Assembly: GCA_916610825.1 (NCBI GenBank) | Contig: OU744452.1 | Span: forward strand, 11,078,110-11,142,109 | Source of the DNA: Haliclystus octoradiatus | Lineage: Eukaryota; Cnidaria; Staurozoa; Stauromedusae; Haliclystidae | Direction of reading: 5' to 3' | Length of the DNA stretch: 64,000 nt | Shown here: positions 1 through 64,000 of the stretch, piece after piece | Layout of the letters: the number at the start of each line of letters is the position of its first letter | Numbering within the stretch: position 1 is the first letter of the stretch | Position numbers and translations under genes: made by a program | Notes under the pieces: model-generated | What the model was told of the DNA's origin: nothing | Seen by the model: only the letters and a program-made list of their open reading frames with translations | Database searches by the model: none

Positions 1-3000
1 GCAATTGACTGGCCCGTTAACATATTACCCAACACCTGAAGTGGTAAGTTGAGGATCTTGTTTATTTTCTGGATAACAAAACTTTAACAAATCAAATTAT
101 TTAATCCCACTAACCTGGTCTAACCAATTTAGTCGGTGTTACTTCTTAGATAGTTAAAATGATTGGTATGTGCCTCGCTTGGAATCATACGCGTCTTTAC
201 ATTCCGATTGTCGTCCGTATTGAATCTGTGTCTGAAGCTTAATTGAAGCCATGACTGAAATTGATTGTTGATTGATTGTTCACTCAGCCTTATCCAAAAT
301 CAAGTTTGTAGCGACCACCGGTCAATGTTGTTACCGCTTTAAACGAATCTTTAGAAAATTTCAAAAATTAGCTATGTTAGATTACTTTTATTTACTGCAA
401 TACAAATGTTTTTAACAACCCTTGATTCTGTTCTTTCTTGTCAATTGGCACTAGGGACATGCTTGTGCCTGGGTCCAACAAAAGTGGGGATCCTGGGATC
501 CTAGAACCCAGAAGGGTAGAGCAAATTCAGAACAAAATTGATATTTTTCTGATTGATAGGCCAAACGTCAACAAAAATTTCAGAAGAAAATGTACAATAT
601 TGTTCAAGATTCTGGAAGTCAAAACATTTTGTCGGATACTGTTTGTGCATACCGGTAGATCTGGAAAGGTTAATTGTAAAGTTGGAAACTTTAATGTTGT
701 TTAATACAACTTCTCCCATATGCTACAATAGCATTCTAATTGTTTGTGTTGTGGTCGCTAGATACGTTTTATAGGCTACTACCACTACTAACTCTCCACC
801 AATCATTTTCTTGTTCCATGTTCTGATTGCATGTGTAAACCATGTGTCTTGTCCATGCAGCCTGTTTCATCTTTTTCATTTTATAGCAAATGCTTGGTAT
901 TGTCGAACCTGTAATTATACCAAGCAATCAAGCGTTACGCTTAATAGCCAAACAAGATCTCATTGACTCAAAGGGAAGGTAATGAACGATTCGGTCAGTG
1001 TTTATATCAACCATAAAAATTTATAATATCTACAAATCAAAGTAAAACAAAATAATTTCAGTAACTTCATAATTGTTTATATCGCATTAAGGATGAATCC
1101 CCTTGTGATTACTAATTTGCAAAAGTGATTCTTTGATGCATAAAATGAAAATAAAATACTTGTAATAAATTATTGATATGTATAGTGGGTGCATGGTTAG
1201 AATTTCAATTATAGCACTTGAAAGATTAAAGTGGGAATAAACCCCCAGACTATCTTTACACATGTAGTAGAACCCGACGTGAAAAAAACAATGGCGTAAT
1301 TTTTTTTTCGATCTGGAAATTATTTCTTGGTGAAAAATGCCTTCAAAGTGGTGTTTTGACCCAAATGTCGCTGAGGAAAAAAAAAGGATTGGATCTAGCT
1401 TTATGACGACAAAGTCACAAGTCGTGTGGTTTTTCTAATAGACTTTAGATCGGATTAATCACGCGATGTTATGTTTGAGATGGCGTAGCTCTGTAACGGC
1501 AATCTATTATTCTCTCCCACAAAACTGAGGTAAGGAAGAACATATAAACTCAAGAGTAGCAAAATTCCAGATGATTTAATGATTTCAAAGTTCACGAATT
1601 TGAAGAAAATAAAAATCAGAAAATATTTCATTCGTAGCGCGCGTTATACAGATTATATTTTGACATATCATTCTCACACATATTTAACACATATCAAAAG
1701 ATTCTCTGGTGACCACAAAAGCTAGCTAAGTAGAATTTATTGTTTGTAAGCATATGTCTGGACTGAAAATTGAGTATTCTTTTGAGCGTAAATATCAAAA
1801 TGTACGGTGGGAAACGCTATTAAAGGTTGGTTTATAGTCCTCTTTTCACAGAAACGAAATCTGTCCATCTGATTTATCGTATCTGTAGAAAGGTATTTTG
1901 TGAAAAGTAGCTTATGCACTGTATTACTGCATCCTATAAACTACAGATTGTGACATGATGCTAACATATGTTCTACTTTCTAGCCAAAGGAATGAATACT
2001 AGCTAGTATGGTAAAAAAAATTGGTGGCGTATGTGTAATCAGGAACGAGACTTCACATTGCAAAACCCTAATTTTGTTAATCAGATAACGTTGATAGAGA
2101 GGGTAACAATTTATGCAATGAAGATATACCGCAAAACCGAAAAATGATAGAATATGCATTACTGTAGTTCTAGTATATGGCTGTAAACTTGAATAAGAAC
2201 GTCCAAGCCCTCATATCATTTTTGTACTATTGTCCGATATTTCATAGAATTTTACAGTGTAATGTACTGAAGAATTTTCGATGGTTTTATATTGAATGCT
2301 TGGTAAATAAATGATGAACACTTTGTTAGACTATTGGGTGTAATATATCTATCTACAGTCGTATAAACTATACGATTACATGGTTTAAGTTTTACTAGAC
2401 AAACATCGATTTCAAACTTAAATTTTGAAATGATAATTGAAAAATGTCTATTTAATAATTTGGTAATACTTAAACAAATCCGAAAAAGTACAATTAATAC
2501 TTTGCAGTACCATCTATCTCGAGGAAAAGTCGTCTGTGCATGACTGTGCAAATCGAGTCAGTTTACATTCACATCTAGATCATGAAAAGGATATCTTCTA
2601 GAAATATTTACTCGAGAACAACTTGCAGATAGAGTTAAAAATAGCTACATAACTTATATAGCGTAGGATAAAGCTATTTCGAAGGGTACGTGTCTACTAA
2701 TTAAGATTTGAGAAGTACTGCGGTCATCCAGAATACGTAACTAATATGTGTCGCTAGACTAGTCACAAAGGAACACTAGCACCGCCTGACATTTGTGTTA
2801 ATCCGCAATCTATATCAGATTCATCGCGCTTAATGACGCTACAAGAAATTATTTCGACCGAGCGTTTCAATAGATTTTATTCTGCTCCTGAAATCACAAA
2901 TTGCATCTTTTTTACGTAATTCGCCAGTTTATATGTTTGTTCATGGCTCAGGCTTGTCAGAAATTTTTTTTCTGTGACTTCTCGGAGCTAGGTCACCTCA

Positions 3001-6000
3001 AAGATTACGTCGCGTGATCAGCCCATTCTTGAGTCTGTTAGACAAACCGCACGACTTGTGACTTTGTCGTCATAAAGCTAGATCCAATCCCTTTTTTTTC
3101 TCAGCGACATTTGGGTCAAAACACCACTTTGAAGGCATTTTTCACCAAGAAATAATTTCCAGATCGAAAAAAAAATTACGCCATTGTTTTTTTCACGTCG
3201 GGTTCTACTACATATGTAAAGATAGTCTGGGGGTTATTCCCACTTTAATTCTTATAAAATGTTACGCCGTAATCGAAAGTAATTCTGCAATTTGGTTGGT
3301 TATTCCATGCGTTTGGAATTTCTAGAATAAACATTTTTCGAAATTTGTCAGAGCCTCCAAGCTGAAGAAGAATAGGAAAATATTGTTATATCGTCTAATT
3401 AAAGAAATAAAACCAACAAAAGCTGTCTCTATTTGAGAAGGACTAACATTGTGAAGTTTTCAATTAATCCAAAGACATTTTTAAGTACGTTAGATTCAAG
3501 CTTTCAATACTTCATTTATGCCTTCCAACATTCCTTGTGTAGTAAATATGAATACAAAAACATGGCAAATATGTGGTAACCCTTTGAAAACTGCAACATT
3601 TAGTGTTCATGGATTGTTTTCACCACAGTGGCAGTCATTCAATAGAAATTTAGACTACCAGCATGATTAAAACTTGTTAATCTTGAGAAATTTAAAAGAT
3701 GTTTAGTTATACGGTGTGCATGAACAGTCCATAATTCGGTAAATGTTTTCGCAAGCAACCTGCCTCAAGGTGCACTTTTCTTTAGGAACAATCTAAAGTA
3801 TATTCCCGACAAGTTTAATTGTGTATTATTCTTTTTTCTGCCATTATGATCATTATTTATATTGAATTTTAGTCAAAAGTTAACTGGAGAAGAATGGATT
3901 GTCAGAGAACCTGGCGCATATTTACCTGGTATATACGAGGAGGTATGCCCCTGCAAAAATAATTGTTGATTAACATGACCTGTTCATTAACTGTTTTCTC
4001 AGTCTGGGGGATTTATTGATGAATGTCTTTCTCCTATACAATTGGGAATCAGTGAATGCTGATGGCTGGATTACCACGTTTTAAGAGATGAAGTAACGGA
4101 AAATTGTTACTGTAATTCGATAAGCTGGAACCAGGAATGTTTTTAGGAATTTGGGGGCTGTGGGTATTTCTGAAAACGTAACACACTTTCAGATTAGTTG
4201 CAATCCATTTACAACACTGAGGTAAAGAGTGACCAATGGCTGAAAATGCCCAAATGTCATGAACTTGTAATACAAATTTATGAACTTGTGCCTGAGCTTT
4301 CATGAACTTCAATTTTTAAAATTTGCTGAGCTTTCCACAAACAGTTGGTAAAATTGATGAACTGTTTACAAACTTTATCTGTCGTCTGTGTAATGATTTG
4401 ATAATTTTAGACATCACATGATCAATATTAATATAGCAACATACTTTCCAGCTTTTGAATCATTTGAATCTTTCTCATCTGTAAAAGAGGACTGTAGGCG
4501 TTGTGAGCCAAGTCTCTGAGCTTATAAAAACAGCACTTACGTGAATTGAGATATTTGCATCGAAGGAAGAAATAATGGTCATTCTGATTTTATAATCGGG
4601 AATTAAATGTATGTTTTGTTGCTTTTTCTTTTCTCAAGGTTGTCCAACCTGAAGTTGGCTACATTCTTAATCAAAAGAATGCCCTCCATATGATTGCAGC
4701 TGATAACTGTGTTGATACATTGGGCAAGAAGAGGTAATTCATTTGTAGTTTGACTTACGGTATGAAACTTCAATTGTTATCAGAGATACAATAAACAGAC
4801 ATGATCTACATCTTATTTTGACTTTTCTAAGCTACTAAATTGTATGCTGTTTTGCTGAGGATAATGAACAGAAGAGGTGGCAATTTGTTTTGCTTCCTTT
4901 TTACTTTATGCATATTTTGTGTTTTCGTTTATTACTAAAATTTAATTTATTTCAATATTGTTCTATACATATATCAACAATGAGAAACTAATTCTTCCAC
5001 AAAAGTTTATTTATCGAAACTCTTTAGTTAAAAGAACAAGCATTATGTAATGTAATTTCATGTTATGTAAACACATGTATGTGAGAGTGTTCAATGTTGC
5101 GTAAAACAGAACATATTATAGAATCGAAGCAAAGATGAGGCAAGTACCTTTTTGTAAGTCAGAATTTTATTGTAACAAAATTTAACTTAGGTTAGTTAGA
5201 ATCAAACCAGTCGCCAGATGACGCCTGTGTGTGGGAGGGTAGGTAATTACTATTTAGAACGGGTAATTGCAAATATATTTACTAAAAGATATCTACGGCT
5301 TAATAGTTTGTATGTGATCAATAATGAAAGGTAACTCCTCCAGTAGAGAGGATAATTCAATGATTGTACGATTTTAGATAGGTGTGTCTATATGATTTGC
5401 GCATGTGCAGATTATTAATGGCCAAGGAATGGAGGGGTGTATTTTTCTGATCATTCGCCTTGGCACCTCTGAAAGCTGAGCATGTGCAGATATTTATTTC
5501 TCATTTCGCATTATTGCAATTTTACTTTTCGCAAGTTATATATTCATACAAGCTTTTTAAGCATGCCACACATTATACCAATTATTTTACAAAAACAATA
5601 TTGCACAAGTTTGAGCCTACTCTTCAGCTAGTTGTATATTAATGTTGATCAGGATTATGATCATCTATTTCTGTTTTGCAGACACGCAGGCGAAGAGTGG
5701 CTTGTTACACATAAAGAAGCAATACATTACATACCAGAAGTAGGAGAGGTAAAACTCTTATTTTGCCTGGCAGCATATTGTCTGCTTTATAGATTTGTTG
5801 TATGAAAAAGGTTTGTTACATTTACTGTTCTTGAAACATGCTTAAAGGTATCACAACATGGCTGAAAACGATGTTGCACAACGGAATGAATGCCTGATGT
5901 TGTTAGGTTGCAATTTGAGATCTTCAAAGTGAAAACATAGATTTTCATTCTATCTATTATCTATTGCAAATCAAAATTATAATTCAAGGCATATAGTTAC

Positions 6001-9000
6001 CTATTTTAAAGTATTTTGTCTGCAATGGGTGTATTACTGTACATACAAAAGTTTTGATTTTGAATTCAAGAGATATCCACAAATATGCAGCTAATGGAAT
6101 TCATAATTTAGATCAAACAATATAAAGTTTTATAATGGAATTTGTAAACTTTCCAAATGACATACAGTATTGATAATTTTTTTCGGTCATGTATGAACTG
6201 TACCTCTGCAAAAAAATTTGTTGAGTTCATGAACAGATCATGAACTCTCATGAACTGTTGATGAACACCTTATAAACAAATAAACAACTCATGCACAGTT
6301 CGTGAACACAAAATGACCCAATTTTCAAAGAATTTTTCATGAACTCTTCTTGAATTGCTTCCACAATGTAGCAAGCATGGCTATTTTTGTTTACACACTT
6401 AAGAATGTCTACTATTTCTCTAATTTCGGTTATTTTTAAGTGTGTATGATTTTCATCATCTTTTCCTTGTTTTGTCTGTGTTCGTTAGGAGTTGGTTGAG
6501 GAAATCCAACAAACTGTTTTATCAAAACATGAATATTGTGTCATAGTTAATCCTGTTGATGTAAATGGTAATCTACAACTTGGAAAAAGATTACTCAAAA
6601 CGGGATTGGATGCATTCTTTCTTCATCCAGGTACAACCTTACTTTTGTATAATAGCCAGCGATATCATCTACGTAATCTGGCCGCAATTAACCAATTGTT
6701 AAACAGTTTCTATAGGCAGCAGCTTGAATTTGCACAAGTAGATGTGTATGGAGAAAGCGAGGCCTTGGTGAATGATTCTCATTTTCAAGATTTCTCGTGA
6801 ACTTGCCAAGTGCTCTATGAAGCTTTGGCTTTTATAGAAACCAGATAGAAACTGTTTTCCACAATGCTTTGTACAGGACCAAAATTAGGTATAATTATAA
6901 AATACAAAAATCACAAACTTAAGGCTGAACTAATAAAAACATGCCTTTACCAAAGTGAACTATTAGTCTTGTTGATGAACAGACATTGTGTTTCCATGGC
7001 ATCATGTCATGAAGGCTTGCATATTTGTGTCTAGTGAGCTTGCTGAGAAAACTTGATATGCTTTCTTAGATTGGTGCTTTAGGCAACCACAATTGCAGAA
7101 ACTCATAAACAGTTCATCCAAGGAAAGATTGCAATAACGAGCCATGTAACATTAAATTATGAACTTCAACAGTGTTTCACTTATTCAATGGATATGCAGT
7201 TTATCCCATATTCCCATGTATTGTATTTTATGATGAAAGTATGTTATAATTTGTATGATTAAATGTTATAAGGTGAATCTTTTGAGCATGGCATTGAAAA
7301 AGCATACATATTAAATGACGATGAGGCTTTGGTTCTGAGAGCAAGATACATATATACTGAATCAATTGGAAAAGGTAATTTCTTAATTTATTACTTACTG
7401 TGATGGAAACCAACCAAATGAAAAACTGGTGTTGGATAGTTAACCTTTTGTTGCTAATAATGCTATAATTGAATGTTTATTAATATTAAATTTTTATATT
7501 TATCAGTGTCTAAATTCTTGTTCAACAATGTCACACAATACAGAATTGATTTTTTCAAATGATTTATTGATTTTTTCAAATGATTTACCTATTTTATATG
7601 GCAAGAGAACAAGTCAATTCAAATTCAAAATCTATAGCCTTATTCAATTAATTATGAGGCAGATTACTTGCCTGAGTTACTTGATTTTGCAGACCTGGTT
7701 ATTCTAGTAGCCAGGTCAGTTCGTTGCCTTGTAAACACAAACATTTCAGTTGCAGACATCTTTTGTTCTCTAAATCGTTCGATTTCAACGCGCATTGTTA
7801 CAAGGGAATTACATTATTGATCTCGTGTAGGCGAGTGGTTCACCTACCCGGGGGTGGCTTGCTCTCTTTGTGAACAAGGCCTTAATTATTAATTTATTGA
7901 TGAACAATGCTAACTAAGGTATCATGATATAGCATTATTTTGAGCACTGTTTAACAGTACACTAAAAAAACAAAGATGAAAATAAGATGGCATCATTCAA
8001 TGAAACTGTTGAATGGTCTTGCGTCTGGAATGAAGGGTGGCCCTAGTGACAGTGCCAGATTTAAGTGTCCCCTGAAGAATCAAATGCATGATCATTAACA
8101 CATTTAACTACATTTATATTCACTTACATATGTATTATTCTCTCCGCCAATAATTCCTCTTCTGCTATAACATATTATAACCTGTTATTATATTTTGCTT
8201 ATTATAAAATAAAGTAATGTGGACGGTGTCGCCCTACCGAAGGCACCCGTACCACTCCTCTATTTCTAGAGGAGTGGCTCTTTTTGCTAAAAGCAATGAT
8301 GTTAAACGCTCCTTAGATCTCAGCCGCGACACTGCAGATCAATTTCAACAGATTTCATGGCAGATAGACCTTGATTGTGAATGCGCAACGATGCGCCGCA
8401 GCTACTCGCAATGCAATTCCTTCTGAACCATTCCATCTGCCATCCTTAGATGGTACTCATTTGATGTTTCAGATAAAGTCAATGCTGAGTTGACCTGAGG
8501 GGGATTTGAACCACAGTTGATCAGATATGATACGATCTGAAATTCGGTTGCTCTGCCAACTGATGAGTTAATCACCCCAAACTGCTTATTATGTACATGT
8601 ACAGACCCGTGAAAAGAGCTCAAAGCTTATCGGGTACTGAATAAATGATGATGTTAAATAATGATGATTAATTATACCATGCTTTCATTTGATCATACTT
8701 TATAGAATCAATTGAAAGAGGTCCAGGTGATAAATGGATGATATTTGGTCCTTTGGAATATGTGCCACCTGTTGAAGTGAAGGTTGAATGTTTAAGGTTG
8801 GTAGTTGTACATTATATGAAGCATCGTACACAAACACCTGAAAGGGACACAAAAACTAGATCATATTGTGTTGAAACTAGGTTTTTTGTTGAAAACCTTT
8901 CCGAAGGTTTTTCACATAAAATTGTCCTTGCCACAGCTTTAAGTTGCAGAGAATGATGGGAGAAAATCAATTTCTTCAGAATTTTGACCGGCCTTTTTGG

Positions 9001-12000
9001 AAAACTAATTGCCATGTTTTGAGATTTTTCATACCATCCCCTGCGAAACTTCATGAACTGGTTCATGAACTTTCGTTAATGAAACTTTGTTAAGTTGATG
9101 AACTCTTATTGAATGCTTAAGTTGATCAGCTATTTACATGCAGGAAAGGTTCATGAACTATCAACCAAAACTTTATCTCATGAAAGTATTGTGAAAATTT
9201 CATGAACCAGTTCATGAAGTGTGTTCATATGTGTTCATGAACCTAGATTGACAAACTTTTAACGGACAAATCATGAACTGTTCATGAACTTCACGAAATT
9301 CATGAACTTTTTACACAGGGGATGGTCATACTTTGACAATGTTGTATACAAAATCTATTTATTCTTTTTCAGGAGAGCAACACCACTAAGAGATAATGAT
9401 GGAATATATGTGCAAGATATACGTACTGGAAAGGTAACATTCATCAGTCTTACTTGTATTTAATAATGCTAGTATACCTCATGACTAAGCATACTTTATA
9501 GACGAATCCCAAACCTTTTTAGAGACCAGCAATTAAACTTCAGGCGATAATCTTCTCATTTTAAAATGAAGGTTATTGACAAAACCTACAAGTAGTGGTT
9601 GGTAAAAATTTTACGGTATCATTCATTGTATTATCATCAGTTCAAAAAGGATTAAAAAATTAATCTCAAATTATTTATATGCTATAGATGTAAATAATTA
9701 TTACATGCTATATTTTTGGAAATACTGCTACTAATTAAAAACAATGCAAAAAATAAAAAATCTATTCAATTACATAATAACCCCTGCAAAAAACAGTTCA
9801 CGAGTTCATGAACAATTCATGAACGTTAAATGGCCCCAGTTTTCATGAACCTTCATGGACAGTTCATAAAAGTTTGGGACCATTTAACTTTCATGAACTG
9901 TTCATGAACTCCTGAACTGTTTTTCACAGGGGCAGCTATTATTTATATATTACAAAAAAGCCGGTAACAGCGTTGAGAGTGTTGATAATCTTCTCTTTCA
10001 GGATAATCCTTAACTATACTGTAGGGCATTCTAATGTTAATCAAGTAATAATAATAAAAATATGGAAATACCATTATGAAAATAATTTAAATAAGCATAG
10101 CGGAAGCTACTCCTGTAAATTTGATGAGCTTTAAATGGCCCAATTTTCTGGAACTGTCCATGAGGTTCATGAATAGTTCACAGGATTATATAAGGAATAT
10201 AAAATATGTTTTATATCAACTACCGTCTCTTGTGATTGCATTTTCATCATCAAATCGCTGGTACCATGCGTTATGGCATGTTAACACAGCAAGGCTGCTC
10301 TATTGATATCCAATCATATCTGTTAATATAGTAATTTTATATGTTATTTGGAAATGTAGATCCGCTCTGAAATGGGACCACAATCATATTTGCTGAAGGA
10401 ACACGAAGTATTGTGGAAGAAAGAATTACCTGAAATTGTTGAGTTGATGTTAAGGTATGCAGTATATATTTTGAAAATTAAATAAATCATCTTATTTGTG
10501 TATTGATTATCAGCGTATTCATTATTTAGAGTTATTTAGAGGTATTAAAGGTATTAGAGGTATCCATCAACAAGTTTGAACTTCAGCATACAGTAGCTTT
10601 TGAATTCTGTTCTAGTGACTTGATTTGCTAACTCCCGTTTTGGGATCACACAAGCCAAAACAAACTGGACGTTATGATGGAACTAAAAACACTGATAGTA
10701 CTGTAGTACTTCAAGCTTGCAAAACAGCAGAAATTAGTTTATTTATATTTATTTGATCATTCAAAAATCACAATGTCCGAAAGAATTGAAAATTGTTGGA
10801 AAGTATTTTGTTAAAAATAGTAAAAAAGTGTGTTTCAAAAGGGCTGCTGCACATCAGCCATGTGTTTGAGCACTCTGTTACCTACACTTGGAATGTTTGA
10901 GGGAGGATTAGCTCAAATAGCAGAGCAATTGGACTTCAGATCTGATCATATCCGATTGACTGTGGTTCAAATCCTCAGCATACATATGGTCAACTCAGCC
11001 TTAACTTTATCTACAACATCAAATAAGTACCATATAAGGATGGCAGAGGAATGGTCTAGAAGGAATTGCATTATGGGTGGCTGTGGTGCATCGTTGCACA
11101 TTGTCAATGGAGGCTCATCTGCCATGAAATCTGTTGAAATTGATCTGCAGTGTCGTGGCTGATATCAATAAAGAGCATTTAACGTCATTGCTCTCAGCAA
11201 AAATAGCCACTCCTATAGAAGTAAAGTAGTGGTATGAGTGCCTTTGGTAGAGTAATACCGTCTCAATTACCTAATTATTACCTGGAATATTGGGGACATA
11301 AGTTAACAGAAAAGCACTCACCCTACGGGCACGTGTTTTTCTGATGCTTTATCACATTGTGCCCTTGAGGAGCCAGCTTTAGATAGAACCATAAAATCAT
11401 AATTGGGTCAGACATGCAACATACTTTGCTTGTATGAATGTGAGATTATATTGACGAATAATGCAATTTATCATCATTTTGTTAATTTTGAAGGGCCAAT
11501 ATCATAACTGTTTTCTTTTTGTAGTCTGTCACCCAGTACTGTATTTAAGTAATATTGTTTCACTTTGTTAATTATGTTATAGTAATGGCGGTTGTTATGG
11601 CCAAGGAGAAATCAGGAAACTTGCATACTTTGAATCATCTGTTGATGCAGAGTTTGTTGATGGAAAGGTATGTTGATGGAATGTTATCGTTTTTAATGCA
11701 ATTTATATTTGAGCCCCTGCAGTGGACGCTGACAGTCTACAAATTTTTGCTTTGAATCAACCTCCACAGTTTCCACTTTGATTCTTCATATCCGTTAGGA
11801 ATCTTTTTTATAATTAAGCAGTCTAACTCAGTTTTATACCACCATTTTACCTTGTGTGAAAATATGAATATATCTTGTGCTTTTGTTACAGCGAGACAAA
11901 ACAAAGGTTGTATGTTATAGATGCCCTGGCAACTCAGCAGTTCAGGTAAAGGCATAAATATCGACATAGTTGCTTGATTTTAGGGTGAATTATGCAACAG

Positions 12001-15000
12001 TACGATATATCCAAGTATTTTGTCTGTGAATAATAATGTTTTCAATCATGCCAGAGTATAGAAAACATTGTTGACTTGTGTAATCTGATTAATATTGTTA
12101 GCAGGATCCACATCTATATATCTAATCTAATTGAACAAATAATTTCGTACTGTATATCAGCTGCATTGAGTTTTCATCAAACACACAGTTTGGATCTCAT
12201 ACAAGGGATTTTATCATGTAGCGACAACAAACACTTTCTGATTGCAGCGTAGCAGATACAAAACTAATATAATTGTAAGATATTGGATTTACTACTTCAT
12301 AACAAACTTGTAATACTGTATTTGATGGTTTGTGAAATGTACAAACAGGGCTACAAATACACAAATACAGTCTCCTACCAGTCTCAAATTATAAATTATT
12401 TATTCGTGGACACTGTTCGAACTTTAACATTTTCATGCATTTCAACAAGTTTATTTCATTCAAATGTTGACTTGTTTCTCATTTACAGGTCTATGACTTT
12501 TGTAAGAATACATCAAGAGTAATATTTGGACCAGATATGGTGAGTTTGATGTTGATGCTGCTGGACTATAATCCAATTAATCTAATTAATCAAAAATGAC
12601 GAAAATCATTGTGTGATTATCAAATTAGAAAGGCCACTTTGTTGTATATCTCTGTAGCATATATCTGTACCTTGCTTTTCTTACCCCCTTTTTATCATCT
12701 TGCCTTGATTAATATTTCCACATAAAATTGATTTCTACTCCTGCAAAAACTTTATTGAGATTATGGATTTTTTCATGAATGTTCGGGAAGGTTCATGAAC
12801 TATTCAGGAAAATTGAGTCATTTAAAATTTAATGTTAATGAACAACAGAAAATACATAAACTTAACTGAACTATCAAAGCATATCTGGCAACTTGAAGAC
12901 AATCCAATTAATTACAACATCAAATGGTCAACTCTTTCGAATACCATGGCTTACAACAACCATACAAAAAATGCTATCTCTGTCTTACAGAAAAATATGA
13001 GATAATATTCTCTGATAAAATTTTACTCAACAAAAAGACTGGAATTATATCAACATGTAGACATGAGTTTTACCTGTCAAAATTTAAAACATTACTTATC
13101 TTTCACGGTGCCGGAGCGATGAACAATAGAATAGCCAGTAATAATAATAAACAATATATTTAAATACAATAACACCCTTGGTATTGCTCTGGCGTGAAAC
13201 TTGAAGTAGCAAATATGACTGTCTGATTCTCTGACTATTATTATTTTCTAAGATCTGCTATTTATTTATTGCATTGAGCCCTATGTCTAATCAGTAAGAC
13301 AAGGTTTTAAAATATTGAAGATACATGTATATTTATCATTTTTCTGGATAAAAATCAAGGCAAAACAATCGTTTTCCTTATCACCGAGCATCTATTTCGA
13401 AAAAATCATAATCCTTAAATCTTTGATCTTTGAAAATTTGATCCAGCATTGACTAAAAGGGGGATTTTATTGAGGGATTTCAACTGTATACTTCTTTGAT
13501 ATGAGTTTTTCGTATTTTCAGGTCATCTTGGATCCCCATGAAAACTTCAATGTGTTGAGTCTCAGTGGTAATATATTATACTAAACGTAGAATGAATGTA
13601 AATCAGAGCCACCTATCTATAAGAGTTGGGACACACAACCTTGGGGCTCAAAAATCGCCATTTTCGTTTCATAGAAAACGAGGTTTTGCTTTTGATCAAA
13701 AAGCTTTTCAAATTCATGATTTTATTTTCGCCCACTTTGTTTGAATTTCGCGAGCCTTGGTTTGACGGAACGAAAATTGAATCCATAAAATCATGTGACC
13801 AGCATCTGTCCAATTGGAGCTGAGAGCGGCACATGAAAAAGTATTCCTACTCTTGTAAATAGAGGCTCTGATGTAAATATGATAAGAGTTTAACTTCTGT
13901 TGCAAGATTTGTACAAGGTGATACTCTCTATTCAATTATATGAGAAGCTGTGTAGTTGTGACATTGATGATCAGCAGTGGTTAATCCTTGCCTGAGTTAA
14001 ACAAGGGAAATTATGGTTACAAAAGAATAACTCAAATCAGCATAGTCTAGTTCTCGTCATCTTATAAGCTTTCTGTGACGTTTTCAAAATCACACTAATA
14101 CCCGCTTTAGTGCAATTTGAATAACAATTAAATGCAACTCTAACACATGGTCAGTTTGTCGTTAAACACTTTTTAGAATGCAGTGAAAATTGTTGGCAAT
14201 TTCGAATAGAAAAGCAGTTTTCAATGTCAAATTGTATTTGAAATTCCATGTGTATGTGTTTGCTGTTTATGAACTGTGCTTTACAAAGGCTAGAGGATTT
14301 TTCGATACAATCTATAACTTTTCAAACTATTTCCTACCTGTCCCAAATCATAATGATCACTAATGATTTCATATTTATACTAGCTAATAGATGAGTATAG
14401 TGTATAGTAGTTCTGCTTACTGTACAGTCAAGCCTATTATAAGGGTCACCTCTATACAGCAACCACCTGCCAATAATGGTCACTATGGCAATGTTTATAA
14501 TAATATTTTCTACTGAATCAACCCAGTATATAAAGGTCACCTACAGATAGGCCTGGTTAATTTATCTACCCTCATAGCTGGTTGTTATATACACGTTTCT
14601 CTGTATTTTATTTTTTCTACTTCCAGCTGGCAAGCCAAAAATTAAAGATGCTCTTAAATCATTAGCATTGATGCTTGGTCCTGATTTTATCACTGATATT
14701 ATCGAGGTAAACTTTTAATTTTAAAAATGTAAACTGGATTCAATTTCAATTCCAGGCTTTAGGTTTTTTGTTGGCTTAAGCCCCGGCCAAATGACTGTTA
14801 GGATTTTGTTGGCTGATGTTAAATTTCACTTTTTTTGGATTTTGAATACGTTCAAAACTTTCGCCAACATTTGTAGGATTTTGTTGAAAATATGAACCTT
14901 CTTCTGATTGGTCAACAATGACGTAGCTTGACTCAGGATAGGCGGACTCAATTGACTAGTCACCAACCCTCAAAATATCCACCGCTGTTGACGAAAATGA

Positions 15001-18000
15001 ATTCAACAAAATCCTATGAATCTTGTCGAAAATAAAAAGTCATTTGGCCACCCCCAAGATGTTGGTGAAAAAACGCCAACAACCGTAGAATAGAATTCTA
15101 TGAATGTTGGCGTAATTAAAAAGTCATTTGGCCACCCCCAAGATGTTGGTGAATAAACGCCAACAACCGTAGAATTGAATCCTATGAATGTTGGCGTAAT
15201 TAAAAAGTCATTTGGCCACCCCCAAGATGTTGGTGAAAAACGCCAACAACCGTAGAATTGAATCCTATGAATGTTGGCGTAATTAAAAAGTCATTTGGCC
15301 ACCCCCAAGATGTTGGTGAAAAAACGCCAACAACCGTAGAATTGAATCCTATGAATGTTGTAAAAAATAAAAAGTCATTTGGCCACCCCCAAGATGTTGG
15401 TGAAAAAACGCCAACAACCGTAGAATTGAATCCTATGAATGTTGGCGAAATTAAAAAGTCATTTGGCCGAGGCTTTATGATTGACTATTTCGCAATCTGA
15501 GTTGATTTCAGAAGCCGGCAGTTGATTTTGAAGAAAATGATTATGATTATATAGATAAATGTGATTTCTTTTTAAAACAAACAACTTTTAGGATCACTCC
15601 GAAACTGACTACTGGTAATTCATAAAAAAGTAATCAGTGATATAACACTTTGCCGTAACCATTATTTTCCATTGAACTGTTTCTTATTCTAATAGAAAGA
15701 TTATTATTCATATTGATTGAAAATGATTGAATGATTCATATTATTTCCTCTTTTCTGTTATGTTCCTCACACTCACTTTAAATTGAGTAGTAATTGAAAC
15801 GATATTGCATAACAGAAGTCGCCCATACATACCTTTATATCTATATCAGATCTGAAGTCAGGTTGCTCTGCCATCTGAGTTAATTCTCCCTATTTTTACT
15901 GAATTATTTTTTTATTCTATGATCTTCATAAAGGTTGAAACAACTGACCATGCAAGACTGAGAATTAAATATGCTGTCAATAATAAATTTGTTGTAAGTA
16001 AATTAGCTATTTGTTTGTGTAGTATACAATTTTCTGCCATGCCTTTTATTTGCCAGAGCATCGTTTTGATCCAACACTTCCTTTCTTTCATGTTCAGGTT
16101 GATAAGCAATCTGAAGAATCAGTGCAGAAATTGTTTTCTGTTCCTGATTTTATTGGTTTCACTTGTAATTGTATTGGTGAGTATTCCCCTGTGAAAAACA
16201 GTTCATGGACATTTCAAGAGCATTAAATGGTCGCAAATTTTCATGAATTGTTTTTGAACTGTTCATTAACTGTTCATGAACTTTCCGTGAGGGTTCAGGA
16301 ACTGTTCATGAACTCCTGTTTTTTTGCAGGGGTTTTTCTGATGATAGTTTAAATCTTTTTTAATTTGTTTTATCACAGTCTATTCATGAACTGTTTACAT
16401 CAAATCCATGTTTTTTATATTCTTTATTTTAGCAAGTCGTATCAGGGGAAGAGTAGCAAGGACAGCTTTTGATGAGTTCCATCGTTATTCAACAAGAATT
16501 GTCAAAGAAGCTGTTTTCGGTCTAGATAAAGATGAAAAACCTAAATCCACATTGATGTTTCCAGAAAATAATATGGTAATTATGATTTGATCTGATTTAA
16601 TTGTTGTCATATAAAAAGTATACAAGAAAACAAAAAGAAACTAGTTTATAGCATAACTTTCAAAACTCAATTAAAAACATTTTTATTTTGATGGATACGA
16701 CATATTCAAAAATAAATAAAATGAAACTGGTAATAAATACTGTTGTGAAATTGCTGATAAATACATTTCTGACATATTTTATTTTATGGTATAGCTCATT
16801 ACCAACATTGATGTTCAAACAATAGAACCAGTTGATATTCAAATGAGGGATAGTCTCCTCAAATCTGTTCAGTTGGCCATTGAAATATCTACACAGTAAG
16901 TAATTAAGCCTTTTGAAAGTTAAAACGTAATACGTAGGCAGTTTGGGCTAGCGATCTTCAACTAGTTTGAAGTAATGCCAAATACATACAGAATTGATCT
17001 CTTAAATATCCCATACATGATGTTTACACTCGGCAACACAAATTACTGAGTTGATGTACTGACCACAAACTGCTCATTAACACCTTATTTATTTTATAAG
17101 CAGTTCATTTGATGTTCATGAACGTTAAATGTCCTATGTTTCCACAAACTTTTTCTTGAACTGTTCATGAATTTTTCAAGAGGTGTTTCCAATGTAATAT
17201 GTTATGATTTTCTGCATTGAAGGTCTATTGAGAGAGCCGCAACACAAGAAGCTGCAAGAGAAGATCAAACTGCCAAAGGATCGCTGGAAAGAAGCAAATT
17301 GAACAATGAAATGGTGGGTTGTTCAAACTTCAATTATTTAATATTTTGTAATGGGTATGAGAATTGCCATATTTGGTACCATATTGGATGTTATTTATGT
17401 TTTCCTATATCAAATAGCACTGCCATATTGAGATAGTCAATTGGATGGTCTAGGAAGAATTACTTAATACAATGAAACCTCACTCTTTATATCACTGTCC
17501 TAGTGCAGCCAGACATTGTGATAATAAACGGGTCTTGATAGAAACTCAGCTCTGAAAAATGAGTGATATTAACCAGGTGGTGTTATTAGCAATAGTTCTA
17601 TTAACATGTTACACTGTACATTGTCAATCAAAGCAGCCTAACTACTGTAAAATCTACATGTTAAAATTGATCTACAGAGATGCCCTTCCGCTGGTTACGA
17701 AGGCCACACTTGCAGGTTTCCTGTTTATAAATTTAAAAATTGATTTTGCAGACAAGAAGTGTGTTCATTTAAAGATAGGTAGTATTGTAATGTGATTTTG
17801 TATTCCACTAGGCTGCAGAAAAATCAAAGTGTCACTTGTATGAGCTTAGAGCAATCACTGCTGCGGTCGAATCCTCTGGTCAAGCAAAAGCTGAAGCTGC
17901 AGTATGTTACAATAATTAATGATTAATTTGAAACATTGTGCTCTTGATAGGTGTCTTGTAAGGTATATGCTGTGAATTCGTTATAAAAGGATTTCTAAAA

Positions 18001-21000
18001 TCGTTGCTTTAATCTCAATTAAATTTAACAAATTAGTCCTTGGTATTACAAGATGCTATATGGCATTACAGGAATGATGTATTATCACACACAAGTGTCG
18101 ATTTGATTATTTGTTTCATTTGTTGCATACTTTATTATCATATTTTCTAATTCATACGTGTGCATTAGTCTTATTTAATACCACTTGATTTCCAGTTATG
18201 TCAAGACAACCCATAAAATTCCATGAAAGCCACTAAAATTATATGAGTTTTCATTGCTAGGTTGGGTATTGCCATTACCCGCACAGCCTATACCCAACAG
18301 TTTTAACTCAGACAGAACACATGTTTTAAAAATGGCAATGAGCTGCGGCAAATTTAATGACCTCACAGAACAAGATATTTGTGATTAAAGTTCAACTCTT
18401 AACAAAAATTGAGAAAAAAACATCGTTGTACAGTGTAATTGGTTACCGTAGCGACAATTAAAATTTCTGACAAAGATTATGTTACATGATTACTGAAATG
18501 ATTACATCACTATTGTTCATGGGTCACTGAAGTTTAGATCCACTTGTTCTTCAACAGCAAAAGCAAACAAGAAATCCATATCGTAAACAAGGCTGTCATG
18601 TTTACGGTATGGATTTTTCGTTTGTTTTTGTTGTTAGAGAACTTGTGATTGACACTTTCTTGTTTATGTTCTCATAAATTGTTGTTGTTGTCTGCATGCT
18701 CTAATCGTTGGCAACTAACCTCCACATGTCCCTACCTTATAAGTTTCCATGGCATAAATATTACATATTCAACCATCTTCATTAACTTGTCTGTGTTTTT
18801 TTATCTATCAGGCAAGTGCCGAGAAGCTGCTAATTGAAGGGAGGAGTGCTATCGAGCGTAAGTCTTTATATATATTTACAAATAGAACAATTCTGAAATC
18901 AAACAGTAGTTTAGAGGATCTCATTGCGAAGATAAATATTTTCTTGTAATTCTATCTCCCAATATCATAATTCATACCGTAGTTGTATAGTAACCCACAA
19001 TTATAATTCATACCGTAGTTGTATAGTAACCCACAATTATGCAATGTATAATTTTGGCTTGAAATTTCCTTACTGTATTATCCTGTTAGAAATCAAATTA
19101 TCATTTGTCTAATATTTTTATTTAATTCAGATGTTTGCAATATCATCATTATTTATCAAGAACCTGATAATTTTAGTTCTTTTTTTCAACAATGAAAAGA
19201 TTAACCTACTGCGTACCAAATATTTTCAAAACAATACACAACATCATTAATAACACTAATTACATTTTCAGTTGCCACATTGAAAGCAGAAGCAGAGGAC
19301 ATTGATGCAAGTGCAACGCTAACAAGTTTGATTGAGGTACGTTCATTTATCTTGCAGGGGATGATTTAGCTTGCTTGACTCAGTGAATATTCTAAAAAGT
19401 AGCTTTCCAAAAAAGTAGCTCGTTCCAAGACATACAAAGTTTCCAGGCAAAGGAGTTATGTGCTTGAAAATCTTTTTTTCTCTCATGAAGCTTTTACGAA
19501 GCTAAGCCATATTTTGCCAATTGCAAATTTTATAATATTGAGCATGGTCGCCTAGTCATTCTCATTACATGTGTGCTAGTCCCTACACCGGTGCGAATGC
19601 TATTTTGTTAGTTAGGAGGGCTAGATTTCATATATCATTATTCACTGTTTAAATAACCAATTTTCAAATGCTTTTATACTAATACTTATAGGAAAGAGAG
19701 TCACAAATCAAACATCAGCAAACTCTAAACGATTTGGACATGGAACGTCAAAAATTACTTACACAGATCGAGGTACGCTAAAAATTGTATTTACCCCTAC
19801 AATCAATTTACTGAGTTCATGAACGTTGTATGGTCTGTTTGTCATGAACCCTGTTGTGAACTTTCAGGTCATGCAACAACCTAAGAAACTGTGGCATGTA
19901 TAGAATATAGGGTGGATTCAACAGAACATTTTATTTTGGATATTGCTAGAGTGACCACTGTAGAAAGGTGATCCCCTTATAATGGTGGCCACTGTAGCAG
20001 GTTTCAATGTAATTGATCATGACTGCTTGTTATTAATTGTACTTTTTCAAAGCCATCAAACAGACAATTCAATTTAGCATCCTGTTTTACAAAAAATTTC
20101 ACCAAGTCAACAACACAAAAAACAACTACATAAATGAAAACTCATGAATGATTTGTTAGTTTTTCAGCAAATAAAGTTTCTATTATAGTAACATTGCGGC
20201 TTGAATTATTTGGGATTTGGTCCATTTGTTTGATCTTTATCTGGATTGTATTTAAGTGGGTTACACTGTAATCTAAGACCCAATAATCATTGCAGAAAAT
20301 TTGTTGCTTGAAATTGACTTGACATTGGTGTTAAAAATCAGCTAAGTATATGATAACTTTCAACTGATTCAACTGATTTTCCCTGATAAGTAATAAACTT
20401 TCATACCTTTGGATACAAATAATTTGGTAACTTTTTACCTTTCAATGTGGTGTAGGCCTACTGAAGTAATTACTGAAGTAGAGATATTTCTCTTCCTTTC
20501 AGGTCAGTAAGTTTTCAACAATGGTCAAGTCAATTGGACATGAGACTATTGTTGCTGTGGCAACTGCTGGTCCAGATGTCAAGGTAAGGATCTAATATAG
20601 AAGTACCCTCATTTTTATTGAATGTCTGTCAAAGCATTTTTATATTGAAATAATTAGTAGGTTGGATTTTTGGAATCCTAGGGGTTAACAATTCTCGGAA
20701 ATTCAAATTAAACTTAGCCTGCGTCACAAACCAAAACATTTTGACGATGTTAGGATTAACATTATTTCCCTCTAAGATAATATTAAATTCATAGCAAAGA
20801 ATATTAAAGGGTTACCACATACTTGCCATGTTTGTATTCATATTTACTAAACGAGAAAATGTTGGGAGACACGGGTGAAGGGCTAAAAAATTACGAGCTC
20901 CGACCGAGTGATTTTTAGCTTCCCGAGTGTCTCCCAACATTTTCAAGTTTAGTAAATATGAAGACAAACATTTGCAAGCATGTGGTAGCCCTTTTCTAAA

Positions 21001-22965
21001 ATAAAACAAATGTCGGAATCTCATTCGACGGTGAATTTTCAATTCATGAATTCACAATTTAAAATTCAATTTCAATTCTAAATTATCACGAAGGTTTTCT
21101 GCGATCTGATTGGTCGAAAGAGCGTGCATAAAATCCTAGGGTAAAACATGGCTCCGAAAACCGGGAAAAACCGCAAGCTTCAAAAAGTTTGATCTGTGAT
21201 AAAATACAGAATTTATAACTTTTTGATAACAATCCAATCAATATCTCAACAATGGCTACGATTTACAAAACGACATTTAGCTCAAGATGTTTTTATTTAT
21301 TGAAAAGCGTGGTAAATGAGTTATTGGTCGTGTAACATGCAAAATAAAAACACAGAATGAAAGACAATTATAGGCTACGCTAATTCAAGGTAAACCTAAA
21401 ATTTAAATAACAATTACTGCATTAATTTGCTAAAGAACTATTGTACCACTTATATTACAGACGTTCTTGTATATGCCTTTCTTTATTCGACAAAATCTAT
21501 CTTGTTGTTGGATCCTCTTCATGCTTGTTTTACCCTAGGATTTCATGCACGCTCTTTCGACCAATCAGATCGCAGAAAACCTTCGTGATATTTTAGAATA
21601 TTATTTCTTTCATACTTTTACCAATTTCGTACAAAGTAACTTGTTTTAGGCCTACCTCTCTTTTTGAAAACAATGTGAAAAGTGAGACAGAAATTCTCCT
21701 ATTGTTGATGTTGAATTCTGATTTCTCTCAACTAAATTTGACAAATTTCCATTTCACACTATTTGAAATGGCTGATTCTCGATTCCCTCTCCATATAAAC
21801 ACCCCCTTACTAATCAGTAGTAGACTAGGCAGTGAGCATCTACTTGTTATTTCTCTGATTGGAAAAGGCACTTTCAAAAGACACAATAAAATCTTCAATG
21901 AGACAATACGGTCTGCATCACTATTTGATTGATAAAACCAATGCCTCTCTTTATCGCTGTTAGGAATAACAAAACATCATGTCCTCGATTTTTATTTGGG
22001 ATGCAGATTATTTCCTGGTGATTAACGTGAATATGAATACTTTCTTCCGCGGGTGCTTATCATAATCAATCCAAGGCCATAATTCGATTATGTCCATCGT
22101 CTACCTAAGTCACTCTCCAAAATAACTTTTGAACTTGATGAAACTTTTGATGCTCAAAATTATGTTCACACATCAATTTATTGTAGACAGATAGATACAA
22201 ACGGACCCTATATAGTTTTAGGTTTACAGGGGCACTGGAGCCATAAAAGGATGACAGGGGCAGACCCTACATAAAGGGCACCTTGCAGCAAAAACGTTTT
22301 CGTTGTACAATGTCCTTGTCCCCCCACCCTTCCCAACAAAATTTTGAGTCAGTTGTCTAGTAATTTTAGAAATAGGCAAAATCGTACAATTTTAATTGTA
22401 CAACAGTACTGAAACTCCCAATATGCACATGCCACGCTTTTTCCGGGTAAAATAACATTTCGTCAGGCAAAATGAACACCTACCGCCTAGGTTACAGGCA
22501 TGTAAAGCTATACAACCATTGTCATTGTACACTGTACAATGTCGATTCTACATATTTTTTCATCTTTATTTAACGTGGTTGATCTGGAAAGTTTTCGAGA
22601 ATTATACAAAAGGGCACCAGCTGCCTCTCTTCCGCAAGAGCAGGAGGGCCAGCGTCTCTTCCTGCCCTCCAGCTCCGGCACCCCAGTGTGTTTATTGAAC
22701 AGGTTCATGAACTTACTTTACAGGGGGTAGCCAATTCTAAGTTAAATACTGTTAGTTGCTTCATCATTTGATTTTGAAGAATTTGTGAAGTTTGTTATCG
22801 CAGCAGAATCTGAGAACGTGTTTTTGATAATTTCAGAACAAGATCCTGAAAGGATTGGGAATGGAAACATCAATATTCACAGATGAAAATTCGCCAATTA
22901 ATATGTTCAATAATAAATACGAACCCTCTTCATTTGGTTCAACTTCATCACTTCAATTTAAATAA
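1..22965 (+). CDS. MVP: Major vault protein, 5' partial, 26 exons in window
   Basis: MVP is the structural protein whose copies form the shell of the cytoplasmic vault ribonucleoprotein. I joined exons at 1-43, 887-978, 3873-3942, 4639-4733, 5682-5748, 6489-6630, 7273-7374, 8706-8796, 9373-9433, 10360-10454, 11583-11667, 11892-11945, 12489-12539, 13522-13567, 14627-14706, 15934-15993, 16098-16176, 16433-16575, 16795-16895, 17223-17313, 17812-17901, 18812-18857, 19272-19336, 19692-19772, 20503-20583 and 22837-22965. Every junction is GT-AG and phase-consistent, giving 712 residues with no internal stop. Typical MVP is about 850-890 residues, so about 140 N-terminal residues (the first vault repeats) lie upstream. 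Recognisable family segments include [41 protein letters not shown] and PINMF near the C-terminus. The gene converges on EDRF1. Individual exon edges were read by eye; the gene identity is secure. Confidence 0.95.
472..646. mobile_element. hAT-like MITE of the GGTCCGACAAAAG family, diverged
   Basis: The segment opens GGGTCCAACAAAAGTGGGGA and closes with ACATTTTGTCGGATACTG. Between them are the family's internal CAAATTCAGA and TTTCAGAAGAAAATGT segments. It lies in the first MVP intron. Confidence 0.65.
1230..3244. mobile_element. 2-kb TTAA-flanked DNA transposon with long inverted ends, non-autonomous
   Basis: The element starts AGTGGGAATAAACCCCCAGA and ends with its complement. The inverted ends are alignable for roughly 270 bases (1230 to about 1500 against about 2985 to 3244) with few differences in the outer 200. 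TTAA at 1226-1229 and 3245-3248 is the apparent target duplication, as in piggyBac or Kolobok elements. The 1.5-kb interior has only short unrecognised ORFs, the longest 99 codons at 2252-2551 (minus). It lies in the first MVP intron of the window. Confidence 0.8.
8219..8578 (-). mobile_element. tRNA-derived SINE, minus-strand copy
   Basis: On the minus strand the element opens with a tRNA-like head: an A-box-like segment at about 8575-8549 and the B box GGTTCAAATCC at 8512-8502. A body shared with copies at 10901 and 46541 follows, ending near a hairpin of CCACTCCTCTA / TAGAGGAGTGG. Sequence ORFs across it are incidental. Confidence 0.8.
9038..9321. mobile_element. TTCATGAA hairpin MITE, long copy
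   Basis: This 284-base copy has CCCCTGCGAAAC and TTTACACAGGGG ends and many internal TTCATGAA motifs. It lies just upstream of MVP exon 9373-9433. Confidence 0.7.
9781..9932. mobile_element. TTCATGAA hairpin MITE
   Basis: The 152-base copy runs from CCCCTGCAAAAAACAGTTCA to CTGTTTTTCACAGGGG in the MVP intron after exon 9373-9433. Confidence 0.75.
10901..11266 (+). mobile_element. tRNA-derived SINE, plus-strand copy
   Basis: The head has an A box (TTAGCTCAAATAGCAGAG, about 10907-10924) and the B box GGTTCAAATCC at 10964-10974. The tail matches the 8219 and 46541 copies through GCCATGAAATCTGTTGAAAT to GGTAGAGTAATACCGTC. It lies in an MVP intron. Confidence 0.8.
13604..13870. mobile_element. 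hAT-like MITE, CAGAGCC ends, perfect 8-base duplication
   Basis: This 267-base element begins CAGAGCCACCTATCTATAAG and ends with the diverged complement CTTGTAAATAGAGGCTCTG. ATGTAAAT is duplicated perfectly at 13596-13603 and 13871-13878. A second copy lacking a clear left end is at about 43600-43791; they share TCCAATTGGAGCT and flanking sequence. Confidence 0.8.
14425..14603. mobile_element. Pogo/Tigger-like MITE with TA duplication
   Basis: The ends CAGTCAAGCCTATTATAAGG and ATACACGTTTCTCTG lie between TA at 14423-14424 and 14604-14605. The element ends 23 bases before MVP exon 14627-14706, so the acceptor's pyrimidine tract begins at its edge. Confidence 0.75.
14777..15478. mobile_element. 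TIR element with internal 84-base tandem array
   Basis: The ends AAGCCCCGGCCAAATGACT and AGTCATTTGGCCGAGGCTTT are inverted copies. From about 14995 to 15470 a unit of about 84 bases repeats; the CATTTGGCC landmark falls at 15041, 15124, 15209, 15292, 15376 and 15460. A relative without the expansion lies at about 31307-31709, sharing the ends and the TCAATTGACTAGTCACCAAC interior. Confidence 0.8.
16186..16332. mobile_element. TTCATGAA hairpin MITE next to a splice donor
   Basis: The copy begins CCCCTGTGAAAAACAGTTCA nine bases after the MVP exon ending at 16176, and ends TTTTTTTGCAGGGG. Confidence 0.75.
17223..20583 (+). other. MVP: MVP exons encoding the cap-helix coiled coil
   Basis: Six exons (17223-17313, 17812-17901, 18812-18857, 19272-19336, 19692-19772, 20503-20583) encode an Ala/Glu/Lys/Gln-rich helical stretch typical of the MVP cap helix, for example [18 protein letters not shown] and [20 protein letters not shown]. 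In the family this long coiled coil holds the half-vault together at the cap. The stretch ends in the conserved [11 protein letters not shown]. Confidence 0.85.
20809..20993. repeat. Foldback repeat, GTTACCACA arms
   Basis: The arms GTTACCACATACTTGCCATG and the complement of GCAAGCATGTGGTAGC fold back over about 80 bases, with a GGGAGACAC / GTGTCTCCC core. Relatives are at 3518-3583, 34318-34446 and 38801-38950. In three of the four places a segment like the ends of the 21084-21590 element lies nearby, so the two may belong to one composite family. Confidence 0.7.
21084..21590. mobile_element. 507-base element with 67-base inverted ends
   Basis: The left end TATCACGAAGGTTTTCTGCG and the right end ending CAGAAAACCTTCGTGATA are inverted copies over about 67 bases, including TGATTGGTCGAAAGAGCGTG. 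Single ends recur at about 34237-34290 and, weakly, 39180-39230. No coding potential is seen. Confidence 0.75.
22837..22965 (+). other. MVP: MVP terminal exon (cap ring, stop codon)
   Basis: The last exon follows an acceptor ending at 22836 and reads [20 protein letters not shown], then a short Ser-rich tail to TAA at 22963-22965. The [14 protein letters not shown] segment aligns with the family's LLQSLGLKSTLITD. The C-terminal tail after PINMFNN is only about 20 residues, shorter and more divergent than in vertebrates, which is usual for invertebrate MVP. Confidence 0.85.
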
Positions 22966-23130
22966 ATTAATAATGACAGAACCATGTCCAAGCTTTGTAT
23001 TCAAATAACATATCGATAATTAATAATCACTATTTTGTAACTGGATTACGCATAATTTTCTTCATGTATAGCTAGGGAATTCTGAATTTGATTAAATGGG
23101 ATTTGAAAGTTATAACAATCACGTAATAAA
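22961..23130 (+). terminator. Candidate MVP polyadenylation signals
   Basis: AATAAA occurs at 22961-22966, overlapping the stop codon, and again at 23125-23130, about 160 bases downstream. The second is better placed for a 3' UTR. This rests on the hexamers alone. Confidence 0.35.
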
Positions 23131-23515
23131 TTTGTAACTGCGCGTAAACAGTTTTACAGATTTTGAATATATTACATCATTTTGTATACATATTGTGTTT
23201 GTTTGTTTATTTGTGTATTTAGACCTACATTCCATCTGGAACAGTATTTTTCTTTATATTTTATAGTATTTTCAATTCTACTATGTTACCCTTTATAGTT
23301 ATAAAACAGATTATCCAATTAATAGAACTGGCAAACTACGATACGTCAGAGCCATAGACTTACTGTCAGAACCCTCTATATTAAATGTACAAAATACCTG
23401 AGTATTTGTTGAGAGTTAGTTAAGGTCAAGAAGTGAGAATTCTTTGAATCAAGTTTGAGTTCTGTTTAACTGCATTTCGTCCAGTACACCTCAGTTTCGT
23501 TTATAAATTATTCTG
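22966..23515. other. Intergenic, MVP and EDRF1 3' ends converge
   Basis: These 550 AT-rich bases separate the MVP stop from the EDRF1 stop, so the two transcripts run toward each other and their 3' UTRs may overlap. The segment holds MVP-side AATAAA motifs and a TTTATT at 23206-23211, which is AATAAA on the minus strand and could serve EDRF1. I see no further gene. Confidence 0.6.
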
Positions 23516-26500
23516 TTAAAGTGATTCATATGCTTTTCGTAACACTATTAATATTTGTATAACATTATTTATAACTTTTTCTATTTCTTCTTTTGTACAC
23601 TGGTGCTCTTCCTCTCTACATAATGTAATTGAACCTCGAAGAGTAATTTCAAATAATTGTTTTACTTTGCTAGAGTCAAGTTGACTTGATTGTTTTTTGG
23701 GTAAATTCAATGAACATTTTAATAAATCTTTCATTGTTTCGATTAATGATTCGCCATAAAACCTCATCACCTGTATTTCAGCTTCACTGTATAAATGATG
23801 TTTTCCTCTGTGTTGAGTTAGTAGAGTTTCAAATGCAAGACTGCATTTACTGTTTATTAATTCCACCAAACATGTTTTTAATTGCATAGCTATTGATAAT
23901 GATGGCATATGTGTTTTTAAACCAAATGTAGACAAACGGCAATGTTCAAGAATTACCTCCAAATGTTTAATTGGGAATTTTGTAGGCATTAACAATCCTT
24001 TTGCTTTATTGAAATGAAGATCTGAAAGCGATTTGTATTTCTTCTTGTTATTATCGTTCATCTAAAATAGAATAAAAAACAATTAGTTCACCTCTAAACA
24101 GCCGTCACCTGTCTATAGTGGTCACTCTTGGTATGTCTAAAATTGTATTTTCTATAGAATCAACCCTGTATATAAAGGCCATCTGCATCTAGTGGTAAAT
24201 TTATCTACCACTCATAGCTGGCTGTTATGATTCATTTCCCCAATAAGCAATCACTTAATGCTCACAGGGTGACCATCTGTGATCATGTAGATAACTGAAC
24301 ATGGAATATATTACCGCTTATATATACAGGTTTCACTGTACCTGATTCCTCAGCAAATGATGATGAAGAGAGCCGATGCGTTGATGAATCTCTCCACTTC
24401 TTAGTAACGCTCTATTATAATGGCTACCTGTCTCATCATGAATTAAATCTTCACTATAATGTAAGCTTTTCATCATTAGACTTGAAACATCTTTCACAAC
24501 CTGAGAAACAAAAATATAGTTTTGGTGAAACATTGATTGAATTTTATCAAATACATTTTGTATGTCTTTGATAAATTGTAACCAGTTTACAAGATCTTGA
24601 CTAGTGTATTGATTTAAAATTTTTTTTATTGAAATTGAGTTGCACAGAATAGAATAAATATTCAAAACTAGCACTTTATAGTACAGATTCAAGCTTGCTA
24701 TAGTTGAAAACATTAGCTGTTTAAATTGTGACAGAATGTCTGTTTCCTACGGATGGAATTTAGGTTTAACTGATATTAGCTTTCCACATAGACAGGGTTT
24801 GACAAAAACCCCTCCGAAAAAAAGTTCACGAACAGTTCATGAAAATTGAGGCTATTTAACGTTCATGAACTGTTCATGAACCCCTGAACTGTTTTTCACA
24901 GGGGCCAGCAGCTTGGCAATAAAAAGCAGGTTTCTATAAGAAAGCATGGGTCAGACTCTGCCCATATAGATAAGCATCATTTCACAGTACGGACATTAAT
25001 GTTTTTCATAGACATTTTCATGAACTGTTTATGGACAGTTTTCAGGATGGTATCTTACTCCTACTAGCTACTATATTTCTTAGATAAATCTAGAGTTCGA
25101 CAAATGTTTCTACCTTCTAGAAATTGGAAATCTTATATTTTGTTCAAAAACCTTTGGAAAACTTTGCATCTGAACGTTTCCTTTAAATTAACATTGTCAT
25201 TTCCATCAAATTTAAAGATACAAAAGTGGAAAATCAAATTTCTTCTAAATTTAGATCAGTTTTCTAGAAATCTAGTTGCCATGTTGCTAGGGGTCACTCC
25301 ACATCAACTCATAAAAACCACCCTCTCAGTCTCAGAATTAATGAAACTTCTTTTACTAAAAGATAATGAAGTAAATATCAACTTGGCGAAAATTTAAGTA
25401 ATTTCGTAAAAAAAATAACGAATAGGGCATAGAGCGTGTTAAAGATTATGAGATAGTTAGCAAATTGCATTAGATTTTTATAGGTTGAGGGTTTTAAATT
25501 TGAGAGTTGACGTGGTGTGGCTCTGGAGTTTGTTGGACCTTAGATGGACAGTTTTGAATATCCTTCCTACTGACCTGGTCTTCACTTATACTTCCCAATG
25601 GAGGATGATCTTGCATTGTACATGCCATACTGTAATATGATCCTGATATCTCATAGGATACGTTATCCCATATTGAAGGAGATGTTTCTTTTGTCCCAAG
25701 AGTTTGAAATGCTTTATCATAATATTCAATAGCCTGGAGTAAATAAATACAAATTATTAACAACTATATGCAGCAACATTTTAATATATATATCGTTTCA
25801 ATAAAAAATGCTACGTCACTACAAACAGTTCATGAAACATTTATGAATGGTTCGCTAACTATTTCCAAGGTGTTCTTCATGAATAGTTCATCAATTTCCA
25901 TAAAGTTTATGAAATGTTCATGAAGCTCATGTATATTTAACGTATTTGATGAATTTTACCACAGGGGGAAATATCAGACAGGACAATCCATATTAACAAA
26001 ATGTCTCTTATAGAGGAATAACACAGATCATTCTTCTTATATAATATCCTCCTATTTTCTAGACGCCCATCACATAAGAACTGTAGGCCTATGCAATTGA
26101 AGTGGATTGTTCTCCATTGAGGAATGCAAGTATAGTAGTGTTTGAAGGTCAACTAGTTTGATTTATGCTCAATCAATGGCTGCGTTTGTGAATTACACTT
26201 TCATTTACAACCAAACCTGTCATAGCGGTCACCTCTATACAGCGGCCACCTGTCTATAGTGGTCACTCTTGCAACACAGATTATAACAACCAGATACGGC
26301 ACTGAACGTTCGAAAATTGTGATTGGTCAAATAACGGCCATTATGTTTGTTGCCTATTTTTGACGCATTTCATCGTTGTCCATTACGATTTTAGGGATTT
26401 ATCGACAAAATGATACTTGAAATAATTCACTTTTGAAGCTGAATCCAGCCTTTCTCAAGCTACTCAATGCAAGTGGATGGATAATACGCTATATGTAAAA

Positions 26501-29500
26501 TTCAAAATCATAATTTTGATATTAGCAAATTTATTTTAAATGCCATAAATTCAAAAGCCTAAAAAGTCTACGGTTGAAATGAAGAAAGGACGATAATATT
26601 TATAGTTGATCACATAAATTTGATTGCAAACTGTAAAACAATATGCACTGATGCTTGGTGATATGGAATAACACAATCACAGTCAAAGAATAGGCTATTT
26701 GGAGTGGATTTTTATGGAAATTACTGCTTACGTTTTCGCTATTATTTTCGATCGAATACGATCACACGCACTCCAAAACCACGGCATTTCAAACTCAGAA
26801 AATTTGTGTAAAGAACCACGTACATTCGATAAATTAATGAAATCATATTATGAAATATTATTTGCAATTTAACTGCGAATTTTATTTACCAAAAAATGCT
26901 TGTATTCATAATTTATATTCAAATTTTCTCTTCACTAAAATCAATGATAATATAATACTTTCATAAGTCAATAAAATAGTGTCTTCCAGTACACAATATA
27001 CCATTATCAAGCGACCATCTCAAAATAGAAGATATACTTTCCTGTTATCCTTTAGCATGAAAATTGGGCGCAAAAGAAACATGTAATTTGCCTTTAAAAT
27101 AGGTGCAAATTCATCGTGTTTTTCCATTGCTATTTTAGCGCGTAACTGCAGCCAGGTCATCGAGGGGCAACATACATAATGGCGTCCGAGAACAATTGAA
27201 TTCGAAAATACAATGAATTCGACTTTCAGTGCCGTATCTGGTCATTATAATCTGTGCTCTTGCAATGTCTCTAATAGTATTTTCTATTGAATCAAACCTG
27301 TATATAAAGGCCACCTGTCTATAGTGGTCAATTTGTCTACCTCTCATAGCTGACCGTTATATACAGGTTTCATTGTATTATGTGTGAGTTCAAGAACCCT
27401 TCATAATATCCAAGGACTCAATATGAAGTTTTGACGATTTAAGTGGCCTTTGATATCTATTAAAGAGACTCAACATGACATATGAGTTCATTTGTTGTAT
27501 TGTACAACATGTATAATTTATATTTATATTTTTTATATTTATAGTACACACTGATAGCTCAATAGAAGAGTGTCTGAATTTTGAGGGGGTCAGCGTACGA
27601 TTCCTAGCCAATGCACAGTGCTGTGTTTGTGTCCCTCAATAAACAGGCACTTGTGCAATATGCATACAACGTTACTATCAGTTATTTGAGATTAGTAGTC
27701 GACCGAAAATGCAAATGCAATATTATTATAATGCTCTGCATATTTAGTATTGGACACTTCTAATCATTATTTGGCAGTTATAAAAGAAGAACTTTTTCAC
27801 TTTTTATGTCCAGTGATTGAAATTGAGCTCTGAGAAGCTACATTACGTAACTATAGGCAACATGTCCTTAATGAAAAACACTTCAGGAGTTCATGTACAT
27901 TTCATGAATGTTAAATGGCCTCAATCTTCATGAACCTTCATGGACATTTCATGAATATATGCGGCCATTTAACGTCCATGCACAGTTCATAAAATCCTGA
28001 ATTGTTTTTTCGCTGGGGGTTGAATAATTCATGAACACGCTTTTGCTTTTTTGTAGACCAGGATGAAAACATAAATTAGCAATGTAGACAGTACCTTGTT
28101 ATAGTAAATCTTTTCCATTTCAGTAAATTGTGACCTTTCAGCAGTAGATGTGTCTTTTGTACTATTACCAATGACTTGTGCTGTCAATTGCATCAGTCGT
28201 GACATATTCGAGTTGAGTAGAGCAATATTTTCTCTAAAATATACATAAAAAATATTTATTCTGGTATTTAACAAAATAACAATAGCAACACAAGAAGTGA
28301 TTACTGTGGGCATAATTATTCCATATTTTATGATTCTTGCTAAAGTATACTAAATGTATAGTTATCAATATGTGAATTGAGCAATTAAACAACTGCCTGT
28401 GAAATATTGTAGAACTCTCCATTAAAGGTTTATATGCCGGATATCGGTAGCCAGATTGAAAATATTGCAATCTGCCAGCTTGAGATTTTATTAAATTTAG
28501 CTGAAATCCACGTAGGAGAGTCTGCTGCGCGTTTGAGTTCTCAGACGAGCACAGCAAACCCTCAAGACTGGAATGGGAGATTGCTTCAATTTAGATAGAG
28601 ACATATTTTCTGTGTGTGCATGTTGTTCTTGTGTTTTTGCTTTGCGAGATCATTTCCTTCTCAAAAATACAATTGTGTTGATTTTGTGTCCCATTCCTTG
28701 AAGATTCCAGGAACCTGTTCATTTTCCAAAAAGGGGTTAGACCGCAAGAAGCAATAGGCATTTCATGCATGTGTCTCTAATGAAAAGCGGAACAAAATGA
28801 CAATCTGCTTTCAGAATGATCGTTTTCATGTTCAGCTCAAGATGTCAAGCAATATTTTACTGAGATTTGAGATACCGTAAAAATAATGAGACAGACAATT
28901 GTCACTTTGATTGAGTTTATGAAGAGGTAATGGTCACGCAGAGCAAAAACACAAGAATAACATGTACGGACAGAGTATTTGCCTCTATCTGAAAAAGAGA
29001 AATCTCCCAATATCCGGAATACACACAATATTCAATTTCCACTTTTCAGACAATATCTTCAAGACATACCTATCATTCACAATTTGAAATGCTTGTATTC
29101 CTGCCACAAGTGAGTTGTAACTTAATTTCCATAAATTTTTTTCTTCTTCACTTGGATCCCCATAGCCCCTCACTAACATGGCTGCTTTATTCATGTAAGA
29201 TACACCAAGCTCATTTCGAACATTTCCAAGACGTTTGGAAGCAGAAAATACCTGTATAGAGTCACAACAATTGATTACTAAAATTTCAATATCAATATTT
29301 TACATACATGCAAGTTCAGATCAGAATCAGGGTCCGACAAAAGGTTCAGCCTTCTGGAAACATCTCTAGAGGCATTTCAACTTTTTCTTCTGAATGTTTT
29401 TGTAAATGTTCGACCAATAAAGCATTAAAATATTAATTTTCTTCTGAATTAACTTTAGCCTTCCGGAATCTAGGATTTCAGGATTCCTACTTCTGTCGGA

Positions 29501-32500
29501 CCTTGGTCAGAATCACCATTTTTCTTCTTTAACAATTTGTAATTGATACAAGCAACTCTGAATTAAATGAGCGTTTATGGGTTAACTCACCAGGCTATCA
29601 TACTTTTAAAATTGAGAAATTAAGTCAAAATTACGTTTTTTCATTTTTGTTGATGTGAAAATTAGACTGTAATGAATTCTACTACAATATATATGTAACT
29701 GAGTATAATGATAAATGAATCACTTGGATCCCTTGTGAAAAAATCCACAGTTCATGAACTTCATGAAAAAATTAGTAATTTCAAATTTCAATCACATGAA
29801 CCTCTTTTCATGGGGTTGTCACTTCAAGAAACCGCACAATCAAGATGGTGCCAAATGCTGAATGAAACAAAACATATTAGAAAACAGTAGAAAGCTTTCA
29901 TGACTTAAACTAAAAGGAGTGAAGCTCTAAGATATGGAAAAGAATGTTCCTGTTTTTTTTTTTAATTGACTGTAATTGATGTAAATATCATATACTCCTA
30001 CTTCCAAGGTTAATTACTCCTTTAATTATCAATATAACAAAGGCCTAAGATCTTTATGGAATCATAATACACAAAACGTACTCAGTGAGACGAGAGATTC
30101 AAAACACAAGCTTGTGGGGTGTTTGAAAGACAGGAACTCTCCTTTGTTTATCAGAGCCTTTGATATACTGATTGAAGCATCCCCTGCGAAAAAAGTTCAT
30201 GAGTTCATGAACGTGAAATTGGCCGAAAGTTCATGAACAGTTCATGAATTTTTGGGCAATTTCACGTTCATGAACTCATGAACTTTTTTCGCAGGGGATA
30301 GATACAAATTGTTCTATGATTTCGAATGTACCCATTTTAAATTGCCTTTCTTTATGAAAAAATATAGAAGGCTTAATTAACCAATCACGATTAGGTGGTT
30401 TGAACATTTCCAGAAATTTTATAAATAGAAATATTGAAAGGTTGATATGTGTCTGCTAACAAAAGTTCTTGTGCTTATGAAAGTGAAATTGCCTGCAAGA
30501 TGTTTCAATGAAAATGTTTCATTAACTGTTTGGAAATTGTATGTTTACTGTTGTACAGTAGTTGACTAATTAAGTGTGTATCTTGAGATCAGGTAGGGGT
30601 GTGTAATTGGTCGGCTTAAATATATTGCGTGTTGTCCCTTCCTGTAACTTGTAATGTCTGCCAGCTGACTGCGGTATGGCAGGTTAGCAGTGTTTGTTTT
30701 TATATAAAGATTGTTTGAAGTCAAGTAAATTGACTTGCGTTTTGAGTTTCTCAAGAGAACAGTTTTATATGATAATTACTTGAAACTATTACTGTGTCGT
30801 TTATGTCTCCCTCACATCTACCATAGTCTTATAGAAATATATTTCACCTTACAAAATACACTCACAATGTCAGCAGTTTTCTTTTCAAAATCTGATGGAG
30901 CACTTTTAATAGATAGTTCATAAAATGATTTAGCGTTCATATACATCATTTCCGTGTTTGAATCTGTCTTCTTTATATACGTATCAATTAAAGATGTGGT
31001 TGATATAAAATTTGTAGACAGTTTGATATTTCTAGAAGCAGCATTCACATTGCATGCATTTAATATCATCAAATCGTCATCATGAGATATGATATAATCT
31101 TCTTGGTAAACTTTTAAATCCTCTAAACTGGCATGACTCATTTGAAAGAACGCATCACCAAGCAGCATCAATATTACTGCAACGTTCATACACTCTTTCT
31201 TTTCCTCATCCGTGAGGCTTTCATCTAGAACAAAAAACACGGGAATTGAGAAACAATTGCGAAAACCTTCATTGAAAAAAATGTAGGCAATAGTTACTAT
31301 TCTTGAGTCCCGGCCATGTGACTTTTTATTTCACCAGCATTGATAGGATTTTGTAGATAGTCTATTGTTCTTGACGTAATCCTACCAATGTTAGTGAAGT
31401 GGCCAAATTACTTTTTATTTTCGCTAACATCGGTGGCATTTGTGAATTGTGAGCCTTCGTCTGATTGGTTGACAATGACATACCTCATCTCAGGCTTGAC
31501 AGGCTCAATTGACTAGTCACCAACCCTTAAAATATTGTTGCTATTGATCAAAATGGAATAAAATAAATCTTACTGGAATAAATAATACATCTGTTAGCCA
31601 AATCAAAAGGCATTTGGTCACCCCCAAGATGTCGGCAAAAATATAACAACATCTGCAGGATTAAGTCCTACTAATGTTGACGAAATGAAAAAGTAATTTA
31701 GTCGTAGCTTTACACAGCTCAATTCCTGGTTTGATAGGGAAACTTCAAGGGGAAAAATTAATCGTTTGTTGAAACATGCTTAGTCGTTTCTGAGTTCTCG
31801 GCTTCAGGTTCAAGTTTCAGGCTTTCGATTTTTTAACATCAACAAATCCAGAGACAACGAAATAACACAATATCAACTGTACCTTTTCCAGACTACAGAG
31901 TTTATAATTTGTGAGGCTAAGTTATATTTCAAATCATATTATAGTGCGGCTGGACGCACAGTTGTTGTTACCTTTGTCCTGTTCTGTTGCATTTAGTTGA
32001 AAACTCATAGAAAATTGCAAGAACAATACAAAATATGCAGTCAGAAAATTTCCAGCTTAATGAAATAGTACTTATGATTAATTTTATCATTTCTGACTCT
32101 TTAAGGAATTAACTGACATATCTATTAACCCTGTTGCTAAATGAACATAACCAGTAATATTACTTACCACAGCAAACAAGGGCACATCGGATGTACTTTA
32201 AAGCTCTTCCAATTTTAAAATTTGACAAATTGATTTCTGTGAGTAGAATGTATGCTTTGATGGCATGTTTAACAAGGCAAAAAGCAGCATTCGGTTGCCA
32301 AGCAACAACAGCTTTTCCGGCAGCATCAGTCTCACTTTCAGCATTTTTATTTCCTTTATCATCAATGTGAGGGTGGTTTTTAAATGCCTGAAAACAAATA
32401 ATCACAATGTTGTAGAATCAACTTTGAATTTGTCTCGGAACAGAAAATAAGAAAGTTAGAATTCAATGCAGCTATATGCCTGCAAAAAATGTTACAAGTT

Positions 32501-35500
32501 TATTAACAGCTTATGAACAGTCTATGACAATTTTGGCCATTAAACATTCATCTATATACAGGCTGGACAATTTATGTCCTACTAGAAGTAAGGCCACTAG
32601 GCCAGATCGTGTCGGCACTGAAACTAGATCAGAGGTAAGACCCTACCCCGTAATTAGAGGAAAAGTAGTGATGTAAGCATTAACAATGTCTCAGTGTGTT
32701 TATCCAGATTAGGTAATTATCATACTGTGAAGGTCCAAGGCTCTAGCTAATTTTGCGGAAGTTGAGTAGCAGTTTCGGCGCACCTACTTTTGTGTTCAAA
32801 TCATCCTTTGAAGGGATCGAAACTATCTAACGCATTCGCATTTATTCTCGTTTCATGATACGCACATGCTTATGTTTCAATGCTTCAATGCTTTGAGTGA
32901 TATCGTGAAAAGTATTTTTTATTATAATTTTATAAGTTTATTGGATGTTATTGTCTTTCTTTGATTCCCTCCCATCCATCCCATAATTGTGCTTTTTCAT
33001 TTAGGTTTATTTAGGTTTCTCAAGTTGGTAAGTGAGATCAGGTTTGTATTCATTATGTATTCATTATGTGTAATTTTCACTGATTATCAGTGTGATGGGT
33101 GCTTGGTTGGTTCGGGATCCACGCATTAGTCGGAGAGTGACAGGTTCGCCATAGCAAGAGCAGCATACAACAAGCATGTAGAAGTTAAACGCATAAAGCC
33201 AGCTGAGAGATGTTATTAACGCAGAGAGCAAGCATTGAACATCAAGCATATAGATGTTATTGAAGCTTATTAGTTGTGCATATAAATATCTAAATAGAAG
33301 CATGTAAATAGATAACCCACCAACCAAGCACCTAACCCAGAGCTCATCATCGGATGAGTTTAATAATATTTAACGTGACCTTCATTCACCCATAATTATC
33401 ATAATTATCATAATTATCATTAATAATTTATCAATTGCTAGCAATGGGCTACCTGCGTTGCTAGGGGATCTGTGGAGATTAAAAACTAACCCCAATCTTA
33501 CTGTAAATAATGAGGCACTCAACGTTGATAATGCATAGGCTAATGTAGTCTAATAGGGGCCCTAGGAGGAAAACCCTTCTTTTGATAATTTGCGGCCTTG
33601 AGCAGCAAAAGAAAGTTATAGAAAAGTTTATATTTGTTCGCTACAGAAAAGATAAACCAAAAATAGAAACAAAAACTTTGCTATAACCTGGTTTAAAGTT
33701 AGCGATTCTGATGATACTACGTTATTTACAAAACCTTGTTAAAAAAGTGACGAATTGATAGATGCGGTTTTTGAAACTCTCTTTTATAGGTTAAGATATA
33801 TTTATCTTTTGTTTTAAATCTATAAAAGCAAATGTATATAAAGTTTGAAATGAAAATTTTTGTTGCAACTAAGGTGTGTCCTATTGTATGAAACGAGACA
33901 ATTTGAGTAAACTAGCAAGTTGATACCTTAGCAATACATGACAGTGCTTCCCTAGCACGCTGCTCTTTGTTGAGTGTAGCAACAACCTTTTCTTTCTAGA
34001 AAAATGATAAAAAAAATTATGAACAAATCAATATTATTAGGTAGGCAACAGTTTAGAAAATGGTCAAAAAACTAATGACAAGTAATAAAAAATGAACATC
34101 ATGGATCGATTTCTATCACATTGTCTTTTCTCGGCATCTTTAATATGTTTAAATCTTCCTGGCAATAATGTCTTGTATCATTTAATCATGCATTGTTCAA
34201 ATAAATTTTGAAATTTAATATATTTCTAAAATATTACAAAGGTTTTCTGTGATCTGATTGGTCGAAAGTGGGTGCATGAAATCCTAGAATAAAACGTGGC
34301 TCTGAAAACTTGAGAAAGTAAGGAGACACTCGGGAAGCTAAAAATCACTCGCTCGGAGCTCTTGATTTTTCAGTGCTTCACTTGTGTCTCCCAACTTTTT
34401 CTCGGTTAGTAAATATGAATACAAACATGGCCAGTGTGTGGTAAAGAATTGTAAGCAAAGAATTTCAAATACCTTTGGTTCGTTTTGAAGGTACTGAGAT
34501 GGGACAGATAATGCTTTGACTTCCAACAACTAAAATGCAAAGAAGCAAAACATAAAAGTAAATGATTGATTAAGCCCTTAGAATCCTTCTTGATGGAATT
34601 TACAGTAATACCAAAAGGAATCACTGAATCAATAATTTCAACATAAAGTTTAGACAAATTCAAACAATCGAGTCTAAATCAAAATCTGATCAAAATCTGA
34701 TCAATCAAATGGCATCTTAACAAAAATGAGCTTTGATCAGCATTTGCTTTTAAGAGAAAGATTAATCAGACTTATCGACTGCCAGATAAGTACCATCCTC
34801 TTAATGACGTTGAGATAACATCTCAACAAGTTTCCAGCCTTTTGAAAACAGTTCATGCACATTGAATCATCCAATTTTCATGGTCCAGTAACAATAGGGA
34901 ACAGTACATGATCTATTTACAAACTGTTTATAAAGTGTCTATGAGCCGTTCATAAACTGGACCAGACCGTTAAAAGTTCATGAATTCAGTGAACTTTTCA
35001 GTGGGGGAGGCAAAAGCTTCAGGCCTAGCCTAGACTTGAATAGATCATTTCTCAAATAAAACCCTACTTTCTTCCAAAATTATAACAGATGAAGTTATTC
35101 CTTCATCAAAACTCAAATAAAATGGCCTTTAACTTGATTCGAACACCAGGAATTTTTTGATAAAAGTGAAAATGGTTCTCAAACATTGCTCTTCGAATAA
35201 CAAATTTTGTGTCTAGGGAGTCGATATAGCAACATTATAGGCCCTTACTAGATTGATGCTTTAAGCCTCATAAAGTAGAAAGTAGCTCCAACCCTGTACA
35301 GATATTTTGTCAGTATTTATGTGATGTGATAACTGAAGGGTTAGGAGTATCGATCCATGTCGGTCTACTGAATATCAATATTCAACAAATAATGTAGCCA
35401 CCTTTGGGGGGTTAAGCCTCCATTGTTTATCTTGGCACAGTTTCCCATTTCCAATCTCTGTGGCCGTTGCATCATCATCATCATCACTGCTGTTGCTTTC

Positions 35501-38500
35501 ATTATCTGATAGATCTTCACTATGTGATAATGCATCATCAGATAAACTAGCAGTTGCCATTGGTGATTCTGGTGATCTACTTGAGGTATCTTCATCTGAA
35601 AATTCCTCTTGAAGATACAAGTTGACTAGCATAGAACTTGCAGATACAGTAACCTAAAAATATAAATTTGGAGTCAGTATTTAGTTATTAACAATCATAT
35701 TGTTGTCATCAGATCTTGGATTAGCTGCAAACCTGATTTGTACATTTGCAATACTCACATCTGGTTGGTCTTCCTTTGATAGCAAACGTAAACAATTATG
35801 TAGTAACGCCCTTGCAGCTCCTGCATCTCTAATAGAAAGAAACATTGGTAAAACCATGCAACTAATAATGATTTCTATCATTTTAACAATATTACATACT
35901 ATGAATACGAGGAAGTCAGTAGAGGTTGATGCAGGTATTTAACATAATATGCTACAATCTGTATCCCAATATACTAATTTGTTCCTATGCTAGCATGCCT
36001 GGATAAGGCTGAAAATAATTGTCATCAAAATGCGACAACACATATCATTATGAATTTTGCATATACTGTGTTACGAACAGTTCATTAATGTTTGTAAGTT
36101 CAAGAACTGTTGAACTGTTCCTGAACAGTTCGAGAGATTCATGAAAAATTCATGAACAGTTCATGAATGCAAAAATTTTTTGCAGCGATAGTGTTTATGT
36201 AGTGTTATTGTAATCTGTTACACAATACTGTATAAACAATCTGGTTTCAAGTGGTTCTTACTGTGTCATTAATATGATTATATTATTGTAGAAATATACC
36301 TTTTAGTCAAATTTCCATTGTTAATGATACCATCAGCAACTCTGGAACAAAATATCTTGATTAATAATATAAATTCACTAACTAAACAAATAGAACAAAA
36401 CAAACACACACAACATACAAACAAACAAATAAACAAACAAACAAACAAACAAACAAAAAAAAAAAAATACAACAAACAAACAAACAAACAAACAAAACAA
36501 AAAACAAAACAAAACACACAAATAAACAACAACAACAACAAAAAATAAACAAACACTTAAACAAACAAACAAAACAAACAAACAAATAAACAAACAAACA
36601 AAAAAACAAACACACACAACAAACAAACAAATAAACAAACAAACAAACAAACAAAACAAACAACAACAAAAAACAAATACAACAAACAAACAAACAAAAC
36701 AAACAAACAAATAAACAAACAAACAAACAAACAAACAAAACAAAAAACAAAACACACAAATAAACAACAACAACAAAAAATAAACAAAATGAACAAACAA
36801 TTATATCTACACAACATAATCCGTAAAATAAATTAGAACACCGTTTGATACTGTTTCAGAAGATATATTCTAGAAATGCTATATGCCTTGCACATCGGGG
36901 CTGTGATTATTAATACAAACTACTGTACTCTCCTAGAAATGAAAGAAATGTAAAGGTGGTTAAGTAGGACGACACAGTCTAAATTACTTTATTCATTTTA
37001 CCTGAACAGTAGCATGGCCACAGGGAGTGTAAATGGGTTGTCATTGGAGTTTTTGTGTCCCTGATGAAAGAAAAATAACTTCAAAAAAATCTACTTTAAA
37101 TTTTAAATTGACGCTATTCCATTTGTGTGTCTGTATGTATGTAATATGTGCAACGGCAGGAATTAGGGAAGTCGTTTCAGATCAAATCAATGCGTGACAT
37201 ATATCAATGGATTTGTCATAACCTGGAGGCGTCCCTAAAATTACATGATTTTTGATTGGAAAAGTTTTGACGAAAAAACACATCAAAAACCTTTTGTTTC
37301 TTCACAATCGCAGCTCATATCTCAAACAGTTCCATACATGATAAATATTCAATGTCTAGAAACAATGGAGCAGAACAACCTTTTATTGTTTCGGCAAAAC
37401 AGGACTTTCACATTCTTTTCATAGGTTAACAACAGAACGACAGTGAAACGTAAAAAAATATAAACAAACTCTTTGGTTGAAAATAGCGCACACAGTGAAC
37501 AACATGAAACAAAAATTAAATGAGATATAAATGTAAAAAAGTGTACAGCACTCGAAATTACAAAATATTACTTCATCAGCACAGACCAATGAAACGAAAT
37601 AAAATAAAAAACAAACAGATTGCGTTGAATTACAGCATTTAAAAATTATGCTCCAAATTATCAATCATAATTTGCAAGATTACAAATCGATCCTACAGTA
37701 TACATAGCATACATTGCACCGAAGAAGGTGAAAATGTATACAAAGCATACATTTAAAATAAATGTTGTGATATATACACCTTTACTTTTGAGGCAACTTA
37801 CTTTTCTGTGAAATAATTTAACTGAAACGCACAGTACACATAATGATATGCAGACTATTTAGCTATAAAGGTAAGTAAGCCTACTGTATTATCTGGCTGA
37901 ATTACACTCACCGAGTGTAACTTGATGGTTAGTAGAAAATATAGACTTTGGATATATATGTTTTTGCAATGCATATTAATCCTTGATGACAAAAATCTAA
38001 AACTTTTTCATATTTGCATGAAAGTTGTATCAAATATATAATAGCTTGAGCTTTCTGTTGAATATTAAATGCTGTTGAGCCTACTAAATTAGCCAAAATA
38101 AAATTTAAAAAATATTTTGTTTGCTTTCTTGCAAAGTGAAATATGGAATTTTAATTTCTAAACCTATGGTATATTTAACGAAGTTTTGAAATATTTCTTA
38201 ATTATATTATATAACAAAGAAGAAGAATCCTTTCAAGAAAAATGCAGCTGATTGACTTACCTCACCACATACTGACGTTAAATCATATAGCTTTACAATG
38301 CCATCTTGTTTATCTGAATAAAAAGAAACAAAAATGAAGAAATAATATCCAATCGTAATTCTCAAATTGATTGATCTTTGGCTATAATTCTACTAAGCCC
38401 GTGCGAGAAACAGTTCAGGAGTTCCTGAACAGTTCATGACCGTTAAATGGCCCCAAAATTTCATGAACTGTTCATAAACTGTCCGCAAGGGTTCATAATT

Positions 38501-41500
38501 GGGTCCATTTAAAGTTCATGATCTGCTCATTATATTAAATTTCAAGCAAACAATTATAATAGTGTAATGTTGGACTAATGAAAATTTTTGACAGTTACCT
38601 TTGAAAAGCCAATAGGTGTGTCCTTCTTTTGTACAATTTGACTTTAGAAATGACAAGATATTCTGAGCAACATCCTTTACAACCTAAACACATCATATAA
38701 AAATATATTGAATTATTTCTACATCCTTATTTAGTCTTGAAGTGGCTCTCATGTGTAATTAACATCACCAGCGAAAAAGTTACTCAAGTTAAATTGAAGA
38801 ATTACCACACAATTGCCATGTTTGTATTCATATTTACTACACAAGGAATGTTGGAAGACAGAAGTGAAGTGTTGAAAGCACAAGCCAGAAGTGAGTACTT
38901 TCAAGACTTCCCGAGTGTAGTAGATACAAACATTCGCAAGTGTGTGGTTACCGTAATCTTCTAATTCAAAATCCAATTAAATTCAAGGTTTTAACTTACT
39001 AAAATGTCCTTGAACTAAATTAAAACTTTAAAATGTTAGTCTTTCTTAAATAGAGATAGCTTTGTTGATTTTATTTCGTCAATAATACATTGCAGTTTCC
39101 TATTTTTCTTCAGCTTTTAAACTCTGATAAAATTTTATTGTCACTTTTTTCGACGGGAATTTTTGAAAAAAGTTTACCCTAGAATTTCCAAACACATGGA
39201 TCAACCAATCAAATTGCAGGATTATGTATGATTATGACATGCTATTTAAAAAGACAGTTACAGAACATTTCATGTTGGATTCATGAACAGTTAATACTTT
39301 ATGAATTGTAAATACCTGTACAGTAAAGATTGTGAATAGTTCATGGACACCTTTTGATCTGTTCATAGAGCTTGAAAAAATTTAAGGTTCATGAACTCAT
39401 GAACACTTTTTCACAGGGTTTTATAATATTATTTGCATTATTATATGCATGTAATAAGAACCAAACCTTATTACGAATGATAATAGCTACGCTATGGATG
39501 ACAGAGAAATATCAAGATCTGTTTACCAAATAATTTTCAAACTTAACCAGAACTTTTGAAAATTGCTATACGCCAATAATAAAATAACTCTGCAATAACC
39601 CAGCAGTTTTGTTTTTCGGCTCATGGGGGAAAGCGGCTTTATGCCGGATAGTCACACGAATTACCCTATTCGTAACCAAACAACGGCTATCAAACTTGTA
39701 TAACAGTTCATAATCACTACTGACGCAGCCTAATTACTACTGACGCAGCCTTCACCATGATGGACCAAGTTTATAATCATAAATCTAACTTACCTTTGGA
39801 TTAAACTTCCCACCTTCCAAAGTAGGCAGTTCTTCTGTTTTCAAAACCTCGTATTTCTAAAGGATAAAATCAAGGTATAACATTTCATTTTAGGCCACTG
39901 AAAATTCCTTTCCCTTGTTTGCCTGTAATTTTTTTATATTTCATAAAGTTTTTCAAATACGTATCAATCAATTAATCTACCTACAATATTTGAAGCTAAG
40001 AATTTATAATTGCAGAAAAAATGAGTCGAAATCCAGGACTCAAATGTATTACAGATACTAACCGAAAGTATTGCTGTATTGTATGAAATATATGATGCAG
40101 TGCATATGGATTGATGTTAATTGTATTCTTAAACATTCTTTTTATTATGGCACAAACAATGGATCAAACATCTGAATAGTAAATCGAATGTTGATATTCC
40201 ATGAAAAACAAAACAAAAAGGATGAATAGATCTCATTACTTGGTACAGTAGTTCATGAAAACAGGCCATTTCATGTCCATGACGAAAAAAGAACTCATTT
40301 AACCATGGCTTAGCCGCTCAAGGGAAGCATGTAATGGAAATTAAAATAAGATGATGGTTTACCTGAATGATGCCTTGCATATGATAAAACATTAAAACCT
40401 CTGGAACGTTGCACATTAAATTATCAAGCCAATAATCCAACCCTGTCAATACATTGATTGGTTTATCAAATTCCCTGCAATTAACCAAAAAACAAAATTG
40501 TAAGCTACTGAAATTTAATTCTCAATAAATTCTTCAGGCACTATTATTCTTTTTATTGGACAAAGGTGATAATACCTACCATATACAATGCCTGCTAGCT
40601 AAACAACGGCAGGTTAAAGATTAATAAATATTTGTATTATAAAATCGTATAAACACCTAAAATGTCCACATAATTGTAAATAAACAATTGAATTATATTA
40701 ACGGAAAGATGAGTTCCTTGGCAGGAACGAAACACGTGTCAGACCAGCCGCTTTATCAATTGATTAATCAATCACGTTGTTATTCAACCGAGACTGCGCA
40801 TGCGAAATGCACCGAGGTTGTCACCATCTCTACATTTCGTTAGCGGGACTTCAGGTGCGATGCCTGACGAGCTATGACATCAGAAAGGTCTCTGATGAGT
40901 TCCTTGGCAGGAATGAAACACGTGTCAGACCAGCCGCTTTATCAATTGATTAATCAATCATGTTGTTATTCAACCGGGACTGCGCATGCGATATGCACCG
41001 AGGTTGTCACCATCTCTACATTTCGTTAGCGGGACTTCAGGCGCGATGCATGACGAGCTACGACATAAGAAAGGTCTCTGATGAGTTCCTTGGCAGGAAC
41101 GAAACACGTGTCAGATCAGCCGCTTTATCAATTAATTATATTAACATTGTTGATAATGATATCTATCTTGAAATAGTAGAATTCAAATCATTCTTCTTCT
41201 TTGCATTATCTCGTTTGGTCACAGTGGCTACTTCGTTACAAAACAGACAAATTTTTGCAAAATAGCAGAAATAAGAATTGGGACAATCAAAATCATAGCG
41301 TTCAAAAGAATAAAAAGTGGTTGGAAAGTAGAAAAAATGTTAGTGATCTGCGATTGAAAGAGAGGTTTATAGGAGAAAATTGACCTGATCAATCAAATGT
41401 TTTTAAATTAAATTTGTTTATAAATTGTAAAAATATATTTTTATTTTACAAAAGGGCTACTGCACGATAGTCGATAGCCTTGTGTTTAGGCTATCTAGCA

Positions 41501-44500
41501 CCAACACTTGTGATGTTGGGAGACACTTGAGAGCTGAGACATATTCCTCCCCTCACTGACATTTGCTTTCTCATGTCTCCCGACATCCCGTGTGTCAGTA
41601 TCAGAAACCCCAAACACGGCTGCCGTGCAGTAACCCTTTAATACAAATAATAGAATCTTCAAATTTGATAAAATTTCAAACTGGATAGAAACTCACCTTA
41701 ATCTTACACTGACTGCAGGATGATGAGCACCACCAAATATGGGCACATTAGAACCCACTAACATTCTAATATCTTCAAATGTCCAAATAATATCTCTTTG
41801 AAATGAAGACTGTAAAAACAAATATTGATAATGCGGTGACCTCATCAGTGTGTCACACATTCTATTGTAATATTGTCAGGTGTTATTTAGCTATTAAATT
41901 GTATGTCATGGTTTGTAATCACTCTCTAGTCTGTAGCCTTCGAGTTGAGCAGTCACCCACTCATCGTATTAATTATATTATATTTTAATAAATTTTATTA
42001 TGTTCAAACTAGGGTCAGGCAAAAGCTTGATATTTCCTCTTTATTTTTGTCAATATACTTCAAATGTACTTCTATCCAGCAGGAGTGTGATTTATTTACA
42101 CATTGATATGGCATATTTTCTCAGTCATATTTCATTTAATGGTAATACTAATGTATAATAACATCTACAAACCTCAGTTCCACTTGATAGGTCTGGAAAT
42201 TTTGATAAAAATGAATCTCTTGAAGGAATACTTGACAATATTTGTCTATCAGTGAAGTTCTCTGCATGTGTCTGGCTTACGTCTTCTGAAGCTACGTACG
42301 GGATACTATATGAAAACAAACCCAGAAAGATAAAAGAAGAAAGACAAAAGCAAACTTGAAATAATTCAACAAACAGAACCATCAAGAATAGCAACTGCTT
42401 TAAATACATTGAATCACATGATTATCAGAGCTGACATCTCAGTATGTTGGGTTGCACAGTTCATCTTCATGAATGTAAATTTAATTGAGTTCAGAACCTT
42501 TTTGTAAACTGATCAAGAATAATTAAGTTTGTGAACCTGTAGAGATGTTATCCTTTTTTATTATCGAAAGCTGACATTCTTGAAAATATAGCACATACCG
42601 GTACATGTCTGGTAGAATTGCATATTAACTATCACTGACATTTTTCAGCTACTTACATATATAGTACATAATGGTAACCTATAGTCACCAAGTACATGTT
42701 TATAGAGCTTTTTCAAGTCAGACATGTTGGTGTTGCATAACAGTACATCCTGGGGTCATAATCTTTTTGAAACACACCAAGAGGGTTATTAATCTTTGCA
42801 CTAAATAATTCTCAATGGACTCATCAGGAGCTTGCGAAAAAGCTTTATTGAGGGACATGCGTAAACACATTTATAGGCAAACACAAATACCATATGTGCA
42901 CCGATGAGCAAATGAATCCCGGCTCCTTGCACAAAGTTTAAACTCTGCCACTGAGCCACCATTGTGTTCATATAGTGCACATTGTGTTCAAATAAACATT
43001 GCGCGGTAACATCCGTAGCATGAAACAGTCTAATGTATATTTTTCAAATCACACAGGTTTTTATTTATTCATTAATAGATAAGGCTATCTACCTTTTAGG
43101 GATCATTTTGGATAGAAATGCTTTCAGTGCTAATTGCTCTTCTGTTTTCTGTTCCTTAAATACATCATATTCCTGAAAAAGCACAGAAACAATAACAATA
43201 ACAAGGGCTTTTCACCTACGCAACGCTATTCGCATCTACGATAGTTTATACATTTAAATTTACTGTTTATATTAGTTCATAAATATGCCTCGATCAACGA
43301 GAAATAGTCAAGATGCCAGTTTAAATTCCCCTCCCACCCAACCCCTTCTCAAGTTGTTATTATTGATATTATTTTGCTTGCTTTTCCTTATTTTGTTTAT
43401 TTGTTTCTTTTTGCACTATAATTTATTTTCAATAATTTTCCATTGGTTATCAGTGTGACTGGTGTTAGGGTGGTGACAGGATCGCTAGCAGGTGTAACGC
43501 AAATCCAAATTTATTCCTCCCATCATCCAAGCACCAAATGCCAAAATGCACCAATATGCTGTATTTTAAGGCGCTCGAAAAATTAATTAATTTAAAAACA
43601 AGGTTTTTGCGTTTTAAACAAAAGTTTTTAAATTTATGATATAACTTTTGCGCGTTTCGTTCAAATTTTGTGAGCCTAGGTTTGACAGAACGAAAATGGC
43701 ATCCATAAAATCATGTGACTGGCATCTGTCCAATTGGAGCTAAGAGCAGCACAATAAAGAGTGATCCAACTCTTGTAAATAGATGGGTCTGACCTGAATT
43801 GTTCATGAAAACCCTATGAAGAGTTCAGTCTATTCATTTTTGGTGTGAAGATTATCGCTACTGACAGTTTGTAAATGATATATAGCTCTATTATCAAATA
43901 TCAATTACAGTGTCGTCGGCTTAGTGCAATTTAGATAATGAAATTCTTGCTTTCTGAACTATTTTCTGGTCTAAAGTTACCTTAGGTAAGTTTCTGAGAT
44001 CACAATAAACATCTTTCAGCCATTGAAAGTTTGACATCTGAAAAGAAGGAGACACATTGATCTTGTTAAATACCTTAGTATTCAAGTCATTATCAACATA
44101 TTTTGATAAATATAACAAAGAGCTCTAGCGAGAAAAACAGGACTGGAATGATCTAGAACTAATCAGTATCTGATTTAGAGTCAATCCCAAGCATATTGAT
44201 AAATTTTAGATCATTTACAGTCCCGTTATATACCATTTGAAAAAGGTCACCTTTGGGTAAAAGATTTGACCAATATGCTACGCACTCTATATTGTATATT
44301 GATAGTGCTGTAACAGGCAAGCAACAAAAAGCATTGTATGTTCTATTTGGTGTTATTTAGTTATTTATGCACAGACAGTTAAATGTATAGAGATTGTTCA
44401 ATGGGAGTACTCAGTCACATCTGTTAATATATAGAGAATAAAATAATTATTTACAAACAGACAATACTATTAATATAGAGATAGATAATAACCTGAAATG

Positions 44501-47500
44501 AGGAGTTTCTCAGTAATGATGGAATATCAAGTTCATTAAGAAGAAGAGTTTTTCCGATTCTATGAACAGCCATACTCAGACCAGAATCAGAACTAAAAAA
44601 TAAAATAAACCAAAATACAGTCAAATCTACTATAATGGTTCACCTCTACACAGTGTATATACACCTGTATATAGTGGCCACTTTAACAATGTTCAACATA
44701 TCTCATTGAATCAATCTTGTTTATTGTGATAGAATATAAGGCAATCTGCATATAGCTCTAAATTTTCATATTGAGCGGTTGGCATACCTGTAAGGCATTT
44801 TGAGTAATTTCTTGATGTTCTAAATAAGTAAAGAAATATTCTGAATCAAACAAATCTAAAAGAATCAAAATTAGAATAATTTCCCACATACAACAGTGGA
44901 TACGTCAACCTTATAATACTGTACTAGCAATAAGTCATCTGCATTGCTGGGATGTCCAATATTTTATATCAGTTTTTTGGTAACAAAGAAAAATATAAAA
45001 TACTGGTCTCACCTCTGCGTCTGTAATGACATCAACTTCACCAACTGCACTGATATACTTCTCTGCAATATTGAAACTAAAAAACAATATTAAAAATGTT
45101 ATTTTCTCTTTTTCATACCAGATTTTCTCTTTTTCTCTTCTTTTTTTAATCTTTAAGATTCCGGAATCTAGGATTCAAGGATTCCTGCTTTTGTCGGACC
45201 CTGGTTAAGTGGTCCCATTTTCATGAACTGTTTTTTTTTGGGGGGGATTTATCTTGTAGCTTTTTTTCACCAGGGTGGTTGATTAATTTGTGAATATTTT
45301 GAAGCTTGTGTGCGTTTAATAGCCGGATGCTTTTCCTGACGCCACCCAATAGTGCTCCGGACAGGGATTGAACCCGAGACCCTGCGGGCCGTGGTCCAAT
45401 GCCCTAGCCACTACACCAAGGCCGCACTTCATAGTCCCAATGGAAAATTCCATGATAAACAGGCCATGTAAGTTTTTAACGTTCACAAACAGTTCATGAA
45501 CTCAACAAATATTTCCACAGGGAAGACAATCCATTTTAACACTTTTCGTGCCGAACTCGAGTATACTCAGGATAGCTGGACCCCCGTCAGCAGGCTGATC
45601 CCGAGCATACTCGGGATAGCAACGTGGGCTTTCCACAGAGCTTAAAACAATGGAAAGGGAAGTCTAAAGCAGAAGCCTTTGTTCCATTAAACCAATCAAA
45701 TACCATCCTCTTTCACGTCATTCCACCGTGATCTTACGATTTTACATCAGTTTGAAAGTTTGAAACCAAAACAAAATGGCAAAGTGTGGATGCGCAGTCA
45801 CCTTGGAGCTAATAAAACCAATAAAATGGGCTATTATCAGGCTTATCACTTCAAAAACACAATAAAACTGAATCAATACAATTATATGGTCACAAACTAT
45901 TATTATTTCTGCCTTGTATTGTGGTTTTATAGTGAATGAAGGTTATTTGGAGACAGAGAAATTTGTGCTGTGGTTTTGAATTTTTTCGGATTTTCCCACA
46001 TTCGTTATAATGAAAATTTTGACCAGTTCAACATCAATCAAGGACATATTTATTCGGTACCTGGTCTAATAAATTGTACTGGCAGTTGGCTTAGGTTGTC
46101 TCTTGGTTTTAAAATATGGTTTTACTATTTTAAATGAATTTGATTAGAAATGAAAACATTGACAGTCATGGTGTACAGGCAATTGAATGGCAATTGAATT
46201 TAAGACTGTTTTTCATGGAACGTATGAAACATTTCCGCCACGGTGTTTATGTTTTGAAAACTACGCAATCTTATACTAAAATTTCAAGCAAAAAATAAAT
46301 TACATGATATATAAATTTGAAATAATCATATCCCAAAACTTTGATAAATAAAAACGAATATTTCTTGAGATACATGAGATTGAAAGTTGTTTACTTGATA
46401 TTGTGATGGCATGCAAAAGCAGGACGGCGACAGCATATTGAAAAACCGTCGGCATCATAAGTGTTAAGGCGCTTTTGAATTTGTGATTTACAAAAGTCAT
46501 TTGGTTTCAAATCCCATGATGTATGGTCATTTTTGATTATGGATGATCCACGCCGACTTTGGTTCAAATGCTCTAAAGGTCAACTCAGCCTTGACTTCAC
46601 CTAAAACAACAAATGACCACCATCTTCTGATGACGGATGGAATGGTCCACGGCTAATTGCATTGTAAGTGGCTGTGGAGCATTGTTGCGCATTTACAATC
46701 GAGGCCTATCTGCCATGAAATCTGTTGGAAATTGATCAGCAATGTCGCAGTTGAGATCAGTGCTCACTATTACAATCATAGCTCATAGAGAAAGAGCGGT
46801 TTTTCTAGAAAGTGGTAATGGCATCTTTGGTAAAATGATACCATGATAATCATTACTGTTTAGGTTTAAGTGCTCTGTCAACTGGGCTAATCCTATAATA
46901 AATGTGATAAATTATTATACCTTGCTAAGTCCAGTGGCTTTTCCTCTATTTCAAGATGATCAATAAACTTTCCCATCAGATTTCTCTTCAACCAACTGGA
47001 TGACATCTCTTGAGTTTCTTCTGTGTCACAGAAGGATTCTTGACCCTTGCGAAAATAATAAGAACAACATTAACTCAGAAATAGCTTTTTCGTCACACTT
47101 GAAATATGTCTATAACAGCCAGTCTGCCAGATATAATCCGACGCTATAGTGCATGTGTCATTGCGTATATAAAAATGAGAATTGAGAGTAACGTGGTCAT
47201 TTCAATTTAATTTTTAATTTTTATAAGCAACAATGTTTATAAATTTAAAATATACCTCTCTAATGAAAATCTATCTAAATTCTTAATTATGTAAAAGTAT
47301 TTAATCATTTGTTAATTTATGTTAAGTTAACAAATCATTCATTCACTTATTCAATAAAAAAAATGTTTGATCGAGGGAATGTCTCCTCAATGCATAAATT
47401 TAACAAATTTGCCAATGTATAAGTCTAATAGGCAGATAGCCTGTAAATACTGCTCTGAAAGTAGTCCATGAACTCAACATATATTCTCCTGCGAAAAAAA

Positions 47501-50168
47501 TCCATGAGTTCATGAACAGTTCATGAACAGTCACAAAGAGTTCATGAACGTGAAATTGCCCAAACGTTCATGAACAGTTCATGAATTTATATTTTTTTAT
47601 TTAATTTAATTTAATTTAACTTAAACATTTAATTTAATTTGTTTTTATTTATATTTTTTAATTTATAAATTTCGAGCTTTTTTGCAGGGGTAGGCTTACA
47701 GCGTTTAACTCATAGAATATTTTTAACTGTGAATTGGACCTGGTAGAAATCACTGCTACATACTAGTAATCTTACATACAAGGAAATGTAGCAGCAGAAT
47801 GATGCATACTGTATACACTAGGCATTTACTATATTGGCTTGAAAATTACACCATCCGTAATTCAAATTCACAATTTAATATGTTGAAAGTTTTAACTTCG
47901 GACAGTTGTTTTGCCTTGTGACATATTTCTCAGAACAATTCCATTAAAGTTACTTTTTCCATTTACATTCTCAAATTGAGTGTTGAATCTATACATAATT
48001 ATAAATCCGCTTCCAGCTGTCAAAGTGGTTTGTTGTTCTGACATTCGAAAAAGGCTTTCACAGAGTGCAAGGTACAGATAACCCGGTTCCAGAATATATG
48101 GTAATTGAATACCTTCTGATTTTGTGCATGCCTTCCGGGACCGACCCCCACTTTGGGGTAGTCTGTTCATATGTTCCAAAATTTATGTTTCAAACCAAGT
48201 CAAATTCCAGGAAATTCTGTAACATCTCATTTAAATTCAATTTCAAACGGATTTTAATCTAACAAAATGGTTCACGGAAGGCTAAAACCTTTGCAACACC
48301 CTGGCCTGAATAGCTTTGAACTTCTCAATGCAAACAATTACAGATAGAATACATACAACACTCTATGTGTTTTTATATTTAGTGATTCCTGTTTAGTATT
48401 CATGTAACAAAATTATACAGTGAAACTTGTATATAACAGCCAGGTACAAGAGGTAGATATATTGACCATTATAGACAGGGTGGCCTGTACATACAGGTTT
48501 GATTTAATAGAAAGTACTATTTCAGACATACCAAGAGCGACCACTATAGATAGGTGGCCGCTATATAGAGGTGACCGTTATAACAGGTTTGACTGTATAT
48601 ATTGATGACACAATGCTATAATGAGTTCACTGGGCTGGTGTTATAGTTCTAAATTGACTTTGGTATAACCATGTTGATGCTTTAGAGTTTAATAGATAAA
48701 TGAAAGACCTTTGTAGACGACTAGAGATATACTACACCCAGGGTGTCACAAAACTTTTGATCTGCCGGGAAATGTGTTGTTCGATTGTGAAACCTTCTGG
48801 GATTGAACTTCTAATGCTTCATAATTTTGAAGAATTGATCTTAAAATTTCAGAAATTTGACTTACTTTGAAGCAAGATGCATGTATTTCAAAACATAGAA
48901 ATATGAAATGCAAAATTATTAAATTTTGAATAAGAAAATAATCATGATACCATTGAAAACCTTCTGATTTTGTGCTGGCCTTCCGGGAACCAGGATCCCA
49001 GGATCCCGCACTTTGTGACAGCCTGACTACATCTAGAATCTATTTATACTTATTGCTCAGTGTTGTAATCTTCTGGGGGACCTTAGAATTAGTAACTTTT
49101 ATTTTTTATTCATCTCAAAATTCTCTTTCTTTTCATCAACCAGATTCGACTGTATAGTGAAACCTGTTTATAACGATCAAGTGTGAGATCAGAGAACATT
49201 GACCATTAAATGGAAGTGACCTTTCCATAGAGGTTAAATTTAAATGGAAATTACATTTTTACCATTATGAAGTGACCACTATACACTGGTAGCTGCCCAA
49301 TACTTTTAGGTGAACTTTATACACAGGTTTCATTGCATGGTAGGGATAAGACGATTACCAAATGTATTGATGTTTGAAGCCGTTTAGTTATCAGCAGATT
49401 TGTCATACAGTGTAACCTGCTTAAATGAAAGTCAAAATTGTCAACGATTTTCAATGCATGTATCCCAATTTGCACTTATCCAAAACTGCTTAACAAAGAC
49501 ATGACTACAAAATAGTCAATAGAGTTATAAAAAAAAGGTTGCACATAAGCAAGGATTTCAATTAAGTGGGTTACACTGTAGTACGCTAATCGGGCGATTA
49601 ATCGAATTTTCGGATGATTTCTCACTCAAAGAAATCATTACAAAATATTGGACGTCCGACAACACACAGACCATAGATGTATATGTTCATCACACAATTC
49701 AAAGTTGAAATAAAACACTAAATATGTTACGCTTAAAGAATAAATAATTAAATGGAAATTAGTAAATTAATAAACCATTAAGTTTTTAACAAAATCAAAA
49801 GGCAGAGCCTGATAAACACAACAAAGAGGCTTTCTCCTCAAACTTGATTGGTAAATCCTTCCAGCTCTGATGAGTAATCCAACCAAAACAATCATGATAT
49901 AATCCCCACAAAAACATTTGCTAAAATATCAAACTGCTCCATTTTATGTGAAAATTATTCTCTTGGAATCTCGGATGATGGGCAAACCCGATTATTATCA
50001 GAAAAATTGTCTAATCCCTACTGCATAGTGTGAATTATGGAATGTATTTTATTAACATGTAATTTATGTACAAACCTTCTCATCATTTAAATCTAATGAT
50101 GCTAGTGGCAGAGCATTGTACTTTATGACAGCCTTGGAGTGAATAGGGGAGGATGATAAATTTGATTC
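23516..50168 (-). CDS. EDRF1: Erythroid differentiation-related factor 1 orthologue, 26 coding exons, start exon uncertain
   Basis: EDRF1 is a nuclear TPR-containing protein linked in vertebrates to globin expression and GATA1 activity; its role in invertebrates is unclear. Exons in transcript order are 50168-50076, 47045-46921, 45076-45013, 44819-44788, 44592-44493, 44037-43981, 43172-43093, 42305-42173, 41809-41697, 40474-40363, 39856-39794, 38683-38599, 38313-38261, 37060-37002, 36341-36300, 35828-35759, 35653-35402, 34529-34473, 33995-33927, 32387-32168, 31224-30866, 29251-29070, 28233-28095, 25733-25575, 24500-24342 and 24061-23516. All phases agree, giving 1,140 residues and a stop (vertebrate length about 1,240). 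Diagnostic segments are SMAVHRIGKTLLLNELDI, IIWTFEDIRMLVGSNVPIFG, NVLTGLDYWLDNLMCNVPE and NILSFLKSNCTKEGHTYWLF. Two donors are weak (GTGGCT after 35402 and GTCAGT after 25575). The N-terminal start exon is not settled. Confidence 0.93.
24090..24338. mobile_element. Pogo/Tigger-like MITE abutting an EDRF1 splice donor
   Basis: The right end ACAGGTTTCACTG and its TA (24339-24340) touch the donor of the EDRF1 exon ending at 24342. The left end is diverged and the interior carries the family's TGTCTATAGTGGTCACTCTT segment. Confidence 0.7.
24809..24904. mobile_element. TTCATGAA hairpin MITE, short copy
   Basis: This 96-base copy has CCCCTCCGAAAAAAAGTTCA and TGTTTTTCACAGGGG ends and lies in an EDRF1 intron. 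Confidence 0.7.
26208..27375. mobile_element. Pogo/Tigger-like MITE split by a younger insertion
   Basis: The outer element has ends CAACCAAACCTGTCATAGCG and ACAGGTTTCATTG next to TA dinucleotides. Its parts at 26208-26274 and 27257-27375 together match uninterrupted copies such as 54460-54636. The gap is filled by the 982-base element at 26275-27256. Confidence 0.8.
26275..27256. mobile_element. 982-base TIR element nested in a MITE, 9-base duplication
   Basis: The ends CACAGATTATAACAACCAGA and the complement of CTGGTCATTATAATCTGTG match for about 39 bases, with weaker inverted similarity further in. CTCTTGCAA is repeated exactly at 26266-26274 and 27257-27265. The intact sister MITE at 54460 has this site once, so the duplication is confirmed. 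A 9-base duplication fits Mutator-like elements best. No transposase ORF is visible. Confidence 0.85.
29328..29505. mobile_element. hAT-like MITE (GGTCCGACAAAAG family), best copy
   Basis: This 178-base copy has ends CAGGGTCCGACAAAAG and CTTCTGTCGGACCTTG. It is flanked by ATCAGAAT (29320-29327) and GTCAGAAT (29506-29513), an 8-base duplication with one mismatch. The ends and duplication length suggest the hAT superfamily. Related full or partial copies are at 472-646, 45140-45206, 53990-54105, 56205-56397, 57660-57755, 58620-58797, 60436-60580 and 60978-61147, mostly in GMC introns. Confidence 0.75.
30181..30297. mobile_element. TTCATGAA hairpin MITE, near-perfect palindrome
   Basis: This 117-base copy begins CCCCTGCGAAAAAAGTTCAT and ends with its complement. 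The arms are self-complementary almost end to end, so the transcript should fold as one long hairpin. Within the arms TTCATGAA palindromes recur. It lies in the EDRF1 intron between 30866 and 29251. Confidence 0.8.
31307..31709. mobile_element. Related TIR element without tandem expansion
   Basis: This copy shares CCCGGCCA ends, the CTCAATTGACTAGTCACCAA segment and one CATTTGGTCACCCCCAAGAT unit with the element at 14777-15478. It lies in the EDRF1 intron after exon 32387-32168. Confidence 0.7.
36384..36791. repeat. (CAAA)n simple repeat
   Basis: About 400 bases of CAAA repeats with CAA interruptions, TAAA variants and one A run. It produces spurious long Cys/Phe/Leu/Val ORFs on the minus strand. 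It begins about 40 bases upstream (in EDRF1 sense) of the 42-base exon 36341-36300. Confidence 0.95.
38801..38950. repeat. Foldback repeat, GTTACCACA arms, EDRF1 intron copy
   Basis: Arms beginning ATTACCACACAATTGCCATG and ending CGCAAGTGTGTGGTTAC mark another copy of the family at 20809. The paired 75-codon ORFs across it on both strands reflect the palindrome. Confidence 0.65.
40708..40745 (+). ncRNA. 5'-truncated hammerhead, copy 1
   Basis: The first copy begins at GATGA and lacks the preceding seven bases (GGTCTCT), including C3 and U4 of the core and one strand of stem I. Stem II, GAAA, stem III and the GUC site are intact. It is not expected to self-cleave alone; it marks the 5' boundary of the insertion. 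Confidence 0.75.
40887..40931 (+). ncRNA. Type I hammerhead ribozyme, copy 2
   Basis: Stem I pairs GGTCT (40887-40891) with AGACC (40927-40931). The core CTGATGA is at 40892-40898. Stem II pairs GTTCC (40899-40903) with GGAAT (40910-40914, one G-U pair) around the loop TTGGCA. GAA is at 40915-40917. A two-pair stem III (AC/GT, loop ACGT) leads to the predicted GUC cleavage site after 40926. All conserved core positions are present. Confidence 0.88.
41073..41117 (+). ncRNA. Type I hammerhead ribozyme, copy 3
   Basis: Stem I pairs GGTCT (41073-41077) with AGATC (41113-41117, one G-U pair). The core CTGATGA is at 41078-41084. Stem II pairs GTTCC with GGAAC perfectly (41085-41089 with 41096-41100). 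GAA is at 41101-41103. Predicted cleavage follows C41112. The core is intact. The differences from copy 2 sit in stems and preserve pairing. Confidence 0.88.
42915..42978 (-). pseudogene. Weak tRNA-like sequence
   Basis: On the minus strand GGTGGCTCAGTGGCAGAGTT resembles a tRNA D-arm/A box, but the downstream B box (GGGATTCATTTG) is poor. It is likely a decayed SINE head. Confidence 0.35.
43210..43560 (+). repeat. 350-base dispersed repeat, inverted partner at 55612
   Basis: Shared landmarks with the copy at 55612-55975 are AAATTTACTGTTTATATTAG, AAATAGTCAAGATGCCAGTT, AAGTTGTTATTATTGATATT and CCATTGGTTATCAGTGTGAC. Partial relatives are at about 33040-33330 and 57480-57605. Confidence 0.7.
45353..45425 (-). 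pseudogene. tRNA-like 73-base sequence, probably a SINE head
   Basis: On the minus strand the segment has an A box (TGGTGTAGTGGCTAGGGC) and B box (GGTTCAATCCC) at tRNA spacing. The acceptor ends do not pair and the T stem has only three pairs, so it cannot be a working tRNA. The sequence 3' of it (GCACTATTGGGTGGCGTCAG) suggests a second SINE family. Confidence 0.65.
45540..46463. mobile_element. piggyBac-like non-autonomous element, TTAA duplication
   Basis: The ends read CACTTTTCGTGCCGA and the complement of TCGGCATCATAAGTG, an imperfect inverted pair. TTAA lies at 45536-45539 and 46464-46467. The interior has repeated GAGTATACTC / GAGCATACTC GGATAGC blocks near the left end and no transposase. 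Confidence 0.7.
46541..46856 (+). mobile_element. tRNA-derived SINE, head damaged
   Basis: The B-box remnant GGTTCAAATGC (from 46561) and the whole body match the other two copies; the A-box half of the head is degraded. A short head-only fragment of the family lies at 15846-15893. Confidence 0.75.
47486..47692. mobile_element. TTCATGAA hairpin MITE with TTTAA expansion
   Basis: The left arm (CTCCTGCGAAAAAAATCCAT onward) and right end (TTTTTTGCAGGGG) flank a TTTAA-rich simple repeat at about 47590-47670 that has expanded inside the element. Confidence 0.65.
48418..48595. mobile_element. Pogo/Tigger-like MITE, intact
   Basis: This 178-base copy has ends CAGTGAAACTTGTATATAAC and TATAACAGGTTTGACTG, with flanking TA at 48416-48417 and 48596-48597. 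It lies in the long intron between EDRF1 exons 1 and 2. Confidence 0.8.
48739..49025. mobile_element. hAT-like MITE, CAGGGTGTCACAAAAC ends
   Basis: The ends are CAGGGTGTCACAAAAC and CACTTTGTGACAGCCTG. The 287-base element is flanked by ACTACACC (48731-48738) and ACTACATC (49026-49033), an 8-base duplication with one mismatch. A partial relative occurs around 48100-48305. Confidence 0.7.
49155..49335. mobile_element. Pogo/Tigger-like MITE, diverged
   Basis: The left end TAGTGAAACCTGTTTATAAC and right end TACACAGGTTTCATTG define a 181-base diverged copy. Confidence 0.65.
49408..49578. mobile_element. MITE with CAGTGTAACCTGCTTAA ends
   Basis: Ends CAGTGTAACCTGCTTAA and TTAAGTGGGTTACACTG are flanked by TA (49406-49407, 49579-49580). 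The termini resemble the pogo/Tigger family but the interior differs. A single end is also present at about 20250-20272. Confidence 0.7.
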
Positions 50169-50565
50169 CTGGTGGATAAAAAAGGACATTATCTTCATTT
50201 TACAATTAGCATCACATAATAGGTAGCCTATATGTGCCAGGTGTACCCCAGAGAAGATAAGGACAACGATCCTCAAGTTTTTATGCCCTATCCACTCTTC
50301 AACATGTGTACACAACACACTATGCCTAAATGCAAGGATAGAATTTTCGCTGAGAATGTGCCACAGCGACTTTCTGCTGATATTTGACAATAGTTAATCA
50401 GAATCTCGTTCACGCCTAAGGGATGGAATCTGCATACTCTGCAGACTGGCATTTCACATCCAATTGTGTATATGAGAGGACTGAGGATGCAATTGCATTT
50501 ACATGTGCATACATTTTTATAATGAAGTGGATAATGTTTCGGCAGCCTGAATCCTGAGTACTAGA

Positions 50566-51301
50566 GATAATGTTCCGTGCGTCTTTTGCGCATGCGTATT
50601 GTGTTGTTTGCATTTCTCTCACATTCGTTCAAGATGCAATGGCGACGGACGGTCCTGTTCCTCGATCACGTTAATAACAATTCTGTTCATCAATTTAATA
50701 ATAGAATATAAAATAAATTCAAAATAGTTTAAATTCAAAATACTAGAGGTTGAAAACACTTTGTATGAGGGATTCACGACGCTAGATGCCACACCAAACC
50801 GTTCTTCCAAACTTACAGAAAAAGCAAACGAACGCGGCTTCGGTTTTGAGCTTCAGAGTTTTGACTTTTGATATATGACAAAATCAGAATTGGTAGACCG
50901 CATATTATAGCATCAGTTACTGGATAAAGAAATCACTAATGAGTAATTATCCCAATTACCAAAGTAAAAAATGTTTAGAAATATTGTTAGGCTATGTAAA
51001 TATTCTCTGAACCTTTTAAGAGCGTCAAATAAATGTTACGACACTCAAATATTGAAAACGCTGGGTCGCAGCGCTGAAAAGCTTCGATAAATCAAACCAT
51101 GATCAAGCACAGAATAAAATGATTAATGCATAGATATGTTGAATATCGTTTCTGTCTTATATTTATTCCAAACAGTCAATTGAATCCAATCTACGTGCTA
51201 TGAATTATTTTGCAAACTATTTAAGATTTAATTTGGATCAATCGACACAGCCATGTTTACTATCTACATACGCATGCGCAAAGGACGCACGGAACATTAT
51301 C
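50566..51301. mobile_element. 736-base segment with 33-base inverted ends
   Basis: The outer 33 bases (50566-50598 and 51269-51301) are inverted copies with one mismatch, beginning GATAATGTTCCGTGCGTC. Both contain GCGCATGCG, a match to the NRF-1 binding motif common in housekeeping promoters. The interior is unremarkable and no target duplication is clear. Confidence 0.7.
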
Positions 51302-51361
51302 TTTTGAGGACAGCTTTCCGGCAGGTGGAACAATATCCACCGCGTTTTTATAAATTATCAT
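51272..51361 (-). CDS. EDRF1: Candidate EDRF1 start exon
   Basis: On the minus strand an ATG at 51361 opens a 30-codon reading frame (starting MIIYKNAVDIVPPAGK). It runs to a GTATGT donor at 51271-51266 in phase 0, which is the phase required by the recognised exon starting at 50168. Vertebrate EDRF1 has about 40 poorly conserved residues before the AVVKY segment, so the length fits. The last third of the exon lies inside a 33-base inverted-repeat end, and there is no similarity support. The alternative is an in-frame ATG read through at 50198-50178. Confidence 0.25.
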
Positions 51362-52619
51362 GCTTAAATATTATTTTTTAAGCCTTTCAGGGATCAGGCT
51401 GGAATTTCACTATATCCGACTAAAAACGCATGTCAGGGTCATTTGTTCGAAATGTAGCTTATCAATTCAGGTTAAATAACTGAAATAGGCCTGTCAGGAA
51501 TTCAGGATATAGCTGGAGAGGTTTGATTAGCATTGGTTCAATTTATAATTGATTCATGAGTTTCTACTATTACCTTACTGGTTAATTATTAGGAATATTA
51601 GTGTAAGACAAGACTGTCAAGTAAAAATTAAGAAGACAGTAACAGATGCCTTAGCCCTAAGGCAAAGGCCTATAGCCTATAGGACTATCTATAGGCCAAA
51701 TGTTGATGTCGAATTGTCGATGATGATGAATGAAACATTAGCTCTCGAACTTAGAAACAAGAACGTACCTCTCTCTTATCTTCATCCATTGTTTATTTTT
51801 CAGAAGATATAAGTAAGCCTTAGCGCGTTTTCCATTAGCTTAGAAGCACAGATTCACAGATATTACTAATTTACTATCCAAAGCAAACGAATAAACTGTA
51901 AATCTTGAAATTTATTATTCTTATGCCCGCTGTTGTATGAGCCTCTTTGGACATTTTAGGACGTTCATGTGAAACGGTTTTAGGAATCACCTGTCATCTG
52001 CTGAACGTCATTCTAATTATCGTCTTGAATTTTATTTTATTGTTTTCTCATTCTGGCAGATTTTACATTTTCATGGGTGATAATTTTCAAGATGATTCGT
52101 TTTCGGGGACTTCCGGTCATATTTATTATTATCATTTGAGAGTCAAATAAATGCAACAGCAAACATCCAACCAACCATTCTGAAACGAAGAAAGATAAAA
52201 TACAAAAGGAGAGAAATCATATCTGAAAATTTACCACCGTAGCATTAAATCTCTTAGCATTAATGCAATAATGTCTGCAGTTGAAAGAAGTACTTGAGTT
52301 TTTGAAGTTAAAAGCCGCACCTTATTTAGCAAGTAAGTTTCGGGCGTTCACGATGGAATGTGAAAGCTTGTTTAAATTTGTTTTATAATATCTTGGAATG
52401 GTTTTTAAATCTCTTTACTTAGGAATTAGTAAAATTATGTTAAATGTTAAGCAAATGACAGGTATTCATTTTCCTTCAAGGTTGATTTCAACAGTTATAT
52501 TTTGTAATCAATTATCATTTGTTTCCAATTTCTATTGCAGGTTGATTTTATATATCCAAGAAATTACAAATGTTGCCTTCGGAATAAAAGTTATTTATAA
52601 GCAAGATATAAACTGAGAT

Positions 52620-55600
52620 ATGGGTTGTTGTGGATCAAAAGAGAAACGATATACACATTACAAAGTAAGGCTATTTTCTCAAATGCATTTGGTTTCGTCA
52701 ACATTCCTTCAAACACGTTTTTATCCATACAATTCCTTTATTTATTCGCCGTTTGATTTTTAGTTGGAATTATTTGTTTAATTTCAGCTGCTTGTAAAAT
52801 CATTGCGTTTTCATTATCTACCAATCCATTGAATAAATGCTAATTAGAATTACAGTGTGCTCTTTTATTGTCAATTAACCTTGGAAACGAATGTGGACAT
52901 TTTCTGACTGTTGTTGTTATTATCTCTATGTTGACCATAGATAGGCTCTGTGTTGTATCTTTTATCCCACACCATTTCCTTTTGTGGGGAATCCGAATTG
53001 CCGTATACCGTAGCTATTATTTCTGAAATACTGTGACCTTTATTGATACAAAAACATAACCATTAGGTTGATAGCTCTGTAAGTAATTCAGGATCAGAGA
53101 CTTGTAAATGGCACTCGAGAAAAAACTGAGTCAATGGAGTCAATGTGTCAGTAAGAGTCAATGTGTCTAATCAAAACCATTATTGACATTATTGCAGAAA
53201 ATCAGTTTTGGTATGTAGCAAATTGGTTTTGTTACAATTTGAAGGAACCGACTACATAAAACATGTTTTGCTTAAAAAGTTAGATAGCTTATACCACTTT
53301 AATATCGATTGTGTGTCTCTCTAAATTGAAATTCACTTCAATATCTATATGGAACGTCCACGCTGTTAGCATATTATGATATACCAAGGCTGATACTATC
53401 TGCATTATAAATGTTCATAGTTTACAGGACCATTTCATGTTTTAATGAAACCATGTCCGCCCATTATTACACAGACATATACTAAATGAGCAGCTACAGC
53501 AGTCTATTTTACAGTTAATTTATACACATGAAAAGTCAAATACAGAACATGACAAGCCATTGATCATGTGACCAACATATTTTACTTTGTTTGGCCTTTT
53601 TTGTTTGTTTGATGTTACATACTGACGAGAGAAAAGAAGATTATCTTGGGTGGCACTGAAGAGGGTAGGGGACTGCAGTGTTTTTGAATTATAAAATACC
53701 CCATTGTCAGCAGAGTTAGAACCACCAAGTGCGTGGAAGGTTGACATGAAATTAAAGGGGTATGATAGTTATAGGAAAAACATTCCCTGTTTTATTACTG
53801 ATTGAGAACAAAATGTTTTAAATTCCTCGCTAAGAACTCGCTAGCAATTGGATGATGAACAATAGACGGACAATAGATTTCTCATGTTTAGCCACTCCCC
53901 CTAATTCAGTCCAATGCAAGCTTTCTGTTGATATTAGGCCTAAGCAGACCCTACTAATCGTAAAAAAAAAGATTTTGTTCTGCGCGCAGGCTAGGGGTCC
54001 TTTTATAATTTCGGATTTGAAGGCTAAATATCAACAAAAATTCAGAAGAAGATGTTGAACATTTTTAAGATTCCGGAACGCTAAATCTTTTGTCTGAAAC
54101 TGGGCCAATACTATATTCAGTTTTAAAAAGTCTACTCCTCTATCTGTTAATTAGTATTTATTATGTTTGTTTTTTTAGTATGCCAGTCTCTGTAAACCTC
54201 ATTCTGCATTAAAAGCGTATTATGACGTTGTTGTGATTGGCAGTGGCTATGGTGCTGCTGTTGCTGCCTGCCGTGCAATCCGTGCTGGCCAAAGTGTATG
54301 CGTCTTAGAAAAGGGGAAGGAATGGTTGCCTGGCGAGTTTCCAGAGACATTTCCTGAAACAGTGGCAGAGATGCACATTGTCAAAGGGTCTGAACAGAAG
54401 CTTTTTGGTATGTACCGTTAACTCATTTTGCCAAGACTTCATGGTAACATTTCAAATTACAGTGAAACCTGTATATAACAGCCAGCTACTAGAGGGAGAT
54501 AAATTGACCACTATAGACAGGTGGCCTTTATATGCAGGTTTGATTCAATAGAAAATACTATGCAAGACATTGCAAGAGTGGCCACTATATACAGATGGCC
54601 GCTGTATAGAGGGTGACCGTTATAACAGGTTTGACTATATTTCTGTTTTTATTTCTCGATATTTACTACTATCTCAAGAATTCTTCTATGCATGCCTTTC
54701 TGGTGTAAAACATGGTCCAGCTAATTAATGATGATTTAAAAAAAGATTACCAAACAACAAATCGTAAAAATGACATATCTTTAGATAGAACGATGGGAAC
54801 ACAATAAATCTATGATTTTCAGATGGTAATCGTTTGTTGTACACGAATCAGCGATTCATCCACTCTGAAAATCCTGTGTTGCTAATGACAGGATTGTTTC
54901 TTGGAATTTGTTGTGTCTAGAAATTTGCTGAATGCATTTGTTTGCAATTTTGTATGAATAATGCATTAGTTGTGATTATCATGCTGAATAGTCAAAACAA
55001 CTTATTTTTCAATTGACATCATTTTTTCCTTGTTGTTTAGGACACCCGTCAGGATTATATAGCTTAAATGTAAATGAGGATTTGACTGTTTTTACTGGCT
55101 GTGGAGTTGGTGGTTCATCTCTCATCAATGAAGCTGTTGCTATGGATTGTAAATCAAAAGTTTATTACGACCCAATCTGGCCTCAACAATTCCGTGAAGA
55201 TATTGAACAATTCAAAACAACAGATCGTTCGTTAGTTGCGCAAATGTTGCGACCAGCACCATATCCTGACCATTACCCCACAATGCCAAGAATTGATTTG
55301 CTTCGTAAAGTTGGTAGTAACATACGCGTTGTTGATATTGAAGATATTGCTGAGTCGTTTTTCCGTGCTCCATTATGTATAAACTTTGATAACTCTCCAA
55401 CAAATCATGTTGGAATACCTCAACCAGCATGTAATGGATGTGGGAATTGTCTGTCTGGGTGTAACACAGGAGCTAAAAATACTCTGGCTATGAATTATAT
55501 ACCTGATGCTGTGGCAAGAGGTGCTGAAGTATTTTCTCAAGTAAGATTATTTTTGGTTTCGGTTTTGTACTTGCATAAGATTTTCTCTGCAAACTTTTGG

Positions 55601-58600
55601 CTTGAAATTAAAACATCATATTGATGCGTTTTGGCGTTTGGTGCTTGGATGATGGGAGGAATCAAATTAGGATTTGCGTTAGTCCTGCTAGCGATCCTAT
55701 CACCACCCCAAACACCAGTCACACTGATAACCAATGGAAAATTACTAAAATAAATTGTAATGCTAAAGGAAACAAAACAAAAGAAATAAAAGAAAGTGAA
55801 ATAATATCAATAATAACAACTTGAAAAGGGATTTGATGGGAGGGGAAATAAAACTGGCATCTTGACTATTTCTGGTTGATCGAGGCATATTTATTAACTA
55901 ATATAAACAGTAAATTTAATTGTATAAAATATCGTAGAGGCATAATAGCATAGCGTAGGTAGTAAATTGAAACAAGAATGAAACTACCTACTAATTTCTT
56001 ACCTTCAATATTGGTATCATTCATACCCTATTATGACAAAAATTCCCTGTGAAGCAATCACTTGAACAATTTCCTCAAAACCACAAGCCTGTCCAATATA
56101 TTACCACAAGGATAGCCAATCACAGACCAAGACCTGCATATTCTGTGAAAGAATGGCATTTCCAAAGCCTATAATGCCTGTCACCAATGCCATTTCCTAT
56201 CTGCAGGGTCCAACAAAGTTCGGAAACTTGCAAACCTAGTTTGCGGAACGCTAGCAAGATTCAAAAGGAAAAAGCAAAATGCTGGATATAAAGCTAAAAT
56301 AAAGTTTTGATTTTACGTTTTCATGTCTGTAGACTTACTCAAAACGTTTATCTAAAAAGTTAAGGTTTGCGGAAAGTAAAACAATTTGTCGGACCCTGCC
56401 TATCTGCTACCATCAATAAGTAATTTCTTAACTTGACTACTGTACCAGTAAATATAATGTAGTCTTCAATATAATAATTTCCATCCTGAAATTTATTGTT
56501 TGGCCTTACAGTAAATATGCAACATTGTCACCCTTGGGGTTTTGTGCTCTTTGTAAAACCAACCAGATAAGCTTCTAGATTTCTGTGAGGTAAAATGATA
56601 TAATGCCGCTGTATCTGTATGTAATATTATAACGTTCAAGTGCATTTGATTGTTGGATTTATCTTTAATATTTGGGATTTGACCTTAGTTGCTGTATAAA
56701 AAGGGGGCTTTGTAATTTTTGAAGAAGATTTCATCGATTCAGCATTTATTTACAAGTTTAAATTGAGATTGGTTCTCTTCTTACACCTGACATCTGTTCT
56801 AGAGTAAATACCAACAAAACAACTATGTCCCTAAATTATATTTTAGAAATGGTTTACTGAGTTTATTAAATTATTATTCATTTTTGCAAGACTGTAATAT
56901 GGTTCCACATTTGTTAATATTTGTTTGAATAAAGTAGGAATCCTGCCATCCTAGATTCGAGAAGGCTTGCGCAAATTCTGAAGAAAATTGATTGTAGTTA
57001 AATGAAATTTTACTGAGGTTAAACACTATCTTTGAATCCCGCTGCTTAGCTCTCTTGTTAACTGGCACAAAGTCTACTTGTAGACAAGCAATCTGCCTTG
57101 CTGCTGAATTGAGCACATGTAACAGCGTGACCCTGTTAGTTCCTACTTCCTAGGACCCTAGATTAAGCCACTTATCAGTGCAGTTTGGGACTATATCGTT
57201 CTTTCGTTGCTTCAACGCGCCGCTGAATGGTTTAGGAAAGTTAATGAGGAGTTTATGCTTGTCGAGTGGTTTGTTTGATCTCTGACTGTATTTATCCTAT
57301 GATCTGTTATGTCAAAGCCATTCATCTCAACAAATGATGTCTAGTTTGTATATTGACACAATTTTAATGCTGCTGCTAGTGTTATTTGTTGATGTGGTTA
57401 ATTTATTTGCTGCTGATATTTTACGCTGTTTATTATTTACTTTTTCCCCTCCCTTCCCATCCCTTGTTGGTTGACAAAGGTAAGTATAACTAGGAATTCC
57501 ACTGACTTAGCAGTGTGACTGGAGTTTGGTTGGTGGTGTCAGGTCTGCTATTGGTCAACTAGCTATTGTGTTTTGCTGCCAACCTCCCACCAACCAAGCA
57601 CCTAGGCCAAATTATTGTGATGTTAAGGATTTGAGATAAAGGGTTTAATAATTTTATGACTTTTTGGTCAAGCCTCAACAAAAAATTCAGCAGAAAGTGT
57701 TGATATGCCTATTAGGACACCAGAAGGATAAATCTTTTGTTGGACCCTACTTGCATGTTATGCTAATTTCCTCTTTCCGTTCCTGATTATACAAATTATT
57801 ATTATATTTACTTATAGATAGAAGTTACTGCAGTAATAAAAGATTTTGAAACTTACAAATGGCAAATATCTTATCGTGACCTCAGTGGTAAAAGCTCCAA
57901 TCAAGAACTTTCCATTCAAGCCCAATTTGTTGTCATAGGAGCAGGTTCAATTGGTTCAACAAAGATCCTACTTGAATCTAGAGCAAGAGGATTAGATTTA
58001 TCTAGCCGGTTGGGAAAAGGATTAAACAGCAATGGAGGTCTCTTTGGTATGTATATCTATTTAATCCAAGCAAGAATCTTTTGATTAAAAGTTTCCTTGT
58101 GTTGAATGTTTGTATTGAATTTTTGTATTGCAATGTTTGTTTTGTAATGTTTTTTTATGTTTGTATTTGTATTGAAATAAATTTATTGAAATAATATTAT
58201 TTTAGCCAGTAAAACAAAATGCTTAGTTTTCCAAATTTTCCAACTATACTACTACGAAGATCAACTTTTGATGTAACATCATTATCTCCTTTTTTACATT
58301 TCCTTTTACCGTGTGAATACCAGTGGTGCATATGGATGCCCTGAGAAAATAGACATCATTTTAATGTGTGGAGTGATAATCCTGATAATGTAGCCCTGAT
58401 ATCATCCAATCTAATGCCTAGTCCAATGCCCTCTCGCATAACAATGAAAAATTACCCAGATATTTCACAAAACAAGCCCAGTAAGTATTTGAGAGTTCTT
58501 TCAAAAATCTGAAATCCTCTTTTTCTCTCAGTTTTAAAGCAACTTGAATTCACCACCTAAAACACTGATTTTGCTCTTGTTTTGTACGTTATAGGGGGAT

Positions 58601-61600
58601 CTTGGTTGACCTCTGCTCTCATACATTGTCTGACAGAAGATTTAGCCTTCCAGAATCCTAAAACATTTTTTCAACATTTTCTGATGAATTTTTTGTTGCG
58701 GTTTGACAAATAAATCAGAAAATTATCAATTTCTTCTGCATTTGCTTTAGCCTTTCATGCTCTAGCATCCCAGGGTCCCCACTTTTGTCGGACCCTGCTC
58801 TTATCTATGATATTATGTCAATTTCATTTTCCTACTATGTTGTTATCTACCAGGTGTTAGCTGCAAAGGAGAAGCAACATCAAACGCCATTGGCTACCAT
58901 ACTGGCATGTATAAAAACAAACCAAAAAAGAAGGCAGCACCTGGTCCAGCTGTAACTAGTTTTATTGATACAAAATTACGTCGTGGCGGATTCATAATGC
59001 TAGATGTAGCCACTCCAGGGGCATTCAAAGCGCAATACCTAGTGTCGTCAGCTATTGCATCTGGTGATGTTAAAAAATCATCATTTCCACATGGAAGTCA
59101 ATGGAATGATACGCTAAAGGTAAAGGAGATGTTCATCTTATTCAATTGCTCTATCTAGCCTATTTAAATTGGAACTGTAACACAGGGATGTTGATTATAA
59201 GGGTATGTTGGATGGGGAATTTGTCAAAATGATTTGAATAATTTGGAAGAACTGTAACTCAGAAATCCATTCAGTAGCACTACGTTATTTAGCCAAACCA
59301 AATTCACTTATCTTTTGCTTCACTTCTTTTTGGTGTAATGTTAATTCCGAGGGATGGAATGTTATGACAGCAAAATGGACACATAAATCTTCAAATGTGT
59401 TCAATGGCCATAATAATTTCACCTAAATTGTTAATTTGTTATGTAACCTCATATAAAAATTAAAAGATTTATTCCTATTCTCAGTATTCTCAGTATTTTT
59501 GACTCTACGCGTATTAGAACCTGTTTATAACGACCATCCATTAGATATAGAGATATTGACCAACTGTATGCAGGTGACCTTTCTACACAGGGTTTATCCA
59601 ATAGACAATACTATGTTGGAATTTGCAAGAGTGACAATTGTGTAGAGTTAGTTAAATGTATACGTTAAGAAATTTTTAAATTGTATATTTCTTTTCAGAG
59701 CTTGAATGCATCATATGAACAAAAGACTCTTGGTTTATTTTGTATTGCTGATACAGATGAATCTGACGGAGAAATTACAATGGACCCTACTAGTAAATGT
59801 GCTGCTGTATCATGGAGTGCAAAGAAACATGATAAATATTATTTTACTGCAAAGAAAGCATTAGAAGATGCTGCTAGTACACTTGGTGGCTCGTATGCTT
59901 TTGCTCCAAAGTTCTCAAATGAATTAGGAAATGGTTTAATAACCACACATCCCTTAGGTGGTTGTTGTATGGGTGAAATGGGTAGCAATGGTGTTGTTAA
60001 TCATAGAGGACAAATTTTTATAGGTATGATTTATATTTTGTTTCTTATGTTTTACTGAATGTTCGCAAGTTGTTACCTTAAAATCTGTGTTTAATCAGCA
60101 TCTGTTAATCTTGAACTATGGTTATAATCATCTGCTCAGCTCATCCCTATCTCCAACCCTATTGACGATTTCACCAATGATCAACCCCAACCGTTGTTGG
60201 TACTGCTTGTGAAGTTTTTACGGAAGCAATTCCAATCACCTCTTGAGTTGTTGAAAGTCGTTTCTATCTGCTGTCCGTCCAGGAATGGTACCATTTAATT
60301 AACTTTGATTGTGTTTACATCTGTTTACATGAGATTTGATCACATGTACATTAGAGGTCAGGGCTTGCTTACTTGTTGGTACATGCATGTTTTTCGCTCT
60401 ATTCAATTGTAAGTTAATTTGTTAATGTCCCAAACAGGGTCCGACAAAAGTAGGAATCCTAGATCCCGGAAGGTTGGAGCAAATTCAGAAGAAAATTGAT
60501 ATTTTTGATGATTTATTGGTCAAACATCAACAGAAAAATTCGGAAGAAAATGTTGAAATGCTTCTAGGATTACAGAAGCTCTCAGTCATTGATTGACTGT
60601 AAATTGTAGTATAGGTCATGATATTATTATTATTAATCACCATTTTATATCATTAGGTGATACTGAAGATGTTTATGATGGTTTCTTAGTGGTTAGCAGT
60701 GCCATTGTACCATGTGCTCTTGGTGTTAATCCAGCATTTACAGTGACAGGAATAGCTGAACGATGTATGAGATTATTAGCTCAAGATGAAAGATGGACTG
60801 TGGATTATTCATTTCAAAATGTAAGTCACATTGAAATTGTTTGTGACATATTAATTGCAATGTTGTTTTTCTCACAGTCTTTTAACTATGGGTGTGTGTA
60901 TACAGCATATCACATGTATAATCACTTTTATTGCTGCTACCAAATGGACATTTCTAATAATGTTTAACCTTCGTGCAGCGTCTGACATAAGATTTAGCCT
61001 TCTAGAATCCTAGAAATTTTTCAACATTTTCTTCTGAATTTTTTGTTGAGGTTGGCCTATAAATAAGAAAATTATCAATTTTCTTCTGAATTTGCTCTAG
61101 CCTTCCGGGATCTAGGATTTCAGGGTGCCCACTTTTGTCGGACCCTGCCTTCATGTGAGAAACCTTTGTTAACCTCATTTTATACTCACAATATATTTAA
61201 TTGTTCCAACATTTCTGACTGCTGCTTGAATTAAAATTTATGTGCACATTTCTCATTGGAACATTGTATGTGTCTGGTTATTACGCAACAAAAAGGTTGT
61301 GTCAACTGACATTGAACATAAATCCATACTGCTAGAGAAACATTATTTACAAGAACACTATACTGCTATCAGGCCACTCGAACTCAGTCACAGATAAACA
61401 AATTCATTGAAGTTTCATATACTCGAAGTCTATCAAGTTAGTAATAAGAGTGACTTGGTGAAAATTACTTGATATGCAGTCAAAAGTTATGGTATTAAAT
61501 GGTAGTTGGCAAGGCTAATAATTGAAATGAAATTGAAAATTATTTTAAAAATGGTTATATGTTAGTGTCTGTGATGTTACAAGCTGTAATGTTAACATAG

Positions 61601-62176
61601 CTACTCTGTATAAGATAATTTCTAATTATGAATTTCGAAAATAATGATATGAAAAGGGAACTCATTACTCTACTGCAGTCAACCTTACTACAATTCGCCT
61701 GAATAAAAAATGTGTATCTATACTGGCTCATTCATCTTTAAGTTGGCTGCTATATATATACAGTTATAATAAAAGTTATATTATCTTCATTTGACAGAGG
61801 GGTAAATAATAATAATATATGATGAAAGAGTAAAAAAATACACTTTACTGTTACTCAAGATTCACACGTTTCAAGATTGAGTAAGAAATCTGTCTGAAGA
61901 TCGCAGTGAAATGCGTGAAACTTGAGTAACAGTAAAGAATGTGTATTTGTTTACTCTTTCGCCATATATTATTATTATTATATATACAGTTATAAAGTTT
62001 ATTATTCAATGAAGTAATTTTAATATGGTCGAAAAAAAGGTTGTAAATTCAAATGCTAAAGTAAAAATGAATTCCAGTGCTTCAGCCAAATATTAAAACG
62101 TTTTTTAATTTCATCTTCATTTCATTTACAATTTCAGTCGCGTGCACCACCCAGGCATGGAGATACTGCCATGTAA
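52620..62176 (+). CDS. GMC-family FAD oxidoreductase, cholesterol-oxidase-like, 8 exons
   Basis: This is a flavoprotein predicted to oxidise an alcohol, possibly a sterol. Exons are 52620-52664, 54179-54407, 55041-55540, 57818-58046, 58854-59119, 59699-60023, 60657-60820 and 62138-62176, encoding 598 residues. Residues 1-7 (MGCCGSK) fit an N-myristoylation site with two palmitoylatable cysteines. The FAD dinucleotide-binding motif GSGYGA is at 36-41, with an acidic residue at 59 (VLEKG). GCGVGGSSLIN is at 111-121. A CxxCxxCxxxC cluster is at 222, 225, 228 and 232. The second GMC signature GAGSIGST is at 299-306. HPLGGC is at 507-512 (catalytic His507), and GVNP holds Asn556, the likely His/Asn catalytic pair. 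The GSGYGA and CGNCLSGCNTGAKNT motifs resemble bacterial cholesterol-oxidase-like GMC proteins more than choline dehydrogenase. The substrate is not determinable. Exon 1 is the least certain part. Confidence 0.88.
54460..54636. mobile_element. Pogo/Tigger-like MITE, intact reference copy
   Basis: The copy runs from CAGTGAAACCTGTATATAAC to TATAACAGGTTTGACTA in the second GMC intron. It has an uninterrupted TTGCAAGAG segment that shows the empty site of the nested element at 26275. Partial relatives are at 19915-20010, 44618-44760 and 59511-59650. Confidence 0.75.
55612..55975 (-). repeat. 350-base dispersed repeat, inverted partner of 43210
   Basis: This is the minus-orientation copy of the 43210-43560 repeat, in the GMC intron after exon 55041-55540. 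The pair lies about 12 kb apart in opposite orientation. Confidence 0.7.
58620..58797 (-). mobile_element. hAT-like MITE (GGTCCGACAAAAG family)
   Basis: The copy runs from a diverged GTCTGACAGAAGATTTAGCC end to CCACTTTTGTCGGACCCTG, with the family's TTTCTGATGAATTTTTTGTT interior. It lies in the GMC intron between 58046 and 58854. Confidence 0.65.
60436..60580 (+). mobile_element. hAT-like MITE (GGTCCGACAAAAG family), one end lost
   Basis: A clean left end, CAGGGTCCGACAAAAGTAGG, is followed by family interior to GAAAATGTTGAAATGCTTC. The right terminus is not recognisable. Confidence 0.65.
60978..61147 (-). mobile_element. hAT-like MITE (GGTCCGACAAAAG family)
   Basis: The copy ends CCACTTTTGTCGGACCCTG, with the interior matching the 29328 copy and a diverged opposite end (CAGCGTCTGACATAAG). 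It lies in the last GMC intron. Confidence 0.65.
61803..61980. repeat. 178-base foldback repeat
   Basis: The arms AATAATAATATATGATGAAA and its complement, with CTGTTACTCAAG / CTTGAGTAACAG further in, form a long palindrome in the last GMC intron. Confidence 0.7.
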
Positions 62177-64000
62177 CCTTACAATGCAACAAGAATAAAT
62201 TGAATCTGGTAAAACTGGATAATTAATTTCAACATCATTCAATAGTAATAGAATGCAGCTTAAATGAATGGATTTTTGAAATTTGATATGTTTGCTGTAT
62301 AATGACATACAAAACAATTTGTTTTGAAACGAATATGCATGTTAAAATGTTTGGTAGGGAGTATAAAATTAATTATTATTCTAGATGATGACTAAAAGTA
62401 GTGTCATACAAGAGCAATTTGTAGTTTTAGACATTATTGATTTGTAAAATCGATTTGTTAACAATCTACAATATTTTGAATAAGGGTATTATCCAATTTT
62501 GAGATTTAATTGAATTCTTTTATGATTTTACCTAATATTCTTTACTCATTTTTAATAATATGATATGTCTTTGCACATAACTCAACCAAGTGTCCCTTAA
62601 TTAATTAATTTCATATAAAATATCTCAAATATTCACTTCCTTCGATGAATCATTTTCCACCAAGTAATTGCCTTAAGTGTAGCTTATTCAAACGAAACAA
62701 CGCGAAAATCGTTTTTTCTGCAGAGGAGCTACTTTGTTTCTCAAATATTTTGTATGTGCAGGGGGGGTCACTGAGGGAGAGAATCCTCATAATTATTAGC
62801 ATAACAAAGGATATGAACATTATCATACATCTATGCATACATCACATGAGATCAAGCAAATGTTTCTGTATCATAAATAGATTTTACGTATAAATATGAA
62901 AAACGTTAGTTTTGAATCAAATGGTTGATAGGAATAAATCAGATATTTCCTATGTTGTCAAATTAATATTACTAGTCAAATGAAGCTATTCCTTTGACAA
63001 AGGCAGACTTAATGGAAACAGCTTGGGGATGCATTAAGATGGTCTAAATCATGTTAACATTTAATAAAATGACTTCTAGCCAGAGATATTTAATGGGGAG
63101 CAGTATCCCCTACTCTTTGTGCCCAGTCTTAGCAGGTTAGTATTATAGTTACTAGTATAGTTTGTGTGAAAAATATTTACAGTATGTACTATGGATTCCA
63201 AATATTGTCAACAAGTCCGTGTAATATTTATTGTTCTACGATACTAAGCCAAATACTATTGTAATATAAATAAAATGATTAATCAATCTGATTGGTTTAC
63301 AGTTATGATGCCATATCAACGCAGAACAAAACTAGGTACAAAAACACAATCGATCTTGGAATTCAAACTTTTGAAAATGTTGTTTGAATCCTCTTCAAAG
63401 AATTATTGATTTTAATTTAATTAATTCTGTCCCTCAACAATGTCTACGTCCAGCAATGATGATTGATATATGCATGTGTTCAATATGAGCGATGAAACAC
63501 TAGAAAAATCCCAGATAGGATTGATGTTGACTATGAACTAAGACTGACTATCAGAGATGCTCCTCAACAGTAATAAAAGTCACTATTAAATGTTTGGTGC
63601 TGTAATTGAAAATAACAACTTTTTAAAAACCATGAAAATATAATTTTACTAGTTCAATTTACAAAGTAATAAAATTCACAATAGAACAAGAATATTTTCT
63701 TAATTTAAGAAATCCAAAATAAATTTCTCACAATAATCTATGAAATTATATCATAATAATAATATTGCATTGTTACAATGCACTTTTTTAACTTTCACAT
63801 ATAATTTTAATTTTTTGGCAATTGCATTGCAATAATATTTCTTTCTATCTATATTTAGCCTACTGTAAAATTGCTTACAGCCAATATTCTACGACTAAAT
63901 AAACCAACCGTTGGTCTACCTTATATAAATCAAATTATTATATTAATTACAGGTGTGTTGCACTGAATATTGTAGTGCAATGTTGCTTTGAAATAGCGTA
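62177..64000. other. Downstream intergenic, no gene seen
   Basis: This AT-rich stretch holds the probable GMC 3' UTR. I recognise no exon, no member of the MITE families seen in the introns, and no RNA gene. Confidence 0.5.
62194..62199 (+). terminator. Candidate GMC gene polyadenylation signal
   Basis: AATAAA lies 18 bases after the stop codon at 62174-62176. It is unusually close but is the first such hexamer downstream. Confidence 0.35.

Follow-up and report, generated by a model that had tools for sequence, protein, structure and literature searches.

A likely hammerhead retrozyme in an EDRF1 intron of the stalked jellyfish Haliclystus octoradiatus, and the nearly constant 3′ junction of its dispersed copies

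A short tandem array in an EDRF1 intron of the stalked jellyfish Haliclystus octoradiatus (Staurozoa) likely belongs to a dispersed family of non-autonomous retrozymes, which would be propagated by the five-step copying scheme set out below. The chief interest lies in the insertion junctions: genomic copies end at a nearly fixed 3′ position and begin at variable 5′ positions, a pattern suggestive of target-primed reverse transcription with an internal start on the RNA, and the template for such a start would probably be a circle. Judged by its nucleotide sequence, the family is a new, staurozoan one within a known kind, the metazoan non-LTR retrozymes. No published report of retrozymes in Staurozoa was found in the main texts of the literature searched.

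The stretch of DNA analysed, hereafter the window, is 64 kb long and belongs to an assembly of 33 contigs and 262 Mb. Tandem-repeat analysis identified a 186-nt repeat of 2.3 copies at window positions 40708–41138, and a 59-nt segment occurs in three in-register copies spaced exactly 186 nt apart. A preliminary description of this DNA had counted three units in exact 186-base tandem, each with a hammerhead ribozyme; the 186-nt spacing stands, but the array consists of two full units and a 59-nt piece. Two of the cores are complete, as that description stated, and the first is missing C3 and U4 along with the 5′ side of stem I. The two full units differ at 8 positions, and their GC contents of 47.8 and 47.3% compare with 33.9% for the chromosome. 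The perfect 12-bp duplication said to bound the array is indeed present on both flanks, and the placement in an EDRF1 intron was borne out by the flanking exons and splice sites, with the element in antisense orientation. The parts of the locus, in window coordinates, are as follows.

40321–40474, minus strand: frame containing the EDRF1 exon that follows the intron (EDRF1_N 289–329); the exon starts at 40474, and 40321 is the bound of the frame
40475–41696, minus strand: EDRF1 intron (~1.2 kb) containing the insertion; splice sites read directly
40691–40702, no strand: target-site duplication, left copy, AATTATATTAAC
40703–40707, plus strand: GGAAA, separating the duplication from the first recognisable unit base
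40708–40893, plus strand: unit 1, 186 nt; hammerhead 5′-truncated, without C3, U4 and the 5′ strand of stem I
40887–40931, plus strand: complete type I hammerhead, predicted cut 40926/40927, stem II closing pair G-U (descriptor scan, direct reading)
40894–41079, plus strand: unit 2, 186 nt, with 8 differences from unit 1
40927–41112, plus strand: predicted self-cut 186-nt RNA, which would be circularised (placed by the two predicted cut sites)
41073–41117, plus strand: complete type I hammerhead, predicted cut 41112/41113, one G-U in stem I (Rfam match, descriptor scan)
41080–41133, plus strand: third unit, partial (unit 1–54); the 3′ end of the insertion is unit 54
41134–41145, no strand: target-site duplication, right copy, AATTATATTAAC
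41697–41809, minus strand: EDRF1 exon upstream of the intron, matching EDRF1_N 255–290

Because the element is antisense to EDRF1, the EDRF1 pre-mRNA would not carry the ribozyme, and expression from that transcript is ruled out as being of the wrong strand. The two predicted cuts would release a product of 186 nt, as had been foreseen. Elsewhere in the window, palindromic 11-mers related to AGTTCATGAAC form short arrays at 6227, 16240, 36111 and 47507, and an 84-bp tandem repeat (5.5 copies, 94% matches) occupies 15010–15468.

A descriptor for the type I hammerhead, requiring the CUGANGA core and GAAA with minimum lengths of 4 bp for stem II, 2 bp for stem III and 4 bp for stem I, was matched twice on the two strands of the window, both times in the array (40892–40926 and 41078–41112). 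Markov simulations (first order, 100 sequences of 64 kb) gave no match to the same descriptor, and a chance hammerhead is thereby ruled out. The Rfam type I model (RF00163) matches 41074–41116 with 23.8 bits and an E value of 0.0038, for 901 bases searched. A covariance score below threshold had been named in advance as counting against the element, and this score does fall below the gathering score of 34, which is reached nowhere in the window. Likewise, a genome scan with RF00163 gave no match at E ≤0.001 among the best 73 of 24130 candidates, and 14 control genomes were also silent; the best scores among 20 further loci (18 retrozyme, 2 Penelope-like element, PLE) were 31.4 and 30.9, with none above 34. 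The gathering score is the Rfam cut-off, and it is absent from the published definition of metazoan retrozymes.

Covariation lends the hammerhead modest support. The stem differences between the two good cores had been described as compensated; instead, they are changes from G-C to G-U wobbles, at the closing pair of stem II in one core and within stem I in its partner. Elsewhere in the family, stem II shows a few double changes. Pairing holds in 95.9% of the stem cells of 43 distinct hammerheads, versus 95.4% in shuffles. Double changes affect two stem II pairs and 4 cells, and the support is modest because two such pairs were reached by 123 of 500 shuffles (4 cells by 2 of 500); sliding the hammerhead register by +1 gave 3 pairs and 5 cells with double changes. 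In a conservation count that kept 62 of 82 hammerhead rows, the core columns are nearly invariant, as are many neighbouring columns, and the conservation of the core does not clearly exceed that of the remaining hammerhead region. The predicted 186-nt circle has 57–60% of its bases paired and no extra structure relative to shuffles (z of −0.15, 1.4 and 0.19 for three units tested). Self-cleavage and RNA circles are predictions from the 186-nt sequence.

Further copies with flanking duplications, which the preliminary description had led us to expect, are plentiful. A genome search with the unit gave at least 72 matches on nine chromosomes (best 40 of 556 candidates), and the core pattern has 172 matches versus 2 for a reversed control pattern. 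The unit-search set favours long copies, while the loci taken by core pattern (30 plus 20, in chromosome order, among the matches listed) required an intact core. For the duplication test, 17 loci repeating a site were dropped along with L078 and L079, which are of another kind, leaving 80 sites; a target-site duplication score of at least 11 was found at 30 of these, as against 1 of 473 control pairings that joined flanks of different sites. The dispersed copies and their target-site duplications support the retrozyme interpretation.

A deletion of 3 nt, along with base differences at a few positions, sets apart two subfamilies, A and B. Unit divergence is 5.7% within arrays and 7.2% between arrays, and in the L009 array the last unit belongs to subfamily B and the preceding two hammerheads to subfamily A, for which template switching and recombination are possible readings. 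Since divergence within arrays almost equals that between them, and since L009 mixes subfamilies, origin of each array from a single circle is unsupported.

Several loci are unusual. At L047 (C7:7650325–7652808), a 2.5-kb array holds 17 matched units, most of them internally deleted (~144 nt) and with stem I pairing lost, which from its sequence looks like satellite-like growth. L015 and L065 (C1, 29.479 and 29.508 Mb) have a common duplication and 5′ end, and one has lost a lap; they are probably a duplicated insertion that subsequently contracted. L023 and L043 belong to different subfamilies, share the duplication AAATAGGTA and resemble each other in their flanks, as though one spot had been struck in two copies of another repeat. 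Finally, L079 (4330–4660, minus strand; C4, ~20.69 Mb) has hammerhead-like cores in each arm of an imperfect palindrome that spans a few hundred bp and is unrelated to the 186-nt unit.

For end mapping, L047 and L065 were also set aside, the former as satellite-like and the latter as the same insertion as L015, leaving 78 copies; the rows of L050 and L080, which were split in the automatic alignment, were set by hand. The aligned 3′ end lies at unit position 45–63 in 74 of the 78, the exceptions being L012 (65), L048 (37), L049 (36) and L085 (104). A strict set of 39 sites, with duplication scores of at least 9 near the aligned ends, has duplications of 9–15 bp, and when the duplication is taken as the boundary, the 3′ end falls at unit 47–55 in 37 of 39 (median 51). 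The ribozyme cut, at unit 33/34, lies upstream of this fixed end. Unit 33 is where a linear self-cut RNA would terminate, and because 74 of 78 copies end past the cut, at 45–63, such a monomer is rejected as the usual template; exceptions are L048 and L049, old copies of 83 and 81% identity with 3′ ends within 4 nt of the cut. The main texts of the literature searched yielded no published description of a fixed retrozyme 3′ junction.

The 5′ ends, by contrast, are variable, with copy lengths from 49 to 683 nt when the 2.5-kb L047 is left out. They fall at unit 32–56, near one full lap or a multiple, in 17 of the 45 copies of at least 181 nt (p 4e-5, for an interval chosen post hoc), and four of the 78 start at unit 34–35, the cut itself (p 0.04 for 33–35, again chosen post hoc). 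The duplications overlap the RNA end by a mean of 2.18 nt, compared with 0.40 for random flank words. Ten of 39 start with AAT (background ~4%), a count confounded by the element’s own CAAT, and 10 of 39 end with ATT (background 0.043), a count free of that confounding. One copy of the 79 examined, L093, has at its head an inverted piece of unit 34–54 with the same 3′ end.

The copying scheme would run as follows. A transcript spanning two hammerheads would cut itself to a 186-nt RNA (step a), which a host RNA ligase would circularise, by analogy with published retrozymes (step b). An endonuclease, whose existence is presumed, would cut AT-rich DNA, often at ATT, a preference that is statistical (step c). 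The cut DNA, often matching the RNA by a few nucleotides, would then prime reverse transcription at a fixed internal point ~15–20 nt 3′ of the ribozyme cut; here the fixed end is observed and the priming proposed (step d). Finally, the enzyme would run round for anything from a partial lap to several laps, giving the 5′-variable partial tandems and 9–15-bp duplications that are observed (step e). The enzyme would most likely come from a PLE, one of which, in this genome, has a hammerhead-like motif and fixed ends 3′ of that motif.

Two alternatives to a circular intermediate bear on this scheme. Spread of a tandem satellite as DNA, without any RNA stage and with the hammerheads as remnants, is highly improbable: the L047 array of 17 matched units did grow to 2.5 kb with an internally deleted unit, but the dispersed insertions with target-site duplications and the junction pattern of constant 3′ and variable 5′ ends lead us to reject it. 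It is also conceivable, although unlikely, that the same family is primed at the same point on an uncut or partly cut linear multimer, in which case the hammerhead would be unneeded for insertion. In vitro, PLE insertion is independent of hammerhead activity; hammerhead mutants of a lizard PLE leave insertion unchanged, and unprocessed RNA is the dominant substrate, according to the available text of that study (PMC11167929). Units within an array are barely more alike than units of different arrays, L009 mixes subfamilies, and the four copies that start at unit 34–35 are what run-off at the 5′ end of a cut would give. However, the 17 of 45 starts that pile up just past a full lap, even in a post hoc interval, are more simply explained by a circle, and the published animal retrozymes are described as accumulating as circles (PMC7229834, in the portion available). 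The template was probably circular.

As to the helper, PLEs are put forward as a strong candidate for animal retrozymes, without a test, in the accessible text of Cervera and de la Pena (2020, PMC7229834). In the Haliclystus genome a GIY-YIG domain was found in 16 places (46 of 46 candidates scored), one of them at the end of a 792-aa frame; the domain also occurs in an upstream partial PLE copy. The same region lies on both sides of this frame in the PLE copy at C2:28184939, forming pseudo-LTRs in a partial tandem. The pseudo-LTR carries CTGAAGATGCAATTAAGCTATTGCGAAACGTT, which in L100 and L101 can be read by eye as a minimal hammerhead with an ACGU stem III; this putative ribozyme has no Rfam match at E ≤0.5 and is absent from the minimum-energy fold. 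The first 247 aa of the frame have no match in Pfam or PDB, and the frame is not among the best 150 of 7639 candidates of an RVT_1 search, many of which are long open frames. A search with the PLE region gave at least 44 matches (best 40 of 478 candidates), whose 3′ ends fall at query 284–294 in 16 and 312–321 in 26, with 2 running on and none at the predicted cut. These clusters lie ~50 and 75–81 nt past the predicted cut, compared with ~20 nt for the retrozyme.

Ten neighbouring pairs of PLE matches stand in opposite orientation, minus then plus, with 3′ ends outward, and wherever both ends fall in clusters, one is at the short site and one at the long (8 of 8; chance ~0.002), as if the two DNA strands primed at different PLE sites. 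Separately, the motif CTTTATC is found near the 3′ ends of both retrozyme subfamily A and PLE site 1 and is absent in subfamily B; its sharing may be chance.

The best-described comparison is Poseidon, a PLE of the Anolis lizard (Frangieh 2024, PMC11167929). As its available text describes, reverse transcription starts internally, 3′ of the hammerhead cut; AT-rich DNA is cut, with ATT preferred on each strand; genomic copies end at the internal start; and the start site lacks homology to the DNA that is cut. The retrozyme resembles it in having a hammerhead, a proposed internal start 3′ of the cut, ATT-rich targets and partial tandems. The jellyfish PLE shares with the lizard element copies that end 3′ of a hammerhead cut, here a putative one, and the retrozyme footprint is of the same kind. 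On the other hand, Poseidon encodes its own enzyme, its start lies ~85–92 nt past the cut (calculated from the paper) rather than ~20 nt, and the short target match of the retrozyme has no counterpart at the Poseidon start, as far as that text goes.

It is tempting to suggest that animal retrozymes parasitise PLEs, the PLE complex cutting ATT on both strands, initiating reverse transcription in a circular RNA at a constant position immediately 3′ of the hammerhead, and then running round the circle; we offer this tentatively, as a proposal a little short of probable. PLE mobilisation of the Haliclystus retrozyme itself is plausible but unproven. The case is circumstantial, since many other long reverse transcriptase frames exist in this genome. 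Mobilisation of the same retrozyme by a LINE-type enzyme instead seems rather improbable, yet it would accord with the abundance of long open frames among the best 150 of 7639 candidates, with the 15-bp duplications of Nematostella repeats that have been likened to those of LINEs (PMC4918200, available text) and with PLE distances past the cut unlike that of the retrozyme. Against a LINE helper, the internal start near the hammerhead and the ATT preference resemble the published PLE, an indirect argument in that the comparison covers PLE ends alone.

Among known systems, the closest are the metazoan non-LTR retrozymes, described in the available text of PMC7229834 as type I hammerheads in tandem units of ~170–400 nt, with hosts including corals, anemones and jellyfish. 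The Haliclystus family is alike in its type I hammerheads in short tandem units (186 nt, within the 150–450 bp taken here as the range for the class), duplications longer than 4 bp (12 bp here), multiple dispersed copies, GC below 50% and PLEs in the same genome. It differs in that most of its copies run from part of a lap to a few laps, and in that its predicted circle shows no excess of structure over shuffles, whereas the account lists a highly self-paired circle; the fixed 3′ junction seen here was not found in the available part of that account. Plant LTR retrozymes are likewise non-autonomous, with tandem hammerheads and circular RNA (predicted here), but as presented in the accessible text of PMC4918200 they have type III hammerheads, 4-bp duplications, larger circles, and LTRs with a primer-binding site and polypurine tract.

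The identity of the helper enzyme and the role of the circle as template are unsettled in the published work available, and the chief value of the junction evidence is that it opens the identity of that enzyme to testing. With at least 172 core matches, clean duplications, a chromosome-level genome and a PLE with a 792-aa open frame alongside, Haliclystus offers a concrete test system, for which a start point at unit 50–54 and a nick preference for ATT are testable predictions. The same junction measurement can be applied to other retrozyme genomes. If animal retrozymes do parasitise PLEs, the constant 3′ junction would be the genomic footprint of the start of reverse transcription, readable in any retrozyme-bearing genome.
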